Below are positions 1 to 64,000 of a DNA stretch of 64,000 nucleotides, piece after piece. Source of the stretch: Bryobacterales bacterium (GTDB taxonomy: Bacteria > Acidobacteriota > Terriglobia > Bryobacterales > UBA6623); contig JAJDTX010000150.1 in NCBI GenBank assembly GCA_022826925.1, positions 62,001 through 126,000 on the forward strand. Reading direction: 5' to 3'. Position numbers and translations under genes: made by a program. How positions within the stretch are numbered: position 1 is the stretch's first letter; every line of letters starts with the position of its first letter. The notes under the pieces are model-generated. The model was not told the DNA's origin and did not search any database. It saw nothing but the letters and a program-made list of their open reading frames with translations.

Positions 1-1722
1 GTCCGCTACGAACCGGACGAGAGGCCGCCGCTCCCCGTCTCTGTCGGGCTCGGGTTGCAGTACGTGGCGATCACTGCGGCCAGTATCGTGTTGACGCCGG
101 CACTGCTGGTCGGAGCCGTCGGCGGTAGCGACGACTATCTCAGTTGGGTCGTGTTCTCGGCCCTCGTTGTGAGTGGAGTGACCACGGTGATTCAGGTCGT
201 CCGCGTCGGACGCCTGGGCTCCGGATACATCCTGCTGATGGGCAGCAGCAGCGCTTTCCTCGGTGTCTGCGTTCCTGCACTCGAGCAGGGCGGCGGCGAA
301 CTCCTTGCGAGCCTTATCGTCATCTCGTCGCTTTGCCAGTTCGTTCTGGCGGCCAAGCTCTCCCTGTTCCGGAAAATCTTCACGCCGACTGTGGCGGGCA
401 CAGTGCTAATGCTGATCCCCGTGACGCTGGCCCCGATCATCGTGCGCAGGCTAACCGACGTGCCGGCTGAGGCTGCGTCGGCCGCCGCGCCGGTCACAGC
501 CGGGGTGACTCTGGCAGTGATAGTCGCCATCTCGATGCGTGCCAGCGGAGCCTTTCGGCTCTGGGCCGCGGCGGCGGGGTTGGTCGCGGGCAGCCTAGTG
601 GGCGGGGTGTCCTTCGGAATCTACGACAGCAAGCGCGTCTTGGAAGCGGCGTGGGTAGGGCTGCCGGCGCTTGCGTGGCCCGGCATCGACCTCAGCCTCG
701 GTCCCGACTTCTGGGCCTTGCTACCCGCATTCGTCATCGTGACGCTCGTCGGCGCGCTGGACACGATCGGGGACGGGATCGCCATCCAGCGGATCTCCTG
801 GCGAAAGCCGCGCGCCATCGACTTCCAGTCCATTCAGGGCGCGCTTGCCGCCGACGGCCTGGGCAACCTGTTGTCCGGGTTGCTAGGTACAGTGCCGAAC
901 ACGACTTACGCGAGCAGTATCGCGGTCGCCGACCTCACTCGGGTGGCGGCGCGTGTCGTCGGCGTGTGTGCTGGGGTGATGTACGCAGGGCTGGCGTTTC
1001 TCCCAAAGCTTGTCGCCATCATCATCGCGATTCCCGGTCCGGTAGTCGCAGCGTACTTCATCGTATTGATGGCGTTTCTCTTCATCCTCGGCGTCCGGAT
1101 CCTTGTTCACGACGGTCTCGACTATCGCAAGGGCTTCGCCGTGGGCCTCGGATTCTGGCTGGGGCTCGCCTTTCAGATGGACTGGATATTCCCTGAGTAC
1201 TTCCAAGGCGCGTGGAGCGAGCTACTCGGGAACGGGATGACGGTCGGCGGTCTGACGGTGATCATCCTGATGCAATTCGTGGAGCTGACAGGGCCTCGGC
1301 CCCGGCGCCTGAAGACAGAACTGACGTTCGAGAATTTCACGGAGGTCGACGACTTCCTGTCCGACTTCGCCGCACGCGGGAAGCGTACCCCGGAGATGAC
1401 AGACCGGATCCGGGGCGTCGGCGAAGAGATGCTGGTCACCCTGTCCCGGCCACAGGCAGACGACGGGCCGAAGGCAGGGCGACATCTGCTGGTGGTGGCG
1501 CGCAACGACGGCGATGCGGTCAATCTCGAGTTCGCGGCGGCAACAGACGACACCAACCTGGAGGATCGATTGGCTCTACTCGGCGAACGCGTTGCCGGTC
1601 CGCCGGTCGAGGAGGAGATCTCCCTGCGCCTGCTGCGGCACTACGCTTCGTCCGTGCGCCACCAGCAGTTCCACGATACGGACGTGATCACGGTGCGGGT
1701 GGGTCCGGCCGCCTCTCTGTGA
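1..1722 (+). CDS. NCS2-family nucleobase:cation symporter with C-terminal extension (5' partial)
   Basis: Inner-membrane permease of the xanthine/uracil family that should import a purine or pyrimidine base by ion symport. The frame is open to the first base and the codons before 55 encode a typical NCS2 lead-in (PPLPVSVGLGLQY), so the gene starts outside the window. About 12 hydrophobic segments fill codons 20-440, with the family signature GTVPNTTYASSIAV near codons 296-309. A hydrophilic tail of about 130 residues follows. Its segments IRGVGEEMLVTL and EFAAATDDTN loosely resemble the N-box and ATP-lid regions of RsbW/anti-sigma HATPases, which is inference only. A guanine deaminase gene 1.8 kb downstream fits purine salvage but is on the other strand. 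Confidence 0.85.
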   Translation, partial: VRYEPDERPPLPVSVGLGLQYVAITAASIVLTPALLVGAVGGSDDYLSWVVFSALVVSGVTTVIQVVRVGRLGSGYILLMGSSSAFLGVCVPALEQGGGELLASLIVISSLCQFVLAAKLSLFRKIFTPTVAGTVLMLIPVTLAPIIVRRLTDVPAEAASAAAPVTAGVTLAVIVAISMRASGAFRLWAAAAGLVAGSLVGGVSFGIYDSKRVLEAAWVGLPALAWPGIDLSLGPDFWALLPAFVIVTLVGALDTIGDGIAIQRISWRKPRAIDFQSIQGALAADGLGNLLSGLLGTVPNTTYASSIAVADLTRVAARVVGVCAGVMYAGLAFLPKLVAIIIAIPGPVVAAYFIVLMAFLFILGVRILVHDGLDYRKGFAVGLGFWLGLAFQMDWIFPEYFQGAWSELLGNGMTVGGLTVIILMQFVELTGPRPRRLKTELTFENFTEVDDFLSDFAARGKRTPEMTDRIRGVGEEMLVTLSRPQADDGPKAGRHLLVVARNDGDAVNLEFAAATDDTNLEDRLALLGERVAGPPVEEEISLRLLRHYASSVRHQQFHDTDVITVRVGPAASL

Positions 1723-1781
1723 GCACGACTCGAAGTTCCGGACCGGAGGTGACCGAGGGGAGCGACCTCGGGAGTGGTGCG

Positions 1782-2282
1782 ATGCTGATCGCACTGGGCG
1801 GTCTGCCGGGCGTGGGCAAGTCGACCATCGCGACATCACTGGCCCGGAGGATCGGGGCGGTGCATCTGCGCATCGACACAATCGAGCAGGCGATGCGGAA
1901 CGCGGGCCAGAAGGTGTCGGGGCCAGAGGGTTATCTCGCAGCTCGCAATCTCGCCGAGGAAAACCTGCGCCTCGGCCACACCGTCATCGTCGACTCGGTC
2001 AATCCGATAGCGACTACTCGCGACTACTGGCACGCGACTGCTGCGCGCCTGGCGATAGATCTCGTGGAGATCGAGGTTGTCTGCAGCGACAAGCGCCAGC
2101 ATCGCCAGCGGGTCGAGTCACGCGCCAGCGATGTCCGCGGCCTTGTGCTTCCGACTTGGCAGCAGGTCCTAGACCGACGCTATGAGCGGTGGACGACCGC
2201 TCATGTCGTCGACACGTCCGGGCGCACATTGGAGGAAACCCTATCGCAGGTGGAGGCCATCGTGCGGCAGCGCCAGCCCTGA
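1782..2282 (+). CDS. P-loop AAA/zeta-toxin-like small-molecule kinase
   Basis: Predicted ATP-dependent kinase of 166 residues. The Walker A motif GLPGVGKST lies at residues 6-14. A DxxR-type segment (RIDTIEQAM) and VIVDSVNP follow, as in the AAA_33 family of gluconate-, chloramphenicol- or polynucleotide-kinase-like proteins. The substrate is unknown. ATG 1782 is preceded by GGAG at a good distance; an in-frame GTG at 1749 is an alternative start. It lies 59 bp after the permease, so co-transcription is possible. The longer open frame reaching back to 1212 only overlaps the permease and is not coding. Confidence 0.75.
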   Translation: MLIALGGLPGVGKSTIATSLARRIGAVHLRIDTIEQAMRNAGQKVSGPEGYLAARNLAEENLRLGHTVIVDSVNPIATTRDYWHATAARLAIDLVEIEVVCSDKRQHRQRVESRASDVRGLVLPTWQQVLDRRYERWTTAHVVDTSGRTLEETLSQVEAIVRQRQP

Positions 2283-2345
2283 CCCCTATGCTGGCCGGCT
2301 GGCGTTGACGAACACCGGCGGCCTGGAGCGGGAGATTGGTCGCGG

Positions 2346-2675
2346 CTATGCCGCTTGATCGATCAGCCTCGTAAGTACCGAGAGGTGCCGCTTGAGGCTG
2401 GTCCGACCGCTGTCGCTGAGCCGGTACCAAGTTACCGGCCGGCGATCACGGTAGGTCTTCTCCACTGCCAGGTATCCGGACTCCTCGAGCTTGCGCAGAT
2501 GCGCGCCGAGACTTCCGTCCGTCTCGCCAAGCACCTGTTTGAGACCGGTGAAAGACATCGCGTCGTGCCTGGAGAGCAGGACGCACGCCGCCAGCCGGAC
2601 GCGATGCTCGAGGACGCCGTTGAGAAGGTCGAGCTCGTCAAGAGCAGGCAGTTCGGGATCAGCTGGCCGTTTCAC
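2346..2675 (-). CDS. Winged-helix transcriptional regulator (ArsR/MarR-like, HTH_34 type)
   Basis: A 109-residue DNA-binding protein. Residues 20-95 form a winged helix: HRVRLAACVLL, MSFTGLKQVLGETDGSLGAHLRKLEESGYL and a wing rich in Arg (KTYRDRRPVTWYRLSD). This matches the short repressors that are paired with a small membrane protein in Acidobacteria and Actinobacteria. Its start overlaps the end of the upstream membrane-protein gene by 17 bp, so the two are probably one transcript, made from the promoter and operator at 3255-3311. Autorepression through that palindrome is inferred. The ligand is unknown. Confidence 0.8.
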   Translation of the reverse strand: MKRPADPELPALDELDLLNGVLEHRVRLAACVLLSRHDAMSFTGLKQVLGETDGSLGAHLRKLEESGYLAVEKTYRDRRPVTWYRLSDSGRTSLKRHLSVLTRLIDQAA

Positions 2676-3228
2676 GCTTCGGTGCTCCGAGCAATGCTCC
2701 GGTCACAAGCGCGATGGCGAGCACTACACCTGCAGTGGTCCAGCCATAGCCGGGAACCCAGACCGTGACCAAGTACGCGGCCCCCATCAGAACGCCGATA
2801 GGCATCATCCGGCGCTCGACATAAAGGCCCCCGTGGAAGTAGGTCAACCCGAGCAGCAGGACCCACAGGGACCCGAACCCAGCCCACGTCAGTTGCCCTG
2901 CACTGACGAGGGCCAGCCCAAGCAGACCTGCAGTCATGAATGACAGCCAGTGAAGGCTATGGCGTACACCTGTCCGGCGATCCCGCAAGCCGGCGCTACG
3001 ACTCGCGCGCATCCCAAGCCAAACCGAGAGCACGAATCCGATGGGCCCTGCAAAGAGCCAGTAGGTGCCGATCCACGAATAGTCGTCGACAAAGTCGACC
3101 AGCACGAAGCCAACGCCTCCAAGCAGCGCCCACAAGAGATAGATCGCAGGAACGGATCGCGCCTCCGACCGTTCGGCCGCGGCACGAACAAACGCGATAT
3201 CTTCCTTGAGTTGAGTTTTGTCGGTCAT
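2659..3228 (-). CDS. Multi-pass membrane protein paired with winged-helix regulator
   Basis: An integral membrane protein of 189 residues with five or six hydrophobic segments after an acidic N-terminus (MTDKTQLKEDIAFVRAAAER). No enzymatic motif is visible. ATG 3228 has a near-ideal Shine-Dalgarno AAGGAGG five bases upstream. It is the first gene of a two-gene operon with the winged-helix regulator, which it overlaps. This arrangement is common for membrane-stress or differentiation switches in which the regulator controls its own membrane partner. That role is inferred; the family is recognised only by layout. Confidence 0.7.
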   Translation of the reverse strand: MTDKTQLKEDIAFVRAAAERSEARSVPAIYLLWALLGGVGFVLVDFVDDYSWIGTYWLFAGPIGFVLSVWLGMRASRSAGLRDRRTGVRHSLHWLSFMTAGLLGLALVSAGQLTWAGFGSLWVLLLGLTYFHGGLYVERRMMPIGVLMGAAYLVTVWVPGYGWTTAGVVLAIALVTGALLGAPKRETAS

Positions 3229-3254
3229 CGAGTCCTCCTTGACTCTGGATTACT

Positions 3255-3311
3255 GAGTTGCTCTGTATTCCAGAGCAACTCTATACTACAGAGCACTGCG
3301 GCAGCTGTCAA
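3255..3311 (-). promoter_or_regulatory. Sigma-70-type promoter with overlapping palindromic operator
   Basis: Reading the minus strand, TTGACA (3306-3311) is 17 bp from TAGTAT (3283-3288), close to the vegetative consensus. Immediately downstream, covering the expected +1, is a perfect 11-bp inverted repeat: GAGTTGCTCTG at 3255-3265 and CAGAGCAACTC at 3271-3281, spacer TATTC. Related half-sites, CTCTGG near 3243 and CAGAGCA at 3290-3296, flank it. The position fits a repressor site for the winged-helix regulator. The rest of this gap, 3312-3531, shows no gene or obvious signal. Confidence 0.75.
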
Positions 3312-3531
3312 CCCCAGTCGCGAAAAGCTTTTCGGCGCTGGCCGGAGAATTGAGTCTCTGCGGATACCAGCCCTTGATCGGCGGTGGCGCAGAGTCCTGG
3401 ATCGGCCGGAATCCGCCGCGGCCCACGACGCTCAAGACGAAGCCGGGTTGGAAGATGCCGTAGGAGCCAACGAGCCAAGGCATCGCCCACCGGGCTTCGT
3501 CATCCCGAGCCGATCGACGGCCGCCCCCGTC

Positions 3532-3999
3532 TCAGTAGGTGCGATCTCCCGCCAGATTCGTCCAGGCGTCGAGGACATCGAGCGCCCCGTCGCAGGGGAT
3601 ATGCACCATCGGCAGCTCGCGTTCCTCGAACGGTTTCGCCAGCTCCTCGTAGATGAATTCGTCGCGGAACTCGATCCCTGCGGCGTCGTGCCGGTTGACC
3701 GAAAAGTAGACCCTGCCGATGCGCGACCAGTAGATCGCGCCCAGGCACATCGGGCACGGCTCGCAACTGGAATAGATCTCGCAGCCGGTCAGGTCGTACG
3801 TCCCCAGCTTGCGGCAGGCGTTCCTGATCGCCACGATCTCGGCATGGGCTGTGGGGTCCTTCGAGCGCAGCACCTCGTTCCAGCCTTCGCCGACGACCGC
3901 GCCGTCGCGGACGACCACGGCCCCGAACGGCCCGCCGTGGCCCAGCCGCATGCCTTTGTCGGCCAGAGCCACCGCCCGCTTCATGTGCGCTTCGTTCAT
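3532..3999 (-). CDS. guaD: Guanine deaminase-like nucleoside/nucleobase deaminase
   Basis: Cytosolic zinc enzyme predicted to deaminate guanine to xanthine. The 155-residue product matches the Bacillus GuaD type along its length: GGPFGAVVVRDG, the zinc/proton-shuttle motif PTAHAE, the second zinc motif CEPCPMCLGAIYW, and the GuaD-like C-terminus (AAGIEFRDEFIYEEL followed by an EER segment). ATG 3999 gives the family length; the longer frame to 4113 adds 38 unrelated residues. A nucleobase permease at the left edge supports a purine-salvage role. tRNA-adenosine deaminase (TadA) is less likely because of the C-terminal GuaD features. Confidence 0.8.
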   Translation of the reverse strand: MNEAHMKRAVALADKGMRLGHGGPFGAVVVRDGAVVGEGWNEVLRSKDPTAHAEIVAIRNACRKLGTYDLTGCEIYSSCEPCPMCLGAIYWSRIGRVYFSVNRHDAAGIEFRDEFIYEELAKPFEERELPMVHIPCDGALDVLDAWTNLAGDRTY

Positions 4000-4239
4000 A
4001 GTTCCACGGTGCCAGCCCGCCGCTTGCATGCCACAGCTGGCTCGACGGGACAAATTGTATCTCTCGCTCTTGAGATGCGCGGTTCGCTCGACACTCGTAC
4101 CGGTGCCCGCCAATTACCCGTTGCGCCGCTCAGGGTCGCCTTTGTGATAGGGGCGACGGGCTTGCGCCCTAGTTGCGCAATCCACTTCTGACGTCTTGTC
4201 AGGCGTCGCCTGCGTCATTGAAAATCCGTTCTCGGACAT

Positions 4240-4974
4240 TCACTGGCTCCCGACACGCCTCGATATGGAATCGGAAAAGTTCGCCAAATTGACCAGGCAG
4301 TGCGCGATTGTCCCGGGGCGGACACTGTGCGTGTGGATGGTTGCGTAGATGAGCGGCAGAATGCCTAACGTGCGTACCGGAATCATCCACGGCGTGCGGA
4401 AATGGTAAATGGAGAAAAGAAAGCTGTGCGCGGCGGGCTTTAGGCGCCCGAACTGGCTTGGCATTCTTGGGAGCAGATACCCGCGGAAATAGAGCTCTTC
4501 GGTTATGGGAACGAGGATGCCGGTAAGAACGATGTTCGCAAAGAGAACGCCCCCTGAAATCTCCGAACCCCCCGTCATTTGGTACTTCGCGAGGACGCTG
4601 ACACCAATGAGAGTTTCAAGCCAGCGGGTGATCGGCTCAAGCGCTGCGAAGATGATGGCGGTTGGCACCAGGATCGCGGGAACCCATATGAAATAGCGAG
4701 ACCAGGAGACTGGTTGGTTGTACACAACGATGCCTTCGAGCGACCACCCTGGGTTCTGCCGCTTCTTGGCCAGGTAGTAGAGGTAGCCCAGCTGCACGGG
4801 AATCAGCACGAACGCGTTTGCGAATACGCCGAAGAATAGCTCCGGCGGTAATGACGGGTTCCAAAAGGTCGCTAATCCCAGCAAGGTCGCTGCTATGTTC
4901 GCGACGCCGGGAGCTAGATGGAGGAAGAGACACTTGCCCAAGGAATGAGGCTCAACCGCCGAACCGCTATCCAT
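4240..4974 (-). CDS. CPBP-family intramembrane glutamic protease
   Basis: A membrane protease-like protein of 244 residues with about six to eight hydrophobic segments. The CPBP/Abi motif EELYFRGYLL near residue 163 and the later FSIYHF (FxxxH) motif near residue 190 supply the predicted catalytic Glu and His. Such proteins process prenylated or signal-peptide-like substrates or act in bacteriocin immunity. Nothing nearby suggests a particular substrate. It stands alone, with about 240 bp of featureless sequence to the deaminase start and 140 bp to the PQQ dehydrogenase stop. Confidence 0.8.
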   Translation of the reverse strand: MDSGSAVEPHSLGKCLFLHLAPGVANIAATLLGLATFWNPSLPPELFFGVFANAFVLIPVQLGYLYYLAKKRQNPGWSLEGIVVYNQPVSWSRYFIWVPAILVPTAIIFAALEPITRWLETLIGVSVLAKYQMTGGSEISGGVLFANIVLTGILVPITEELYFRGYLLPRMPSQFGRLKPAAHSFLFSIYHFRTPWMIPVRTLGILPLIYATIHTHSVRPGTIAHCLVNLANFSDSISRRVGSQ

Positions 4975-5116
4975 TTCCCATTACTTGCGGGAACGGAGCG
5001 GATTTCACGCTACGCCGTGACCGCCTCGGATCGCAGGTGTGAGTAATAAATGACCACGGATCAGTAGTTTGCGTGATCGTAAGCATGGCTCTGGCCCGTG
5101 GCGGAAACCCACTCGG

Positions 5117-6862
5117 TCACTCAGGCAGAGCGAAGACGAAAATGCTTGAGCCCGAAGGGAAGTCCTCGGCCTCCGGCCAGAGCTGCGTCGTGAGCCCGGC
5201 TAGAGCCGAGCCCCAGCCGCTCGGAGTGGCGATGTACTGCCGGCCGCCGACCGCGTAGGTAACGGCGGAGCCGCGATGGCCGGAACCCGTACGAAAGCTC
5301 CACAGTTCGCTACCATCGCTCGCGTCGAGCGCAAAAAACCTGCCGGTGGCGTCGCCGCTAAATACTAGCCCCCCGGCGGTAGCTAACTGCGATGCCAGCA
5401 GGGGGTACTTGTGCCGAATCCGCCACTTGCGCTCCCCGGTGACCGGATCGTAGGCCGACAGGTGCGCATGCGCCTCTCCGCTCTTCGGGTGAGCCATCTC
5501 AAACTCTCCCCCGAAGAACGCGAGACCCTCCTGGGGATCCTCCTGCCTCACTGTCAGCGTCTGGCACCATTCCAGGCCAGTCGAATAAAACCAGCCGGTC
5601 TGGGGCGAGTAAGCGCCATGATTCCAGCTCCGCCCGCCGCCAATCGCGGGGCAAACGAAGCTGGTCTCGCCCACGGGCGGCTCGTTTCGTCCGATCAAGC
5701 GTCCCCGTTCGTCGATGCCTTCGATCCAGTTCGAACTCTCCACCAGCGGCCAAGCGCCGAGGAACTCCCCGCTCTGGCGATCCAGCAGCCACACATAGCC
5801 CGACTTGGACGGATTGAGCATGGTCTTGCGCATCACTCCGTCCACTTCCAGGTCCAGCAGGACCATTTCGTAAGCCGTGTCGTAGTCCCACACGTCGTGC
5901 GGGATCTGCTGGTAGTGCCATTGGATCTCGCCGGTATCCGGATCGAGCGCAACAACGGAATCCGTGTAGAGGTTGTCGCCTTCTCGGTCGCCGCCATAGA
6001 AGTCGGCAGCCGGGTTTCCCACTGCCCAATACAGCAGGTCCAGCTCGGGATCGTAGGTCCCGGTCACCCAAGTCGAGCCGCCACCGTAAATCCACGAGTC
6101 CCCGGCCCAAGAATCGTGACCGGGCTCGCCTGGCCCGGGGATTGTCCAGAACCGCCAGCGGTGCCGCCCGGTGCGGGCGTCGAAGGCGTTGATGTATCCG
6201 CGATGAGCCGAGTCACCTCCCGTGACGCCCGTGATTACCAGGTCCTTGACCACTAGCGGTGCAGCGGTGATGTTGCAGCCGCATTGCTTGGAGTTCTCCA
6301 CCTCCACGCGCCAGACTTCCTCTCCAGTCTCTCGGTCCAACGCGACTACATGGTTGTCCAATGTGCCCATGAAGACCAGCCCATAGGCCACCGCTACGCC
6401 ACGGTTCCAAGTCCCATAGGTGCCGGGAATCTGATCCGGTCTGGGATAGTCGTAGCGCCAGATCTGCTCGCCCGTGGCCGCATCGAGCGCAAAGACGCGA
6501 TTCCAAGCGGTCGAGACGTACATAGTGCCGTCAACAACCAGCGGCGCAGCTTGCAGTCCGCCATCGGTCACACCGCTCTCGAAGGCCCACACAGGCCGGA
6601 GCTGTTCGATGTTCGAGCGGTTGATCTGATCCAGCGGACTGTAGCGCCAGCTCTCGTACGTACCGTAATAGGTCAACCAGTTCTGCGGCTCGTCGACAGC
6701 ACGATCGAGCCTCGCGGAATCAACCTCCTCACCTAGAGCCAGCCCTGCTGCAAGCAGCAACGCTGCTGCGAATCGCGGGATGTTCGGCCGGATGTGGGCG
6801 CGACGGCCGAACCGTACGACCCACATGCAATCCTCCGCACCGAGCCTGTGCCGTGTCGTCAT
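5117..6862 (-). CDS. PQQ-dependent (quinoprotein) alcohol/methanol-type dehydrogenase
   Basis: Predicted periplasmic enzyme oxidising an alcohol or aldehyde with pyrroloquinoline quinone, 581 residues from ATG 6862. A signal peptide lies around residues 14-44 (FAAALLLAAGLALG). Tryptophan-docking repeats such as ALDAATGEQIWRYD and ALDPDTGEIQWHY form the eight-bladed propeller. Asp326 in HDVWDYD is the expected catalytic base and Asn283 in VGNPA a calcium ligand. Oddities: the usual vicinal Cys-Cys is Cys-Gly-Cys (194-196), and the Glu calcium ligand in the GAE-type segment appears to be Asp (GGD, 215-217). No cytochrome domain follows. ATG overlaps the stop of the upstream cyclase gene (TGATG), implying translational coupling. 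Confidence 0.85.
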   Translation of the reverse strand: MTTRHRLGAEDCMWVVRFGRRAHIRPNIPRFAAALLLAAGLALGEEVDSARLDRAVDEPQNWLTYYGTYESWRYSPLDQINRSNIEQLRPVWAFESGVTDGGLQAAPLVVDGTMYVSTAWNRVFALDAATGEQIWRYDYPRPDQIPGTYGTWNRGVAVAYGLVFMGTLDNHVVALDRETGEEVWRVEVENSKQCGCNITAAPLVVKDLVITGVTGGDSAHRGYINAFDARTGRHRWRFWTIPGPGEPGHDSWAGDSWIYGGGSTWVTGTYDPELDLLYWAVGNPAADFYGGDREGDNLYTDSVVALDPDTGEIQWHYQQIPHDVWDYDTAYEMVLLDLEVDGVMRKTMLNPSKSGYVWLLDRQSGEFLGAWPLVESSNWIEGIDERGRLIGRNEPPVGETSFVCPAIGGGRSWNHGAYSPQTGWFYSTGLEWCQTLTVRQEDPQEGLAFFGGEFEMAHPKSGEAHAHLSAYDPVTGERKWRIRHKYPLLASQLATAGGLVFSGDATGRFFALDASDGSELWSFRTGSGHRGSAVTYAVGGRQYIATPSGWGSALAGLTTQLWPEAEDFPSGSSIFVFALPE

Positions 6863-7827
6863 CACTCGGATCCCCCTCCTGGCAACAGCGCGATCGCCCT
6901 GGCGGGAGCGCCCGACTGGTCGGCGACCTTCAAGGGCAAGGCAATGTAGAACGCACCCCGCACAGGCAACTCGCCGAGGTTGATCAGCAGCTCTTCCCAG
7001 CTCATGCCGTGTTGCAGCCCGGCCAAGTGCGTGGGTTGGCCATCTTCGACCGGCCCCATCGAAGCGCCGTCAGTTCCAAGGTGCCAGACGCCACGGTCGA
7101 AGAGGTACTTGACCGCCTCCGGAGTCGGCGCTGGCCATCCCGGAGCGGTCTTCAGGACCAACGGCTCCATCGTCATGCGGGCACCCTCTGGCAGGGGCTT
7201 GTAGTACGCATCCGAGTAACCGCTGCGGAACAACACCACTTCGCCGGGTTGGATTGGGCCATGTTCGGACTCCCAAGCCTGAATGCGCTCCACGGTGATC
7301 GGCGCGGAGAATCCCGGCTCGGCCGCGTCTCGCAGATCTGTCACATCGATGACCACCGCTGGCCCCATCATTCTGTTCAACGGATACTTGTCGCCAGTGA
7401 TGGCGCCCATCGGGCTGGCATGCGGCAGGCCCGAATCCGGCGGCGGCACGAAATGCGCGGGGAAATCTGTCTGCGTGCCAGTGTGTTCGTCGAGAACGAA
7501 GCGCTGGGAATAATACGGCCCGTTGCTGCCCGACGCCGGCGAGCCGTAGAAGTTGGTGGGCTGCTCGAACCAGTTATTCGTCCAGCGCGCAAAGGGCGGG
7601 TTGGAACCCCAGTGTGCGGGCAATGTCTCCGATAACAACACGGTGAGGTCAACTACGCGCCGCGCCCGCCCGGTCAACTCCCCGACCGCGCTAGCTTCGA
7701 CCACGGCCTCATCGAGGCCGGAAGCTACGCCAGCAGCGGGATCAGACCCAGGCTTCTCCGTAGAGGTGCAGTACAGCGCTAGCAAGAGCAGCGCAGAGGT
7801 TGCGCAAGCAGCTCGGGGAGGCAGCAT
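6862..7827 (-). CDS. Cyclase-family (kynurenine-formamidase-like) metal-dependent hydrolase, exported
   Basis: Predicted secreted hydrolase of 321 residues in the family of arylformamidase, isatin hydrolase and polyketide cyclases. A signal peptide precedes Cys (LLLALYC), so a lipoprotein is possible though the lipobox is poor. The metal motif reads HTGTQTDFPAH, where the classical form has His in place of the Gln. DLTVLLSETLP and the C-terminal LGTDGASMG are family-typical. ATG 7827 has AAGGAG upstream and is preferred over TTG 7854. Its stop overlaps the start of the PQQ dehydrogenase, so the two probably act on one pathway, for example opening a ring or ester around an oxidised alcohol. 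That pathway is inferred. Confidence 0.75.
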   Translation of the reverse strand: MLPPRAACATSALLLLALYCTSTEKPGSDPAAGVASGLDEAVVEASAVGELTGRARRVVDLTVLLSETLPAHWGSNPPFARWTNNWFEQPTNFYGSPASGSNGPYYSQRFVLDEHTGTQTDFPAHFVPPPDSGLPHASPMGAITGDKYPLNRMMGPAVVIDVTDLRDAAEPGFSAPITVERIQAWESEHGPIQPGEVVLFRSGYSDAYYKPLPEGARMTMEPLVLKTAPGWPAPTPEAVKYLFDRGVWHLGTDGASMGPVEDGQPTHLAGLQHGMSWEELLINLGELPVRGAFYIALPLKVADQSGAPARAIALLPGGGSE

Positions 7828-8237
7828 GATGGACTCCTTCTTGCGGGTACCCAAACTCCGGCGGTTGCTCCAATCGCAGGACCGGCTGGCCTCGGAGAAT
7901 CTATAGCCGCAGGCCGTTGTTTGCGGGCAGTCAACTATCTAGAAACGATATCGCACCGCGAGAATCAAACTTGACTGAGGCACATGGGATTAGGTGATCC
8001 TGGTCAACCGCCAGCGCGTCAACAACGGCCCCGATCTCAGCGTTGAACTCTGTTTCCATCCAGATATGGCTCCCTCTCGCGCTCAAGGGCACCAAGGTGA
8101 TCGCTCCAAGCGCGCTCGCGCACGATTCTTGCGTGACGCGACCCGGCACCAACTCGGGCTCCCGACATGCCGACTCGGTCGCATACGATGAGAAGGACGC
8201 CGGTGCGCCCGCGACCGCAACTGTCGCGGCAGGATCC
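7828..8237. other. 410-bp divergent intergenic region; possible outer-membrane-protein remnant
   Basis: No convincing intact gene lies between the cyclase and DUF1592 starts. On the minus strand, 7939-7986 encodes HVPQSSLILAVRYRF followed by a stop, which looks like the last beta-strand of an outer-membrane barrel, but the frame closes just upstream. A second minus-strand frame (7931-8431) stays open across the region without a recognisable domain. It could be a decayed receptor gene or chance. Promoters for both flanking genes should be here but none is clear. Confidence 0.3.
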
Positions 8238-11200
8238 ATGACACCAGCAAGACCACAGGCAAGGCTGGGCATCGCCCTTGCCGGCACAGTCTTAATTGCC
8301 TGGAACCTGAGCTTGCTTCCCTCGGATGCGGCAGATGGTGCCCCGCCGTCACTCGAAGCGTCATTCGCGCAGACTGCGGGACCATTCCTGAACCAAAACT
8401 GCGTCGCCTGCCACAACGAGAACACCGCCATGTCGGGCGTCCGCTTGGATCAGCTCGACGCCGCGCTGGAAGACCGACACCTTCGGCTATGGGAGGTCGT
8501 CAAGAAGAGGGTGGTCGACGAGTCCATGCCTCCGGAGGGCGCACCCCAGCCCACGGCCGCCGAACGTCAGCGCATGGACGCTTGGATCGAGCAAGCCCTA
8601 GACGTTGCGCGTTCGAGGCCCGTGCCAAAGAACGGCGTCGTGCGCCGACTCACGGTGGCGCAGTACCGAAACACCCTGCGCGATCTGCTGCGATTGCAGG
8701 ACGACATCACTGATACGCTGCCTCCGGATGCGATCTCCAAGGACGGCTTTGTGAACAACACGGCCACCCTAGAGCTTTCCCCCCTGTTGATGGAGGCCTA
8801 TCTGCGAATCGCCGACGAGGCTCTCGGCCGAGCCATCGTCGACCCCGATGCAAGGCCCTCAATCCAGAACTTCCGCGTCGATCTCGGGGCCGGGATCAAT
8901 CCCGAGCCGCTGGAGGAGGAGTTGATCCTCGGCGCGAACAGCATGCTGCTCTCCACTCCCGACTACGTGGTCAGCGAGCCCACGCCGGCCAAGCCGTTCG
9001 CTTTCGAGCACAAGCGCATGCGCACGAACTACCGCTTCAACGAGGGCTACCGGGGCAATGCAACCGTGCGGGGTTGGCGCGAGTTCGACAGCATTTACCA
9101 CGCTGTGTTCGCCTGCATGCGTGGAAGCCGCGGTTATCCCAAGGGCCTGCCGTACAGCACCGTGCCGGAGGGCCTGCTGCTCCGGCCGGCGATACCCAAC
9201 GATGAGTTGTTCCGCTTGGACGGAACCTTCGGGCCGCAGGCGAACTTCAAAGTCTCGGTGCGGGAGTTACCCGACCACGGACACTTCCGCGTCACCGTCA
9301 CCGCTGCAAAGTACAACGATGGGCTGCTGTTAGACAAGAGCGATGCCGCCCAGCCTCGGGGCCGTAACACAAGCGCGGTAACTCTCGATCCAGAGCAGAC
9401 CAGCACGCTGCAACTGGAGCGCAGCGGCATATACCAAGTCGACATCTATGAGACACCCCGGAGCGAGCCGACGCCGCTAACGGACCTCTCTCGACTAGAC
9501 GAAGGCCTCGCAGGAGCATGGACTCTAAACGGCGACGAAGCCATCGAGCTAGGCGATAACGGACGCTTCGTCGACTCTCCGTTTGGGAAAGCACTCTCGC
9601 TCGATGGAGCGAACTATGAGGGCGGGGCGGTAGTCCGCGAGCCGGTCGACCTCAACATCGGCACTTCTGACTTCACTGTGGCGGCCTGGATCAGGCCCAA
9701 GCAGAACCACCGGGCCGGCATCGTAGCGCGCGGCGCCAACCAGCGCACCCACGGTTGGTTTCTGGAAATGGCAGATAACCGGGGCTCACTGCGCCTCGAG
9801 ACGACGGGCCCTACCAACGAGACCAACGGCGTGGTCACATCCGCGCGGGGTGTGCTGAAGCCAAAGGTCTGGCAGCATGTCGCAGCCATCGTGCGGCGGG
9901 GCGCGAACGAGGCCAAACTCTACGTGAACGGCTACGCCGTCGCCCGGGGGACGATCGAGGCAGCAGACCTAGACAATTCTGAACTCGACCTACATATCGG
10001 CCAAACCCCCCAGCAGGGTCCGTTTCGCGGAGAAATTGACGAGGTGCGACTCTACCGCCGGGCGCTCACCGAAGCCGAACTGCAAGCCTTGGTCAAGCCC
10101 GGCCAGCACTTTGCCGAGCCGCCCCCTGACAAGCCCCAAGAAGTGACGTTGACGCTGGGCGGCCGCCAATTCTCGGGCACTCTGGAGCAGCCCGCCTTCT
10201 TAGCCGTCCGGCTCGAAGCGGGCACGCTTCCGGTTAGCGCTGCCCCGAGGGGCGTCAAGGACTTGGACAGGATCGTGCTCACGCTGCTTGACACCGACCA
10301 CGATGTCGCCAGGAGATTCCAAGCATTTGAAAAGCGCATTCCGCGCCTCGGAGTCTACCTTGGCCTCCGGCGCGACTGCGGCAGCACCCTTGCACCGGTC
10401 GGCGCTCCCCAGTCCGTGCCCGAGACCGACCTGCGGCGCTTCGTGTTCGAGGGCGCGATCCACGACTTCCCGAGTCCCGACGTGGAGAAGGACAACATCA
10501 ACTACCTGGCCGGCGTCCGCGAGATCGGCGTCCGTAGCGAGCACACGGACGGGCGCGACATGCCGCGCCTGATGATCCGCTCGGTGGAGTTCGAAGGGCC
10601 GTTCTACGAGCAATGGCCGCCTGAGTCGCATAGCGGCATTTTCGTGGACTTCGACCGCAAGACCGACTCGGACGCCTATGCACGGCACGTAATTTCCAGT
10701 TTCGCGAGCCGGGCCTATCGGCGCCCTGTGTCGGAGGCCGAAGAGTCGGCGCTGCTGGATGTTTACCGGTCCTCGCTGGCGGAGTCGGGCAAGTTTCGCG
10801 ACAGCATCAAGGACGCGCTGCAAGTCGCTCTCACGTCTCCGCAGTTCCTGTTCTTGGTCGAGCGCAGCGCCACGCCGGAGCCGGAGCAACTGGAAGGGCA
10901 CGAGCTCGCGTCCAAGCTGTCGTATTTCCTGTGGAACGCCCCGCCCGATCGCGAACTTCTGGATCTGTCCGCCACCGGCAAACTGCGCTCTCAGGTCGGT
11001 GACCAAGTCGCGCGCATGGTGGCTGACGCGCGCTTTGGGCAATTCGTGCATGAGTTTGCCTCGCAATGGCTCAGTCTTGACAAGATTGACGTACTGGAGC
11101 CTGACCGCGAGCGCTTCCCCGGGCTAACCCGGGCCACGCGCAAGCAGCTGCGGCGCGAGCCGATCGAACTGCTGCGGCACCTGTTCCGCAACAACCTGCC

Positions 11201-11876
11201 CGCGAGGCACCTGATCGTGTCGGACTACATCGTCGCGAACGAGGTTGTCGCCAGTTACTACGGCCTGGGCGACCACACCGAGAGCGGGCTCGACTTCGCG
11301 CCCATAGTCCACGGCCGACCCGAACTGGGCGGCTTGCTGAGCCAAGCTGCAATCATGGCCGGCCTCTCTGACGGGCGTGAGTCGAATCCAGTCAAGCGCG
11401 GAGCTTGGCTAGCCCGCAAGATCATCTCCGAGCCGCCCGACGACCCTCCGCCGAACGTGCCGGATCTCAGCGAGAGCACCGAGAGCCTGCCCCTCCGCCA
11501 GCGACTCGAGCAGCATCGCAGCCAGCCCGGCTGCATTCAATGCCATCTGAAGATCGACCCGTGGGGCGTCGCGCTCGAGGAATTCGACGCCGACGGACTG
11601 TTCAAGCAGGATTCGGTGGATGCCCGCTCGATGCTGCCGGACAGCACGGAAGTGTCGGGCATCGGCGATCTGAAGCGCTACCTGAGCGAGGACCGGATCG
11701 ACCAGGTCGCATTCAGCGTGCTCAAGCATCTAGTTACCTATGCCAACGGTCGCGATCTTGCCTACAATGAAGTAAGCTATCTCCAGCAAGACGGGTTGAA
11801 GCTCAAGCAAGGCGGCTACCGGATGCAGGACATGCTCCGCTACGTAGTCACGAGCAAGTTTTTCCTAGAAAAGTAG
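8238..11876 (+). CDS. DUF1587/DUF1592/DUF1588/DUF1585 planctomycete-type c-heme protein with inserted LamG domain
   Basis: A large secreted protein of 1212 residues. A signal/anchor segment ([18 protein letters not shown]) precedes a first heme motif, CVACH, at 55-59. DUF1587 follows ([18 protein letters not shown]). A concanavalin/LamG-type domain at about 415-617 ([20 protein letters not shown]) suggests carbohydrate binding. The C-terminal half carries DUF1595/1592/1588/1585, with a second heme motif CIQCH at 1099-1103 followed by IDPWG. Function of the family is unknown; a role in extracellular polymer breakdown or electron transfer is usually inferred. ATG 8238 is preceded by AGGA and gives a normal signal peptide, unlike the longer frame from 8043. 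The partner DUF1552 gene follows after 22 bp. Confidence 0.85.
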
Positions 11877-11898
11877 GGCGGCTGTCCAGAGAGGCTCA

Positions 11899-13239
11899 AT
11901 GACCATGTCCCGCAAGATTGACCGACGAGCGTTCCTATACGGCCTCGGGGGGGCCTCGCTGGCGCTGCCGGTCTTGGATGCCATGGGAGCCGAAGTGGCC
12001 GAGCAGATCCCGCGCCGGTTCTGCGCCTTGTACACGGCCAACGGGATGGCCTTGCCGCGAACCGAAAACGGCATCGACGAATGGAGCTGGTTCCCGACTG
12101 CCGAGCGCGAAGGCGAGTTCGTCTTCGGCCGCTCGACCGAGCCGCTGAGCGAGTTTCGGCAAAAGCTGAGCTTCATGGGCGGGCTGTACCATCCCAGCGG
12201 CCCCAAAGCTGACCCGCACACCTGCTCGGACATGTGGCTGACCGGCGCCCCGCTGCACAACCCGAAGCCGGGAACCTATAACACCGTCGCCCTCGACCAA
12301 GTGGTGGCGCAGCACACCAAGCAGCACTGCCGCCAGCCCTCGCTGGTGCTTTCCATCGACGCTGGCACGGGCTACCTCTCACGCACGGGGACGATCTCCT
12401 ACAACCTCGAAGGTCGGCCAATCCCGGCCGAGAACAATCCCCGCCGTGTCTTCAACCGCCTGTTCCGCGGCGACCGCGAATCCATGGAATCCGAGCGCGT
12501 GCGCCTCCAGCGCCGCATCAAGCTCGTCGATGCCGTGGCAGAGAGCGCGCGTTCGCTGGACCGCCAGCTGGGAAATTCCGACCGGCAGAAGATGGACCAG
12601 TACCTGACCTCGCTGGACGAACTCGAGTCACGCATGATCGCGTCCGAGCGCTGGATCGACATCCCGCTGAAGCAGCAGGACTACTCGCACTTGAACCTCG
12701 ACGCCGCACCAGGGGGCGAGCCGGCCGAGTACTACCAAACCATGTTCGATCTGATCGCGCTGGCCTTCGATGCGGATATCACCCGGTCGGTAGCGTTCAT
12801 GCTCAATCGCGAGGACGGCATGGGGATCAGCGACACGTTCCCGCTGAAGCTCGGCCTGTCGGCTACCCACCACAAGCTGTCACACGCGACGGACAAACAC
12901 GGCCAAGGGCAATTCGCCAAGTACGACCTCTTCCTGAGCCAGCAGCTCGCACACTTCTTCCGCAGGATGGAGAGCTATCGCGACAGCGAGGGCACTGTGC
13001 TGGACAACACCATCGTGCTGTATGGCAGTGGTGCAAGCACGACTCACACGTCGCTCAACTTGCCGACGTTGCTGGTCGGCGGCGCCAATATGGGCCTGCG
13101 CCACGGCGCGTATTGGCGGGACGGCGAGACGCGCATGTCGAACATGTATCTCAGCATTCTGCACTCCATGGGGATCGGCGTGGAATCGTTCGCCGACAGC
13201 ACCTCCACGCTGAGCAATTCGATCTTCAGCCGCGTCTAG
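11899..13239 (+). CDS. DUF1552 domain protein, Tat-exported
   Basis: A 446-residue protein starting with a twin-arginine signal ([22 protein letters not shown]). The body matches DUF1552: [14 protein letters not shown], a [10 protein letters not shown] segment, [11 protein letters not shown] and [12 protein letters not shown], and it is related in fold to the DUF1501/sulfatase-like proteins. DUF1552 genes almost always follow DUF1592 genes in Planctomycetes, Acidobacteria and Myxobacteria, as here, so the two probably work together outside the cytoplasm. Substrate and reaction are not known. ATG 11899 ([10 protein letters not shown]) or ATG 11905 could be used. Confidence 0.85.
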
Positions 13240-13352
13240 GCTCCGACTCGGATCGGGCGAGTAGAGGCCGGACGGTCCCGCGGCCACAGAATCACGCGCT
13301 GCAATTGACGGACGACCCGTCACCGTACCCAGCCTCGTAGCGAGGGTCAGCG

Positions 13353-15053
13353 CTATGCCAACTCGCCTCTGCGAGCGGCTTCCAGCAGGTAGTCGCAGGC
13401 GCGGGTGGTGTTGGCCATCATGGTCAGGGTCGGGTTGACCGAGCCCAAGCTCGGGAAGGCGGCTCCATCTGTCACGAAGAGGTTCTTGACATCGTGCGCC
13501 TGACAGTATTCGTTCAGCACTGATGTGCGTCGGTCCCGCCCCATTCGGGCGGTGCCGACTTCGTGGATCCCATCACCCGGCGTCTTGGGTCGATCGGACG
13601 TCTTGATGTCGACAGCCCCGGCGGCTTCTAGCATGGCAGCGCCCTGCTCGAGGCTGTCGCGGAAGAGCGCGCGCTCGTTGTCCCCCCACTCCATGTGGAT
13701 TCTCAACACTGGGATGCCCCACGCATCGACCACGTCGGGATCGAGTTCGACGAAATTGTTGTAGCTGGCCAGCCCCTCGCTCAAGCCGTGCAGGCTTGCC
13801 TGCCAGTAGGCGTCCTCATGCACCGACCGCTTGAATGCCTCGCCGAATCCGGCGGCAGTCGTGGCGAAGCGCGGCCCGGCTCCACCCTGGTAGCTGAAGC
13901 CCCGGATCACGCCGTTGGTGTGCGCCTGTGTCACGTTGCGGAACCGCGGGACGAAGATCCCGTTCGGCCGCCGCGGCGGGCCGTGCCACGGCTTCGCCCG
14001 GCCTAGCCCGGGCAAGCGGCCGCTGATGGCGGCGCCGTACATGTGATCCATCAGGAAGCGCCCCAGCGTGCCGCTGGAATTGGCCAGCCCTCCGGGGGCA
14101 GAGTTGAGGAGAATGCGGGTGGATTCGAGGGTGGACGCGCACAGCAGGACCACTCGGGCGCGGATCTCGCGTACGCGCCGACGGGCCCGTTCGATATACG
14201 AAACTCCCGAGGCAAGGCCTGTGGCGCGGTCCATCGTAATGTGTGACACCACGGCGTCGGTGAGAAGCGTTAGCCTCCCTGTCCGCTTGGCCGCCGCCAG
14301 AGTGGTGAAGGGACTCGAGAAATACGAATACGTCACGCAGCCGCGGTTGCACGGACCGCAGTAGTGGCAGGCCTCGCGCCCGTGGTGTCGAGCCGTGAGC
14401 ACTGCGGCGCGTCCGATGGTGACGGGACGCCCGAAACGGCCTTCAACAGCCTGCTCGAAGACGCGCTCGCCACAAGTGATGTCCATCGGCGGCAGAAGCT
14501 CTTGGTCGGGGAAGTGCGCCAGCCCTTCGTTGCGGCCGCTGATGCCGATGAAGCGCTCGACCTTCGAGTAGTAGGGAGCGAGATCCTTGTACGAGAAGGG
14601 CCAATCGACACCGACGCCGTCGCGGCTGGCCGCCTTGAAATCCAAATCGCTGAGTCGGTAGCTCTGGCGGCCCCACGTCAAGGTCCGTCCCCCCAAAGCC
14701 CGCACGCGCACCCAGACAAAGGGTTTGCCCGCGGGCGTGGTGAACGGATTCTCGATGTCGTTGGCGAACCACTTGTAGTTGACTTCCGAGCACGCCCCTT
14801 GCTGCGCATGCATGGGCCGTAGCCGCGCAACTTCGGGCGAGGTGACGCCGTTCGGCCGCGTGTCGCGATACTTCATCGCGTACGGCGGGACGTGCTCGGC
14901 GAACTGGTCTGGCGTGGTTTCGGGGCCGGCCTCCAACAGGACGACCGACAGGCCGGCCTCGGTCAACTCCTTGGCCGCCCAGCCGCCTGTCGCGCCCGAG
15001 CCGACGATCAGCGCATCGAAGATCTCTCGGCCGCCGCCTGCAAGCTGTGGCAT
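13353..15053 (-). CDS. GMC-family FAD-dependent oxidoreductase
   Basis: Predicted flavoenzyme of 566 residues that oxidises an alcohol or sugar, similar to the large subunit of gluconate/sorbosone/glucose dehydrogenases. The FAD dinucleotide fold is at residues 13-45 (DALIVGSGATGGWAAKEL, VVLLEAG). A Cys-rich segment CHYCGPCNRGC and the C-terminal HEVGTARMG and NLFVTDGAAFPS blocks are typical of the GMC_oxred_C subgroup. No signal peptide is seen and the usual small Tat subunit (gluconate 2-dehydrogenase subunit 3) is absent, so export by hitch-hiking cannot be shown. Convergent with the DUF1552 gene. A promoter candidate lies at 15161-15189. Confidence 0.88.
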   Translation of the reverse strand: MPQLAGGGREIFDALIVGSGATGGWAAKELTEAGLSVVLLEAGPETTPDQFAEHVPPYAMKYRDTRPNGVTSPEVARLRPMHAQQGACSEVNYKWFANDIENPFTTPAGKPFVWVRVRALGGRTLTWGRQSYRLSDLDFKAASRDGVGVDWPFSYKDLAPYYSKVERFIGISGRNEGLAHFPDQELLPPMDITCGERVFEQAVEGRFGRPVTIGRAAVLTARHHGREACHYCGPCNRGCVTYSYFSSPFTTLAAAKRTGRLTLLTDAVVSHITMDRATGLASGVSYIERARRRVREIRARVVLLCASTLESTRILLNSAPGGLANSSGTLGRFLMDHMYGAAISGRLPGLGRAKPWHGPPRRPNGIFVPRFRNVTQAHTNGVIRGFSYQGGAGPRFATTAAGFGEAFKRSVHEDAYWQASLHGLSEGLASYNNFVELDPDVVDAWGIPVLRIHMEWGDNERALFRDSLEQGAAMLEAAGAVDIKTSDRPKTPGDGIHEVGTARMGRDRRTSVLNEYCQAHDVKNLFVTDGAAFPSLGSVNPTLTMMANTTRACDYLLEAARRGELA

Positions 15054-15160
15054 TCAGACTCACTACGCGCAGACAGCAGCGTCGTGCCGGCGCTTCGAAC
15101 ACACGAGGCCCCTGGCGCAAGCGGCGAGGCTCAGCGACGCTGCAACCGCGGAATCACAAT

Positions 15161-15189
15161 CTTATAGCGCCTTGCCAGGGCCCGCTCAA
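15161..15189 (-). promoter_or_regulatory. Candidate sigma-70 promoter of the GMC oxidoreductase gene
   Basis: On the minus strand TTGAGC (15184-15189) stands 17 bp from TATAAG (15161-15166), about 100 bp before the GMC start. It lies in the 324-bp gap between the GMC gene and the divergent small secreted protein. For the plus-strand gene only a weak TTCGAC, 17 bp, TTACTC pair just before its ATG is visible; the rest of the gap shows nothing else. Confidence 0.4.
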
Positions 15190-15377
15190 GTTCAAGATCT
15201 TCCGGATATCTTTCTCGGCCTGGCTCAGCGCTGGCCTTCGGGTATTGGTCAAGACAGACTCAGGAGGGGTCGGGCACGATCCTAAGATCGAAGGCGTTGC
15301 GAAACCATCGACGCGATAGCTCATGCTTCCCGCGATCGGTTCGACAGCGGCCTCAAGGTCGGTTACTCTGGTGCCGT

Positions 15378-15860
15378 ATGGCCCGCATAGCAATGCTCTT
15401 GGTCCTAAGCGCCTTGGCCCTGCCGGGCCAAGCCGACCGCAACAGGCTTGGCCTGCCCAACCCGCCCAAGCCGGACATCCCGTACTTGATCCACGGCAGC
15501 GACATCCGAGAACTAGAGCAGGTCGATGCAATGGAGGAAATTACGAAAAACCAGCTCCGCTACTGGATCGCCGGCGCGGCGGCCGCGGTCCGCACGCCGC
15601 TCGCGGCGCCGGAGTTCTTGTTCGACTCGGCGCAGATCGACCCCCGCAACCTGAGCCTGTTCGGATTCGAGGTGAAGAACGGCCGCCGCGAACTCCTCTT
15701 CCGCAAGAAGAAGAAGGTTGTGGCCGAGCCATACTTTCTGAACCTAGAGGGCGTGGCCGGCCGCGTGATTCGGATCCGGATCAACGCCAGCCTGGCCCCG
15801 GGCGAGTACGGCATCACTCCCGACGGCGAGAATATCGTCTTCACATTCTCGGTCTTCTGA
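15378..15860 (+). CDS. Small secreted hypothetical protein
   Basis: A 160-residue protein with an N-terminal signal peptide (MARIAMLLVLSALALPGQA). The mature part contains PYLIHGSDIRELEQ, a segment IDPRNLSLFGFEVKNGRRELLFRKKKK and a C-terminal YGITPDGENIVFTFSVF that suggests beta-sheet structure. I do not recognise a named family; similar short secreted proteins occur in Acidobacteria. ATG 15378 gives a clean signal peptide, unlike the upstream start at 15297. It is single and divergent from the GMC gene. Function unknown. Confidence 0.65.
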   Translation: MARIAMLLVLSALALPGQADRNRLGLPNPPKPDIPYLIHGSDIRELEQVDAMEEITKNQLRYWIAGAAAAVRTPLAAPEFLFDSAQIDPRNLSLFGFEVKNGRRELLFRKKKKVVAEPYFLNLEGVAGRVIRIRINASLAPGEYGITPDGENIVFTFSVF

Positions 15861-15865
15861 GCACG

Positions 15866-15882
15866 GCCCCCTTCGGAGGGGC
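15866..15882. terminator. Hairpin between convergent genes
   Basis: GCCCC and GGGGC flank a C-UUCG-G tetraloop with one bulged A. It sits in the 33-bp gap between two convergent genes, where it could end both transcripts. No U-tract follows, so it is at best a weak intrinsic terminator. Confidence 0.35.
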
Positions 15883-15893
15883 GGCACTCGAGG

Positions 15894-16754
15894 CTAGCCC
15901 TGGAGCTGGTCGATCTCGTCCTTCAAGTAGGCGATCGACTCCGTGACTATCCTCTCCGCGCCGGGCGAGAAGTCGAAGACCTCCATGGACACCCAGCCTT
16001 CGAAGTCGCGGTCCGCGGCCACCTGAAGCACCGGCTTGAAGTCGTAGCCGCCCCCTCTGCGCGGATAGCTGCCGTCCAGTTCGTTGACGTGGATGTGGCG
16101 GATCTTCGACCAGTGCTTGGACACCAGCTCGGCGTGAGGCCGCTCCTCTTCGATCGCATTGTGCGAATCGAACATGGTCTGGACCATGGCGCTTCCGATC
16201 TCATCGACGATTTCCGCCGCGCGATCCAGCGAGATGATGACATCGCACTGGTCCGTGGGCAGCGCCTCGACACACAAGGTCACCCCAGATGCCTCAAGGT
16301 CCGCCACGATCGAGCGCACGCCCTCGATGAAGTTGGCCTCGGCCTGCGCCCGTGTCAGCCCGCCTGTGGTCCTTCTCTGGACAGGCGAGCCGAACACCAT
16401 GACCCCACCGGTAGCGCCTTCCGGGCGCAGTTCGGCGCACAGCTCGACCAGCCCGCGCACGTATTCCCAGCTGCGTCGCCGCACAGTCTCGTCCGGCGTA
16501 GTGACATGCAACCCCTCCGGACCGACCGTAAGCCAGTGCAAGCCAACGAATGCGAGCCCCTCGGAGACGATGATGTCACGAACCTCGCTCCTACGCTCGG
16601 CAGGCAGCCTCGTCGCGTCCTGCATCAGCGTGAACGGGGCAACCTCAATACCGGTCCATCCCGCGCGGCGCATCGAGCGGCACGAATCCGCGAAGTCGGT
16701 GTCGCCATAGAGTTCGTTGCAGACCGAAAGCTTGAAGTCCTTTGCAGTTTTCAC
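15894..16754 (-). CDS. Sugar phosphate isomerase/epimerase-like TIM-barrel protein
   Basis: Cytosolic 286-residue protein of the AP-endonuclease-2/xylose-isomerase-like superfamily. Metal-binding positions can be picked out in order: Glu in CVEALPTDQ, Asp in QTMFDSHN, His in IRHIHVNE and Glu in VSMEVFDF, the Glu-Asp-His-Glu pattern of tagatose/ketose 3-epimerases. The substrate cannot be told; inosose, hydroxypyruvate or ketose derivatives are typical. It lies 115 bp downstream of the Cache-SBP gene on the same strand and may share its transcript, hinting that the bound ligand is its substrate. Confidence 0.8.
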   Translation of the reverse strand: MKTAKDFKLSVCNELYGDTDFADSCRSMRRAGWTGIEVAPFTLMQDATRLPAERRSEVRDIIVSEGLAFVGLHWLTVGPEGLHVTTPDETVRRRSWEYVRGLVELCAELRPEGATGGVMVFGSPVQRRTTGGLTRAQAEANFIEGVRSIVADLEASGVTLCVEALPTDQCDVIISLDRAAEIVDEIGSAMVQTMFDSHNAIEEERPHAELVSKHWSKIRHIHVNELDGSYPRRGGGYDFKPVLQVAADRDFEGWVSMEVFDFSPGAERIVTESIAYLKDEIDQLQG

Positions 16755-16869
16755 CTGTCCACTCTACAGCAGGGCCGCCCCGGAGGTCTCTACGACTCCG
16801 GAGGCTCCGCCGCGCTGAGTGCCGCGAGGCATTGATTGCTGCGCCGTCCGGTGCGCCGGGACCGCTGGG

Positions 16870-19800
16870 CTACTCGCGACGGGTCCAAGCCTCGATGTTC
16901 CAGAGATCGGAGTCCCAACCATTCACCTGGAAGCCCTCAATGTCATTCCCGTAGGCCGCGACGGATCCGCGGTGGATCAGCGGGATGGTCGCGTAGCTCT
17001 GTACGAGCAAGTCGTTCAGGGCGATCGCGATCTGCTGGCGCTTGTCTGGGTCGAAGGTAATTCTCAGCTCGCGATGGAGGCGGTCGAATTCATCGGAGCT
17101 AAAGCGCTCCGAGTTGCTGCCGCGGAACGAGTTGGCCGCTCGTGCGATCTCGCCTGAGGTCCACGATACGAGATAGCCCTCCGCGTCCGAGCTACTGCCC
17201 CCCGTTGTGTACATCTGGACGTCTGCATAGAACTTTCCGGCTGTGTCCGAACTGTTGATGTCATCGCCGAAGAATACGGACGCGTTGATGTGCTTCAGCT
17301 CGGTCTCCACGCCGATTTCCGCCCACCATGCCTTGATGTGCTCTTGGGTGGCTTGGCGAACTGCGTTAGTCGAGGTCTGGAGCAGGACCTTGAGCGGGAC
17401 TCCGTCGCGTTCCCTTACGCCATCGCCATCTGAGTCCATGATGCCGGCGTCATCGAGAATCGCGTTGGCCAATTCGATGTTCTGCACCAGGCATTCGTCG
17501 TTGTTGCTCGAGGCCTGGCCAGGTACCGGCCAGACGTTGCACGTGGGGCGGCCCCCCAGGTCGCCGTAGCCGACCCGCACGAGCGTGCTGCGGTCGATCG
17601 CCAGCGACAGCGCCCGGCCTACGACCGGATCAGTCAGGAACGGGTGGGGGTTCGTGCCGTCTGCGTACTCGGACCGGAGGGCACCCAAGCCCGGATCCGG
17701 ATTGGTTTGATTCAGAATCAGCCGCTCGACGTTCGTGGAGAATCCCGAGACGACAACTCCGCTCCCCCCGGCCGCGATCGCGGCTAGGGTTTCGGGATCG
17801 ACTTGGAGGTTCCAGGCATAGTCGGCCTCGTCCAGCTCGAGAACGGACCTTGCCGCTTGAACCGCGTCGCCTCCCCCCTGCAGGACGATTTCCCGGAAGT
17901 ACGGTTGCCCGACTCCGGCGCCACGGTACTGCGGATTGAACTCGTAGCGGACGGATTCACCGGCGCGGTAGTCTGCCGCGATGTACGGACCCGTGCCGAG
18001 CGGAATTCGATTCGCGTCGCTGCACGCTACGCCCGCGTCCAAGCAGTCGGCGAACTGGGATGCCTGGAGTACCGGACTCTGAATGGATACGAACGGCGAG
18101 AAGGGGAACGCGACCGGGCCGTCAAACACGATGGTTACGGTGCGCTCGTCAACCGCCTCGACGGACGCAACGCGATCGAAGCGCGAAGTGCGCGCACAGT
18201 CCACGCTGCTGGCAGTGCAGTACCGCCACGTAGACACCACGTCATGCGCCGTAAACGGCGTGCCGTCCGACCAAACCACATCGTCACGGAGATTCCAAGT
18301 GACGCTCGTGCGATCCTCCGGGATTCCGCCGTTGGCGACCGAGGGGATACGCACCGCAAGCGCGGGAATCAACGTTCCGTCCGGATCGTACTCAGCCAGC
18401 GGCTCAATCACCAGCGAGGCGGCCTCGGCGTCCTTCGTCCCCCTGGAGAGGTAGGGGTTGAGAGTCGTTGGCGCTTGCCATTGGACCAGAGTCGCAGTGT
18501 CGCCTTGCCCCGCGGTCTGCATGCCTCCGCCGGGCGCTCCTGTTCCTGGATCGGCTCCTTCTGAAGGCAGGACCGCGGCCGGGCGGTAGTCCGGGTAGTA
18601 TCCGGCACCGACTAGGATCGGCAGCCCCTGTGCCAGCACCCGCTTGACGAACGTCACCTTGCGCTCCGGCATCTTCGTGGAGGGGTTCCGGGCCGTGTAG
18701 TGGAGCAAGGCTTCGCCGAACGCGTCGCCCACGCTCACCCTGTCCTGGCCTCCGGCGGGACTCAGCTCGGATGCGCGCATGCCGGACCGGCTGCCGCCGC
18801 GATCGCCCGAAAACAGCGTGTTGCCGTGCATGTCGACGCCGAACACGTAGATCGAATCGCTCTTCCAGCGCGGATCGGATTCCAGCGTGGCCCCGGCGAA
18901 GTACCCCTGGGATTCGACTTCGAACGCCGCGCATCGAACGAATTCCCTGAGTCTCTGCTCGCTCGGATCAGCCTCCAGCGCTGCCGCGTTGACTTCGCCG
19001 ACCCCGCTGGGGCACGTGCCAGGCAGGTCGTGCAGGTAGATCCCGGCCCCGACCGCGGCGCGGCGCCCGTTCCAGTCCACCTCTACGACGTAAGAGCTCT
19101 TCGGCTCTGATCTTCCCGCGCTGAAGTTGGTGAAGGCGTAGTGCAGCCATCCCTCATCCACGTCTCGCAACACGCGGTGCAGCTCGTAGTAGTAGTCAGT
19201 CCCGAAATTATCCACGAGCTCCCGCGAGGCTCCTTCCCGAAAGGGCTCCGGAGGGAACACCGCAGTGCCCGAGATGAAGCTCTCGGGGGTCGGCGCAAGG
19301 AAGTTGACAAAGACGTAGTAGAGGTCGTCGTCGTGACGCCACCGCTCGTCGTTGTGAAAGGCCCGGTATGCCTCCTCCTCGCCGTGCAGCTCAATGTACT
19401 CCGCCGCGCACCGTACGAACGCCTGAAGGTCCCGCCGCGTGCGGATCCCGCGAGCCGTGACGCGGTTGTCGTCGCAGGAGGGTTCTGGGACTGCCGGTGC
19501 GGAGCCCAGCTCGTAGCCCGCGCCCAAGACGAGTGGCACGCCGTGCGAGACGACGCGCTTGAGCATTCCGACCTTGGGCTGCATCCTCCCCGTCCGCGGA
19601 TTGCGGCTCCGGTAGTACGCCAAGGCCTCGCCGAACGCATCTCCGACAGCGACCATGTCGCGTCCGCCGAACTGGTCCGTCGGGTCGCTCTTGCCGCCGA
19701 ATTCGTGGAGCGCCTTACCGTTGATCCGCACCCCGTTGCCGGTTAGGACCTGGTTCCCCTCCAAGTCCATCGCGAATACGTAGCTGGAGCCGTGGCGCCA

Positions 19801-20478
19801 CCGCGAGCTCGTTTCGAGCTCCTCTCGCGCGAAGTAGCCCTTCTCCTCCAGCAACATTGCGGCGCAGCGCACGAACGCCTCTAGCTTGGTCTCGCTCGGA
19901 GCGGCCGCCAAGTCGGCCGCATTCACTTCGTCGGAGCTGCAGGTGCCGGGCAGGTCGGGAGCATAGATGCCGGAGCCGACCACGGCGCGCTGGCCGTCCC
20001 AGTCCACCTCGCCCAGATACGAACTCTTGGGCTGTTGCGTCCCCGAGGACGGGTTCCCGCTCCAGTAATACATCCAGCCGGAATCGACAAGCCCCAGCAT
20101 CCGAAAGGACTCGGAATAGTAATCGGTTCCAAACGCGTCGATATAGGTGCCCCAGACGTCGCCCTCCCTGGACGGATCGCGCGCGTAAACGTAGACGAGC
20201 GCTTCATCTGCGGACGGCGCAACCTGATCGACAAACAGGTAGATCGGGCCGTGCTTCCAGCGCTCGTCCTCATTGAACGCTCGCCGGGCCTCGGCGGTGC
20301 CGTGCTCAGCCAAGTACTCCGCCGCGCACCGAACGAACGCCTGGACGTCACTCGTCGTGCGGACGGCGCTCGCGCTGATTTGATGCTCCGCGCAACTGAC
20401 CGGGTCGTTCGCGCGCGCGGGCAGCGTCGCGATCGGCACGAGGACGGCTAGCAGGAGGAACTTGGTTGGTCGCATCAC
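16870..20478 (-). CDS. Four tandem Cache-like modules fused to an SBP_bac_5 solute-binding protein
   Basis: A secreted protein of 1202 residues. A signal peptide covers 1-23 (ending LPARA). Four Cache-like modules follow in an A-B-A-B pattern: A1 about 29-179, B1 180-325, A2 335-488, B2 489-630. Each starts with FVRCAA and contains a Y(V/L)F beta-strand segment; A modules share FGTDYY and KSSY, B modules share GDAFGEAL and KRV. Each module also has a second Cys in its linker (29/51, 180/205, 335/357, 489/516), probably disulfides. Residues about 655-1202 are a dipeptide/oligopeptide-type binding protein (WSDGTPFTAHDVVSTWRY, LSLAIDRSTLVRVGYGDL). No permease or ATPase lies nearby. Cache modules normally sense small molecules in chemoreceptors and kinases, so a periplasmic sensor or scavenger is inferred. 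Confidence 0.85.
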   Translation of the reverse strand: MMRPTKFLLLAVLVPIATLPARANDPVSCAEHQISASAVRTTSDVQAFVRCAAEYLAEHGTAEARRAFNEDERWKHGPIYLFVDQVAPSADEALVYVYARDPSREGDVWGTYIDAFGTDYYSESFRMLGLVDSGWMYYWSGNPSSGTQQPKSSYLGEVDWDGQRAVVGSGIYAPDLPGTCSSDEVNAADLAAAPSETKLEAFVRCAAMLLEEKGYFAREELETSSRWRHGSSYVFAMDLEGNQVLTGNGVRINGKALHEFGGKSDPTDQFGGRDMVAVGDAFGEALAYYRSRNPRTGRMQPKVGMLKRVVSHGVPLVLGAGYELGSAPAVPEPSCDDNRVTARGIRTRRDLQAFVRCAAEYIELHGEEEAYRAFHNDERWRHDDDLYYVFVNFLAPTPESFISGTAVFPPEPFREGASRELVDNFGTDYYYELHRVLRDVDEGWLHYAFTNFSAGRSEPKSSYVVEVDWNGRRAAVGAGIYLHDLPGTCPSGVGEVNAAALEADPSEQRLREFVRCAAFEVESQGYFAGATLESDPRWKSDSIYVFGVDMHGNTLFSGDRGGSRSGMRASELSPAGGQDRVSVGDAFGEALLHYTARNPSTKMPERKVTFVKRVLAQGLPILVGAGYYPDYRPAAVLPSEGADPGTGAPGGGMQTAGQGDTATLVQWQAPTTLNPYLSRGTKDAEAASLVIEPLAEYDPDGTLIPALAVRIPSVANGGIPEDRTSVTWNLRDDVVWSDGTPFTAHDVVSTWRYCTASSVDCARTSRFDRVASVEAVDERTVTIVFDGPVAFPFSPFVSIQSPVLQASQFADCLDAGVACSDANRIPLGTGPYIAADYRAGESVRYEFNPQYRGAGVGQPYFREIVLQGGGDAVQAARSVLELDEADYAWNLQVDPETLAAIAAGGSGVVVSGFSTNVERLILNQTNPDPGLGALRSEYADGTNPHPFLTDPVVGRALSLAIDRSTLVRVGYGDLGGRPTCNVWPVPGQASSNNDECLVQNIELANAILDDAGIMDSDGDGVRERDGVPLKVLLQTSTNAVRQATQEHIKAWWAEIGVETELKHINASVFFGDDINSSDTAGKFYADVQMYTTGGSSSDAEGYLVSWTSGEIARAANSFRGSNSERFSSDEFDRLHRELRITFDPDKRQQIAIALNDLLVQSYATIPLIHRGSVAAYGNDIEGFQVNGWDSDLWNIEAWTRRE

Positions 20479-20655
20479 TTTTCGAGGTTATGAAACGTTG
20501 GCTTGGAGAGTCAATCTCTCGCGCCGCGTCAAGTGGCGGGGCCTCCACGAGGCACAAGTAGCTCTCCCGGGAACACTTGGCCGCTCGCGGCATCCTCGAT
20601 CAGCGATGATCCGTCTCTCCGAGTCTTGAGCCTAGGCTGTCAGCGGCCACTGTGT

Positions 20656-20844
20656 ACTTGTATCGAAGAGTGGCGAATCCTGTGTGACATACTGAAATCA
20701 AATGCAGCCAGCAGCAACATTGATGCGGTTTGCCTGTATTCCGGTGGCTGGGGCTCTTGCCGCCGAAGCGCGAACGTGGGCCACTGGGCCGTGCGTTGCT
20801 TCAGAACCGTATCGAGTGGTGGTTCGCCACTCTTCGATATAAGT
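20656..20844. repeat. Small inverted-repeat (MITE-like) element
   Basis: A 17-bp perfect inverted repeat, TATCGAAGAGTGGCGAA at 20661-20677 and its complement at 20823-20839, extends outward to 22 bp with one mismatch (20656-20844). The arms are 145 bp apart and enclose no gene. Both repeats begin with TA, as expected for an IS630/Tc1-type TA target, so a 179-bp miniature element is plausible. No matching transposase is in the window. The right arm can also pair with a nearer copy (TATCGAGTGG at about 20809) as a short hairpin. The 395-bp gap 20479-20873 otherwise shows nothing. Confidence 0.55.
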
Positions 20845-20873
20845 CCCTAACAATGGCTAGTCGAGGAGACTGA

Positions 20874-21758
20874 ATGCAATCCAACTTCACACGCAGGAAG
20901 TTCGCCCGCCTCGCTGTCGGCTCGGGAGCCGGCCTTGCCGGAGCTGCTGTGCTTACCGCCCACGACAGAATGACCTCCAAGTTTTCCGGGGTGACCGTCG
21001 GCGCGCAGAGTTACAGCTTCCGGGATCGACCCCTGGACGAAGCGATCGCAGCGATGAAGCAAATCCGCATCGGCTCTTGCGAACTGTGGAGCGGCCACAC
21101 CGAGCCGCTGCGCGAACTCCGCAGGGATCGCGAGAAGCTGCGCGCTTTCCGCCTTGAGACACCCCTGAGCCACTACGAGGAAATCGGCGAGAGCTTCCAC
21201 GCGGCCGGGATCGAGCTGAACTCGTTCAACTACAGCTTCCGAGACCACTTCACTGACGAAGAGATCGCCCGGGGCTTCGAGATGGCCAAGGCCATGGGCG
21301 CCAAGGCGCTCACCGCGTCCGGCACGGTCAGCGTCGCCGGGCGCGTCAATGCCCACGCCCAGCGGTACGGCATGAAAGTGGGCATGCACAACCATTCCCG
21401 CATCAGGGAAAACGAGTACGCCACGCCGGACGACTTCGCGGCCGCGTCCAAGGGCAACAGCCACATCGGGGTTAACCTGGACATCGGCCACTTCGTCGCC
21501 GCCGGCTTCGACCCGGTCGACTACATCAAGCGGCACCACGCGCAGATCGTCGCCCTTCACATCAAGGACCGCAAGCGGGACCAAGGCGAGAACACGCCGT
21601 TCGGAGAGGGCGACACCCCGATCCGCGAGACGCTCGCCCTGCTGCGCGACAACAGCTACGACATCCCCGCTAACATCGAGTACGAGTACAAGGGCGGCGA
21701 CACCGTAGAGGAAGTCAAGAAGTGCTTCGATTACTGCAAGCGGGCCTTGGCTTCGTAA
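20874..21758 (+). CDS. Tat-exported sugar phosphate isomerase/epimerase-like protein
   Basis: A 294-residue TIM-barrel of the same superfamily as the gene at 15894, but with a twin-arginine signal peptide at the N-terminus (TRRKFARLAVGSGAGLAGAAVL), so it should act in the periplasm. Metal-binding candidates include His in VGMHNHSR, Asp in GVNLDIGHF, His in IVALHIKDR and Glu in NIEYEYKG. GAGGAG stands about eight bases before ATG 20874. The 5' region contains the right arm of the inverted-repeat element, only 30 bp upstream. Substrate unknown; exported members are common in Planctomycetes and Acidobacteria. Confidence 0.82.
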   Translation: MQSNFTRRKFARLAVGSGAGLAGAAVLTAHDRMTSKFSGVTVGAQSYSFRDRPLDEAIAAMKQIRIGSCELWSGHTEPLRELRRDREKLRAFRLETPLSHYEEIGESFHAAGIELNSFNYSFRDHFTDEEIARGFEMAKAMGAKALTASGTVSVAGRVNAHAQRYGMKVGMHNHSRIRENEYATPDDFAAASKGNSHIGVNLDIGHFVAAGFDPVDYIKRHHAQIVALHIKDRKRDQGENTPFGEGDTPIRETLALLRDNSYDIPANIEYEYKGGDTVEEVKKCFDYCKRALAS

Positions 21759-21844
21759 TCCGATCGGCTACTTCCACCGGAATGGCGGCCGGGCCGTCAT
21801 CGTGGAGCGCCTGCGCTCGCAGGCACGCAAGGTAGTTCCAAGCC

Positions 21845-22576
21845 ATGGACGTCGCGGCCATCCTTCCCGCTGCCGGGCACGGCACGCGCATGGGCAAGGA
21901 CCTGTCGAAGCACTACGGCAGCGACCGCAAGCAGTTCATGAGGTTGGGCGGCGTCCCGATTCTCGCGCTGACGATCCGCAAGTTCCTAGCCGTACCGAGG
22001 ATCAGGGAAATCTTGGTCGCGGTCCCGGAAGGCAGCGAGCCGGAAGTCCAAGCGATGCTTGCAGATACCGTCACGGCGTCCCGCGTGCGCGTGCTGGCAG
22101 GCGGGCGCAACCGCCAAGAATCGGTCCGGCACTGTCTTGACGAGGTGTCGGACGCCATTCAGTTCGTAGCGGTCCATGACGGCGTCCGCCCGTTCATCCC
22201 GGTGAACCTGATCGAGCAGGCGATCGACGAAGCCGCGCGGCGGGGCGCCGTGATTCTTGGCATGCCCGCCGAAGAAACGGTCAAGCAAATCAGTCTCAAG
22301 GTCGTGCGGGCCACCTTGCCGCGCGAACGCATCATGCTGGTGCAGACTCCCCAGGTCTTCGCTGTCGACCTGCTCAAGCGTGCCTTCCGCCAAGCCGCCC
22401 AGGACGGTTTCACAGCCACGGACGAGGCCAGTTTGGTGGAGCACATTAATGAAGATGTGTACGTGCTGCGCGGAAGCGAGCGCAACATCAAGATCACGCG
22501 CCCGCACCATCTCTCGATCGCGCAGCTCTACTTCGACGAAGAAAACCGTGAATCCGCCCCCATTCCCCGGTGTTGA
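21845..22576 (+). CDS. ispD: 2-C-methyl-D-erythritol 4-phosphate cytidylyltransferase
   Basis: MEP-pathway enzyme joining CTP and MEP to form CDP-methylerythritol, for isoprenoid synthesis in the cytosol. The 243-residue protein has the nucleotide-binding start ILPAAGHGTRMG, the KQF residues, and the family segments VLAGGRNRQESV, VHDGVRPF and TDEASLVE. The usual GxxPKQ loop is extended here (KDLSKHYGSDRKQF). It overlaps ispF by 29 bp, the common ispDF gene order. Confidence 0.93.
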   Translation: MDVAAILPAAGHGTRMGKDLSKHYGSDRKQFMRLGGVPILALTIRKFLAVPRIREILVAVPEGSEPEVQAMLADTVTASRVRVLAGGRNRQESVRHCLDEVSDAIQFVAVHDGVRPFIPVNLIEQAIDEAARRGAVILGMPAEETVKQISLKVVRATLPRERIMLVQTPQVFAVDLLKRAFRQAAQDGFTATDEASLVEHINEDVYVLRGSERNIKITRPHHLSIAQLYFDEENRESAPIPRC

Positions 22577-23078
22577 GCCGACTGAGACTCGCGTCGGAAT
22601 CGGATACGACTGCCATCGCCTGGCCGCGGGCCGCAGGCTCGTCTTGGGCGGGATCGCGATCGAGGCCGACAAGGGCCTGCTGGGCCACTCGGACGGCGAC
22701 ATCCTGCTGCACGCGATCACCGATGCGATGCTGGGCGCTGCGACACAAGGCGACATAGGGGAACTCTTTCCTCCCACGGATCCGCAATGGAAAGGGGCGG
22801 ACAGCAGCGTCTTCCTGCGCCATGCGGCAGAACTGTTGACCGGCTACGGCTGGAGGGTCGTCAACGTAGACGCCGTGGTCATCATCGAAAAGCCCAAGCT
22901 GTTGCCGCATCGCGACCGCATCCGCCAGAACATCGCTTCCCTGCTGGGAATCGAAGCGTCCGCGGTCGGCCTGAAGGCCAAGACCGGCGAGGGTGTCGGG
23001 CCGGTCGGCAGCGGCGAGCTAGCCGAGGCGCACGCTGTTGTGCTGATCGCGCGCCAAGAAGCTCCAAGGGTCATGTGA
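22548..23078 (+). CDS. ispF: 2-C-methyl-D-erythritol 2,4-cyclodiphosphate synthase
   Basis: MEP-pathway enzyme converting CDP-ME 2-phosphate to MEcPP. The 176-residue product has the zinc motif GYDCHRL (Asp and His ligands), LGHSDGDILLHAITDAMLGAA, and the C-terminal KAKTGEGVGPVGSGE. GTG 22548 lies inside the end of ispD and is the only start giving normal length, so translation is probably coupled. The much longer open frame from 22257 overlaps ispD and is not used. Confidence 0.92.
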   Translation: MNPPPFPGVEPTETRVGIGYDCHRLAAGRRLVLGGIAIEADKGLLGHSDGDILLHAITDAMLGAATQGDIGELFPPTDPQWKGADSSVFLRHAAELLTGYGWRVVNVDAVVIIEKPKLLPHRDRIRQNIASLLGIEASAVGLKAKTGEGVGPVGSGELAEAHAVVLIARQEAPRVM

Positions 23079-23252
23079 CCCCCGGTCCGATCCGCACGCC
23101 TAGACGCTGCCGCAACGCTGGCGTGCCCCGCGAGCGGACATCGCACCGCGGCGCTTCTGATCCCGAGAATTGGGCGTGAATAGCCGTTTCGTTCGTTGCA
23201 TCCGCCCTGAAGAATTGGTGCCGCAGCCGCCCCGAGCGCCGTATAATCGCAA

Positions 23253-26200
23253 GTGATCGTGCGAGTTCCAGCCTCACTGCTGCACATGTTGCTCGCGGGC
23301 GCGGCCCTGAGCCCGCTGGCGGGGGCGACCGTGCAGTTCAACCGCGACATTCGCCCGATCCTGTCCGAGAACTGCTTTGCCTGCCACGGCCCGGACGCGG
23401 CCAAGCGCATGACATCCTTCCGTCTAGACAACGAACTGGGGCCGGCAACGGTGCTCAGCGGAGGGCGCAAGGCCATCGTGCCCGGCGATCCGGGCAGCAG
23501 CGAGTTGTTCCTGCGCGTGTCGGCTTCAGACCCGACCAGGCGCATGCCCCCGGCGGCCATGGGGCATGACCCGCTCGCGGACCGCGAGATCGAACTGCTG
23601 CGCCAGTGGATCGCCGAGGGTGCCCAGTGGCAGGGGCACTGGGCGTTTCTGCCGCCGCAGCGGCCCGCCGTGCCTGCTGCCGAGCACCCCGGCTGGCCTG
23701 TCAACCCCGTCGACAGCTTCGTCCTGCACCGCATGCGCGCCGAGGGCTTGGAGCCGTCGACACCGGCATCCAAGGAAGCTCTGATCCGCCGGGCAAGCCT
23801 GGACCTGACAGGCATGCCCCCAGAACTCAGCGACATTGACGCCTTCCTGGCAGACCACTCTCCGGGTGCCTACGAGACCGTGGTGGACCGGCTCCTGGCG
23901 TCGCCCCGCTATGCGGAACGGATGGCGATTCGCTGGCTCGACGCCGCGCGCTACGCCGACACGAACGGCTACCAGACCGACGCCGAACGCGACATGTGGC
24001 GGTGGCGCGACTGGGTCATCGACGCCTTCGATTCCAACAAGCCGTTCGACGAATTCACCATCGAGCAGATCGCGGGCGACATGCTTCCGAACGCCCGCTT
24101 AGACCAAATCATCGCGACTGGCTTCAATCGCAATCACCGAGGCAACGGCGAGGGCGGCATCGTCGACGCTGAGTACGCGGTGGAATACGTGGTGGACCGC
24201 GTCGACACAACCTCGACCGTATGGATGGGGCTGACGCTCGGCTGCGCTCGCTGCCACGACCACAAGTACGACCCGTTCACCCAGAAGGAGTACTACGAGC
24301 TGTTCGCTTATTTCAACAACGTGCCGGAGAAGGGGAAAGCGTTCAAGTACGGCAATTCCCCGCCCTTCGTCAAGGCCCCGACTGGCGACCAGCAGGCCAC
24401 CTTGGCCCGGATGGACACAGATCTGGCCGCCGTGCGCGCCGACCGAGACCGTGTCGAGGAACGCCACGAGAGTGAGCGGCCTGAGTGGGAGCGAGGCATT
24501 GCGAGCGAACCCACCGAGTGGATCGACGGGCGCGACCTCACGCTTGCGTTCCCGGAGGGCCACGATCTGCCAAGGCCCACCGAGCGCGCATTCGAGCCCG
24601 GCAGCTTCGCCGAACTGGGCGATCAGGCCGATTTCGGCTTTCGCGACCGCTTCAGCGTCACTGCGTGGATTCGCCCGGAAGACCCGAACGGGACGATCGT
24701 GTCGAGGACCAAGCACGTATTGCCGGAAGATGACACCCAGTCCAACCCCGGCTGGGGCCTGTACCTCAAGGACGGAAAGCTGCAGGTCAACCTGGTCAAC
24801 CGCTGGCTGGACGACTGCCTGCGGCTGGAAACGGTCCAGCCCGTCGCTCTCGGCAAGTGGCAGCAGGTGGGATTCACCTATGACGGCACGCGGCTGGCCT
24901 CGGGAGTCCGCATCTTCATCGACGGGGAATCGGTCGATCTCAACGTCATCCGCGATGAGATGAACCAGCAGATCAGCTCGAAGGAGCCTCTGCGGGTAGG
25001 TCGCGGCCTGGGGCTCGACTACCGGGGCAAGCTGCGCCGCCTGTTAGTCTACGGCCGCGCGTTGACCCTAGAAGAGATGCGCATCGCGGCTGAAGAGCGC
25101 AGCCTTGACCAGATCGCCGCCATCCCGGCAGCCGACCGCACGCCGACCCAGTCTCTGAAGCTCGAGCAGGCCTATCGCGAGGCGCTCGGCCCGGCAGACC
25201 TGACGGCCTTGGCGGCGCGGATCCGGGACTTGGAGCGCGAGCGCGCGCAGTACTTCGACGCGGTGCCCACCGTGATGGTCATGCAGGAGGCATCGCCCCG
25301 GCGCAAGACCTTCCGCCTGGATCGAGGGGCATACGACGCACCCGCCGAGCAGGTGCAGCCGGGTCTGCCCGCGGCCCTGTCACCCGCAGATCCGGGCGAC
25401 AGGCTGGACTTCGCCCGCTGGCTGACCTCCCGCGACAATCCCCTGACAGCGCGCGTCACCGTCAACCGCGTCTGGCAGATGCTCTGGGGCGCTGGCATTG
25501 TCGAGACGGTCGAAGACTTCGGATCGCAAGGTGAATGGCCCACCCACCCCGAATTGCTGGACTGGCTGGCAGTGGACTTCATGGAATCCGGCTGGGACAT
25601 GAAGGCCTTGGTCAAGACGATTGTGATGAGCGCGGCTTATCGCCAGTCATCCCGGCTGCGCCAAGGCGAGGTCGGACCGGATCCGGACAACCGGCTGCTG
25701 GCCCGCGGTCCTCGCCTGCGCCTGCCCGCGGAGTCTGTCCGCGACCTCAGCCTCGCCGTCTCGGGCCTGTTGGTCGAAGGGTTGGGCGGCCCCTCGGTCC
25801 GTCCCTACCAGCCTGCCGGTCTATGGACCGAGCTGGCCGGCGGAGCCGACTACGATGTCGGCAGCGGAGCCGACCTGTACCGCCGGAGCCTCTACACCTT
25901 CTGGAAGCGAGCCGTGCCTCCGCCATCGATGATGCTGTTCGATTCCGCCGGGCGGGAAGCTTGCACGGTGCGCAGCGTACGCACGAATACTCCCTTGCAA
26001 GCTCTGAACCGCATGAATGACGCCGCCTACATGGAGGCATCGAAGGCGCTCGCCGGCAGGGCGCTGCGCGAAGCAGGCGACGCGCGCGACCAGCGCTTGG
26101 GCTACATGTTCCGCTTGGCGACCTCGCGGCACCCCAGCGAGCGCGAGACGCAGGTCTTGTCGTCCGGATTCAACCACCATTTGGATCGCTTCCGCAGCGA

Positions 26201-26333
26201 TCCCAAGGCGGCGACCGCGTTGTTGGGAGAGCAACCGAAGCACCCCGCCGAAGTCTCGCAACCCGAAGCTGCGGCATACACGATGATGGCCAGCTTGGTG
26301 CTCAACCTAGACGAGACGATCACGCGAGAGTAG
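23253..26333 (+). CDS. PSD1-type planctomycete cytochrome C / DUF1549 / LamG / DUF1553 protein
   Basis: A secreted heme protein of 1026 residues. After a signal peptide (LHMLLAGAALSPLAGA) comes the PSC1-type motif CFACHGPD at 41-48. DUF1549 covers about 145-360 (TNGYQTDAERDMWRWRDWVI) and includes a second motif CARCHDHKYDPF from residue 331. A LamG-like domain is at about 450-610 (RFSVTAWIRPED, GVRIFIDGESVDL). DUF1553 covers about 725-995 (NPLTARVTVNRVWQ, WPTHPELLDWLAVDFM). Such proteins are paired with DUF1501 proteins, as here after one cupin gene. The function is unsettled; polymer breakdown is inferred. GTG 23253 follows a TATAAT by only five bases. Confidence 0.87.
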   Translation: MIVRVPASLLHMLLAGAALSPLAGATVQFNRDIRPILSENCFACHGPDAAKRMTSFRLDNELGPATVLSGGRKAIVPGDPGSSELFLRVSASDPTRRMPPAAMGHDPLADREIELLRQWIAEGAQWQGHWAFLPPQRPAVPAAEHPGWPVNPVDSFVLHRMRAEGLEPSTPASKEALIRRASLDLTGMPPELSDIDAFLADHSPGAYETVVDRLLASPRYAERMAIRWLDAARYADTNGYQTDAERDMWRWRDWVIDAFDSNKPFDEFTIEQIAGDMLPNARLDQIIATGFNRNHRGNGEGGIVDAEYAVEYVVDRVDTTSTVWMGLTLGCARCHDHKYDPFTQKEYYELFAYFNNVPEKGKAFKYGNSPPFVKAPTGDQQATLARMDTDLAAVRADRDRVEERHESERPEWERGIASEPTEWIDGRDLTLAFPEGHDLPRPTERAFEPGSFAELGDQADFGFRDRFSVTAWIRPEDPNGTIVSRTKHVLPEDDTQSNPGWGLYLKDGKLQVNLVNRWLDDCLRLETVQPVALGKWQQVGFTYDGTRLASGVRIFIDGESVDLNVIRDEMNQQISSKEPLRVGRGLGLDYRGKLRRLLVYGRALTLEEMRIAAEERSLDQIAAIPAADRTPTQSLKLEQAYREALGPADLTALAARIRDLERERAQYFDAVPTVMVMQEASPRRKTFRLDRGAYDAPAEQVQPGLPAALSPADPGDRLDFARWLTSRDNPLTARVTVNRVWQMLWGAGIVETVEDFGSQGEWPTHPELLDWLAVDFMESGWDMKALVKTIVMSAAYRQSSRLRQGEVGPDPDNRLLARGPRLRLPAESVRDLSLAVSGLLVEGLGGPSVRPYQPAGLWTELAGGADYDVGSGADLYRRSLYTFWKRAVPPPSMMLFDSAGREACTVRSVRTNTPLQALNRMNDAAYMEASKALAGRALREAGDARDQRLGYMFRLATSRHPSERETQVLSSGFNHHLDRFRSDPKAATALLGEQPKHPAEVSQPEAAAYTMMASLVLNLDETITRE

Positions 26334-26559
26334 CGCGCGCTCCGAAGGGACCCGGAAACCGGGTAGTCGCAGCCACACATCCGCGTTCGAGGCAGCAGTC
26401 TGACACCAGTCCGCTCGGATTGGCGACGCACATTCGCGCTGGCGTGTTCCTTCGCTCGGCCAGCTGCCCTGTCAGCGGCGAGGTTGGCAGTCCTTGCGAC
26501 CCCGTTGTACCGTGGACACCGTATAGACCGAAGACCGCATCGGGTCGAGCACCCGAAGA

Positions 26560-26967
26560 ATGACCATGCAGACCAAGCACCTTCCCGAAGCCCATGACGC
26601 GCTGGCCCCGGACGGCTCCGAGATCCGCGTCCTCGCAGCCACGGCAAGCGGGAGCATGGCGCACTGCTCGCTGCCTCCGGGGCAAACCTCGGTGGCGCAC
26701 AGAACGGTGGAGGAGGTTTGGTACTTCCTTGCCGGCCAGGGCCAGGTCTGGCGCAAGCTCGGCGAGCGCGAGGAAGTCATCGACGTTTCGCTCGGCACTT
26801 CTCTCGCGATTCCGCTCGGCACTCACTTCCAGTTCAGAAACACCGGGGACGCCCCGCTGGAGTTTGTCCTGGCCACGATTCCTCCTTGGCCGGGTGACGA
26901 CGAAGCCTACCGTGTCCCTGGCCGCTGGCCAACGGACGATCAATCCCCTGGTCGATCATCTGGCTAG
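26560..26967 (+). CDS. Cupin-domain protein
   Basis: A 135-residue single-domain cupin. The two conserved motifs are readable: GQTSVAHRTVEEVWYFLAGQG for motif 1 and PLGTHFQFRNTGDAPLEFVLAT for motif 2. Cupins of this size bind sugars or metals or act as isomerases; no signal peptide is seen. It lies between the PSD1-type gene and the DUF1501 gene on the same strand, with gaps of 226 and 189 bp, so it may have its own promoter. Specific function unknown. Confidence 0.8.
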   Translation: MTMQTKHLPEAHDALAPDGSEIRVLAATASGSMAHCSLPPGQTSVAHRTVEEVWYFLAGQGQVWRKLGEREEVIDVSLGTSLAIPLGTHFQFRNTGDAPLEFVLATIPPWPGDDEAYRVPGRWPTDDQSPGRSSG

Positions 26968-27156
26968 ACACACCGGCGCCAAGTCACCTGATCCGCTTGG
27001 CCGACCGCGACGCTAGCGTGGACGGACCGGAGCGGAGATCTTGAGGCGAAAGTAGGCGGAAACCGGCGCATTGGGCAGAGCCCGATGTGCCCCGACGGCC
27101 GAACACGGTATGCCAGCCGCCAGTGTCAAGCGTATAATGGACGCGGATTCGAGACC

Positions 27157-28587
27157 ATGCCACAACCCTTTGCGGCATCCGCCCTCAGCACGCGACGCCA
27201 CTTCTTCGGCAAGAGCGCGTACGGTTTGGGCATCGCCGCCCTCGGCAGCCTGCTGGGAGAGGAGCTGCCGGACTCCGGGCTGCCCGGGCTGCCCCACTTT
27301 GCACCCAAGGCCAAGAGGGTGGTCTACCTGTTCCAGTCCGGCGCGCCGTCGCAGCTGGACATGTTCGACTACAAGCCGGGGCTCGAAGCGCTCAGCGGCC
27401 AGGACCTGCCCTCATCGGTGCGCCAGGGGCAGCGTCTGACCGCCATGACCGCCACGCAGTCGACGTTCCCAATCGCGCCCTCGATCTTCGAGTTCCGCCA
27501 GCGCGGGCAAACCGGCGCGTGGATGAGCGAGCTGGTGCCTCACACGGCCGAGATCGCCGACCGCCTGTGCATCGTCAAGTCCATGCACACGGAGGCGATC
27601 AACCACGATCCGGCCGTCACGTTCTTCCAAACCGGAGCGCAGCTGGCCGGCCGGCCCTCCATCGGCGCGTGGATCTCTTACGGACTCGGCAGCGCGAACC
27701 GCGACCTTCCCGGCTTCGTCGTGATGGTCTCTTCAGGCTCGGGCCGCAACGGGCAGCCGCTCTACGACCGGCTCTGGGGAAGCGGCTTCCTGCCGACCCG
27801 CTACCAAGGGGTCAAGTTCCGCTCGAACAGCGACCCGGTACTCTACCTGTCCGATCCCGAGGGCATCGACCGCGACGGCCGGCGGCGGTTCTTGGACGAT
27901 CTGGGCCGGCTCAACCAGATCAAGTACGAGGACTTCGGGGACCCCGAGATACTCACGCGCATCTCGCAGTACGAGATGGCATTTCGCATGCAAGCATCGG
28001 TGCCGGAGCTGACCGATATCTCGTCCGAGCCCGAATCCACCTTCGAACTCTACGGTCCCGATTCGCGCACGCCCGGCACCTATGCGGCGAACTGCCTGCT
28101 GGCGCGCCGGCTGTTGGAACGAGACGTGCGCTACGTGCAGCTGTTCCACCGCGGTTGGGACCAGCACACCGACCTGCCAGGGCAGATCCGGAGGCAGTGC
28201 AAGGACACGGACCAAGCCTCGGCGGCGCTGGTCAAGGACCTAGACCAGCGCGGCTTGCTCAAGGACACGCTGGTCGTCTGGGGCGGCGAATTCGGCCGCA
28301 CGGTGTATAGCCAGGGCAAGCTCACGTCCGACAACTACGGGCGCGACCACCACCCGCGCTGCTTTACCATGTGGCTCGCCGGGGCGGGCATTCGACCGGG
28401 AGTGATTGGCGAAACCGACGACTTCAGCTACAACATTACCGAGGATCCCGTGCATGTGCATGACCTCCACGCGACCGTCCTGCACCTGCTAGGGATCGAC
28501 CACGAGAAGCTTACGTTCAAGTACCAAGGGCGCAATTTCCGCTTGACCGACGTTCACGGCAGGCTCGTCCAAAAGGCGATGGCATAG
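27157..28587 (+). CDS. DUF1501 protein, Tat-exported, sulfatase-like fold
   Basis: A 476-residue protein with a twin-arginine type signal ([23 protein letters not shown]). The DUF1501 blocks are clear: [57 protein letters not shown] and [15 protein letters not shown]. The His/Asp/Glu pattern resembles alkaline-phosphatase superfamily metal sites, but no activity has been settled for the family. ATG 27157 is preferred over the earlier GTG-type start because it places the Tat motif near the N-terminus; a TATAAT lies at 27133-27138. It is the usual partner of the PSD1-type gene at 23253. Confidence 0.87.
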
Positions 28588-28631
28588 CCGCGAGACTGCC
28601 CACCAGGTCCGCCCTTCCATTGAAGCGCCCG

Positions 28632-28868
28632 ATGCAACGCATCCTTGCCCTTTTCGCGATCGCCGTCTTTGCGGCCCTGCACCAAGATTTCTGGCTGTGG
28701 GACGACGCCGGGCTGGTCTTCGGGTTCCTGCCGTCCGGTCTGGCCTATCACGCGGCGTACTCGGTGGCCACTGCCGGAGTGTGGCTGTTGGTCGTGCGCT
28801 ACGCCTGGCCCGCAGGGCTGGATGAGGCCGGCGATTCTCGACAGGGGACCGGGGAACGGGCGCAGTGA
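28632..28868 (+). CDS. DUF3311-type small membrane protein
   Basis: A 78-residue protein with two hydrophobic segments (ILALFAIAVFAALH, and YHAAYSVATAGVWLLVVRYAW) joined by a loop with GFLPSG. This is the layout of DUF3311 proteins, small subunits encoded immediately before sodium:solute symporters. Its stop overlaps the symporter start by 4 bp, which supports a two-component transporter. A TTG at 28620 could add four residues; ATG 28632 is chosen. Role in folding or activity of the symporter is inferred. Confidence 0.7.
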   Translation: MQRILALFAIAVFAALHQDFWLWDDAGLVFGFLPSGLAYHAAYSVATAGVWLLVVRYAWPAGLDEAGDSRQGTGERAQ

Positions 28869-30397
28869 CGCAATTCGGCATTATCTGCGCCTATCTCTGC
28901 GTCCTGATCGGCCTCGGCTTTCTGAGCAACCGCTCGTTCCGGGGAACGGCCCAGGACTTCTTCCTGGCAAGCCGCACCATCGGCCCGACCCTGCTGCTGC
29001 TCTCCGTCTTCGGCACGGCCATGACGGCCTTTTCGCTCGTGGGCAGCACCGGCGAGGCCTATCGCAGCGGCATCGGAGTGTACGGGCTGATGGCGTCTTC
29101 ATCCGGCATCGTCCATACGGCCGTGTTCTACTTCGCGGGCCTGCGGCTGTGGTCCTTCGGCGCCCGCCACGGCTATATGACCCAGATCCAGTTCTTTCGC
29201 GACAGGTTCGAAAGCCGCGCGCTCGGGCTGCTGCTGTTCCCTGTCTTGGTCGGCTTGGTCATCCCGTACGTGCTGATCGGACTGCTCGGCGCCGGGAGCC
29301 TGGTGCAAGCGCTGACGCCGGGCGCATTCCCGCAGCTGTTCGCATCCACCGGGGGGGCCGTGCCGCCATGGCTGACCGGGCTGGGGATCGCGGGCGTGGT
29401 GCTGTTGTACGTGTTCGTCGGAGGGCTGCGCGGGGCTGCTTGGGCCAACGCGCTCCAAGCGGGTGTGTTCATCGTGACCGGGATCGCAACGTTTGTTGTG
29501 ATCGCGCCCAAGCTGGGCGGGGTTGCAGCTGCGACCGAGGCTGTGCTGGCAGTTCATCCCGACAAGCTCACCCGGACAGAGAACTTCGGACAGCTGCACT
29601 TCTTCAGCTACTGCTTCATACCGCTGTCGATCGGGATGTTCCCCCACGTCTACCAGCACTGGCTGACAGCAAAGTCGGCCAAGTCGTTCAAGCCCCTGCT
29701 GGTGCTGCACCCGGTCTGCACGATGCTGGTCTGGCTGCCGTGCGTCCTGATCGGCGTCTGGGCCACGGCGGCGGTGCTACCCGACGGCAGCTCGGTCATC
29801 GCTCCGGACTCGCCCGTCAACAGCGAGCTGGGCGCCATGGTGGGCGCTCTCACCACCCCGGTTCTGGGCGGCCTGCTCGGAGCGGGCATCCTGGCGGCCG
29901 TGATGTCCTCGCTCGACTCGCAGTTCCTTGCGATCGGCTCGATGGTCACGAACGATATCGCGGTCGACCTGCTCGGCAAGGGACGCCTCGACGACCGCGC
30001 CAAGGTCCGGCTGGGCCGATTGGTCGTGATCGGCATCGCCGCGGCAGCGTACTTGTGTTCTCTGGCCGAGCCGCGCAGCGTCTTCACGCTCGGCGTCTGG
30101 TGCTTCAGCGGTTACTCGGCCCTGTTCCCGGTGGCGGTGGCCGCGATCTACTGGCGCCGGGCCACAGCCGCCGGAGCAATAGCGGCGGTGCTCGCAACAG
30201 TCGCCGTCGGCTGGGCATTCTTCCACGCCGGCGGCTACGGCGGCGATCCCGGGTACCTCTTCATGGGCATGCTGCCGGTTGTGCCGATGGTGGCGGCCTC
30301 GACAGTTGCGCTGGTGGGAGTCTCCCTTGCGACGGCCCCGCCGTCGGAGAGAACGCTGGCCAAGTTCTTCCGCTCGCCGGAGTCCCGCCAAGCCTAA
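28865..30397 (+). CDS. Sodium:solute symporter (SSS family)
   Basis: Inner-membrane transporter of 510 residues with about 13 hydrophobic segments, importing an organic solute with sodium. Family blocks include DFFLASRTIGPTLLLLSVFGTAMTAFS, GGLRGAAWANALQAGVFI and ILAAVMSSLDSQFLAIGSMVTNDI. The subgroup encoded with DUF3311 partners often carries monocarboxylates, pantothenate-like acids or sugars; the solute cannot be fixed. Start GTG 28865 overlaps the DUF3311 stop. It follows the DUF1501 gene closely and may take up what the PSD1/DUF1501 pair releases. A 912-residue frame overlapping it is a high-GC shadow. Confidence 0.87.
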   Translation: MTQFGIICAYLCVLIGLGFLSNRSFRGTAQDFFLASRTIGPTLLLLSVFGTAMTAFSLVGSTGEAYRSGIGVYGLMASSSGIVHTAVFYFAGLRLWSFGARHGYMTQIQFFRDRFESRALGLLLFPVLVGLVIPYVLIGLLGAGSLVQALTPGAFPQLFASTGGAVPPWLTGLGIAGVVLLYVFVGGLRGAAWANALQAGVFIVTGIATFVVIAPKLGGVAAATEAVLAVHPDKLTRTENFGQLHFFSYCFIPLSIGMFPHVYQHWLTAKSAKSFKPLLVLHPVCTMLVWLPCVLIGVWATAAVLPDGSSVIAPDSPVNSELGAMVGALTTPVLGGLLGAGILAAVMSSLDSQFLAIGSMVTNDIAVDLLGKGRLDDRAKVRLGRLVVIGIAAAAYLCSLAEPRSVFTLGVWCFSGYSALFPVAVAAIYWRRATAAGAIAAVLATVAVGWAFFHAGGYGGDPGYLFMGMLPVVPMVAASTVALVGVSLATAPPSERTLAKFFRSPESRQA

Positions 30398-30511
30398 GGC
30401 GCGCCGCGCCGGTGCGGCTGAGGCCGGAAGAAGCCTTGCGAGCCAAGCGGGCTAGACTGGACTGCAAGCGCCGGTCGGGTCCGGCGTCTGCGCCACCGGG
30501 CTCTGATTGCC

Positions 30512-31771
30512 GTGAGGATCACCTACATCACTGCCGGCGCGGCCGGCACGATCTGCGGCAACTGCTTGCGGGACAACGCTCTCGCCGCGGCCCTGCAGAA
30601 GGTTGGCCACGATGTCGTGCTGCTGCCAGCCTACACGCCACTGCTGACCGACGAAGAAGATGTCAGCGAGCCGCGCGTGGTGTTGAGCGGGGTCAACCTC
30701 TACCTCCAGAGCAAGCTGAAGCTGGCCCGCTCGATCGGCCTGCTCGACCCTCTCCTCGACCACCCCCGCCTGCTGCGGTGGGCATCGAGTTTCGCAGTGG
30801 AGACGAATCCCGCACAGCTGGGAGAAATGACGCGGGACACGTTCCTAGGCGATCAGGGGCCGTACCGACGGGAAATCCGCAAGCTCCTTGGGGTGCTGCG
30901 GGACTTGCAGCCCGACGTCATCCACTTGACCAACTCCATGCTGGCCTCGGTGGTGGCTCCAATCAAGCGCCATCTGGGCGTGCCCGTCGTTTGCTCCCTG
31001 CAAGGAGAGGCCGACTTTCTGGCGGGCTTGCCGGAGCCGAGCCGGAGCGAATGCTACAACCTGCTGCGCGAACACGCGGCCCAAGTGGACAGCTGGATCG
31101 CCCCATGCCGCGACCAGATCGAAGCCATGCGCGCCGCTCTCGGCGTGTCAGCCGAACAGTTCGAGACCATCCTGCCGGGCATTTCGACGGACGGCTTCCG
31201 GCGGGCACGAGCCCGCGGGGAGAATCGCTTCGTCATCGGCTTCCTCGCCCGCATTTCCGAAGAGAAGGGGCTGAGCGTGCTGGCCCGCGCCGTCGACCGC
31301 TTGCGCAAGCGGCATCCCGAACGGACAATCGAGCTTCGCGTAGCGGGCTGGCGAGCCGGCACCAAGCAAGCCTACATCGATGAACTGCGCGGGCGGTACG
31401 GCTTCGACGACCTTGGGTACTTGGAGCGCGATGAGAAGATCGCGTTCCTAGAGGGACTGGACGCGTTTTCCGTGCCGACGACCTACAGGGCGTCGAAGGG
31501 CCTCTACGTCTTGGAGGCCCTTGCGGCCGGGGTCCCCGTCGTGCAACCGCGCATCGGCGTGTTTCCGGAATTGCTCGACATGACAGGCGGCGGGCTGTCC
31601 TGCGCGCCGGATGACAGCGAGGATCTAGCCGCCAAGCTGGAAACACTGATGACGGACGCCGCGTCCGCGAGGCAATTGGGGCATATGGGCCGCGACAAGC
31701 TGCACGCCCACGGCACGGCAGAGCGCATGGCGGGACAAACCCTGGCGGTATACGAGCAGCTGCTGGGCTGA
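30512..31771 (+). CDS. Family 4 glycosyltransferase
   Basis: Cytosolic GT-B enzyme of 419 residues that transfers a sugar from an activated donor. The N-terminal acceptor half begins RITYITAGAAGTICGNC and DALAAAL-type helix; the donor half has RFVIGFLARISEEKGLSVLARAV, and the C-terminal EALAAGVPVVQPRIGVFPEL with the EX7E-type Glu pattern. Start is GTG 30512. Acceptor and donor are unknown; with no polysaccharide cluster around it, cell-envelope or glycogen/trehalose-type roles are both possible. Confidence 0.83.
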   Translation: MRITYITAGAAGTICGNCLRDNALAAALQKVGHDVVLLPAYTPLLTDEEDVSEPRVVLSGVNLYLQSKLKLARSIGLLDPLLDHPRLLRWASSFAVETNPAQLGEMTRDTFLGDQGPYRREIRKLLGVLRDLQPDVIHLTNSMLASVVAPIKRHLGVPVVCSLQGEADFLAGLPEPSRSECYNLLREHAAQVDSWIAPCRDQIEAMRAALGVSAEQFETILPGISTDGFRRARARGENRFVIGFLARISEEKGLSVLARAVDRLRKRHPERTIELRVAGWRAGTKQAYIDELRGRYGFDDLGYLERDEKIAFLEGLDAFSVPTTYRASKGLYVLEALAAGVPVVQPRIGVFPELLDMTGGGLSCAPDDSEDLAAKLETLMTDAASARQLGHMGRDKLHAHGTAERMAGQTLAVYEQLLG

Positions 31772-31777
31772 GGCGGC

Positions 31778-32467
31778 CTAGAACAGCGCCGTCAGATCGG
31801 CAAAGCGCTCCACCGTGCGGAAGCGCTCGTGGGACTCCGGCACGGCCTGGATCTCGAGCGACCAGGTGCTCGGATTCGGCACCAACACCGCTCCCAGCCC
31901 GGCTTCGAGGGCCGGATTGATATCGGACTTGGGGCTGTTGCCGATCATCCACGTGGTCGCCGGATCAGCGCCGATCTGGCTGACCAGGGTCCGATAGCAC
32001 TCGACATCCTTCTCGGGCACAGTCGCGACGGGCTTGAAGAAACCCGCAAGGCCCGATCGTTCCAGCTTGGCGTGCTGCTCTTCAGGGTCTCCCTTGGTCA
32101 GCAAGGCCAGACGGTACCGCTGGCGAAGTTCCGCGAGTGTCTTGACCACGCCGGGCAGCAGTTCGATCTCGCCGCCGGTGATCCTGTCTGTCATTCCGAC
32201 GATTCGGCGGCGCTGCTCTTCGGTGGCCGGTCGGCCTCGCAGCGTTTCGAAGCACTCCACCAAGTTGCGGGCGAAGTTCTTCGTGCCGTAGCCGTGGAGC
32301 TTGATGTTGCGGCTCTCGATCTCATCGAGCCGCTGACGCACCGCGACCGGGGAGAGGCGCGGGTGGTCCATGTAGCGAATGAACTCCGAGATCGCGTGCT
32401 CGAAGTAGATGTTGTTCTCCCACAGGGTGTCGTCGGCGTCGCAGATGAGCCAGGGAACGCTCGCCAT
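31778..32467 (-). CDS. HAD-family hydrolase (phosphatase-like)
   Basis: A 229-residue haloacid-dehalogenase superfamily protein. Motif I CDADDTLW has nucleophile Asp10 and Asp12; motif II is LALLTKGD; motif III and IV are represented by Lys near 144 and WMIGNSPKSDINPALEAG. A helical cap lies between motifs I and II. It is likely a small-molecule phosphatase (phosphoglycolate-like). ATG 32467 gives a normal HAD length; the frame continues open far upstream without meaning. It converges on the glycosyltransferase gene with a 6-bp gap. Confidence 0.83.
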   Translation of the reverse strand: MASVPWLICDADDTLWENNIYFEHAISEFIRYMDHPRLSPVAVRQRLDEIESRNIKLHGYGTKNFARNLVECFETLRGRPATEEQRRRIVGMTDRITGGEIELLPGVVKTLAELRQRYRLALLTKGDPEEQHAKLERSGLAGFFKPVATVPEKDVECYRTLVSQIGADPATTWMIGNSPKSDINPALEAGLGAVLVPNPSTWSLEIQAVPESHERFRTVERFADLTALF

Positions 32468-32616
32468 CGAACCAGTATCCAACATGCGTCGGATCGGCCG
32501 GCACGGGTGGCTCGCAGCGCCGAGGACAGCGCGGGCCGCAAGCTCGGGGGCAGGGCGAGACCTGGCGTGATTGCGCGCGGCGCGGCGTCGTGTCAAGGCC
32601 GCGATCCGGGTCGGGG

Positions 32617-33156
32617 CTAGTAGAACAGGTACTTGCGCCAGTTCTCTTGGTGGTTGCCCATCTGCCGCATGAGGCTGCGGCTGGTGTGCAAGTTGAACGG
32701 CTTCGGCTGCCGCTGCAGCCTCATCTGCGCCTCGACCGGCAAGCGGTCCCCCTTGCGGTTGTTGCAGCGCAAGCAACAGGCGACCAAGTTCTCCCACGTG
32801 TTGTTGCCCCCGCGCGACCGCGGGACCACGTGATCCAACGTAAGGTCGCCCGCGCCGAACTGCTTGTTGCAGTACTGGCAGGTGTACTGGTCTCGGATCA
32901 AGATGTTCTTGCGCGAGATCGCGCGCATCTGGCGGGGGATGCGGCGGTACTCCAACAGGCGGATCACGGAGGGTACGGCCAGGCTCTGGGACGGAGAATG
33001 CACGCGGCCCTCGCCAGCTTCCTCCGTCGACGCCATCCCCTTGACTAGCAGGATCAGGGCGCGCCGCACAGCGCAGACGTGGATCGGCTCGTAGCTGGCG
33101 TTCAAGACCAGCACGGGGCGTCGCAGAGCGTTGACTCTGAAGGACTCGTGCGTCAC
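32617..33156 (-). CDS. HNH endonuclease-family protein
   Basis: A 179-residue nuclease-fold protein. The N-terminal part (RRPVLVLNASYEPIHVCAVRRALILLVKG) is the conserved leader of a widespread bacterial HNH family. The HNH motif is CQYCNKQF, then LTLDHVVPRSRGG, NTWENLVACCLRCNNRKG, giving two zinc-binding CxxC pairs and the catalytic His. GTG 33156 follows a G-rich Shine-Dalgarno (AGGGGGTG); the longer frame to 33264 is not needed. These stand-alone genes are usually chromosomal and of unknown physiological role, possibly DNA repair. Confidence 0.85.
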   Translation of the reverse strand: MTHESFRVNALRRPVLVLNASYEPIHVCAVRRALILLVKGMASTEEAGEGRVHSPSQSLAVPSVIRLLEYRRIPRQMRAISRKNILIRDQYTCQYCNKQFGAGDLTLDHVVPRSRGGNNTWENLVACCLRCNNRKGDRLPVEAQMRLQRQPKPFNLHTSRSLMRQMGNHQENWRKYLFY

Positions 33157-33317
33157 CCCACACCCCCTGGCCGATCGGTTCGCGCTAGCAACCGATGCAG
33201 GCCGCCGCCGGGCACCCCCGCGGGCCCGGGCGCAACGGGGCACGGTGCGGCGTGCACGCCGCATCCGCGCCGCCTGTGCGGCCAGATTGATCGATTAGCC
33301 CTTGGACTGGAGAAATC

Positions 33318-33686
33318 TCACCTCTCGCCGGATGACCCGATTTCGCTCTCAACCTCTTGCTGGCAATCTCGGCAATAGCGGGTCCAAGGCACGGCTTCGA
33401 GCCGCTTGAGGCTGACTGTCCGCCCGCATTCTTCACAAATACCAAATTCTCCGGTGTCAAGTCGGACTAGGGCGTCTTTAACCAATATCAGTTGCTCGCG
33501 CAAGCTGTATCCTTGAGCGCTGAGGAAGTCCCGGTTCGATGCCGCTGCCGCTTCCTCGCCTTCGTCGCCGCCGACCGTCTCGCCTATGGCACGGCTCGCG
33601 TCCGCGGTCTTGGCCAGCGTCGCGGTGAGTTGCTCGTGTTTCAACTCGAGAACTTTCCGAAGTCCTGCAAGTCGCTTGGGGTGCAT
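33318..33686 (-). CDS. DksA/TraR-family zinc-finger protein
   Basis: A 122-residue protein predicted to bind RNA polymerase through its secondary channel. The N-terminal half is a helical coiled-coil region rich in Leu, Glu and Lys. The C-terminal zinc finger has Cys84, Cys87, Cys105 and Cys108 (ICEECG, YCRDC). The coiled-coil tip lacks an obvious DksA-type Asp-Asp pair in the expected place, so it may be a TraR/YbiI-like variant. ATG 33686 is chosen for family length. A strong promoter lies upstream at 33751-33779. Confidence 0.83.
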
Positions 33687-33750
33687 GATCGCTGGGACTT
33701 GGTCGCAGCGGCCGGACAGTCGGCCGCTTGCGAGCGCTGTCGGTTCCGTA

Positions 33751-33779
33751 ATTCTATTGGCGCCCCGATACGCTGTCAA
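33751..33779 (-). promoter_or_regulatory. Sigma-70-type promoter of the DksA/TraR-like gene
   Basis: On the minus strand a consensus TTGACA (33774-33779) is 17 bp from TAGAAT (33751-33756), with an expected start near 33744 and a leader of about 58 nt. It lies in the divergent gap with leuC. Confidence 0.65.
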
Positions 33780-33852
33780 GATGTCCCGCGCGCCCATCCA
33801 AGACGCCCCGGAGCCGGCGGCGCCCGCCCCCGCCTGGGCTAGACTAGAGCTT

Positions 33853-35241
33853 GTGAGAAAGCCGCGCACCCTATACGAAAAGGTCTGGGATTCCCACGTC
33901 GTCACCCACGAGCCGGGAGCGCCAGCCGTGCTCTACATCGACCTGCACCTCGTGCACGAGGTGACCTCGCCGCAGGCCTTCCAGGGCCTGCGCGACCGAG
34001 GAATCAAGGTCCGCCGCCCCGATCGCACGCAGGCGACGATGGACCACAGCATCCCCACGCAGAACCAAGCCCTGCCGATCGTGGATCCGATCGCGGCCAA
34101 GCAGGTGCAGCAGCTGCGCATCAACTGCCGCGAATTCGACATCCCGCTAGCCGACCTCGGGGACGAGTCGCAGGGGATCGTCCACGTGATCGGGCCGGAA
34201 CTGGGCCTGACCCGGCCGGGCATCACGGTGGTCTGCGGGGACAGCCATACTTCCACCCACGGCGCGTTCGGCGCTCTCGCCTTCGGCATCGGCACCACGG
34301 AGGTCGAGCATGTGCTCGCCACGCAGTGCTTGCTGCAGCGCCGCTCCAAGACTTGCGAAGTGCGCTTCGCCGGACGCGTCGCGGACGGTGTCGTGGCCAA
34401 GGACCTCATTCTGGCGCTGATTGCGGAGATCGGCATCGGCGGGGGTACCGGCCAGGTGCTGGAATACACCGGCGAGGCGATCCGCTCGCTCTCGATGGAA
34501 GGCCGCATGACGGTGTGCAACATGTCGATCGAGGGCGGCGCCCGGGCCGGCATGGTCGCCCCGGACGATACGACGTACGAGTTTCTTGCCGACAAGCCGA
34601 CCGTCCCCAAGGGGGCCGAGTGGGACGCCGCAGTGGCGCGCTGGCGGAGCCTTCCCTCGGACGAGGGGGCCGTCTACGACCGCACCGTCGAGATCGACGC
34701 CGCCGGCCTCGAGCCGATGATCACGTGGGGCACCAATCCCGGGATGGGGGTGCGCGTGAGCCAGCCGGTGCCCGAGCCGAACGGCAACCCGAGCGTCCGC
34801 AAGGCCCTCGACTATATGCGCTTGGAGCCGGGCAAGCCTCTGATCGGACAGCCCGTCGATGTCGTGTTCATCGGCAGCTGCACCAACTCGCGCATCACTG
34901 ATCTGCGCCAGGCCGCGAGCCTGCTGCAGGGGCGCAAGGTCGACCCGCGGGTCCGCATGATGGTCGTGCCCGGCTCGGAAAGGGTCCGAGCGCAGGCTGA
35001 AGCCGAGGGCCTTGCGGAGATCTTCCGCGCCGCCGGGGCGGACTGGCGCCAGGCCGGCTGCAGCATGTGCATCGCCATGAACGGCGACCAGCTCGACAGC
35101 GGCCAGTACTGCGTCTCGACCAGCAACCGCAATTTCGAAGGTCGGCAGGGCAAGGGCGGGCGGACTTTCCTAGCCAGCCCGCTGACCGCCGCCGCCGCGG
35201 CTGTCGAGGGCTCGGTTGCCGACCCCCGACGCTACCTCTAG
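33853..35241 (+). CDS. leuC: 3-isopropylmalate dehydratase large subunit
   Basis: Large subunit of isopropylmalate isomerase in leucine biosynthesis, carrying a [4Fe-4S] cluster in the cytosol, 462 residues. Typical blocks: [15 protein letters not shown] at the start, [33 protein letters not shown], cluster ligands in FIGSCTNSR and [12 protein letters not shown] 33853 is the natural start; the longer frame from 33586 runs back over the DksA-like gene. TAGACT at 33840-33845 stands only seven bases before the GTG. leuD follows after 18 bp. Confidence 0.95.
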
Positions 35242-35259
35242 CACATCCGGAGAGAACCC

Positions 35260-35868
35260 ATGCAACCCGTCACCAGCTTCAGCGGCAAGGTCGTCCCGCT
35301 GCCGATCACCGACGTTGACACCGATCAGATCATCCCGGCTCGCTTCCTGAAAACTATCGAGAAGCTGGGGCTTGGCGAGAACCTGTTCAACGACTGGCGC
35401 TACCTGCCCGATGGAGGGCCCAATCCCGAGTTCGTGCTCAACCAGCCGCGAGCGGCCGGCGGCACGATCCTGCTAGCGGGCGACAACTTCGGCTGCGGCA
35501 GTTCCCGCGAGCATGCGCCCTGGGCCCTGCTGGGCTTCGGCTTTCGGGCGGTCATCAGCACGTCCTTCGCGGACATCTTCCGCAACAATTGCCTAAAGAA
35601 CGGCCTGCTTCCGGTCGCTGTCGACGTGGCCACGCTGGCCGAGCTCTTCGAGGCCGCCAGTTCCGACGAAGGGCTGGAGCTGACAGTGGATCTGGCCAGC
35701 CAAACACTGACCTTGCCCAGTGGCAGGGGCGTCTCGTTTCCCATCGACGATTTCTCGAAGCAGTGCCTGCTCGAAGGGGGCGACCAGCTGAGCTACATCC
35801 AGCAGCGCATGCCGGCGATCACCGCGTACGAGTCGCAGTCTGCCGAGGCGCTCAACACCCTGGCCTGA
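35260..35868 (+). CDS. leuD: 3-isopropylmalate dehydratase small subunit
   Basis: Small subunit of isopropylmalate isomerase, 202 residues, which completes the active site with LeuC. Family blocks: PLPITDVDTDQIIPARFLKT, ILLAGDNFGCGSSREHAPWAL and SFADIFRNNCLKNGLLPV. It lies 18 bp after leuC and is surely co-transcribed. leuA and leuB are not in the window. Confidence 0.95.
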   Translation: MQPVTSFSGKVVPLPITDVDTDQIIPARFLKTIEKLGLGENLFNDWRYLPDGGPNPEFVLNQPRAAGGTILLAGDNFGCGSSREHAPWALLGFGFRAVISTSFADIFRNNCLKNGLLPVAVDVATLAELFEAASSDEGLELTVDLASQTLTLPSGRGVSFPIDDFSKQCLLEGGDQLSYIQQRMPAITAYESQSAEALNTLA

Positions 35869-35878
35869 TGCGCCGGGC

Positions 35879-36658
35879 TCAGGCCCTGCGCCGCGCTGCG
35901 AACACTAGCCAGATCCCCGCGGCGCAGAGACCGAGCGCCACCAGCTGCGTGGTGCTCACCGTCCCGCCTACCAGCGCCGGCCGGGCACCATCGGCGCGAA
36001 AGGGCTCCACAACGAAGCGAAACGAGGAGTACAGGGCCAGGTAGGCGCCGAGGATCGCTCCGGTCGCGTGCGGCTGCAAGAAGCGCCACAACAGGAACGC
36101 GCCGATCAGCGCAGTGCCGAAAGCCTCGTAGAGCTGTGTCGGATGCAGCGACACGTGCAGCGGCACGCCCGTAAAATCGTGGGCGATCGGGTTGGTAAAC
36201 GTTACCGCCCACGCCACGTGGGTCTCCCGGCCCCAGCAGCAGCCGGCGGCGAAGCACCCCATCCGGCCGATGGCGTGCCCGAAAGCCAAGCCCGGCACCA
36301 TCAGGTCCGCCGTGGCAAGCCAGGGCAAGCCGTGCCTGCGGGTATACCAATACGCCACGCCGATGGCCGTTATCAGGCCGCCGTAGAACACCCCCCCTGA
36401 GCGCAAGGCGGACAGCGAGAACAGTCTGCCCCAGTCGGAGGCGTAGTAGCTCCAGCTGTTCGCGACCAGGAAGAGCTTGGCGCCGACGATCGCCGAAAGC
36501 AGCAGAACGATCCCGAGACTCGTGATGCGCTCGGGGTCGATCGAGGTCCGCTTCGCCAGCCGCGCGGATAGCGAAATGCCGGCCAAGAAGCCGGCGGCGA
36601 TCAGCAGGCCATATGTCGGCACCGAGAACGAGCCGATCTCGAGCAGCCTGGGAAACAT
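35879..36658 (-). CDS. lgt: Prolipoprotein diacylglyceryl transferase
   Basis: Inner-membrane enzyme that moves diacylglycerol from phosphatidylglycerol onto the lipobox Cys of prolipoproteins. The 259-residue protein has about seven membrane segments and the conserved HAIGRMGCFAAGCCWG, HPTQLYEA and YSSFRFVVEPFR segments. It follows lspA by 14 bp on the same strand, so the two steps of lipoprotein maturation are encoded together. Lipoproteins in this window include the sulfatases. Confidence 0.95.
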   Translation of the reverse strand: MFPRLLEIGSFSVPTYGLLIAAGFLAGISLSARLAKRTSIDPERITSLGIVLLLSAIVGAKLFLVANSWSYYASDWGRLFSLSALRSGGVFYGGLITAIGVAYWYTRRHGLPWLATADLMVPGLAFGHAIGRMGCFAAGCCWGRETHVAWAVTFTNPIAHDFTGVPLHVSLHPTQLYEAFGTALIGAFLLWRFLQPHATGAILGAYLALYSSFRFVVEPFRADGARPALVGGTVSTTQLVALGLCAAGIWLVFAARRRA

Positions 36659-36672
36659 GGTCAGCAGCTGGC

Positions 36673-37218
36673 CTAGCCTTCGGCGGCGGACTCGCGACCC
36701 GGCCTGCGGAAAGAGTCCAGCAGCAGCAGCCCGACTCCGACCGTGATCGCCGAATCGGCCACGTTAAACGCCGGCCAGTGGTAGGTCCCGACGAAGAAGT
36801 CCAAGAAGTCGGTCACATAGCCTTGCCACCAGCGCTCGTACAGGTTGCCGGCCGCTCCGGCCAGAATCAAAGGAAAGGCGCAGCGGTTCATGCCCGAAGC
36901 CTGGCCCGTCTGCCGGAACAGCGCCAAGACTACAACGACCCCTGCCAGCGCCAAGGCCGGAAGAGCCCAGTCGCGGAACCAAGCCGGCGCGTCCGCGAAC
37001 AGGCCGAATGCGATTCCCACGTTGCGCACATGCACGAGGTTGAAGAAGCCGTCCAATATCGGCACGGACTCCCCGTGCGCCAACGCCTCCGCTACCAAGG
37101 CCTTGGTATACAGGTCCAGGCCCAAGATCGCGCAACCGAGGGCAGCGAGCGCCGAGTTGGAACCGGCCAGCGCGGCGCAGCAGCGGCCACTCCGCCCCGC
37201 GGCAGCAGACCCGTCCAT
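36673..37218 (-). CDS. lspA: Signal peptidase II (lipoprotein signal peptidase)
   Basis: Inner-membrane aspartic protease that cleaves prolipoprotein signal peptides after Lgt acts. The 181-residue protein has four membrane segments, RNVGIAFGLF, GAAGNLYERW, and the two catalytic Asp in YVTDFLDFF and FNVADSAI. It is the upstream gene of the lspA-lgt pair. The N-terminus, MDGSAAAGRSGRCCAAL, is slightly longer than usual. Confidence 0.93.
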   Translation of the reverse strand: MDGSAAAGRSGRCCAALAGSNSALAALGCAILGLDLYTKALVAEALAHGESVPILDGFFNLVHVRNVGIAFGLFADAPAWFRDWALPALALAGVVVVLALFRQTGQASGMNRCAFPLILAGAAGNLYERWWQGYVTDFLDFFVGTYHWPAFNVADSAITVGVGLLLLDSFRRPGRESAAEG

Positions 37219-37377
37219 TGGACCTACGCTCGCGCCTCCACCAGTTCAGTCTACATGACCCGCCCCGCGCCATCGCATCGCCTTGGGGGCGGCCCCCCTG
37301 CCAGCCCTCGGCACCCGGCCAATCGCGGGCTCGAGCGCGGCTTCCGCCGTGCTACCATGAGCGCAGGATCTGGCGCA

Positions 37378-37710
37378 ATGTCCGCATTGGCCCAGAAGTC
37401 GTGCGTCCCCTGCACCGGCGGCGTGCCGCCTGTCGAAGGCGAGGAGCTGGCTCGGCTCAGCGCCGAGGTCGCGGACTGGAGCGTGATTGACGGGCACCAC
37501 TTGGAGCGCGAGTTCGGCTTTCCCAATTTCCAGCAGGCCCTGGACTTTACCAACGCCATCGGGGAGGTGGCGGAGAGCGAGGGGCACCACCCCGACATCT
37601 TTCTCACTTGGGGCAAAGTCGGGGTCAAGATCTGGACCCACAAGATCGACGGCCTGACCGAATCAGATTTCGTGCTGGCGGCGAAGATCGACAGCTTGCG
37701 AGACTCGTAA
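37378..37710 (+). CDS. phhB: Pterin-4a-carbinolamine dehydratase
   Basis: Cytosolic enzyme that recycles 4a-hydroxytetrahydropterin, 110 residues. The signature EGHHPDIFLTWGKVGVKIWTH followed by Asp in GLTESD contains the catalytic His residues, and the N-terminus CVPCTGGVPP is family-typical. No aromatic amino-acid hydroxylase is near, so it may serve molybdopterin or folate chemistry. ATG 37378 has AGGA upstream; ATG 37357 is an alternative. The long frame from 36613 runs back over lgt-lspA and is not coding. Confidence 0.88.
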   Translation: MSALAQKSCVPCTGGVPPVEGEELARLSAEVADWSVIDGHHLEREFGFPNFQQALDFTNAIGEVAESEGHHPDIFLTWGKVGVKIWTHKIDGLTESDFVLAAKIDSLRDS

Positions 37711-37767
37711 GGGCGCTCGGGCGGCGGCACCGCCAGCGACATGTTCATGAGGCAGAGGACGGACATC

Positions 37768-39342
37768 ATGAAAGTCGTCCGTTCGGTACTGCTGATGACG
37801 GCCGTGGTCGCCGTCTGCGCCGTCCTAGGCGGGCTCTACGGCTTGCGCATCGGCACCAACGGCAATTTCATCCAGATGGCGCCGATCAATGGCCAGCTGC
37901 ACCTGGCACGGCAGGCGACACGTTTGATCGAGCAGCGTTTCGTCGACGAAGTGCAGTGGGACAACGCGATCTATGAAGGGGCGATCCCGGGCATGCTCGG
38001 CACCCTAGACCCGCATTCAACCTTCCTCGACACCGAGAACTTCCTTGCCATGCGCGAGCAAGAGCGCGGAAGCTATGCGGGCGTCGGCGTACAGATCATC
38101 AATTTCGGAAACAAGACCGTCATCGACTTCCCATTCCCCGAGACGCCGGCATTCGAGGCCGGCATCCGGCCGGGCGACGCGATCGAGATGGTCAACGGCA
38201 GCCCGGTGAGCCGGCTGCCAGTCGAGGAAGTTGCGAGCCGACTCAAAGGGCCTGCCGGGACGCCTGTCGGCCTCAGCCTGTCGCGGGAGGGCCTAGACCG
38301 GTGGATCGACGTCGAGCTCGTGCGGCACGTGATCCCGCGGCCGACGATTCCCACCCGCCTGCTGTTCGAAGACGGCACCGCCTACCTCCACTTGACCAGC
38401 TTCGGGGAGAGGACTCCCGACGAGCTGGAAGAGGCCTTGGATCAAATGGAGAGCCAGGGCATGACCGGACTGGTCCTGGACCTGCGGGGCAACAAGGGCG
38501 GCTTGCTTTCGGCCGGCGTCAGGGTCGCCAGCCACTTCTTGGAGCCCGGGCAAAGCGTCGTCTCCCATCGCGGCCGAGCGTCGCCGGAGCGCCACTACCG
38601 TGCAAAGTCGGAGAACCCCGATCTCGACTATCCGATCGTGGTGCTCGTGAACTGCGGGTCCGCTTCCGCGTCCGAGATCGTGGCCGGTGCGCTGCAGGAT
38701 CACGACCGGGCTCTGATTGCCGGCAGCGGCACCTTCGGCAAGGGCTTGGTCCAATCGGTGTTCGCGCTGCCTGAGTCCACGGGAATGGTGCTAACCACGG
38801 CGCGCTACTATTCTCCGAGCGGCCGTCTGATCCAGCGTCCTTATGCCAGCATCGCCCCGAACGAGTACTTCACCGAGCCGTGCAGCGAACAGTACAGGCC
38901 GCAACAAGGCAAGGTCCGGCTCACCGACAGCGGGCGCAAGGTGTACGAGTTCGGCGGCATCGCGCCAGACGTGGAAATCGAGGGTCTGCGCAGGACCACC
39001 GTGCAACGGCTGGCGGCCCGGCACCGCGCTGTCGAGCGCTTCGTGGCGCGTCTCCGCGCCCGCGGCTACGCAATGCTCAAGGGCGAGACGCCTTCACCGG
39101 ACATGTTGGGCGATCTGCTGGCGTTCATGGGGCAGCTAGGAATTCCGACCGGCCGGCAGATGTCAGCAGCGGATCGGCAGTTCCTAATGCGGTCACTCGC
39201 AACCCACCTTCACGTGTCCTATTTCGACTACGACGAAGGACAGCGCATCCGCGCCAGCTACGACCCCATCATCCTGCGCGCAAGATCGCTGCTCGCGCAA
39301 GCCGCCAGCCTGATGGACAAGAGCCGGATTCCGGTTTCCTAG
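37768..39342 (+). CDS. S41-family C-terminal processing protease with PDZ domain
   Basis: A membrane-anchored periplasmic serine protease of 524 residues. An N-terminal signal anchor (VVRSVLLMTAVVAVCAVLGGLYGL) leads to a PDZ domain at about 95-185 (GVGVQIINFG, GIRPGDAIEMVNG). The catalytic core has LDLRGNKGGLL, Ser in GSASASEIVAGALQD (near 298) and Lys in GTFGKGLVQ (near 325). About 150 C-terminal residues lie beyond the core, as in CtpA homologues. ATG 37768 has GAGGA upstream; ATG 37741 would add nine residues. Its stop overlaps that of the convergent gene by 4 bp. Confidence 0.88.
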   Translation: MKVVRSVLLMTAVVAVCAVLGGLYGLRIGTNGNFIQMAPINGQLHLARQATRLIEQRFVDEVQWDNAIYEGAIPGMLGTLDPHSTFLDTENFLAMREQERGSYAGVGVQIINFGNKTVIDFPFPETPAFEAGIRPGDAIEMVNGSPVSRLPVEEVASRLKGPAGTPVGLSLSREGLDRWIDVELVRHVIPRPTIPTRLLFEDGTAYLHLTSFGERTPDELEEALDQMESQGMTGLVLDLRGNKGGLLSAGVRVASHFLEPGQSVVSHRGRASPERHYRAKSENPDLDYPIVVLVNCGSASASEIVAGALQDHDRALIAGSGTFGKGLVQSVFALPESTGMVLTTARYYSPSGRLIQRPYASIAPNEYFTEPCSEQYRPQQGKVRLTDSGRKVYEFGGIAPDVEIEGLRRTTVQRLAARHRAVERFVARLRARGYAMLKGETPSPDMLGDLLAFMGQLGIPTGRQMSAADRQFLMRSLATHLHVSYFDYDEGQRIRASYDPIILRARSLLAQAASLMDKSRIPVS

Positions 39343-40358
39343 CGCGGCTCGTAGCTCTTGCTGAATCCAGTCCGTGAATTCGTCACGGAAAACTGGCCGT
39401 CAGGCTGCACCGAGGCCTTGATCCAGTGGGCGGCGCAGCCCTCGGTCTCACCGGTATTGGCGATGAACTCTTCACTGGCGTTGTGCTCCGCCCCGCTCTC
39501 CACCGCCCGGTGCACCTGCCACAGATCGACCAGGGACTCGGTGGACATCAACGCGCTGAAGGTCGCCGGGCTGCCTCCCTTGCGCGGGCCGTTGTTCATC
39601 ACCGCCACGAGCGGCCGAATGGCTTGAATATGCGCAGGAGCGCCGGACATGTGCATTCCGTGGTGGGTGACTTGGTACAGGTCGATCTCGCCGAAGAGAT
39701 TGACCGGGCAGGCGGTCTCGATTTCGTAGTTCCAGGTGAGATCTCCCAAATCGAGGAATTCGAAGTCTCCGACGCGAATCAAGAACCCAATGCTCTTGCC
39801 ATTCTCGCCCCTGTCAATACGCTTCACCGAGGCGCCGCGACAGTGTGGGTTGGGTGCCGCAGGCGATAGCGGCTCTTCCAAGAAGCGGCTGCGGGCCGCC
39901 ACGAACACAAAGTCCGTGCTGGCCAAGGGCAGTCTCTGGCCGGGCTCGGCCCGGATGCGCCCGTCTCCGGCGGTGTCGACATAGCTCTGCCACAGTTCGT
40001 CCGCTCGCTCGTTCCAGCCCACCTCGACGCTGTCGCCGTGATCGACGAAGTTGTGGATCGGCACGCGCTCGGCCAATTCAGCCACCCCTCCCGTGTGATC
40101 GCGGTGGAAGTGCGACGCGATGAAATAGTCCAATTCGAGCTTGCCCACCTCATCGCCGAGGACCTTCACGATGCGCTCGGCATCGCGTCCCTCGAAGCCC
40201 GGCCAGCCGGCGTCCATCAGGATGGTCTCGGCGTCTGGTGTCACGACCAGGGTCGCGGCCCCGCCCTCGACATCGATCCAATAGATGTCCAACGTCGCAC
40301 CCACTGCCCGCGGGCCGACCGCCGAGACTAGAAGAATCGCGAGGAACAGGGGTTTCAT
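39339..40358 (-). CDS. Secreted metallo-beta-lactamase-fold hydrolase (ComEC-like)
   Basis: A 339-residue protein with signal peptide (MKPLFLAILLVSAVGPRAVGA) and an MBL fold: LDIYWIDVEGGAATLV, the zinc motif SHFHRDHTGG, DLTWNYE, and VTHHGMHMSG near the C-terminal half. It resembles the detached ComEC/Rec2-type MBL domain, which acts on phosphoesters or nucleic acids. The Tyr-Trp-Ile-Asp start is typical of that group. ATG 40358 is selected because the signal peptide starts there. Substrate unknown. Confidence 0.8.
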   Translation of the reverse strand: MKPLFLAILLVSAVGPRAVGATLDIYWIDVEGGAATLVVTPDAETILMDAGWPGFEGRDAERIVKVLGDEVGKLELDYFIASHFHRDHTGGVAELAERVPIHNFVDHGDSVEVGWNERADELWQSYVDTAGDGRIRAEPGQRLPLASTDFVFVAARSRFLEEPLSPAAPNPHCRGASVKRIDRGENGKSIGFLIRVGDFEFLDLGDLTWNYEIETACPVNLFGEIDLYQVTHHGMHMSGAPAHIQAIRPLVAVMNNGPRKGGSPATFSALMSTESLVDLWQVHRAVESGAEHNASEEFIANTGETEGCAAHWIKASVQPDGQFSVTNSRTGFSKSYEPR

Positions 40359-40577
40359 GCCCCCAACATCATAGAGCCTACAAGCCCTCACTCGGTCTCT
40401 CCCGAGTCTGCCGCGAAGCCGCGATAGCGTCGCGGAACCCTAGCGGACCGCGCTCGATGCGCACAAGCTGGTAGGATTGAGGAATCGGGTCCGCCACTCG
40501 CGCCGGACCCTCAGCGCCTTGGTCGATTGCCGCCGCCACACTGCGCTAGACTGGAAGTGGGAGGTTCATGCACAAGC

Positions 40578-40904
40578 ATGTCTAGGGTAACTCTCGCGCT
40601 TTTGAGCGCAGCGCTATTCGTTGTCGGCGGGGCTGTGGCCGACGACCAGCCTGGCGACGCCGCCAAGGGCAAGGAAGCATTCCAGCAGCGCTGTCTAGTC
40701 TGTCACTTCGAGGACAGCGCTGAGAAAAAGATCGGACCCGGCTTGGCCGGCATCAAGGAAGGCACGCTGCCGAGCGGCAAGGAGGCCACCTTGGAGAATG
40801 TCCTCGAGAACCTGAACAAGGGCGGCAACGGCATGCCCGCGTTCGAGCAGATGCTCAGCGACGAGGAGAAGAGCGATATCACAGCCTACGTCCTGAGCTT
40901 GTAG
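40578..40904 (+). CDS. Periplasmic class I cytochrome c
   Basis: A small secreted heme protein of 108 residues for electron transfer. The signal peptide ends near residue 21 (VGGAVA). The heme motif CLVCH is at 39-43 and Met86 in GNGMPAFE is the likely distal ligand. It could accept electrons from the PQQ or GMC dehydrogenases encoded further left, but it is not linked to them. TAGACT at 40547-40552 is a possible minus-10 element. Confidence 0.88.
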
Positions 40905-41001
40905 TGCGCAGCCCGATGCACGGGCGCGCAACCGCGAAGTCGTGCCGCTGGCCGCCCGAGCCCCTTTGACGGGGTTTCGGCTGCCCGCAACAGGAGCAAC
41001 T

Positions 41002-41241
41002 ATGGACATTGAGAAGAAGGTCACCGAAATCATCTGCGAGCAACTCAGCGTCGAGGAGTCGCAGGTGACTCCCGAGGCGAAATTTCAAGAGACCCTCAAC
41101 GCCGACTCGCTCGATATCGTCGAGCTGATCATGGCGTTTGAAGAGGGCTTCGATATCGAAATCCCCGACGACCAAGCCGAGGGCATCCGCACCGTCGGCG
41201 ACGCGATCAAGTACATCGAAGCGGCCACGTCGGACGAATAG
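41002..41241 (+). CDS. acpP: Acyl carrier protein
   Basis: Carrier of growing acyl chains in fatty-acid synthesis, 79 residues and strongly acidic. The phosphopantetheine site is Ser36 in the ADSLDIVEL motif. GGAG lies seven bases before ATG 41002; the longer frame to 40942 is not needed. fabF starts 11 bp after its stop, the standard acpP-fabF order. Confidence 0.95.
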
Positions 41242-41252
41242 CAGGGGCACTG

Positions 41253-42494
41253 TTGGCAAGACGAGTCGTCGTTACGGGTGTTGGCCTCGTCTCCCCCGTG
41301 GGAGTGGGCACGGAGGCTTGCTGGTCCGCGATCCTGCGCGGATGCAACGGGATCGAGCGCATCACCCACTTCGATGCCAGCGCCTACGCCTGCCAGATCG
41401 CGGGCGAGGTGAAGGGCTTCGACCCGCGGGATTTCGTGACGGCCAAGGACCTGCGCAAGATGGCGCGTTTCATCTTCTTCGCGATCGCGGCTAGTGATTT
41501 CGCGATGGGGATGGCGGGCCTGGAGATCACGCCCGCACTGTCCCCGCGCGTCGGCGTGTACGTGGGCAGCGGCATCGGCGGCTTCGACATCATCGAGCGC
41601 GAGCACGCCAAGCTGCTCAGCGCCGGGCCGCGCCGCGTCACGCCCTTCTTTATCCCGGCCACGGTGGTCAACCTGGCCTCGGGCAACGTCTCGATTCGCT
41701 GGAACGCCAAGGGCCCGAACTCGGCCACGGCGACCGCCTGCACCAGCGGCGCACACGCGGTCGGCGACTCGTTTCGCCTGATTCAGAACGGATACGCCGA
41801 CGCGATGATCTGCGGAGGCGCGGAAGCGGCGATCACGCCGATGAGCATCGCCGGCTTCGCGGCCATGAAGGCCCTCTCGACTCGCAACGACCATTCCGAG
41901 ACAGCCAGCCGGCCATGGGATGCCGACCGCGATGGCTTCGTGGTCGGCGAAGGGGCCGGCCTGCTGGTGCTGGAAGAACTCGAATCGGCAGAGCGTCGCG
42001 GAGCTCCGATCTTGGCCGAGATGGTCGGCTACGGCATGAGCGGCGACGCGTACCACATCACTTCTCCGGCCGAGGACGGGGAGGGAGCCGAGCGCGTCAT
42101 GCGTAACGCTCTAGAGGATGCGGGCGTTTCCGCCTCCGACGTCTCCTACATCAACTCTCACGGCACCTCGACGCCAGTCGGCGACGTGATCGAGTCGCGC
42201 GCGATCGAGCGGCTCTTCGGCGAGGACGCCGACAAGGTGGCGGTCAGTTCGACCAAGTCCATGACCGGGCACCTCCTCGGCGGCGCCGGCGGCCTAGAAG
42301 CCGGCTTCTCGGCGCTGGCGGTGCGCGACCAGATCGCGCCGCCAACGATCAATCTCGAGCGTCCGGGCGAGGGCTGCAATCTGGACTATGTCCAGGGCAA
42401 GGCCCGTCCGATGGAAATCGAATACGCCCTGAGCAACTCGTTCGGTTTCGGCGGCACCAACGGTGCTCTGGTCTTCCGGCGCTACAGCGGCTGA
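41253..42494 (+). CDS. fabF: Beta-ketoacyl-ACP synthase II
   Basis: Condensing enzyme of fatty-acid elongation, 413 residues. The thiolase-fold catalytic residues are visible: Cys in TACTSGAHAVGDS, His in NSHGTSTPVGD and His in KSMTGHLLGGAGGLEA, with the C-terminal SFGFGGTNGALVF. Start is TTG 41253 (MARRVVVTGVGLVSPVG), 11 bp after acpP and preceded by AGGGG. Confidence 0.95.
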   Translation: MARRVVVTGVGLVSPVGVGTEACWSAILRGCNGIERITHFDASAYACQIAGEVKGFDPRDFVTAKDLRKMARFIFFAIAASDFAMGMAGLEITPALSPRVGVYVGSGIGGFDIIEREHAKLLSAGPRRVTPFFIPATVVNLASGNVSIRWNAKGPNSATATACTSGAHAVGDSFRLIQNGYADAMICGGAEAAITPMSIAGFAAMKALSTRNDHSETASRPWDADRDGFVVGEGAGLLVLEELESAERRGAPILAEMVGYGMSGDAYHITSPAEDGEGAERVMRNALEDAGVSASDVSYINSHGTSTPVGDVIESRAIERLFGEDADKVAVSSTKSMTGHLLGGAGGLEAGFSALAVRDQIAPPTINLERPGEGCNLDYVQGKARPMEIEYALSNSFGFGGTNGALVFRRYSG

Positions 42495-42506
42495 TCGGGC
42501 CCTGAT

Positions 42507-42515
42507 TGCTAGAAT
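42507..42515 (+). promoter_or_regulatory. Candidate extended minus-10 promoter of etfBA
   Basis: TGC-TAGAAT matches an extended minus-10 element (TGn plus TAGAAT), 41 bp before the etfB start and just after fabF. No good minus-35 is present, which is usual for extended minus-10 promoters. Confidence 0.4.
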
Positions 42516-42556
42516 TGCTGGTTGGGCGGCCTTGAGGCCGCGCTCCCCTCTGCACC

Positions 42557-43327
42557 ATGAATATCTTTGTCTGCGTTAAGCAGGTCATGGCGCGGGACTC
42601 CGTGATCCGCCTTGACGAGGGCGCGACATGGGTGCGCGACGATGGCCTGACCTTCGAGATGAACGAGCCGGACACCTACGCGCTCGAAGAGGCGTTGCGG
42701 CTCAAGGAAAAGCACGGCGGAGAGGTCGTGGCCGTGACTGCCGGCCCGGCGCGGTCTGCCTCCACGCTGCGCGAAGCGCTCGCGAAGGGAGCCGACCGAG
42801 GCATCCACATCGAAGACGATCGCTTTGTCGAAGCCGACACTCACGCGACTGCGTCCGCGCTTGCCGCGGCGATCGGCCAGGAGCAGCACGACCTCATCCT
42901 GACCGGCCTGCAGTCCGACGATTCGGGCTTCGGCCAGACCGGGGTGATCCTCGCCGAAAAGCTCGGCCTGCCGCATGCGACGATCATCATGGAGATTGAC
43001 GCTTCGGGCTCGCAGCTGCGCTGCAAGCGCGAGCTGGAGGCTGGCTGGTTTCAGACGGTCACGTTGCCCCAGCCGGCGCTGCTGACGATCCAGAGCGGCA
43101 TCAACAAAGTGCGCTACGCCACCCTGATGGGAATCAAGCGGGCCCGCAAGAAGCCGTTCCAGCGCTACACGACGGACGAACTGGGCATCGAGATCACGGC
43201 ACAGCAGAACGTTCGGCGACTCTACCAGCCGCAGCAAGCGAAACAGACCGTGTTCTTGGAGGGCGGCAGCCGCGAGGTCGCCGACGAGCTCCTCAACAAG
43301 CTTCGGTTCGAGGCGCGAGTGATATGA
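42557..43327 (+). CDS. etfB: Electron transfer flavoprotein beta subunit
   Basis: Small subunit of the FAD/AMP heterodimer that carries electrons from acyl-CoA and similar dehydrogenases, 256 residues. It starts MNIFVCVKQV and contains the beta-subunit signature VAVTAGP and the stretch DLILTGLQSDDSGFGQTGVILAEKLGLPHAT. Its stop overlaps etfA by 4 bp. No ETF:quinone oxidoreductase or acyl-CoA dehydrogenase is adjacent. Confidence 0.93.
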   Translation: MNIFVCVKQVMARDSVIRLDEGATWVRDDGLTFEMNEPDTYALEEALRLKEKHGGEVVAVTAGPARSASTLREALAKGADRGIHIEDDRFVEADTHATASALAAAIGQEQHDLILTGLQSDDSGFGQTGVILAEKLGLPHATIIMEIDASGSQLRCKRELEAGWFQTVTLPQPALLTIQSGINKVRYATLMGIKRARKKPFQRYTTDELGIEITAQQNVRRLYQPQQAKQTVFLEGGSREVADELLNKLRFEARVI

Positions 43328-44304
43328 GCATCCTACTGGTCACCGAACAGCTGGACGGCAAGTGGCACCGCATGTCGTTCGAAGCCTTGGCGGCGGCTCA
43401 AGCGGCCGCGACCGGCCTCGACTGTCCGTTGGTCGCCGCCGTCGTCGGTTCCGGGGTCGGACAGCTCGCCGCCGAACTTGCCAGCAAGCGAGTCTCGGAG
43501 GTCGTCGCGGTTGACAGTCCCGAGTTGGCTCAATATACCCCTGACGGTTTCGCGTCCGCGCTGCGCCAAGCGGTCGAACAGGTCAAGCCCCGCCTGGTTC
43601 TCTTCCCGCATACGTACCAAGTGCGCGACCTAGTCCCCAAGCTCGCCGCATCCCTCGGAGGGTGCTTCGTCAGCGATATCGTCGCCATGCGATTCGACGG
43701 CGGCGCGCCGATCTTCGTCAGGCAGCTGTTTCAAGGCAAGCTGCACGCCGACGTGTCTGCAACCGGCGAGCCGCCGCACTTCGTGTCCGTCCAGTCGGGA
43801 GCGTACCGGGCCGACGCGGTGGCCGAGGGTCCGGCGCCAGCCCCCATTCGCGACCTCGCAGTGTCCCTGGATGCCAGCGTGATCCGGACCCAGGCGGAAC
43901 CTCCGTATCAGGACGCCAAGGATGCAGTCGATCTTGGTTCGGCGCAGATTATCGTCTCGGTCGGGCGCGGCATCCAAGATCCGGACAACATCCCGCAGGC
44001 CGAGGCCCTAGCCGAGGCGCTCGGGGGAGAGCTGGCCGCCTCCCGTCCGATCTGCGACAACGGCTGGCTGCCGCTAGAGCGCCAGATCGGCAGTTCAGGG
44101 CAGACTGTCGCGCCGAATCTCTACCTCGCACTGGGCATTTCCGGGGCGATCCAGCACGTGGTCGGCATGAAGGGCGCCAAGACGATCGTCGCGATCAACA
44201 AGGACGCCGGCGCGCCAATCTTCGAGATCGCCGACTATGGCATCGTGGCCGACCTGTTCGACGTCGTGCCGAAGCTGATCGAAGCGCTCGAAGATCCGAA
44301 CTAG
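43324..44304 (+). CDS. etfA: Electron transfer flavoprotein alpha subunit
   Basis: Large ETF subunit, 326 residues, binding FAD in its C-terminal domain. The signature region is readable: [72 protein letters not shown] and [22 protein letters not shown]. It is translationally coupled to etfB and forms the second gene of an etfBA pair. Confidence 0.95.
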
Positions 44305-44351
44305 CCGGGGCGTTGCCGCAGCGCGGCGGCAGGTGAGAAGATACGGTCGGC

Positions 44352-45845
44352 ATGCGAGAGCTGTTCCGAGCCCTGACAGCGGTCGCGCTGGCGGTCGCAA
44401 CGCTGGCGTGCGGCAGCGCGACCGCGCCCGCCAGCCGCGAGCCGGGCGATCGACCGAATTTCGTGCTCGTCTTCATCGACGACATGGGTTACGGGGATAT
44501 CGGGGCCTTCGGCTCGGGCGGGAATCGCACGCCTCGCATCGACGCCATGGCGGCCGGAGGCATGAAGCTCACAAGCTTCTACGCCCATCCGGTCTGCACT
44601 CCGTCGAGGGCCGCCCTGCTGACCGGAAGCTACCCGATTCGCAACGGGCTGCAGACCGGCTACTGGCACCCCGTGCTCATGCCGGCAGACCCGCAGGGCA
44701 TCCACCCGGACGAAGTCACGGTCGCGGAAGTCCTCAGGCAGCGCGGCTACGCCACTGGGATCGTCGGCAAGTGGCATCTCGGCGACCAGCCCGAGTTCCT
44801 TCCCAACAATCACGGCTTCGACTACTACTTCGGCCTGCCGTATTCCAACGACATGAGCCCGTTCATGCCGCTCAATCCTCGCAACCACCCCCCGCTCCCG
44901 TTGCTGCGCAATGGCGACGTGATCCGCGAGGTGCCCGAAGACCAGTCATTCCTCACCGGCGCGTACACGGCCGAGGCACTCTCCTTCATCGACCGCCACC
45001 ACGCCCAGCCGTTCTTCCTGTACGTGCCCCATTCCATGGTGCACGTGCCGCTGTGGGCAGGCGAGCGATTCAAGGACACGTCCGAGAACGGCATCCTCGG
45101 GGACTGCATCGAGGAGATCGACTGGAGCGTCGGGCAGATCCGCGACAAGCTCGAGGAGCACGGAATCGCCGAGAACACGCTCGTATTCTTCACCTCCGAC
45201 AACGGGCCAGCAAGAGGCAGCGCAGGCCCTCTGCGCGGACGCAAGGGCAGCACCTACGAGGGAGGCTTGCGCGTGCCGACCGTGGCGTACTGGCCCGGCA
45301 CGATCCCGCCCGGCACCTCGTACGACGACACCGCTACCACCATGGACATCCTGCCGACGTTCGCGACCTTGGCGGGTGGCGAGTATCCGGCGGAGCGGAT
45401 CGACGGCCACGACATTTCCGGCGTCCTCAAGGGCGATACGGCGCGAGACTCCCCCTACGAGGCCTTCTACTTCTACCGGGGTTACGAATTGCGCGCCGTT
45501 CGCAGCGGAGCGTGGAAGCTGCACGCAGACGGCACGCTCTACAATCTCGAAGCCGACATCGCCGAAAGCCGCGACGAAGCCGCGAACCATCCCGAGGTGA
45601 AAGAGCGCCTGCAGTCGCTCTTGGAGCATGCGCGCGAGGCTCTCGGCGACGGCCCGGTGTGGCCGGGCGATCCGGGCATCGCTCTGCCGCCGACCGCCAG
45701 GCCGATTGGAACGATCTCCAGGTCGCCGGAACTGCTGATCCCGCGCCACGGGGCTAGCGGCAGCGCCGCTCACGCGCCGCCGGTCCGCACCAAGACCACA
45801 AACGTCACGCCCCCGCCAGGCTTCCAGCGCCCCGCGAACTGGTAA
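44352..45845 (+). CDS. Arylsulfatase, lipoprotein
   Basis: Predicted periplasmic or outer-membrane-anchored sulfatase of 497 residues removing sulfate esters. A lipobox ends at Cys20 (VATLAC). The formylglycine motif CTPSR starts at Cys82. Metal ligands are in VFIDDMGYGDIG and in FFTSDNGPARG, with GRKGSTYEGGLRVP after it, as in arylsulfatase A-like enzymes. A maturation enzyme (FGE or anSME) is not in the window. It follows etfBA by 47 bp but is unrelated in function. The overlapping 474-residue frame at 44333 is a shadow. Confidence 0.9.
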   Translation: MRELFRALTAVALAVATLACGSATAPASREPGDRPNFVLVFIDDMGYGDIGAFGSGGNRTPRIDAMAAGGMKLTSFYAHPVCTPSRAALLTGSYPIRNGLQTGYWHPVLMPADPQGIHPDEVTVAEVLRQRGYATGIVGKWHLGDQPEFLPNNHGFDYYFGLPYSNDMSPFMPLNPRNHPPLPLLRNGDVIREVPEDQSFLTGAYTAEALSFIDRHHAQPFFLYVPHSMVHVPLWAGERFKDTSENGILGDCIEEIDWSVGQIRDKLEEHGIAENTLVFFTSDNGPARGSAGPLRGRKGSTYEGGLRVPTVAYWPGTIPPGTSYDDTATTMDILPTFATLAGGEYPAERIDGHDISGVLKGDTARDSPYEAFYFYRGYELRAVRSGAWKLHADGTLYNLEADIAESRDEAANHPEVKERLQSLLEHAREALGDGPVWPGDPGIALPPTARPIGTISRSPELLIPRHGASGSAAHAPPVRTKTTNVTPPPGFQRPANW

Positions 45846-45872
45846 CGTTCGGTCCGCTTCGCCGACTCTGGA

Positions 45873-48428
45873 TCACTCCTGAGCGGCCCCGGCGCCCTTG
45901 ACGGCTCCGAGCACGCGGCGCAGCAAGCCGCGCTTGGGGGGAGCGTTTGCTTCAAACTCGGCCCGCAACGCAGCCCTCCGGCGGGCATCCCGATGCCGGG
46001 AAGTGTCCGCAGTGTCGGGTTCCGTGCCCGCCACATAGACCTCTTCCTTGCAGTTTTGGCAGTAGTGGTCGGCCAGCACGCGCTGCACGGCGCTAACGGG
46101 CACGCGGACGACGCCCTCGGGCTCTGCGAACGGTCCCGGGTTCGCGTAGGTGGCCAGCTGTCGGACCTTTTGCATGAACATGGCCCAGATGGGCAACGCC
46201 GAATGCGCCCCTTCCAGGCCGAGATCGGTGTTGTCGTCGAATCCGACCCACACCACGCAAATCAGGTCGTTCGTAAAGCCGGCGAACCACCCGTCATCGT
46301 CGGTGCCGGTCTTGCCCGCAGCGTCGGTGATGCCGTACGTAAACCGTGCCCGAATGCCCGAGCCGTGCCGGATCACGTCCTGCATGATGTGCGTCACCAT
46401 GTAGGCCACGCGGGTGTCCATCACCGGCTGTTGTTCGACCTCGCTCTGGTACAGCGTCCCGCCTGCATCGTCGCGCACGTAGCGCACGAAGCGGGGCTCG
46501 ACGCGCACGCCGCCATTGGCGAACGATGAGTATGCCGCGGCGACCTCGACCGGCGTGACCTCGTACGTGCCGAGAAACATGGAAGGGACCGGCAGGAATT
46601 CGCTTCCCATTCCGGCGCGGTGGGCAAGATCGAGCACCCGCTGGTAGCCGGCCATCTGCCCCACTTTCACCGTCGCGACGTTGATCGAGCGCATCAGCGC
46701 GTAGCGCAGGCTGATCAGTCCGTAGTAGTGGTCAAGGTGATTCGACGGCTCGTAGGGCGGCTGCAATTCGCTGAATTCGAACGAAGTGGGCTCGTCAAGC
46801 ACCAGAGTGCTCGGCGTCAGCACGCCGGGAGGCGGCGGATACTGCGTGCGGGCGTACTCGGGCAGCGCGTGGCCGTAGCCGCGGTCGATGGTCAGCTGGC
46901 GCTCGCGGTCCAGGACGGTGTCAAGCGCGGCCGCGAACACGAACGGCTTGAAGACCGAACCCGGCTGCCGCCTTGCCAGCGCGCGGTTGAGCTGGCTGCC
47001 GCCGTAGTCCCGGCCGCCGACAACCGCCTTGATTTCGCCCGTGCGGGGGTCCATCGCGACCAGCGCTACCTGCGCCCGGGGGGGGTCCTGGTCGCGGTAG
47101 CGGCGCTGCCGCGCGATACGTTCATCCACGAGCTTCATGCCGTCGCGGACGGCTTCGACGGCAAATTCCTGCAGGCGCTTGTCCAGCGTGGTGTACACCC
47201 AGTAGTTCTTCGTGACGAGATCGTCCGTCTCGAAATGGCCTGTGAGGCTCTTGTTGACCAAGTCGATGTAGTACGGCGCGTCGCGCGACTCCATGTGCCC
47301 GCGCGACAGCTCGATCTCCGCGGCCGAGGCCTCTTCGAAAGTCGCGTCGTCGATGAAGCCCTCGCGTAGCATTGCCGACAGCACCTGGTTGCGCCTGAAC
47401 TTGGCCCGCTCGGGGTAGCGGTACGGGTTGAGGTAGCTGGGCCCTTGGGGCAAGCCGGCCATCAGGGCCGCCTCGGGCAGGGTCACATCGCGCACGTCCT
47501 TGTCGAAGAAGCCCCGCGCGGCCTCCCCGAAGCCGTGCACGTTGAAGCTGCCCTGCCGTCCCATGAAGACTTGGTTCGAGTAGTTCTCGAAGATCTGCTC
47601 CTTGGTCAGCCGACCCTCGAGTTGGATGGCGATCATGGCCTCGGCAAGCTTGCGCTTCACCGTCGTTTCCCTCGTGAGGAAGAAGTTGCGGGCGAGTTGC
47701 TGGCTCAGCGTTGACGTTCCCCTGGGCCGCTTCCACTCCCTCAGGCCCTCGATCGCCGCTCCGGTGGTGCGGATGAAGTCGATGCCGTGGTGCGAGTAGA
47801 ACCGGTGGTCCTCGATCGCAATGACCGCATCGATCAGGTGCTGGGGATAGTCGCTGAACTTGAACAGCCGACGCTTGGAGCGCTCTTGGTCGAACTGGTT
47901 CGTGATCAGCTCGGGCTCGATCTGGTAGGCCTCCAACTCCTCGCCGGTCTCTGTCAGGACAATCTCGGCGATGCGGGAATCTTCGACAGAGATGCGGGCG
48001 GGGTCGGGTGTGAAGTGCGACAGGGGGCCGGGTTGGATCTCGATGTGGCCGTCGCCGAGTTCGTACCAGCCGACGCGGTTGTCCGTATCGCGCGTGTAGC
48101 CGGCGGCTCGCAGGTTGCGAGCGATTGCCGCCACGGCCCCCGGGTCGCCGACAGAAATCGTGCGAGGCGTGGCCAAGAAGCGGGCAGTCCGGTCAAACGC
48201 GCCGCCATCTAGGCGCAAGTCAATGATGGCGCTGTACTTCCAGTAGAAATGGTTGTACACGACGCCGCCGACCACGCCGGCGACCAGGCACACGCCCAGC
48301 AACACAGTTCCGAGCGGAGTCCGCACGAATCGGGCGAGCCGGTTGAGGAAGCCGAGGCGAAAGCGCACCTTGGCCCCTCGATGCCGGGCCCCGCTCGGTC
48401 CCGGATGGCCCTTCTTCGCAGTGGTCAT
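45873..48428 (-). CDS. Class A penicillin-binding protein (PBP1b-like)
   Basis: Bifunctional peptidoglycan polymerase/transpeptidase of 851 residues in the inner membrane. One membrane segment (TVLLGVCLVAGVVGGVVYNHFYW) follows a basic cytosolic tail. A UB2H-like domain comes next (residues about 75-165). The GT51 glycosyltransferase has EDHRFYSHHGID and RGTSTLSQQLARNFFL. The transpeptidase has SVFK (in RQPGSVFKPF), the SIN motif (SINVATVKVG) and KTG (AAGKTGTDDDGWF). The UB2H-like region favours PBP1b over PBP1a. ATG 48428 is chosen; an in-frame TTG at 48467 adds 13 residues. Confidence 0.92.
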   Translation of the reverse strand: MTTAKKGHPGPSGARHRGAKVRFRLGFLNRLARFVRTPLGTVLLGVCLVAGVVGGVVYNHFYWKYSAIIDLRLDGGAFDRTARFLATPRTISVGDPGAVAAIARNLRAAGYTRDTDNRVGWYELGDGHIEIQPGPLSHFTPDPARISVEDSRIAEIVLTETGEELEAYQIEPELITNQFDQERSKRRLFKFSDYPQHLIDAVIAIEDHRFYSHHGIDFIRTTGAAIEGLREWKRPRGTSTLSQQLARNFFLTRETTVKRKLAEAMIAIQLEGRLTKEQIFENYSNQVFMGRQGSFNVHGFGEAARGFFDKDVRDVTLPEAALMAGLPQGPSYLNPYRYPERAKFRRNQVLSAMLREGFIDDATFEEASAAEIELSRGHMESRDAPYYIDLVNKSLTGHFETDDLVTKNYWVYTTLDKRLQEFAVEAVRDGMKLVDERIARQRRYRDQDPPRAQVALVAMDPRTGEIKAVVGGRDYGGSQLNRALARRQPGSVFKPFVFAAALDTVLDRERQLTIDRGYGHALPEYARTQYPPPPGVLTPSTLVLDEPTSFEFSELQPPYEPSNHLDHYYGLISLRYALMRSINVATVKVGQMAGYQRVLDLAHRAGMGSEFLPVPSMFLGTYEVTPVEVAAAYSSFANGGVRVEPRFVRYVRDDAGGTLYQSEVEQQPVMDTRVAYMVTHIMQDVIRHGSGIRARFTYGITDAAGKTGTDDDGWFAGFTNDLICVVWVGFDDNTDLGLEGAHSALPIWAMFMQKVRQLATYANPGPFAEPEGVVRVPVSAVQRVLADHYCQNCKEEVYVAGTEPDTADTSRHRDARRRAALRAEFEANAPPKRGLLRRVLGAVKGAGAAQE

Positions 48429-48580
48429 GCTGCGGTGCACCCGACGAGAGGCGATTCTCTGGCTCAAGCGACTGCGGTTGGCTGCACGGCCCGGCCAGCG
48501 CCTTCGGAAACGGGCGGCGCTTTAACGTTTTGACGCAACTCCAGCTGCGTCCGTTTCGCGCCCGTGCCCGCCTGCCGGCG

Positions 48581-50293
48581 CTAGGCCACCGCCTCGCTGA
48601 TCCGGCCAACCAGCAGTTTCGCTATCTCTTCGAGATTAACATTCTCGGAGCGTCCCGTGCTGCGCGCGGTCAATTCCACCGATCCATCGGCAATGTTTCG
48701 CCCCACCGTGATCCGAAACGGGATCCCGATCAGCTCAGCGTCCTTGAACTTGACGCCGGCGCGCTCGGCCCGGTCGTCCAGAAGGACGTCGACGCCAGCC
48801 TCGCGCAGTTCGGCATAGAGCGTCTCTGCAGCCCTCCGCTGGTCCTCGTTCTTGAGGTTTACCGGCGTGATAACTGCCTCGAACGGGGCGATCGAGACCG
48901 GCAGGGCCATCCCGGCATCGTCATGGTTCTGCTCGATCGCGCCGGTAAGGACGCGCTCGACGCCGATGCCGTACGAGCCCATGATCGGGGTGACGGCCTT
49001 GCCGTTCTCGTCCAGGACGGAAAGGCCCATGGACTCGGAGTACTTGTAGCCCAGTTTGAAGATATGTCCGACTTCGATGGCCTTGCGCCGCCTCACAGGC
49101 TGGCCCGAGGCCACATCGATGTCGCCGTCCTCGGCCTCGCGCAGATCCGCGTACCGCGCCCGGAAATCGCGCCCGGGCGTGACGTTTCGCAAGTGCGTGT
49201 CGGCCTTGTTGGCACCAGCGATCAGGTTGCGGCGCCCCTCCAGAGCCTTGTCGGCGAGCAGTGCGATATCGCCCGCGCCGACCGGGCCAATGAAACCCGC
49301 TTCGGCCCTGAGCCACTGTTCGATTTCCGCGGGATGGGCAGGCCGGACGTCTGGATCCTGCGCCTCGGCTGCGAGCTTTGTCTCGCTGAGCTGGTGGTCG
49401 CCGCGCAACAACGCCATCAGGGGCTTTCCCTGAGCGACCATCACCAACGCCTTGATATGCGACGACGCGGGCAGCCCGTCAAATCCGGACACTTCTTCGA
49501 TCGTCTTCTTGCCCGGCGTGGCGAACTCTTCGGGCGAGGCGTCGCCTTCCGGGTCCGGCACGGAAGGCGGCCGCGGCAGGGTAGCCGCCTTCTCCAAATT
49601 GGCGCGATAGCCAGACGCGGGGCACTCGATCAGCCAATCCTCGCCCGCGGGGGAGGGCACCATGAACTCGCACGACTCGCTGCCCCCCATCGCGCCGGAA
49701 TGCGCGTCGACGGGCAGGTACTCCAAGCCGCAGCGGTCGAAGATGCGGCAGTAGGCAACGTAGTGGCGCTGGTACGCGGCGTCAAGGCCAGCGCTGTCCA
49801 TGTCGAACGTGTATGAGTCCTTCATGGTGAAGCGCCTCACGCGCATCAGGCCCGCCTTGGGCCTCGGCTCGTCGCGAAACTTCGCCTGGATCTGATACCA
49901 GATCTGCGGCAGTTGCTTGTAGCTGCGCAGCTCGCCGCGGGCGATGAAGGTGACGACCTCCTCCTCGGTCATCCCCAAGCAGTGCTCCCGGCCGAAGCGG
50001 TCCTTGAGCCGGAACATGTCGTCGCCGATCGCGTCCCAGCGCCCGCTCTCTTTCCAAATCTCTGCCGGATGAAGTTCCGGCGTATAGATCTCCTGCGCCC
50101 CGATGGCGTCCATCTCCTCCCGAATGATGCGCTCGATCTTGCGCAGGCTCCGCTGGGCGAGGTACAGGTAGCAGTACAGCCCGGCCGAGAGCTGGCGCAC
50201 GTAGCCCGCACGCAAGAGCAGCTTGTGGCTCACGACCTCGGCGTCGGACGGGGCATCGCGCAACGTCGGAATAAAGAGGCTGTTCCAGCGCAT
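48581..50293 (-). CDS. proS: Prolyl-tRNA synthetase
   Basis: Class II aminoacyl-tRNA synthetase charging tRNA-Pro, 570 residues, the bacterial type with an editing (INS) domain between motifs 2 and 3. Visible blocks: LLRAGYVRQLSAGLYCYLYL, QIWYQIQAKFRDEPRPKAGLMRVRRFTMKDSY (motif 2), MGSYGIGVERVL (motif 3) and the C-terminal anticodon-binding domain. The usual THEE in the active-site region reads TEEE (LGMTEEEVVT), a notable change. Confidence 0.95.
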   Translation of the reverse strand: MRWNSLFIPTLRDAPSDAEVVSHKLLLRAGYVRQLSAGLYCYLYLAQRSLRKIERIIREEMDAIGAQEIYTPELHPAEIWKESGRWDAIGDDMFRLKDRFGREHCLGMTEEEVVTFIARGELRSYKQLPQIWYQIQAKFRDEPRPKAGLMRVRRFTMKDSYTFDMDSAGLDAAYQRHYVAYCRIFDRCGLEYLPVDAHSGAMGGSESCEFMVPSPAGEDWLIECPASGYRANLEKAATLPRPPSVPDPEGDASPEEFATPGKKTIEEVSGFDGLPASSHIKALVMVAQGKPLMALLRGDHQLSETKLAAEAQDPDVRPAHPAEIEQWLRAEAGFIGPVGAGDIALLADKALEGRRNLIAGANKADTHLRNVTPGRDFRARYADLREAEDGDIDVASGQPVRRRKAIEVGHIFKLGYKYSESMGLSVLDENGKAVTPIMGSYGIGVERVLTGAIEQNHDDAGMALPVSIAPFEAVITPVNLKNEDQRRAAETLYAELREAGVDVLLDDRAERAGVKFKDAELIGIPFRITVGRNIADGSVELTARSTGRSENVNLEEIAKLLVGRISEAVA

Positions 50294-50400
50294 CCAGGGG
50301 GATTCCGCAGCCTAAGACAACACCTCGGCAAGCTGCAGAAGTCCCATCGTAGCACCGCCATATAGCGCCGGACGAGGCCCGGCGCGGCAGCCCGCGGGCG

Positions 50401-52227
50401 CTACCAAGCCAGAGCGTACGATTTGTCGCGGCGCGGCCCGGCCGCCCCGTAAAGCACCCCGCGCTGACGATCCAGCATCAGGGCCGTGGCGTCGCCGATG
50501 GACCATGGCCCGGCGTCGAGAACAGTGTGCCTCATGGCAGTGAGAGCATCCACCGTGGACTGCGCCATGCGCGACTCGACACGCATGACGCCGGGTTGCG
50601 TCTGCCGGGGGAAGAACGACGGGGGGAAGTCCAGGATCTGGATCAGGGGCGCGTCCAGCGCCGTTTGGATGTCCATTCCGAACTCCAGCACGTTGAGGAG
50701 GAACTGGAGGTTGACCTGGTCCTGGGCGTCACCGCCTGGCGTGCCCCAGGCCATGAAGGGCTGGCCATCCTTCATCGCCAAGGTGGGCGTGAGCGTAGTG
50801 CGCGGGCGCTTGCCCGGCTGCAGACTGTTCGCCTGTTCCTCGGACAAGACGAAGCTCTGGCCGCGCGTGCCGAGCACGAAGCCGAGGCCCTCGATAATCG
50901 GCGACGCCGTAAACCAGCCCCCGCTGGGCGTCGCCGAGAACACGTTGCCCTGCGCGTCCGCTACGCGAGTGCCAGTCGTGCCTGGCGGGTCGGGCCGAAA
51001 CGGGACGGAGTCGGGCACGGCGGCGTGCGCAAGCTGCTCGTTCTGGAACGGGTACGGATTGCCCGGCTGCAACTTGAGCGAAGGCGCCTCCAAGTCGATG
51101 AGCTTGCGCCGATGCGCGGCGTACTCCTTGGAGAGCAGGCCGTGTTCGGGGACTCCGACAAAGTCAGGATCGGCGTAGTACCACTCGCGGTCGGCGAAGG
51201 CCAGCTTCATGGCTTCTGCCAGCAAGTGCAGGTACGGCGCGCTATTGTGCCCCAGCGAGCGCAGGTCATAGGCTTCCAGCAGGTTCAGCGTCTGAAGCAG
51301 GACGGGTCCCTGGGACCAGAAGCCCACCTTGTATACCTCCACGCCGCGATACGAGGTGCGGGCGGGCTCTTCGATTGCCGGCCGGAACGCCGCGAAGTCC
51401 TCGACTTCCAAGAGGCCGGAAGATGTGAAGCCATTGGCGTCGGTACACCGGAAGTCTTTCTGAAACTGAACGATTTCCGCGGCGAGGTCGCCGCTATAGA
51501 ACAGGTCGTGAGCGGCCTGAAGGCCCGCATCCCGGCCGGCGGCCGAGGCCTGCCGCTCGGCTTCGACCAGCCGCTGAAGCGTGCGGGCCAGGTCTTTCTG
51601 CACCAGCAGGTCCCCGACGCTGGGCAGATCCCCGCCCGGGAGGAAGATTCGCGCGGAGGTCGGCCACTCTGCCCGCATGCGGCCCTGGACCCTGCGCAAG
51701 TTGTCCAAGTAGCTCGGAAAAACCGCGAACCCTTCGTCTGCGAGACGAATGGCCGGGGCCAGCACCTCGCCCAAGCTCATCGTGCCGAATTCGCGCAATG
51801 CTGCGATCAGCGAGCCCACGACGGCCGGCACTGGAGCCGGCAGGAAGCAATCCCCGGGAATGGCCGCGATGCCGTTGGCGCGGAACCATTCCAGCGTCGC
51901 CTTGCGGGGTGCTTGGCCCTGCCCGTTCACGGCGACCACGCGGCCATCGGCAGCGTTGTGGATCAAGATCGGGACTTCCCCGCCAAGTCCGAAGCGGTCG
52001 AATTCCGTGACCGCTTGCGCGAACACCGTGGCGACTCCCGCATCGATAGCGTTGCCGCCGGCCTTGAGCATGTCGAGGCCGGCATCGCTGGCTTGGTGGT
52101 GGCCCGAAACGACGACGCCTCGCGTGCCCATGACATACGGTCGCGTGCCGGCGGCGATGGTCACGGTTGAGACCAGCATAGCCAAGCCGATCTTCAGCGG
52201 TGTCTGGAGAGAAATCGGGCGCTTCAT
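50401..52227 (-). CDS. Gamma-glutamyltransferase family protein
   Basis: Predicted periplasmic Ntn-hydrolase of 608 residues, made as a precursor that cleaves itself. A signal peptide is at residues 5-30 (PLKIGLAMLVSTVTIAAG). Family blocks include GVVVSGHHQASDAGLDMLKAGGNAIDAGVATVF and GLLSKEYAAHR. The autocleavage/nucleophile Thr lies in PGTTGTRVADAQGNVFSATPSGG, where the canonical TTHxS reads TTGTR, so activity on glutathione is uncertain. The C-terminal GTPGGDAQ block is present. ATG 52227 gives the signal peptide; the frame to 52401 is only open sequence. Confidence 0.85.
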   Translation of the reverse strand: MKRPISLQTPLKIGLAMLVSTVTIAAGTRPYVMGTRGVVVSGHHQASDAGLDMLKAGGNAIDAGVATVFAQAVTEFDRFGLGGEVPILIHNAADGRVVAVNGQGQAPRKATLEWFRANGIAAIPGDCFLPAPVPAVVGSLIAALREFGTMSLGEVLAPAIRLADEGFAVFPSYLDNLRRVQGRMRAEWPTSARIFLPGGDLPSVGDLLVQKDLARTLQRLVEAERQASAAGRDAGLQAAHDLFYSGDLAAEIVQFQKDFRCTDANGFTSSGLLEVEDFAAFRPAIEEPARTSYRGVEVYKVGFWSQGPVLLQTLNLLEAYDLRSLGHNSAPYLHLLAEAMKLAFADREWYYADPDFVGVPEHGLLSKEYAAHRRKLIDLEAPSLKLQPGNPYPFQNEQLAHAAVPDSVPFRPDPPGTTGTRVADAQGNVFSATPSGGWFTASPIIEGLGFVLGTRGQSFVLSEEQANSLQPGKRPRTTLTPTLAMKDGQPFMAWGTPGGDAQDQVNLQFLLNVLEFGMDIQTALDAPLIQILDFPPSFFPRQTQPGVMRVESRMAQSTVDALTAMRHTVLDAGPWSIGDATALMLDRQRGVLYGAAGPRRDKSYALAW

Positions 52228-52528
52228 CTTGTACTTCCAGCGTATTGTAGACGCAGCACTAGCGGCGTGCTCAGACTCTCCGCGTGCGAGCGGCACATCG
52301 CTATCGCGCTCCTCAGCCTGGCTTGTGGCGCGCATGCGGCAGGCGCTGAGCCGGGATGCAGGCCCAACCAGGAGGCTTCCGGGACCCAGCCAGCTGCGCA
52401 TCTGATCGAACGGGAGTGCGCCAAGCTCCTGACGCCCGTCCGCAGAACTCGAATTCAGCGCGCGACCGAATCGCTTCGAACAGACCTGCGTGGGCGAAGT
52501 CTGATATTTTGGCTGCGAGGCCTTCCTT

Positions 52529-55066
52529 GTGCCGACGCCCTTCCGCCTGTCCTTGCTGCTAGCCAGCCTCTGGATCCCGCAGCTCGCAGCGCAGACGGCC
52601 CAGATCGATTTTCGTACCGATATCGAGCCGATCTTCCGCCAGCGCTGCGTGGCATGCCACGGACCGGCCAGCCAGTCCGGGGGCCTGCGCCTCGACGGTG
52701 CCGCCGCCGCGATGCGCGGCGGCTACTCGGGGCCGGCGATCAAGGTTGGCGACGGCGCCGGCAGCCGGCTTGTTCAGATGCTCAGCCGGCCCGCTTCGGA
52801 AGGCCCGGTAATGCCGCTCGAGGGCGAGCGCCTCCCTGCCCAACAGATCAACCGTATCGCGGCCTGGATCGATCAGGGAGCGGTGTGGCCGGATTCCCGC
52901 GCATCGGGCACAGAACCCAGCCCAGACGCGGCGCATTGGTCTTTCGTACCGCCCGGCCGGCCGAAGATCCCAACGACGCGGGCCGCGGGCTGGATGCGGA
53001 ATCCGATCGATTCGTTTATCGCGGCCAAGCTGGAATCCGCGGGCCTCGAAGCTTCACCGGAAGCGCCCCCGGCCGTCCTGCTGCGACGTCTGAGCTTGGA
53101 TCTGACCGGGATCCCGCCAAGCCCCGGCGAAATTACTGCGTTCTCCGGCGGAGAGACTAGCTACGAGCAGGCCGTCGAGCGCCTGCTGGCATCCCCGCAC
53201 AGCGGCGAGATGCAGGCCCTGCACTGGCTGGACCAAGCGCGCTTCGCCGAGAGCGATGGCTATCAGGCCGATTACATCCGTCCCTACGCGTGGCGCTGGC
53301 GACACTGGGTGATCGATGCGTTCAACCGCAACCTCGGGTTCGACCGATTCACAGTCGAGCAAGTGGCCGGGGATCTGATCGCGGGCGCAGACCGCGGCCA
53401 AGTCGTCGCAACCGGGTTCCACCGCAACGCCCTCCACAACCGAGAGGGCGGCTTCCCCCTCGAGATGGACCGGGTGGAGCGTGTCGTTGAGCGGACCAGC
53501 ACTGCCGCGACAGTCTGGCTGGGCCTGACGGCCGGATGCGCCCGATGTCACGATCACAAGTTCGACCCGATCAGCCAAAAGGACTTCTACAGCCTGTACG
53601 CATTCTTCAACACCGCAATCGAGCGCGACATCGACGCCCCGCTGCCAAGGGAGCGGCGAGCATACATGGCGCGCCGTCCCGAGTTCGAGAGGCGGCGGGC
53701 GGAGCTGTTCGCGCGGTACCGGGTCCCGGAGCTGCAGGACTACTGGGAACGTCGCATCCTCGCAGCTGCGACCGACCCTGGCACAAGCCTGGAGCCGATC
53801 TGGAAGATCCTGTGGGACCTGCTCGAGTTCGAGCTGGACGGCGGGACCGAGACGGTCCGCGCGGCACCCGAACGACGCACCGCCAAACAAAGCGACCGAT
53901 TGTCCGCGTACTTCGTAGGGAATGTTGTAGGGGGGTATGACTTTCAAACGCCGGAGGGCTTTGAAGGCCTAGAATTCGCCGAGCTGAAGCGGGAATTCAA
54001 GGCACTGCAAGAGCGATTCCCTGCCCTCACCCAGGCTTACACGATGGCCGAGAACCCGGACCCGCCCGATACTCGGATCTTGGTTCGCGGGGACTACCGC
54101 AACCCCGGGATTCGGGTAGACCCGTCCGCGCCGTCCACCCTGCCGCCGTTGCCAGCCGGCAAGCGCGACCGCCTCGCGCTGGCCGAGTGGTTGGTATCTG
54201 GCAACAACCCCCTCACGGCGCGGGTCACGGTCAACCGGCTCTGGCAGCGCTACTTCGGAACGGGCCTGGTCTCGACCTCGGACGACTTCGGAACGCGTGG
54301 AGAGGCCCCCAGCCATCCCGAGCTGCTCGACTGGCTGGCGGTGGAATTCATGGAGAACGGCTGGGACACAAAGGCCTTGATCCGCCTGATCGTAACGTCC
54401 GCAACCTATCGGCAGTCCTCGGATGTCCGCCCGGACCTCTCGGAAATCGATCCTGCGAACCGGCTGCTCGCGCGCCAGTCGCGCATCCGGCTCCCCGCGG
54501 AGATCATCCGGGACTCGGCTTTTGCCGCGGCAGGATTGCTCGACCGCCGAATCGGCGGGACCAGCGTGCGGCCGTACCTGCCCGAAGGGGCTACCGAGAT
54601 CGGATTCGGAAACTTCGTGAAGTGGCCGCAGAGCGAAGGCGCGGACAACTTCAGGCGAGGCTTGTATATCTTTCGCCAGCGCACCCTGCCGTACCCGCAG
54701 CTGGAAACGTTCGACGCGCCCGACAATGTCCAAGTCGTCTGCAAGCGGGACCGCTCGACCACCCCGCTGCAAGCCCTCACGCTGCTGAACGACCCGGTTT
54801 TCGAAGAAGCGGCCCTGCACTTGGGAGAACGGATCCAACGCGAGGGCGGGCCAACGGTGGATCAGCGCCTCAGCTATGCGTTTCGACTGTGCGTGGCGCG
54901 GGAACCCAGCGCCGCCGAGTTGCAAAGGCTGGCTGCGTACCACGACAGGCAACGACAGATCTTCAACGAGGAAGCCGAAACGTCTCAGTCTGTAGAGGAC
55001 GATGCGGTGTGGGCCGCCGTGGCGAGCGTACTACTCAACCTAGTGGAGTTCGTCACGCGCGTGTGA
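52529..55066 (+). CDS. PSD1-type planctomycete cytochrome C / DUF1549 / DUF1553 protein
   Basis: A secreted heme protein of 845 residues, shorter than its relative at 23253 because it lacks the LamG domain. After a signal peptide (FRLSLLLASLWIPQLAA) comes CVACHGPA at 40-47. DUF1549 covers about 150-360 (SDGYQADYIRPYAWRWRHWV), with a second motif CARCHDHKFDPI from residue 337. DUF1553 covers about 545-820 (NPLTARVTVNRLWQ, APSHPELLDWLAVEFM). Start GTG 52529. No DUF1501 partner follows; the Oar-like receptor gene is 174 bp downstream. Confidence 0.87.
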   Translation: MPTPFRLSLLLASLWIPQLAAQTAQIDFRTDIEPIFRQRCVACHGPASQSGGLRLDGAAAAMRGGYSGPAIKVGDGAGSRLVQMLSRPASEGPVMPLEGERLPAQQINRIAAWIDQGAVWPDSRASGTEPSPDAAHWSFVPPGRPKIPTTRAAGWMRNPIDSFIAAKLESAGLEASPEAPPAVLLRRLSLDLTGIPPSPGEITAFSGGETSYEQAVERLLASPHSGEMQALHWLDQARFAESDGYQADYIRPYAWRWRHWVIDAFNRNLGFDRFTVEQVAGDLIAGADRGQVVATGFHRNALHNREGGFPLEMDRVERVVERTSTAATVWLGLTAGCARCHDHKFDPISQKDFYSLYAFFNTAIERDIDAPLPRERRAYMARRPEFERRRAELFARYRVPELQDYWERRILAAATDPGTSLEPIWKILWDLLEFELDGGTETVRAAPERRTAKQSDRLSAYFVGNVVGGYDFQTPEGFEGLEFAELKREFKALQERFPALTQAYTMAENPDPPDTRILVRGDYRNPGIRVDPSAPSTLPPLPAGKRDRLALAEWLVSGNNPLTARVTVNRLWQRYFGTGLVSTSDDFGTRGEAPSHPELLDWLAVEFMENGWDTKALIRLIVTSATYRQSSDVRPDLSEIDPANRLLARQSRIRLPAEIIRDSAFAAAGLLDRRIGGTSVRPYLPEGATEIGFGNFVKWPQSEGADNFRRGLYIFRQRTLPYPQLETFDAPDNVQVVCKRDRSTTPLQALTLLNDPVFEEAALHLGERIQREGGPTVDQRLSYAFRLCVAREPSAAELQRLAAYHDRQRQIFNEEAETSQSVEDDAVWAAVASVLLNLVEFVTRV

Positions 55067-55116
55067 GTCTGCCTTGGCGCAGGCCGCAGGACACAGTTGG
55101 CCTCCGTGGCCCAGCG

Positions 55117-55146
55117 TTGGACACCACAAGCCCGCTCGTGTAGAAT
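55117..55146 (+). promoter_or_regulatory. Candidate sigma-70 promoter of the Oar-like receptor gene
   Basis: TTGGAC (55117-55122) is 18 bp from TAGAAT (55141-55146), about 95 bp before the receptor start, in the gap after the PSD1-type gene. Confidence 0.5.
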
Positions 55147-55240
55147 CGGGGCGGCCGGCCGACATCTGCACGGGTGCGGATCGGCTGGTTGACGGGGGCA
55201 GTCCTGATTCACACGCTGCCCGCCGACTAGGAGCCAGACC

Positions 55241-58200
55241 ATGTTTCAGATTCCCCATCTTGCCCGCCGAGCTGCGCAGTTGCTGGCGGTCTGCGTCATC
55301 GTTGCCGCCGCCGCGTTCGGACAGAGCACGACAGGGGGCGTGAACGGAACGATTACCGATACGACCGGGGCGGTTGTGCCGGGCACGTCGGTCACCCTTT
55401 CCAACGTGGGGACCGGAGTGGAGGTAACCACCGCGGCGAACGCCAGCGGCTTCTTCGTGTTCGTCAATGTGCAGCCAGGCAACTACACTCTCGTCTCCGA
55501 ACAAACCGGCTTCAAGACGGCCGTGTTGCCAACCTTCAACGTGGGCGTCAACCAGACCGTCACGCAGAATATCTCCCTCGAAGTAGGCAACGTGACGGAA
55601 ACGATCGAGGTGATGGCGCAAGCCGAGCAGCTCCAGCAGTCCACGTCCGAGCTGGGCACGGTGATTGGCGTCAAGCAGGTAGAGGACCTGCCCTTGAACG
55701 GCAGGAACTTCACGCAGCTTCTCACGCTCACGCCGGGCGCAACTCCCATTAGCACCGCCCAGAGCAGCGGCATTGGCAGCCACGACCTTGCCAACGTCGG
55801 GGTTCCGGGAGCGTCATTCTCCAACCCCTCCATCCACGGGCAGTGGAATCGCATGAACATCCACCTCCTAGACGGTGTCAACAATACGAATTACATCGGC
55901 AACATGTACGTCATCCCGCCGATCATCGACGCCATCGAAGAGTTCAAAGTCCAGTCGCACAACGACAAGGCCGAATTTGGCGGTGTGCTCGGGGGCATCA
56001 TCAATGTCATCTCCAAGACCGGCACCAATGAGTTTCACGGCTCGCTGTGGGAGTTCGTCCGCAATGACGCCCTCAACGCGCGCGATCCTTTCACGGATGA
56101 GTTCAACGTCAAGCCCGCGGCGTTCCGCCAGAACCAGTTCGGAGCGGCCGTTGGCGGACCGATCATAAAGAACAAGACATTCTTCCACTTTGCCTACGAA
56201 GGCTGGCGCTTCAGCAATCCACGGTCGAACCGCTATTACGTGCCGACGGATGCTCAGCTGGGCGGGGACCTCTCCAACTGGCCCACCGGCATGAACATTT
56301 TCGACCCGCTCACAACCCGGATGGATCCCGATACCGGGGGATTGATCCGTGACCAGTTTCCCGGCAACGTGATCCCGTCTTCGCGCCTGAACCAAACAAT
56401 GCAAACCTACCTGAGGGGCTATTACGACAAGCCGAACCTGCAGGGCGATCCGCAATTCAACGTGATCAACCAAGATGCGGCAACCAACAATGCAGACAAC
56501 TTCCAAGTCCGCTTTGACCACCAGTTCAGCGAGCTGGACCGGGCTTGGGTTCGATACAGCAAGATCAATGGCGCACAGCTGACCCCGTCAACTCAGCTGA
56601 TCAATGAGGTCGGCGAGTTCCCGTTCGTCAACTACGGCGGCGGCTGGTTTCATAGCTTCTCTCCGACCGTGATCATGGATCACAGCTTCGGCTACGCCAA
56701 GGAGCCCTACCGGCAGGGCACGATTCCAGATGATGAAGTCGGTGACGGCCCGGCCCTAGCAGCCGGCTTCGGCAACCTTGAGGGCGTACGTGCGATTCCT
56801 TCGATTGCCATCGGCAGCGGCGGATTTGCAGGCGGCGACGTGGGGGCACTGCGAAGGATGGAAGGGCCGCTGGAGTTCCACTACGAGCAGTATCACTACA
56901 CCGGGAACCTAAGCTGGATTCGAGGGAACCACACCCTCAAGTTCGGAGCGCAGACTCTGCGCCACACCCTGACTCCCAACGCCACCGGTGGGATCAGCTT
57001 CAACTTCACCGAGGTGCCCACGCAAGGCCTCCGGCCAGGCGAGGTGGGATCGACGGGTGATCCAGTCGCCACGGCCTTGCTCGGAGTCCCGTCCCAGGTG
57101 TCAGGCGGACTGCCCTCATCGATTTTCTTCGGATACCAGACCTTCGGAGCCTACGTACAGGACGAGTGGAGGATAAGGCCCAACCTCACGCTGAATATTG
57201 GCCTTCGTTTCGACCACTTGATGTGGCCTGACGTGGAATCCTCCACCGGCCGGTTCAAGAACTACCAAGACCTTCACACGGGGGAATTCCTGCTGGGCCT
57301 TGAGTCCATGCCTCCGCCCTGCAATCAAGCAGGAATCGCGCCATGCATTCCGGGTGACGGCCTGCAGGACGTGCTGCACGGCGACAAGATCCGACTCGCT
57401 GATCACACGAGCATCGGCCCGATCCCCGTCTGGGACAACTGGCAGCCCCGATTCGGCTTGGCTTGGAGCATGAATCCTACGTCAGTTCTGCGGGTTGGCT
57501 ACGGCATCGTGTTTGACCAGCTAACGGGGGTCAACCAATCTTGGCAAGGCTCAGGCGGGTGGCCCAATAACGATGGTTTCTTCCAGCCCGCGAACGCCGT
57601 CGGGGAGCAAGTCCAATTCATCGACGACCTTCGCAACAAGCTGGGGAGCCCGCTACCGGGCCCGAATCCGTGGGGCGATACGTGCTGGTGCGTCGACCGC
57701 GAAAACAAGAATCCCATCGGCCATCAGTGGAACGTCGAATTGCAACAGCAAGTCAGCCAGAATCTCGTGCTGTCCGGGGCCTACGTGGGGAGCATCAGCC
57801 GACGCCTCCAGATCACAGGGCTTGGCAACACGGCAGCTCCCAGTACAGGCACTGCGGAACAAGTAGCTGCGAGCAAACCGCAGCCTCACTATCCCACGTT
57901 GTTCTGGGGTGACGACCGCGGGCGGTCCAGCTACCACGGCCTTGAGTTCAAGGCCGACAAACGGTTCTCGGGCGGCTTTTCGCTGCTCGCGTCCTACACT
58001 TGGTCGCGCGCCATCGACAACGGGGCGAGCGGCTTCTTTACCGCCGAGAACGGCCCGGGCGGTAGCTCGTACGTGCAGGACTTCTACAACTTGGAAAACA
58101 ACAAGGGAGTCGCAGGCTACAACGTCCCACACTTCCTGTCGGTGTCTTCGGTTTGGGAACTGCCTGCCGGCAAAGGTAAGCGTATATTCAACAGGGGTCC

Positions 58201-58669
58201 CGCCGCATGGGTGCTGGGAAACTGGCACGCCAATAGCCTGTTCCAGACCCGGAGCGGCCAGCCGGTCAACATGGTGGTCAGCGGCGACGTAGCCAACATC
58301 GGCAATACTGTCGCTTGGTGGAGCTACATGCGGCCAAATCTGGTCGGAGACCCCAACGCGGGCTCGCGCAGCTCAGCCAGATGGTTCAACACGGACGCTT
58401 TCGAACCGCCCGCCTTCGGCAGTTTCGGCAACGCCGGGCGCGGACTGGTGTACACCGAGACTGTGACCTATCTGGACTTCTCGCTCTTCAAACGCTTCGC
58501 TTGGGGCGACAGTCGCTGGGTGGAGGTGCGCTCGGAGTTCTTCAATGTCCTCAATCTGGCCAATTACGGCCCGCCGGACACCACGGTGCTCTCGCCCACC
58601 ATGGGCAGGATTGTCAACACGATCGTGCCCATGCGCCAAGTGCAGTTCGGGTTGAAGATAATATTCTGA
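55241..58669 (+). CDS. Oar-like TonB-dependent outer-membrane receptor
   Basis: An outer-membrane protein of 1142 residues. The signal peptide ends AAAAFGQ. A carboxypeptidase-regulatory-like domain covers about 28-115 (GVNGTITDTTGAVVPGTSVTLSN, TAANASGFFVFVNVQPGNYTL). A plug domain follows (VEDLPLNGRNFTQLLTLTPG, GGIINVISKTGTNEFHGSLWEF), then a long beta barrel ending in VQFGLKIIF, a classical terminal aromatic strand. This architecture is expanded in Acidobacteria, where it is taken to import oligosaccharides or other large solutes. AGGAG stands before ATG 55241. A TPR gene follows. Confidence 0.9.
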   Translation: MFQIPHLARRAAQLLAVCVIVAAAAFGQSTTGGVNGTITDTTGAVVPGTSVTLSNVGTGVEVTTAANASGFFVFVNVQPGNYTLVSEQTGFKTAVLPTFNVGVNQTVTQNISLEVGNVTETIEVMAQAEQLQQSTSELGTVIGVKQVEDLPLNGRNFTQLLTLTPGATPISTAQSSGIGSHDLANVGVPGASFSNPSIHGQWNRMNIHLLDGVNNTNYIGNMYVIPPIIDAIEEFKVQSHNDKAEFGGVLGGIINVISKTGTNEFHGSLWEFVRNDALNARDPFTDEFNVKPAAFRQNQFGAAVGGPIIKNKTFFHFAYEGWRFSNPRSNRYYVPTDAQLGGDLSNWPTGMNIFDPLTTRMDPDTGGLIRDQFPGNVIPSSRLNQTMQTYLRGYYDKPNLQGDPQFNVINQDAATNNADNFQVRFDHQFSELDRAWVRYSKINGAQLTPSTQLINEVGEFPFVNYGGGWFHSFSPTVIMDHSFGYAKEPYRQGTIPDDEVGDGPALAAGFGNLEGVRAIPSIAIGSGGFAGGDVGALRRMEGPLEFHYEQYHYTGNLSWIRGNHTLKFGAQTLRHTLTPNATGGISFNFTEVPTQGLRPGEVGSTGDPVATALLGVPSQVSGGLPSSIFFGYQTFGAYVQDEWRIRPNLTLNIGLRFDHLMWPDVESSTGRFKNYQDLHTGEFLLGLESMPPPCNQAGIAPCIPGDGLQDVLHGDKIRLADHTSIGPIPVWDNWQPRFGLAWSMNPTSVLRVGYGIVFDQLTGVNQSWQGSGGWPNNDGFFQPANAVGEQVQFIDDLRNKLGSPLPGPNPWGDTCWCVDRENKNPIGHQWNVELQQQVSQNLVLSGAYVGSISRRLQITGLGNTAAPSTGTAEQVAASKPQPHYPTLFWGDDRGRSSYHGLEFKADKRFSGGFSLLASYTWSRAIDNGASGFFTAENGPGGSSYVQDFYNLENNKGVAGYNVPHFLSVSSVWELPAGKGKRIFNRGPAAWVLGNWHANSLFQTRSGQPVNMVVSGDVANIGNTVAWWSYMRPNLVGDPNAGSRSSARWFNTDAFEPPAFGSFGNAGRGLVYTETVTYLDFSLFKRFAWGDSRWVEVRSEFFNVLNLANYGPPDTTVLSPTMGRIVNTIVPMRQVQFGLKIIF

Positions 58670-58718
58670 CCCGTGGTTCGATGGAGCCAGCAGCACGCCC
58701 CCGAGGTGGCCTAGAGCC

Positions 58719-60131
58719 GTGAGGCCAAGGCTCCCCGGGGGGCCTAGGCTAGGTTCCGTCAGGCCGCTCGCCAAAGCTTTGCCTCAACAGCCGGGATCGT
58801 CGCAGATTGGCTCAACAGCGTCGGCGCGTGCCGCGCCAAGTGGGGTCCCCGCACAACTTGGGCGGGCCTCGAGCGCCGATCTGCGCACACCTCAGTCGGC
58901 AACCGGCTCGCCGCCCGTTTCGTCCAGCCGCAGGCTATTGCTAGCGGGCGCTGTTGCGCTCGCTCTGGTCGCCGGGCCCTCCCGCGCCCCGGCCCAAGCG
59001 CCCGGTAGCTCCGCCCCGTCCCGCACCGATGAGGCGGCGGCGATGATCGAAGACGGCAATCTGAGCGAAGCGGTGTCGCTCTTGAAAGGGATCACTCGCG
59101 CGAATCCCGACAACGCCGAGGCCCATTTGCTCCTAGGGGCTGCACTGTCCCTGGTACCGCAGCGGGGGGACTCGATCCAAGCTCTGCTGCGCGCTCTGGA
59201 ACTGAGCCCCGATGACGCGCAGATCCACGCTTCAGCCGGAATGGCACTGGCGAAACTGGGTGAGCAAGACGCGGCGCTGCAGGTGTTCGAACGAGCGGTC
59301 AAGCTGGATCCGCACCTAGGGGCGGCCCACCTGAACATCGCGATCATCTCAGCAGGCAAGGGAGAATTTCAGCGCGCGCTGCGCCACATTACGACAGCGG
59401 TGAGTCTCGCGGCCGACGGCCCGCAGAGGGCACATCTCCACATGCTCAAGGGAAAGATGCATGCCGAGCGAGAGCAACTAGAGGAGGCTGCGGAGGAGTT
59501 TCGGAAGTCCATGGAGGGCAACCCTTCCAACGGCGAGGCCCACCTCGCTCTGGGCGTGACGCTCAAGCGCCTCCAGCGTGACGCAGAGGCCTATCCGCTG
59601 ATAATGCAGGCAGTCGAGCTGCTTCCAGAAGATTCGACCGCGCACTACCAAGCGGCACTCGAGCTGCTCCGTCGCCGCGACGCCGGGGGAGCCGCCGACC
59701 ACCTGCTGCGCGCGCACGAGCTCAGCCCAGAAGACCAGGCCATCCTGTACAACTTGACCCGGGCCCTGCACAGCGCCGGACGGCTTGCAGAGTCAGAGGT
59801 CTATCGCACGAAGCTGTCCGCCCTGATCGCGGTCGCTGATCGCGCTCGCGAGCACGAGCTCGAGACGGCTCGCCTGCACGGCGAGGCGGTTCGCCTAGAA
59901 GAAAGCGGCGATTACGCGACGGCGCTAGCCACCTACCAGAAGGTCTTGGAATTTGAACCGCTCAACGTCACAGCACGTCGCAACTACGCCCTGGTCCTGT
60001 GTCGCCTAAATCGCTGGGACGAGGGCATTGAGGAACTCGAGGCGATCCTGCGGGATAATCCCGACGACGCGGAGACAGCGCGAGTGCTGACGATCGTCTT
60101 GGACCAGTCACAGCAAGTCTCGAAGCAATGA
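58719..60131 (+). CDS. Tetratricopeptide-repeat protein, probably exported
   Basis: A protein of up to 470 residues with about nine TPR units between residue 105 and the C-terminus (for example AEAHLLLGAALSLVPQRGDSIQALLRAL, AQIHASAGMALAKLGEQDAALQVFERAV). A hydrophobic stretch RRLLLAGAVALALVAG at 71-86 looks like a signal peptide set far from GTG 58719; TTG 58779 is another possible start, so the true N-terminus is unclear. TPR proteins encoded next to Oar-like receptors are common in Acidobacteria and probably scaffold receptor complexes. That role is inferred. Confidence 0.75.
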   Translation: MRPRLPGGPRLGSVRPLAKALPQQPGSSQIGSTASARAAPSGVPAQLGRASSADLRTPQSATGSPPVSSSRRLLLAGAVALALVAGPSRAPAQAPGSSAPSRTDEAAAMIEDGNLSEAVSLLKGITRANPDNAEAHLLLGAALSLVPQRGDSIQALLRALELSPDDAQIHASAGMALAKLGEQDAALQVFERAVKLDPHLGAAHLNIAIISAGKGEFQRALRHITTAVSLAADGPQRAHLHMLKGKMHAEREQLEEAAEEFRKSMEGNPSNGEAHLALGVTLKRLQRDAEAYPLIMQAVELLPEDSTAHYQAALELLRRRDAGGAADHLLRAHELSPEDQAILYNLTRALHSAGRLAESEVYRTKLSALIAVADRAREHELETARLHGEAVRLEESGDYATALATYQKVLEFEPLNVTARRNYALVLCRLNRWDEGIEELEAILRDNPDDAETARVLTIVLDQSQQVSKQ

Positions 60132-60281
60132 TCTACATGGCCAGGTCGAGAGTGCTACCCGTACAACACGAAACTGCAGCGGCTGCTCGATGTGCGCGCG
60201 ATCGGTGCGGCATGTCGGCGTGCCCGGTCGGGAAAGCCGGCCCGGCGATATGATCGCTCATTGATTCCCTGTCTCCTGCTT

Positions 60282-61055
60282 ATGGACCAAGAAACTCACG
60301 CGGCACCGATACCGCAGGAAATCGATCCCACTTCGGAACTGCCGATCGGTCCAAGAGTTGCCAACCCACGGCCTGCCGGTATGCCTGAACGCATCGTGCT
60401 CCAAGGGCGGTATGCACGACTCGAACCTCTCGACCCTGACACTCATCGGGACGATCTCTTCGCCGCCTCGAGCCCGCCGGATCGGGCCGCGCGCTTTCGC
60501 TACATGCCCGAGCCGGCACCAGCCTCGCTTGGAGAATTCGATGTCTGGCTCTCGGGGGCAGGTGCGTCTGCGGATCCCCTCTTTTTCGCAGTGATCGATC
60601 GCTCCACCAACCGAGTTGAAGGCCGACAGTCGCTGATGCGGATCAATCCCGCTCACCAGTCCATCGAGATCGGCCACATCTACTGGGGCCCGCGGATTGC
60701 AAGCACGCGAGTCGCCACCGATGCGATGTACCTGTTTGTCGTCTACGCCATGCAGACTCTTGGCTACCGACGCTTAGAGTGGAAGTGCGATGCGCTGAAC
60801 GCTCGGTCGCGCATGGCCGCGCGCCGATTCGGCCTGACCTATGAGGGAACCTTTCGCCGCGCCGCAATCGTTCGCAACCGAAGTCGCGACACCGCATGGT
60901 TCGCAATGATCGCCGAGGAGTGGCCCTCGTTGAAGGTAGCCTACGAACGATGGCTCGCGCCGGACAACTTCGACGAGCTAGGCCAGCAGAGGGTCAGACT
61001 GAGCGAGCTGACCTTGGCCGCGATCGAGCAGCTGCATCGGTCAAGACGACGCTAG
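60282..61055 (+). CDS. GNAT-family N-acetyltransferase (RimJ/RimL-like)
   Basis: A cytosolic acetyl-CoA-dependent acyltransferase of 257 residues. The domain starts at GRYARLEPLDPDTH and carries IEIGHIYWGPRIASTRVATDAMYLFVVYAMQTLGYRRLEWKCDALNARSRMAARRFGLTYEG-type helices typical of the RimJ/RimL/SpeG-like group (only the order is stated, key residues Glu in IEIGHIYW and Asn in DALNARS). Acceptor unknown: protein N-termini or small amines are typical. ATG 60282 is chosen; the longer frame to 60192 adds an unrelated leader. Unlinked in function to its neighbours. Confidence 0.85.
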   Translation: MDQETHAAPIPQEIDPTSELPIGPRVANPRPAGMPERIVLQGRYARLEPLDPDTHRDDLFAASSPPDRAARFRYMPEPAPASLGEFDVWLSGAGASADPLFFAVIDRSTNRVEGRQSLMRINPAHQSIEIGHIYWGPRIASTRVATDAMYLFVVYAMQTLGYRRLEWKCDALNARSRMAARRFGLTYEGTFRRAAIVRNRSRDTAWFAMIAEEWPSLKVAYERWLAPDNFDELGQQRVRLSELTLAAIEQLHRSRRR

Positions 61056-61290
61056 ACGGGTAAGGCGTGGATTGCCGAGCCCAGAGATGGGTCGGGCACC
61101 TGCCCCTGCTCGGCACCATAGGCTTTGCCGCTCAGGACATGCCGAGTGCTTGGTTCACGAGGCAGCTCAACCCGGCCCGCGCCTGCGTCCTTCCGACCGG
61201 CTCCGAGTAGACTGAAGCTCAAGTGCCTGCCAAACTCCCAGCTCACGGGTCTGTCGGCTCGCTTCTGTCGTGACTTGCGCAACCCGGAAC

Positions 61291-62811
61291 ATGAACCGCC
61301 GCGAATTCACGTCCAGCTCGGCGCTTGGCGCCGCCGCCTTCATGGCTGGATGCTCAGGCGAGACTCGCCCGCCCAATGTGGTGGTGTGCCTCACCGATCA
61401 GCTGCGGCCGTTCGAAATCGGCTGCTACGGCAATCCGATAGTCCGCACGCCGCACGTGGATCGCCTGGCGGCGCAGGGATGCCGATTCGAAGTCGGAGTG
61501 ACCAACAGCCCGGTCTGCTCTCCGGCCCGGGGCAACGTGCTCAGCGGCCAATACGCAAGGACCTGCGCGGGCTCCATCCGCAACGTCGGCTCGATCGGAA
61601 CGACCCGCACCCGGCTACTTGACCCGACGTTACCCGAAATCCTGTCCTCGGCCGGCTATGACACCGGGCACGTGGGAAAGTGGCATGCGCACGTGGATCC
61701 GTTCCTGCTGGGATTCGACTATGCCTACTACCCAGTCGAGATCCCCCATCGCTACTACGGGCGGGCGATGCGCGAGGCGGTTCGGGATGGGGACAGGCTG
61801 TCCGCCGATACCGGGACCGAGACAGTTGTCGATTCGTTCATGCCGCAAGCGGCAAGCGACAAGGCGCGCGAGTATATCCGTGCCAACAGGGACCGCCCCT
61901 TCTTCTTGAACTACTGGGTCTCGCCGCCGCACATGCCCATCGGCCCGGGCAACCTGCCAGAGCGATACGACGGCATGTACAGCCGGGAGGAGGTGCTGCT
62001 GCGGGACAACGTCTACGACCAAGACGGCACCCTTTTCCGCGACGACTGGTGGTTCAAGGTCTACACCAAGTGGGACTATTTCTGGCGTACGCGCGGCGGC
62101 GCGCCGGATGCCCCCGGCGACGCCCTGCCGGAGGGCTTCGACCTTCGCGATCTGATCGCGCACTACTGCGCCGCGGTCACCTGCACCGACGATCTGATCG
62201 GCGAGCTGCTGGCAGCGTTGGAGGAAAACGGAATCGCCGACAACACGATCATCGTGCTCACGGCGGATCACGGAGAGTTGCTCGGAAACCACGGCACCTT
62301 CAACAAGGATCGCCTGTACGAGGAAGCGATTCGCGTGCCGATGATCTACCGCTATCCGAACGGCTTCGGCCCATCCGTCAATACGAGCCAAGTCGCATCG
62401 AACATTGACATCGCCCCAACAATCCTCGAAGCGTGCGGCTTGGCTATTCCGTCCCACATGCAGGGACAGAGCCTGACGCCAGTACTCGGTGCCGAGCGCG
62501 CGTCACTGGAGCGCGACTACGCCTTCATTGAGGCGGCGGGCTACCAAGGGGTCTCGTATGCGATGCCCTATTCCATGATGGGCATACGCACGCCCACGCA
62601 TAAGTATGGGATCGAGGTCGAGGAGGACGACCGAACGATCCGCAATGACTGCGCGGTCTTCCACGATCTGCGATCCGATCCGTACGAGCTCGACAATCTC
62701 GCGTCCCATGCCGAGCAGTTTCCAGAAGCCGCTCGACTGCGAGACACGCTGGTCGATTGGCATCGCGCAACACCATGGCTTGAAGTGCGGGACGAATTGC
62801 CCCACTTGTAG
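61291..62811 (+). CDS. Sulfatase, Tat-exported lipoprotein
   Basis: A 506-residue sulfatase predicted to hydrolyse sulfate esters outside the cytoplasm. The N-terminus MNRREFTSSSALGAAAFMAGC combines a twin-arginine motif with a lipobox at Cys21. The formylglycine motif CSPAR starts at Cys76. Metal residues are in VVCLTDQLRP and IIVLTADHGELLGNHG. The DQLRP start and the long middle insertion are typical of choline-sulfatase/iduronate-sulfatase-like enzymes. ATG 61291 places the Tat motif at the N-terminus; ATG 61270 adds seven residues. TAGACT lies at 61208-61213. Confidence 0.9.
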   Translation: MNRREFTSSSALGAAAFMAGCSGETRPPNVVVCLTDQLRPFEIGCYGNPIVRTPHVDRLAAQGCRFEVGVTNSPVCSPARGNVLSGQYARTCAGSIRNVGSIGTTRTRLLDPTLPEILSSAGYDTGHVGKWHAHVDPFLLGFDYAYYPVEIPHRYYGRAMREAVRDGDRLSADTGTETVVDSFMPQAASDKAREYIRANRDRPFFLNYWVSPPHMPIGPGNLPERYDGMYSREEVLLRDNVYDQDGTLFRDDWWFKVYTKWDYFWRTRGGAPDAPGDALPEGFDLRDLIAHYCAAVTCTDDLIGELLAALEENGIADNTIIVLTADHGELLGNHGTFNKDRLYEEAIRVPMIYRYPNGFGPSVNTSQVASNIDIAPTILEACGLAIPSHMQGQSLTPVLGAERASLERDYAFIEAAGYQGVSYAMPYSMMGIRTPTHKYGIEVEEDDRTIRNDCAVFHDLRSDPYELDNLASHAEQFPEAARLRDTLVDWHRATPWLEVRDELPHL

Positions 62812-63162
62812 AGACCGGGCCGCCCCTTGCCGATGGCGTGACCGCGCGCGGCTCGGCCATCGCAGCGAACTGGCGAGCCTCCGGCCACGAAAGGATCGCT
62901 CTCAGTCCAGGCTGTCCAACTCGCCGCCGTGCCGCGTCAACCGACTCAGATCATGGCGCTCACCGACAGCGGGTGGTTCGGCCACACCGATCAACTCAGG
63001 CCGTTTCGCTGGGCCTGCGGCTCGCAAGGACTTGAGGCGCCCGAGACCAGTTTCCGTCTCGACATCGGCTGCTTGTCCTGCAAGTCGTGATCCAAGCCTC
63101 ACGCGCAGGCGAGCGGCCGTCGGCGCAGTCCCCCGACGGGTGCCAGCGTGGACGGGAGGAAC
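62812..63162. other. 351-bp intergenic region without a recognised gene
   Basis: Between the sulfatase and the PIN-toxin gene there are only short open frames on both strands, none with a ribosome-binding site or a known motif. A minor plus-strand frame after 62953 (MALTDSGWFGHTDQLRPF) reads somewhat protein-like but ends after about 45 codons. No terminator hairpin is clear. Confidence 0.4.
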
Positions 63163-63594
63163 CTACAGCTGCGCCACCTCAAGACCCGCGACTCGTCGAA
63201 AGTGCCGTTCGCCAGACGGCCCCACCAACACCGCGAAGTCCAGATGCAAAGCGGTCGCAGCAATGGCGACGTCATTCGCCGGAATGGCTTCGCCAGAGCG
63301 GCGAAGTTCGGCGAACACCCGCGCCCAATGGCGGGCGATGGCAGCATTGAATTCGATGATCGGCACGCGTGCCGTGAGGGCGTCAATTCGAGCGCGACGT
63401 AGCGCCGCTTGTCGGTCGCTTCTGGCAAGATACACCCCAGCAAGCAGTTCTGCGTACACAACGGCCGGCAGCACGGCGCTCTCGTTGGCTAGGTGTCCAA
63501 GCAGATTGCTCCACGTCAGTTGAGCACCCGCTTCCTGGGTTTCGCGACCGCGCTCGGCGGCCACGAGCGCACTGGTATCGACTACGACGCCCAT
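63163..63594 (-). CDS. vapC: VapC-family PIN-domain toxin
   Basis: Predicted endoribonuclease toxin of 143 residues. PIN acidic residues: Asp6 in [11 protein letters not shown], Glu49 in VYAELLAGV, and Asp108 in [13 protein letters not shown]. The fourth position, usually Asp in an NxxDF segment, reads GERHF with His131, so activity may be altered. Its start overlaps the antitoxin gene by 13 bp. The pair is at the right edge of the window and looks complete. Confidence 0.85.
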
Positions 63595-63851
63595 CGATCC
63601 GTCGGGGGCTTGTCAGATGCGTTGATGGCATCGAGGTCATCGGCGAACGCGTGATCGCTCGAGGCACCATCGCACCACGCGGCGAGCGCTTCCCCAAGAG
63701 TGGCCTCGTCAACGTCTGGTTCAACCGGCACGACTCGCGCCACCGGTCTTCCGTTCCGCTTGATGACAAACGAGTCTCGGCGATAGCGCACTTTGGACAA
63801 GACGTCTCCGAGCTTGCGGGCAAGCTCGGTGGCCTGAATCGTATGTTCCAT
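63582..63851 (-). CDS. vapB: Phd/YefM-VapB-type antitoxin
   Basis: An 89-residue antitoxin. The N-terminal DNA-binding part matches Phd/Yef[40 protein letters not shown]. The C-terminal part ([26 protein letters not shown]) is acidic and should wrap the toxin. ATG 63851 is preferred for family length; a GTG at 63887 would extend it across the operator. The ATG lies inside the palindrome at 63849-63875, so a leaderless or nearly leaderless transcript is likely. Confidence 0.83.
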
Positions 63852-63875
63852 AATTCTGTATTTTACAGAATTATG
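63849..63875 (-). promoter_or_regulatory. Palindromic operator/promoter of vapBC
   Basis: CATAATTCTGTA at 63849-63860 and its exact complement at 63864-63875, with spacer TTT, form a perfect 12-bp inverted repeat. On the minus strand TAAAAT within it is a good minus-10 element eight bases before the antitoxin ATG. This is the expected binding site for VapB/VapBC autorepression. Confidence 0.75.
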
Positions 63876-64000
63876 TGTTTCACGCACGGCGGACTTGCAT
63901 CGAGAGCAGGTTTCTTGCAGTCCTTCTCCAGCCCTCTCAACATCCTCATTTCACAAATGGCCCTGCCGCTTGGCCACGAGAGGTCGCGACCGGCACGCTA

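Follow-up and report, generated by a model that had tools for sequence, protein, structure and literature searches.

LuxP is a substrate-binding protein (SBP) that docks on LuxQ, a sensor of the Cache clan. Cache domains themselves are known chiefly from transmembrane chemoreceptors, kinases or cyclases, as described in PMC4822843. The gene considered here lies in a 64,000-nucleotide stretch of Bryobacterales DNA (the window) and encodes a protein in which four Cache-type modules precede a complete SBP of the SBP_bac_5 family, with no membrane output domain anywhere in its length by Pfam or hydropathy, as the initial annotation had noted. Each of these domains is known; their architecture is new, and the open-licence literature yielded neither exported bacterial Cache arrays nor a soluble union of Cache modules with an SBP.

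The gene (Table 1) lies on the minus strand, which the initial annotation did not state, and is a single uninterrupted reading frame in which the GTG start is followed by ATG as the very next codon. Its predicted product opens with a signal peptide, and inspection by eye finds no lipobox cysteine at the likely cleavage site. Beyond residue 30 the 19-residue mean hydropathy, a simple measure, reaches a maximum of only 1.47, so no transmembrane helix is evident in that part of the protein. The 14 cysteines fall into seven close pairs, one in each Cache module (29/51, 180/205, 335/357, 489/516) and three in the SBP (754/761, 812/819, 980/996), a pairing that would fit an oxidising, extracytoplasmic location; judged from these sequence features, the protein is probably exported.

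Table 1. Parts of the fused gene, with positions counted from the first letter of the window
Feature	Residues	Position	Strand	Basis or remark
Whole gene (signal peptide, four Cache modules, linker, SBP_bac_5)	1202 aa	16870..20478	-	
Signal peptide, Sec type	about 1-23	20410..20478	-	Read by eye
Cache module A1	29-178	19945..20394	-	Self-comparison, profile
Cache module B1	180-330	19489..19941	-	Pfam, AlphaFold2 model
Cache module A2	335-488	19015..19476	-	Self-comparison, profile
Cache module B2	489-632	18583..19014	-	Self-comparison, Pfam
Linker	633-664	18487..18582	-	dN/dS above that of the other five parts in 5 of 6 comparisons
SBP_bac_5 domain	665-1202	16873..18486	-	Pfam

Cache-type modules in A-B-A-B order had been proposed over approximately residues 29-630, and this assignment, with boundaries now set at 29-632, is borne out by Pfam, self-comparison, a profile match to the sCache structure 4k08 and the predicted fold of one module. 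In Pfam the whole protein exceeds the cut-offs of both dCache_2 (E 7.9e-12, 45.4 bits against 26.5, in two stretches) and sCache_2 (E 4.6e-10, 40.1 bits against 25). Recognition by profile holds for the protein as a whole and fails module by module: none of the four reaches a Pfam Cache cut-off by itself, with B1 slightly under (2e-5, 24.4 and 24.8 bits), B2 and A2 lower (0.005, 16.5 and 13.7 bits; 0.14, 11.7 and 11.9 bits), and A1 giving no Cache match. The A-B-A-B order comes from self-comparison, in which A1B1 and A2B2 are 47% identical over 308 columns (E 5e-94), A1 and A2 50%, B1 and B2 45%, and A1 and B1 29% (E 1.3e-13).

Alignment of 36 module sequences, drawn from the window and eight loci, reveals 13 invariant columns and common motifs (F-x2-CAA, RW, Y-x-F, a late K and a late G-x-G). 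The best four PDB matches of the profile built from these 36 rows are all Cache-type chemoreceptor domains (4k08 at 4.4e-6; 2qhk, 4exo and 5g4y at 0.055-0.12), the remaining matches being lysozyme and myelin P0, at 0.8 and 1. A profile of the A modules only matches 4k08 in the PDB at 4.3e-5, and comparison of the A modules with a clear sCache_2 protein gives a probability of 91.5% (E 8.7e-7, for one comparison). The probable Cache membership of the A modules rests on their homology to the B modules together with the A-profile match to 4k08. When an AlphaFold2 model of B1 (pLDDT 81, pTM 0.81) was compared with the PDB by Foldseek, the first four places went to sCache domains of chemoreceptors, 5g4y, 4k08, 4exo and 2qhk (TM 0.57-0.61); on the basis of this model the predicted fold is PAS-like and of Cache type, in agreement with the initial annotation. 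The corresponding model of the full-length protein (15-row alignment) was poor (pLDDT 48, pTM 0.28) and was dropped in favour of the single-module B1 model.

The other half of that proposal, a complete SBP_bac_5 protein behind the Cache array, is confirmed with the domain bounds given in Table 1 and a match to PF00496 over its cut-off (E 3.7e-55, 188 bits) that spans residues 718-1109 and profile positions 11-363 of 368. Annotation of the best SBP relatives names nickel, peptides or sugars. The closest unfused SBPs, 48-55% identical, occur at five Actinomycetota loci, four of them titled Acidimicrobiales or Acidimicrobiaceae. In each of the five, Pfam identifies the gene upstream of the SBP as an oligo_HPY-type ATPase and the one downstream as a DppB-type permease, and OppC_N was confirmed in all three whose next gene was scanned. 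The same order of ATPase, SBP and DppB is found on a 3,991-base contig of genome G011, and a 4,743-base contig of G007 ends in a further unfused homologue; these short contigs may be binning contaminants.

The genome that carries the window, a metagenome-assembled genome (MAG) estimated as 93% complete, contains a single SBP_bac_5 match, the fused gene itself, and six BPD_transp_1 matches over cut-off. Four of the six are two pairs of genes adjoining SBP_bac_8-type binding proteins and TOBE-type ATPases, a fifth is ModB adjoining ModA (both above NCBIfam cut-offs), and the sixth, on a 3.6-kb contig, has the polar-amino-acid permease domain TIGR01726, above cut-off; none of the six is of Opp type. 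Because MAGs are incomplete, a permease might be absent from the data of any one genome; across the genus, OppC_N was found in none of 11 genomes. With the six permeases of its own genome all non-Opp and OppC_N at 0/11, the absence of a transporter partner stands as first described, and the fused SBP looks orphaned, its nearest unfused kin residing in Dpp-type ABC operons. OppC_N is present in two of 18 genomes of the family (G015 and G017), both with a two-Cache form of the fusion and both also carrying a separate SBP_bac_5 protein (522-residue frame) that is distant from the fused SBP (about 26 bits). MCPsignal was found in 0 of the 11 genomes of the genus, and a chemotaxis reading was set aside on that count.

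Flanking genes give little further guidance. Sugar-isomerase-like TIM barrels and a GMC oxidoreductase adjoin the gene here and, at the syntenic locus, also in five close relatives, for one of which a single side could be seen; they were not found around the other gene copies compared. These neighbours therefore indicate no substrate, and a functional tie to them was set aside, the flanks being conserved solely at the syntenic locus.

To describe the distribution of the architecture we searched 61 genomes, comprising the window's own and 60 relatives, and then read the frames. Uninterrupted frames joining four Cache modules to the SBP occur in 8 of the 11 genomes of the genus (the genome of the window, G000; G001, whose copy has lost its 5' end at a contig end; G002, with two copies; and G003, G005, G007, G009 and G010). 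The gene of G004 is broken within an enlarged linker, which splits it into two frames. In two genomes of the 11, G006 and G008, SBP_bac_5 finds nothing, so the SBP is dispensable; G006 has a four-Cache relative without SBP (637-residue frame, 59% identical). A sister genus of the same family has the two-Cache fusion in two of three genomes (G015 and G017, not G016), where the open frames run to 923 and 960 residues, as do all four genomes examined from a second Acidobacteriota family (frames of 873-875 residues). G084 has a second copy, which is broken. The A-B profile was also run on 396 evenly drawn Acidobacteriota genomes, at E up to 1e-8 with no more than five candidates scored per genome, and matches were obtained in 11: the own genome, four of the second family and six whose matches are weak, with E between 2.7e-23 and 7e-9. 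The eight closest records in a scan of genome contigs are titled as Bryobacterales or Terriglobia MAGs.

The broken copies in G004 and G084 are what one would cite for an assembly artefact, or for two genes fused by chance; an artefactual joining of two genes is one of the two things that the initial annotation had said would undo its reading. Against this stand the uninterrupted fused frames of 14 genomes (8 + 2 + 4) in three genera and two families, which also bear out conservation in Acidobacteriota, where the initial annotation had proposed to look for the architecture, and the action of purifying selection on the Cache half and the SBP half alike. In six pairwise orthologue comparisons by a simple counting method (dS is high in the most distant pair), dN/dS ranged over 0.02-0.29 for the Cache modules, 0.11-0.18 for the SBP, which is constrained although not the most constrained part in every comparison, and 0.19-1.06 for the linker. 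Because the ratios are low in every Cache module and in the SBP, all domains are kept. Recurrence of the architecture together with purifying selection on every module contradicts the artefact reading, to which we attach almost no credence.

Trees of the two halves suggest discordant histories. In the SBP tree (27 rows, 17 fused and seven unfused) the 17 fused rows are one clade (95/100) separate from the unfused; the inner forks resolve in part and are otherwise drawn open. The tree of Cache units, 39 of them taken from 26 chosen proteins, unites the first units of four-Cache fusions with those at the same position in other arrays (96/95). The second units of these fusions cluster among themselves and with the second unit of G006 (100/99), and a third cluster (100/97) gathers the units of two-Cache fusions together with the SBP_bac_3-fused unit of G003. 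With first and second units in separate groups, the earlier suggestion of one internal duplication within the fused protein is not supported; since the first units cluster with other arrays and the second units lie apart, the topology suggests instead that the A-B-A-B array predates its union with the SBP. The single SBP clade, set beside Cache parts in separate clades, suggests module shuffling in which one SBP lineage was joined to two Cache lineages, and the mixed third cluster points to one Cache lineage joined to two SBP families. Chosen loci (partial frames included) also contain arrays that lack SBP_bac_5 and have 2, 4, 5 or 6 Cache modules. A partner-domain scan of ten chosen proteins found SBP_bac_3 in L070 of G003 (29.8 bits, cut-off 26.4) and in L080 of G014 (23.4 bits, under that cut-off), and DUF192 and, in one scanned member, fn3, both in G008. 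The fused protein belongs to a large Cache-array family whose modules have been shuffled, a context that the initial annotation did not give.

Since neither a membrane output nor an Opp/Dpp permease was found, we favour, with a probability of about 0.45, a soluble, multivalent protein for capture, buffering or presentation outside the inner membrane, for which no ligand can be named. We infer that the signal peptide would export the protein, to a final place either periplasmic or released, where likely disulphides, one in each Cache module plus three within the SBP, would hold it oxidised; each Cache module and the SBP, five sites in all, would hold its own small solute, so that the local concentration of several solutes would be raised or the solutes passed to unlinked acceptors. 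In evolutionary terms, an SBP lineage with Dpp-importer kin would have been uncoupled from its permease and then joined to pre-existing Cache arrays. Among the points that count against a capture protein are the missing SBP of G006 and G008, the incompleteness of the MAGs and the presence of OppC_N in G015 and G017, which have the separate SBP_bac_5 protein as well. A broader proposal, slightly more tentative, is that in this Acidobacteriota lineage Cache domains have passed from sensing to a combinatorial set of exported binding proteins. Arrays of 2-6 Cache pockets would have been taken off membrane signalling, importer domains (SBP_bac_5, SBP_bac_3) and others would have been swapped onto them, and the resulting soluble multi-ligand proteins would act with no transporter or chemoreceptor of their own.

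The strongest rival to the capture, buffering or presentation role, unlikely as we judge it, is a diffusible co-receptor, in which the ligand-loaded protein, much as LuxP does with LuxQ, would dock outside the cytoplasm on a histidine kinase or cyclase encoded elsewhere in the genome. Such a role would suit a protein with no membrane output of its own, and activation of sensor kinases by SBPs is established (PMC11113362); however, Pfam finds no receptor gene among the nine neighbouring ORFs, and MCPs, undetected in the 11 genomes of the genus, are an unlikely target. We think it less probable again that the protein is released to face a host or community, binding metabolites of host or neighbours or adhering, with the Cache array as recogniser. 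No surface anchor is seen, and a sponge source for these MAGs, which the style of their isolate names may suggest, found no backing in a search of papers. On the other side, the lineage has a large Cache-array family with fn3 on one scanned member, and the closest remark met in the literature reports an enrichment of Cache domains in some Thaumarchaeota that live with sponges, for which the authors propose host recognition (PMC7848895). In ordinary import the SBP would feed a non-Opp permease encoded elsewhere, with the Cache modules as mere passengers. This accords with a complete SBP domain under the constraint given above, yet the four Cache modules are constrained too, OppC_N was found in none of the 11 genomes of the genus, and the genome's own six permeases are of other types, with five of the six adjoining binding proteins of other families; we give this explanation little weight.

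If the capture, buffering or presentation reading is true, Cache and SBP domains can serve roles other than membrane sensing or ABC import. The fused protein is kept by selection in genomes with no detected Opp-type permease or MCP, and the family lends itself to testing the role of Cache pockets that cannot signal.

Set against known systems, the modules resemble sCache_2 and dCache_2 domains (PDB 4k08, 5g4y, 2qhk/4exo) in the profile match of the whole protein, in the predicted fold of B1 and in the positions of Y.F, K and G.G; they differ in standing four in a row, with no evident membrane segment and a Cys pair in each. With SBP family 5 (DppA, OppA, NikA, TM1223) the protein has in common a full-length SBP_bac_5 domain and its identity to SBPs of Dpp-type operons, whereas its position behind Cache modules, the lack of a lipobox by eye and the failure to find OppC_N in the genus set it apart. 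The Cache and SBP_bac_3 proteins L070 and L080, of the same lineage, likewise have an A-B unit followed by an SBP and no Pfam output domain, with the SBP drawn from a different family. LuxP and LuxQ would offer a further parallel, an SBP and Cache-fold partners acting as one extracytoplasmic unit, if the co-receptor explanation were right; here, unlike in that pair, an SBP of a different family is covalently fused to its Cache-fold partners, without a kinase.

The Cache-SBP gene is flanked on either side by a gene for a xylose-isomerase-like TIM-barrel protein, an arrangement common only to the syntenic locus in close relatives. Within the genus, G003 carries, ~7 kb from its intact fused gene, a second, truncated SBP copy (a 378-residue frame) that is the fused gene's nearest relative in the tree, and in G004 the linker between Cache array and SBP is ~130 residues longer, with the reading frame interrupted inside it. 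A Pfam search of the extra residues returned no match; the enlarged linker is possibly an insertion point for modules.

Coordinates of features in the window and in other loci (L-numbers)
Feature	Location	Coordinates	Strand
DUF1552 (HXXSHH) gene	window	11899-13239	
TIM-barrel gene	window	15894-16754	-
TIM-barrel gene	window	20874-21758	+
PSCyt1/PSCyt2/PSD1 gene	window	23253-26333	
Enlarged linker	G004, L009	11877-12360	
Truncated SBP copy	G003, L065	13768-14901	
Cache A-B with DUF192	G008, L071	1985-3364	
fn3-Cache A-B	G008, L076	4455-6458	
fn3-Cache A-B	G008, L077	3852-5732	
Cache protein	G000, C121, L111	7542-8996	
Permease gene	G000, C60, L113	2125-3237	

Cache A-B units also occur with other partners. 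G008, of the same genus, joins one to DUF192, and two of its proteins contain fn3 repeats (detected by Pfam in L076, by eye in L077) followed by a divergent A-B pair. Several adjacent frames in G014 (L079, L080) encode one A-B pair apiece, which suggests tandem expansion.

Elsewhere in the window's own genome (G000), contig C121 encodes a Cache protein whose C-terminus resembles, by eye, the start of an autotransporter-type region, and also a PotABCD-like ABC set. A polar-amino-acid-type permease gene on the 3.6-kb contig C60 is of interest because SBP_bac_3 is joined to some Cache units of the family; no binding protein is visible beside it on that contig.

The window's DUF1552 and PSCyt1/PSCyt2/PSD1 genes are of a kind usual in Planctomycetota and some Acidobacteriota.
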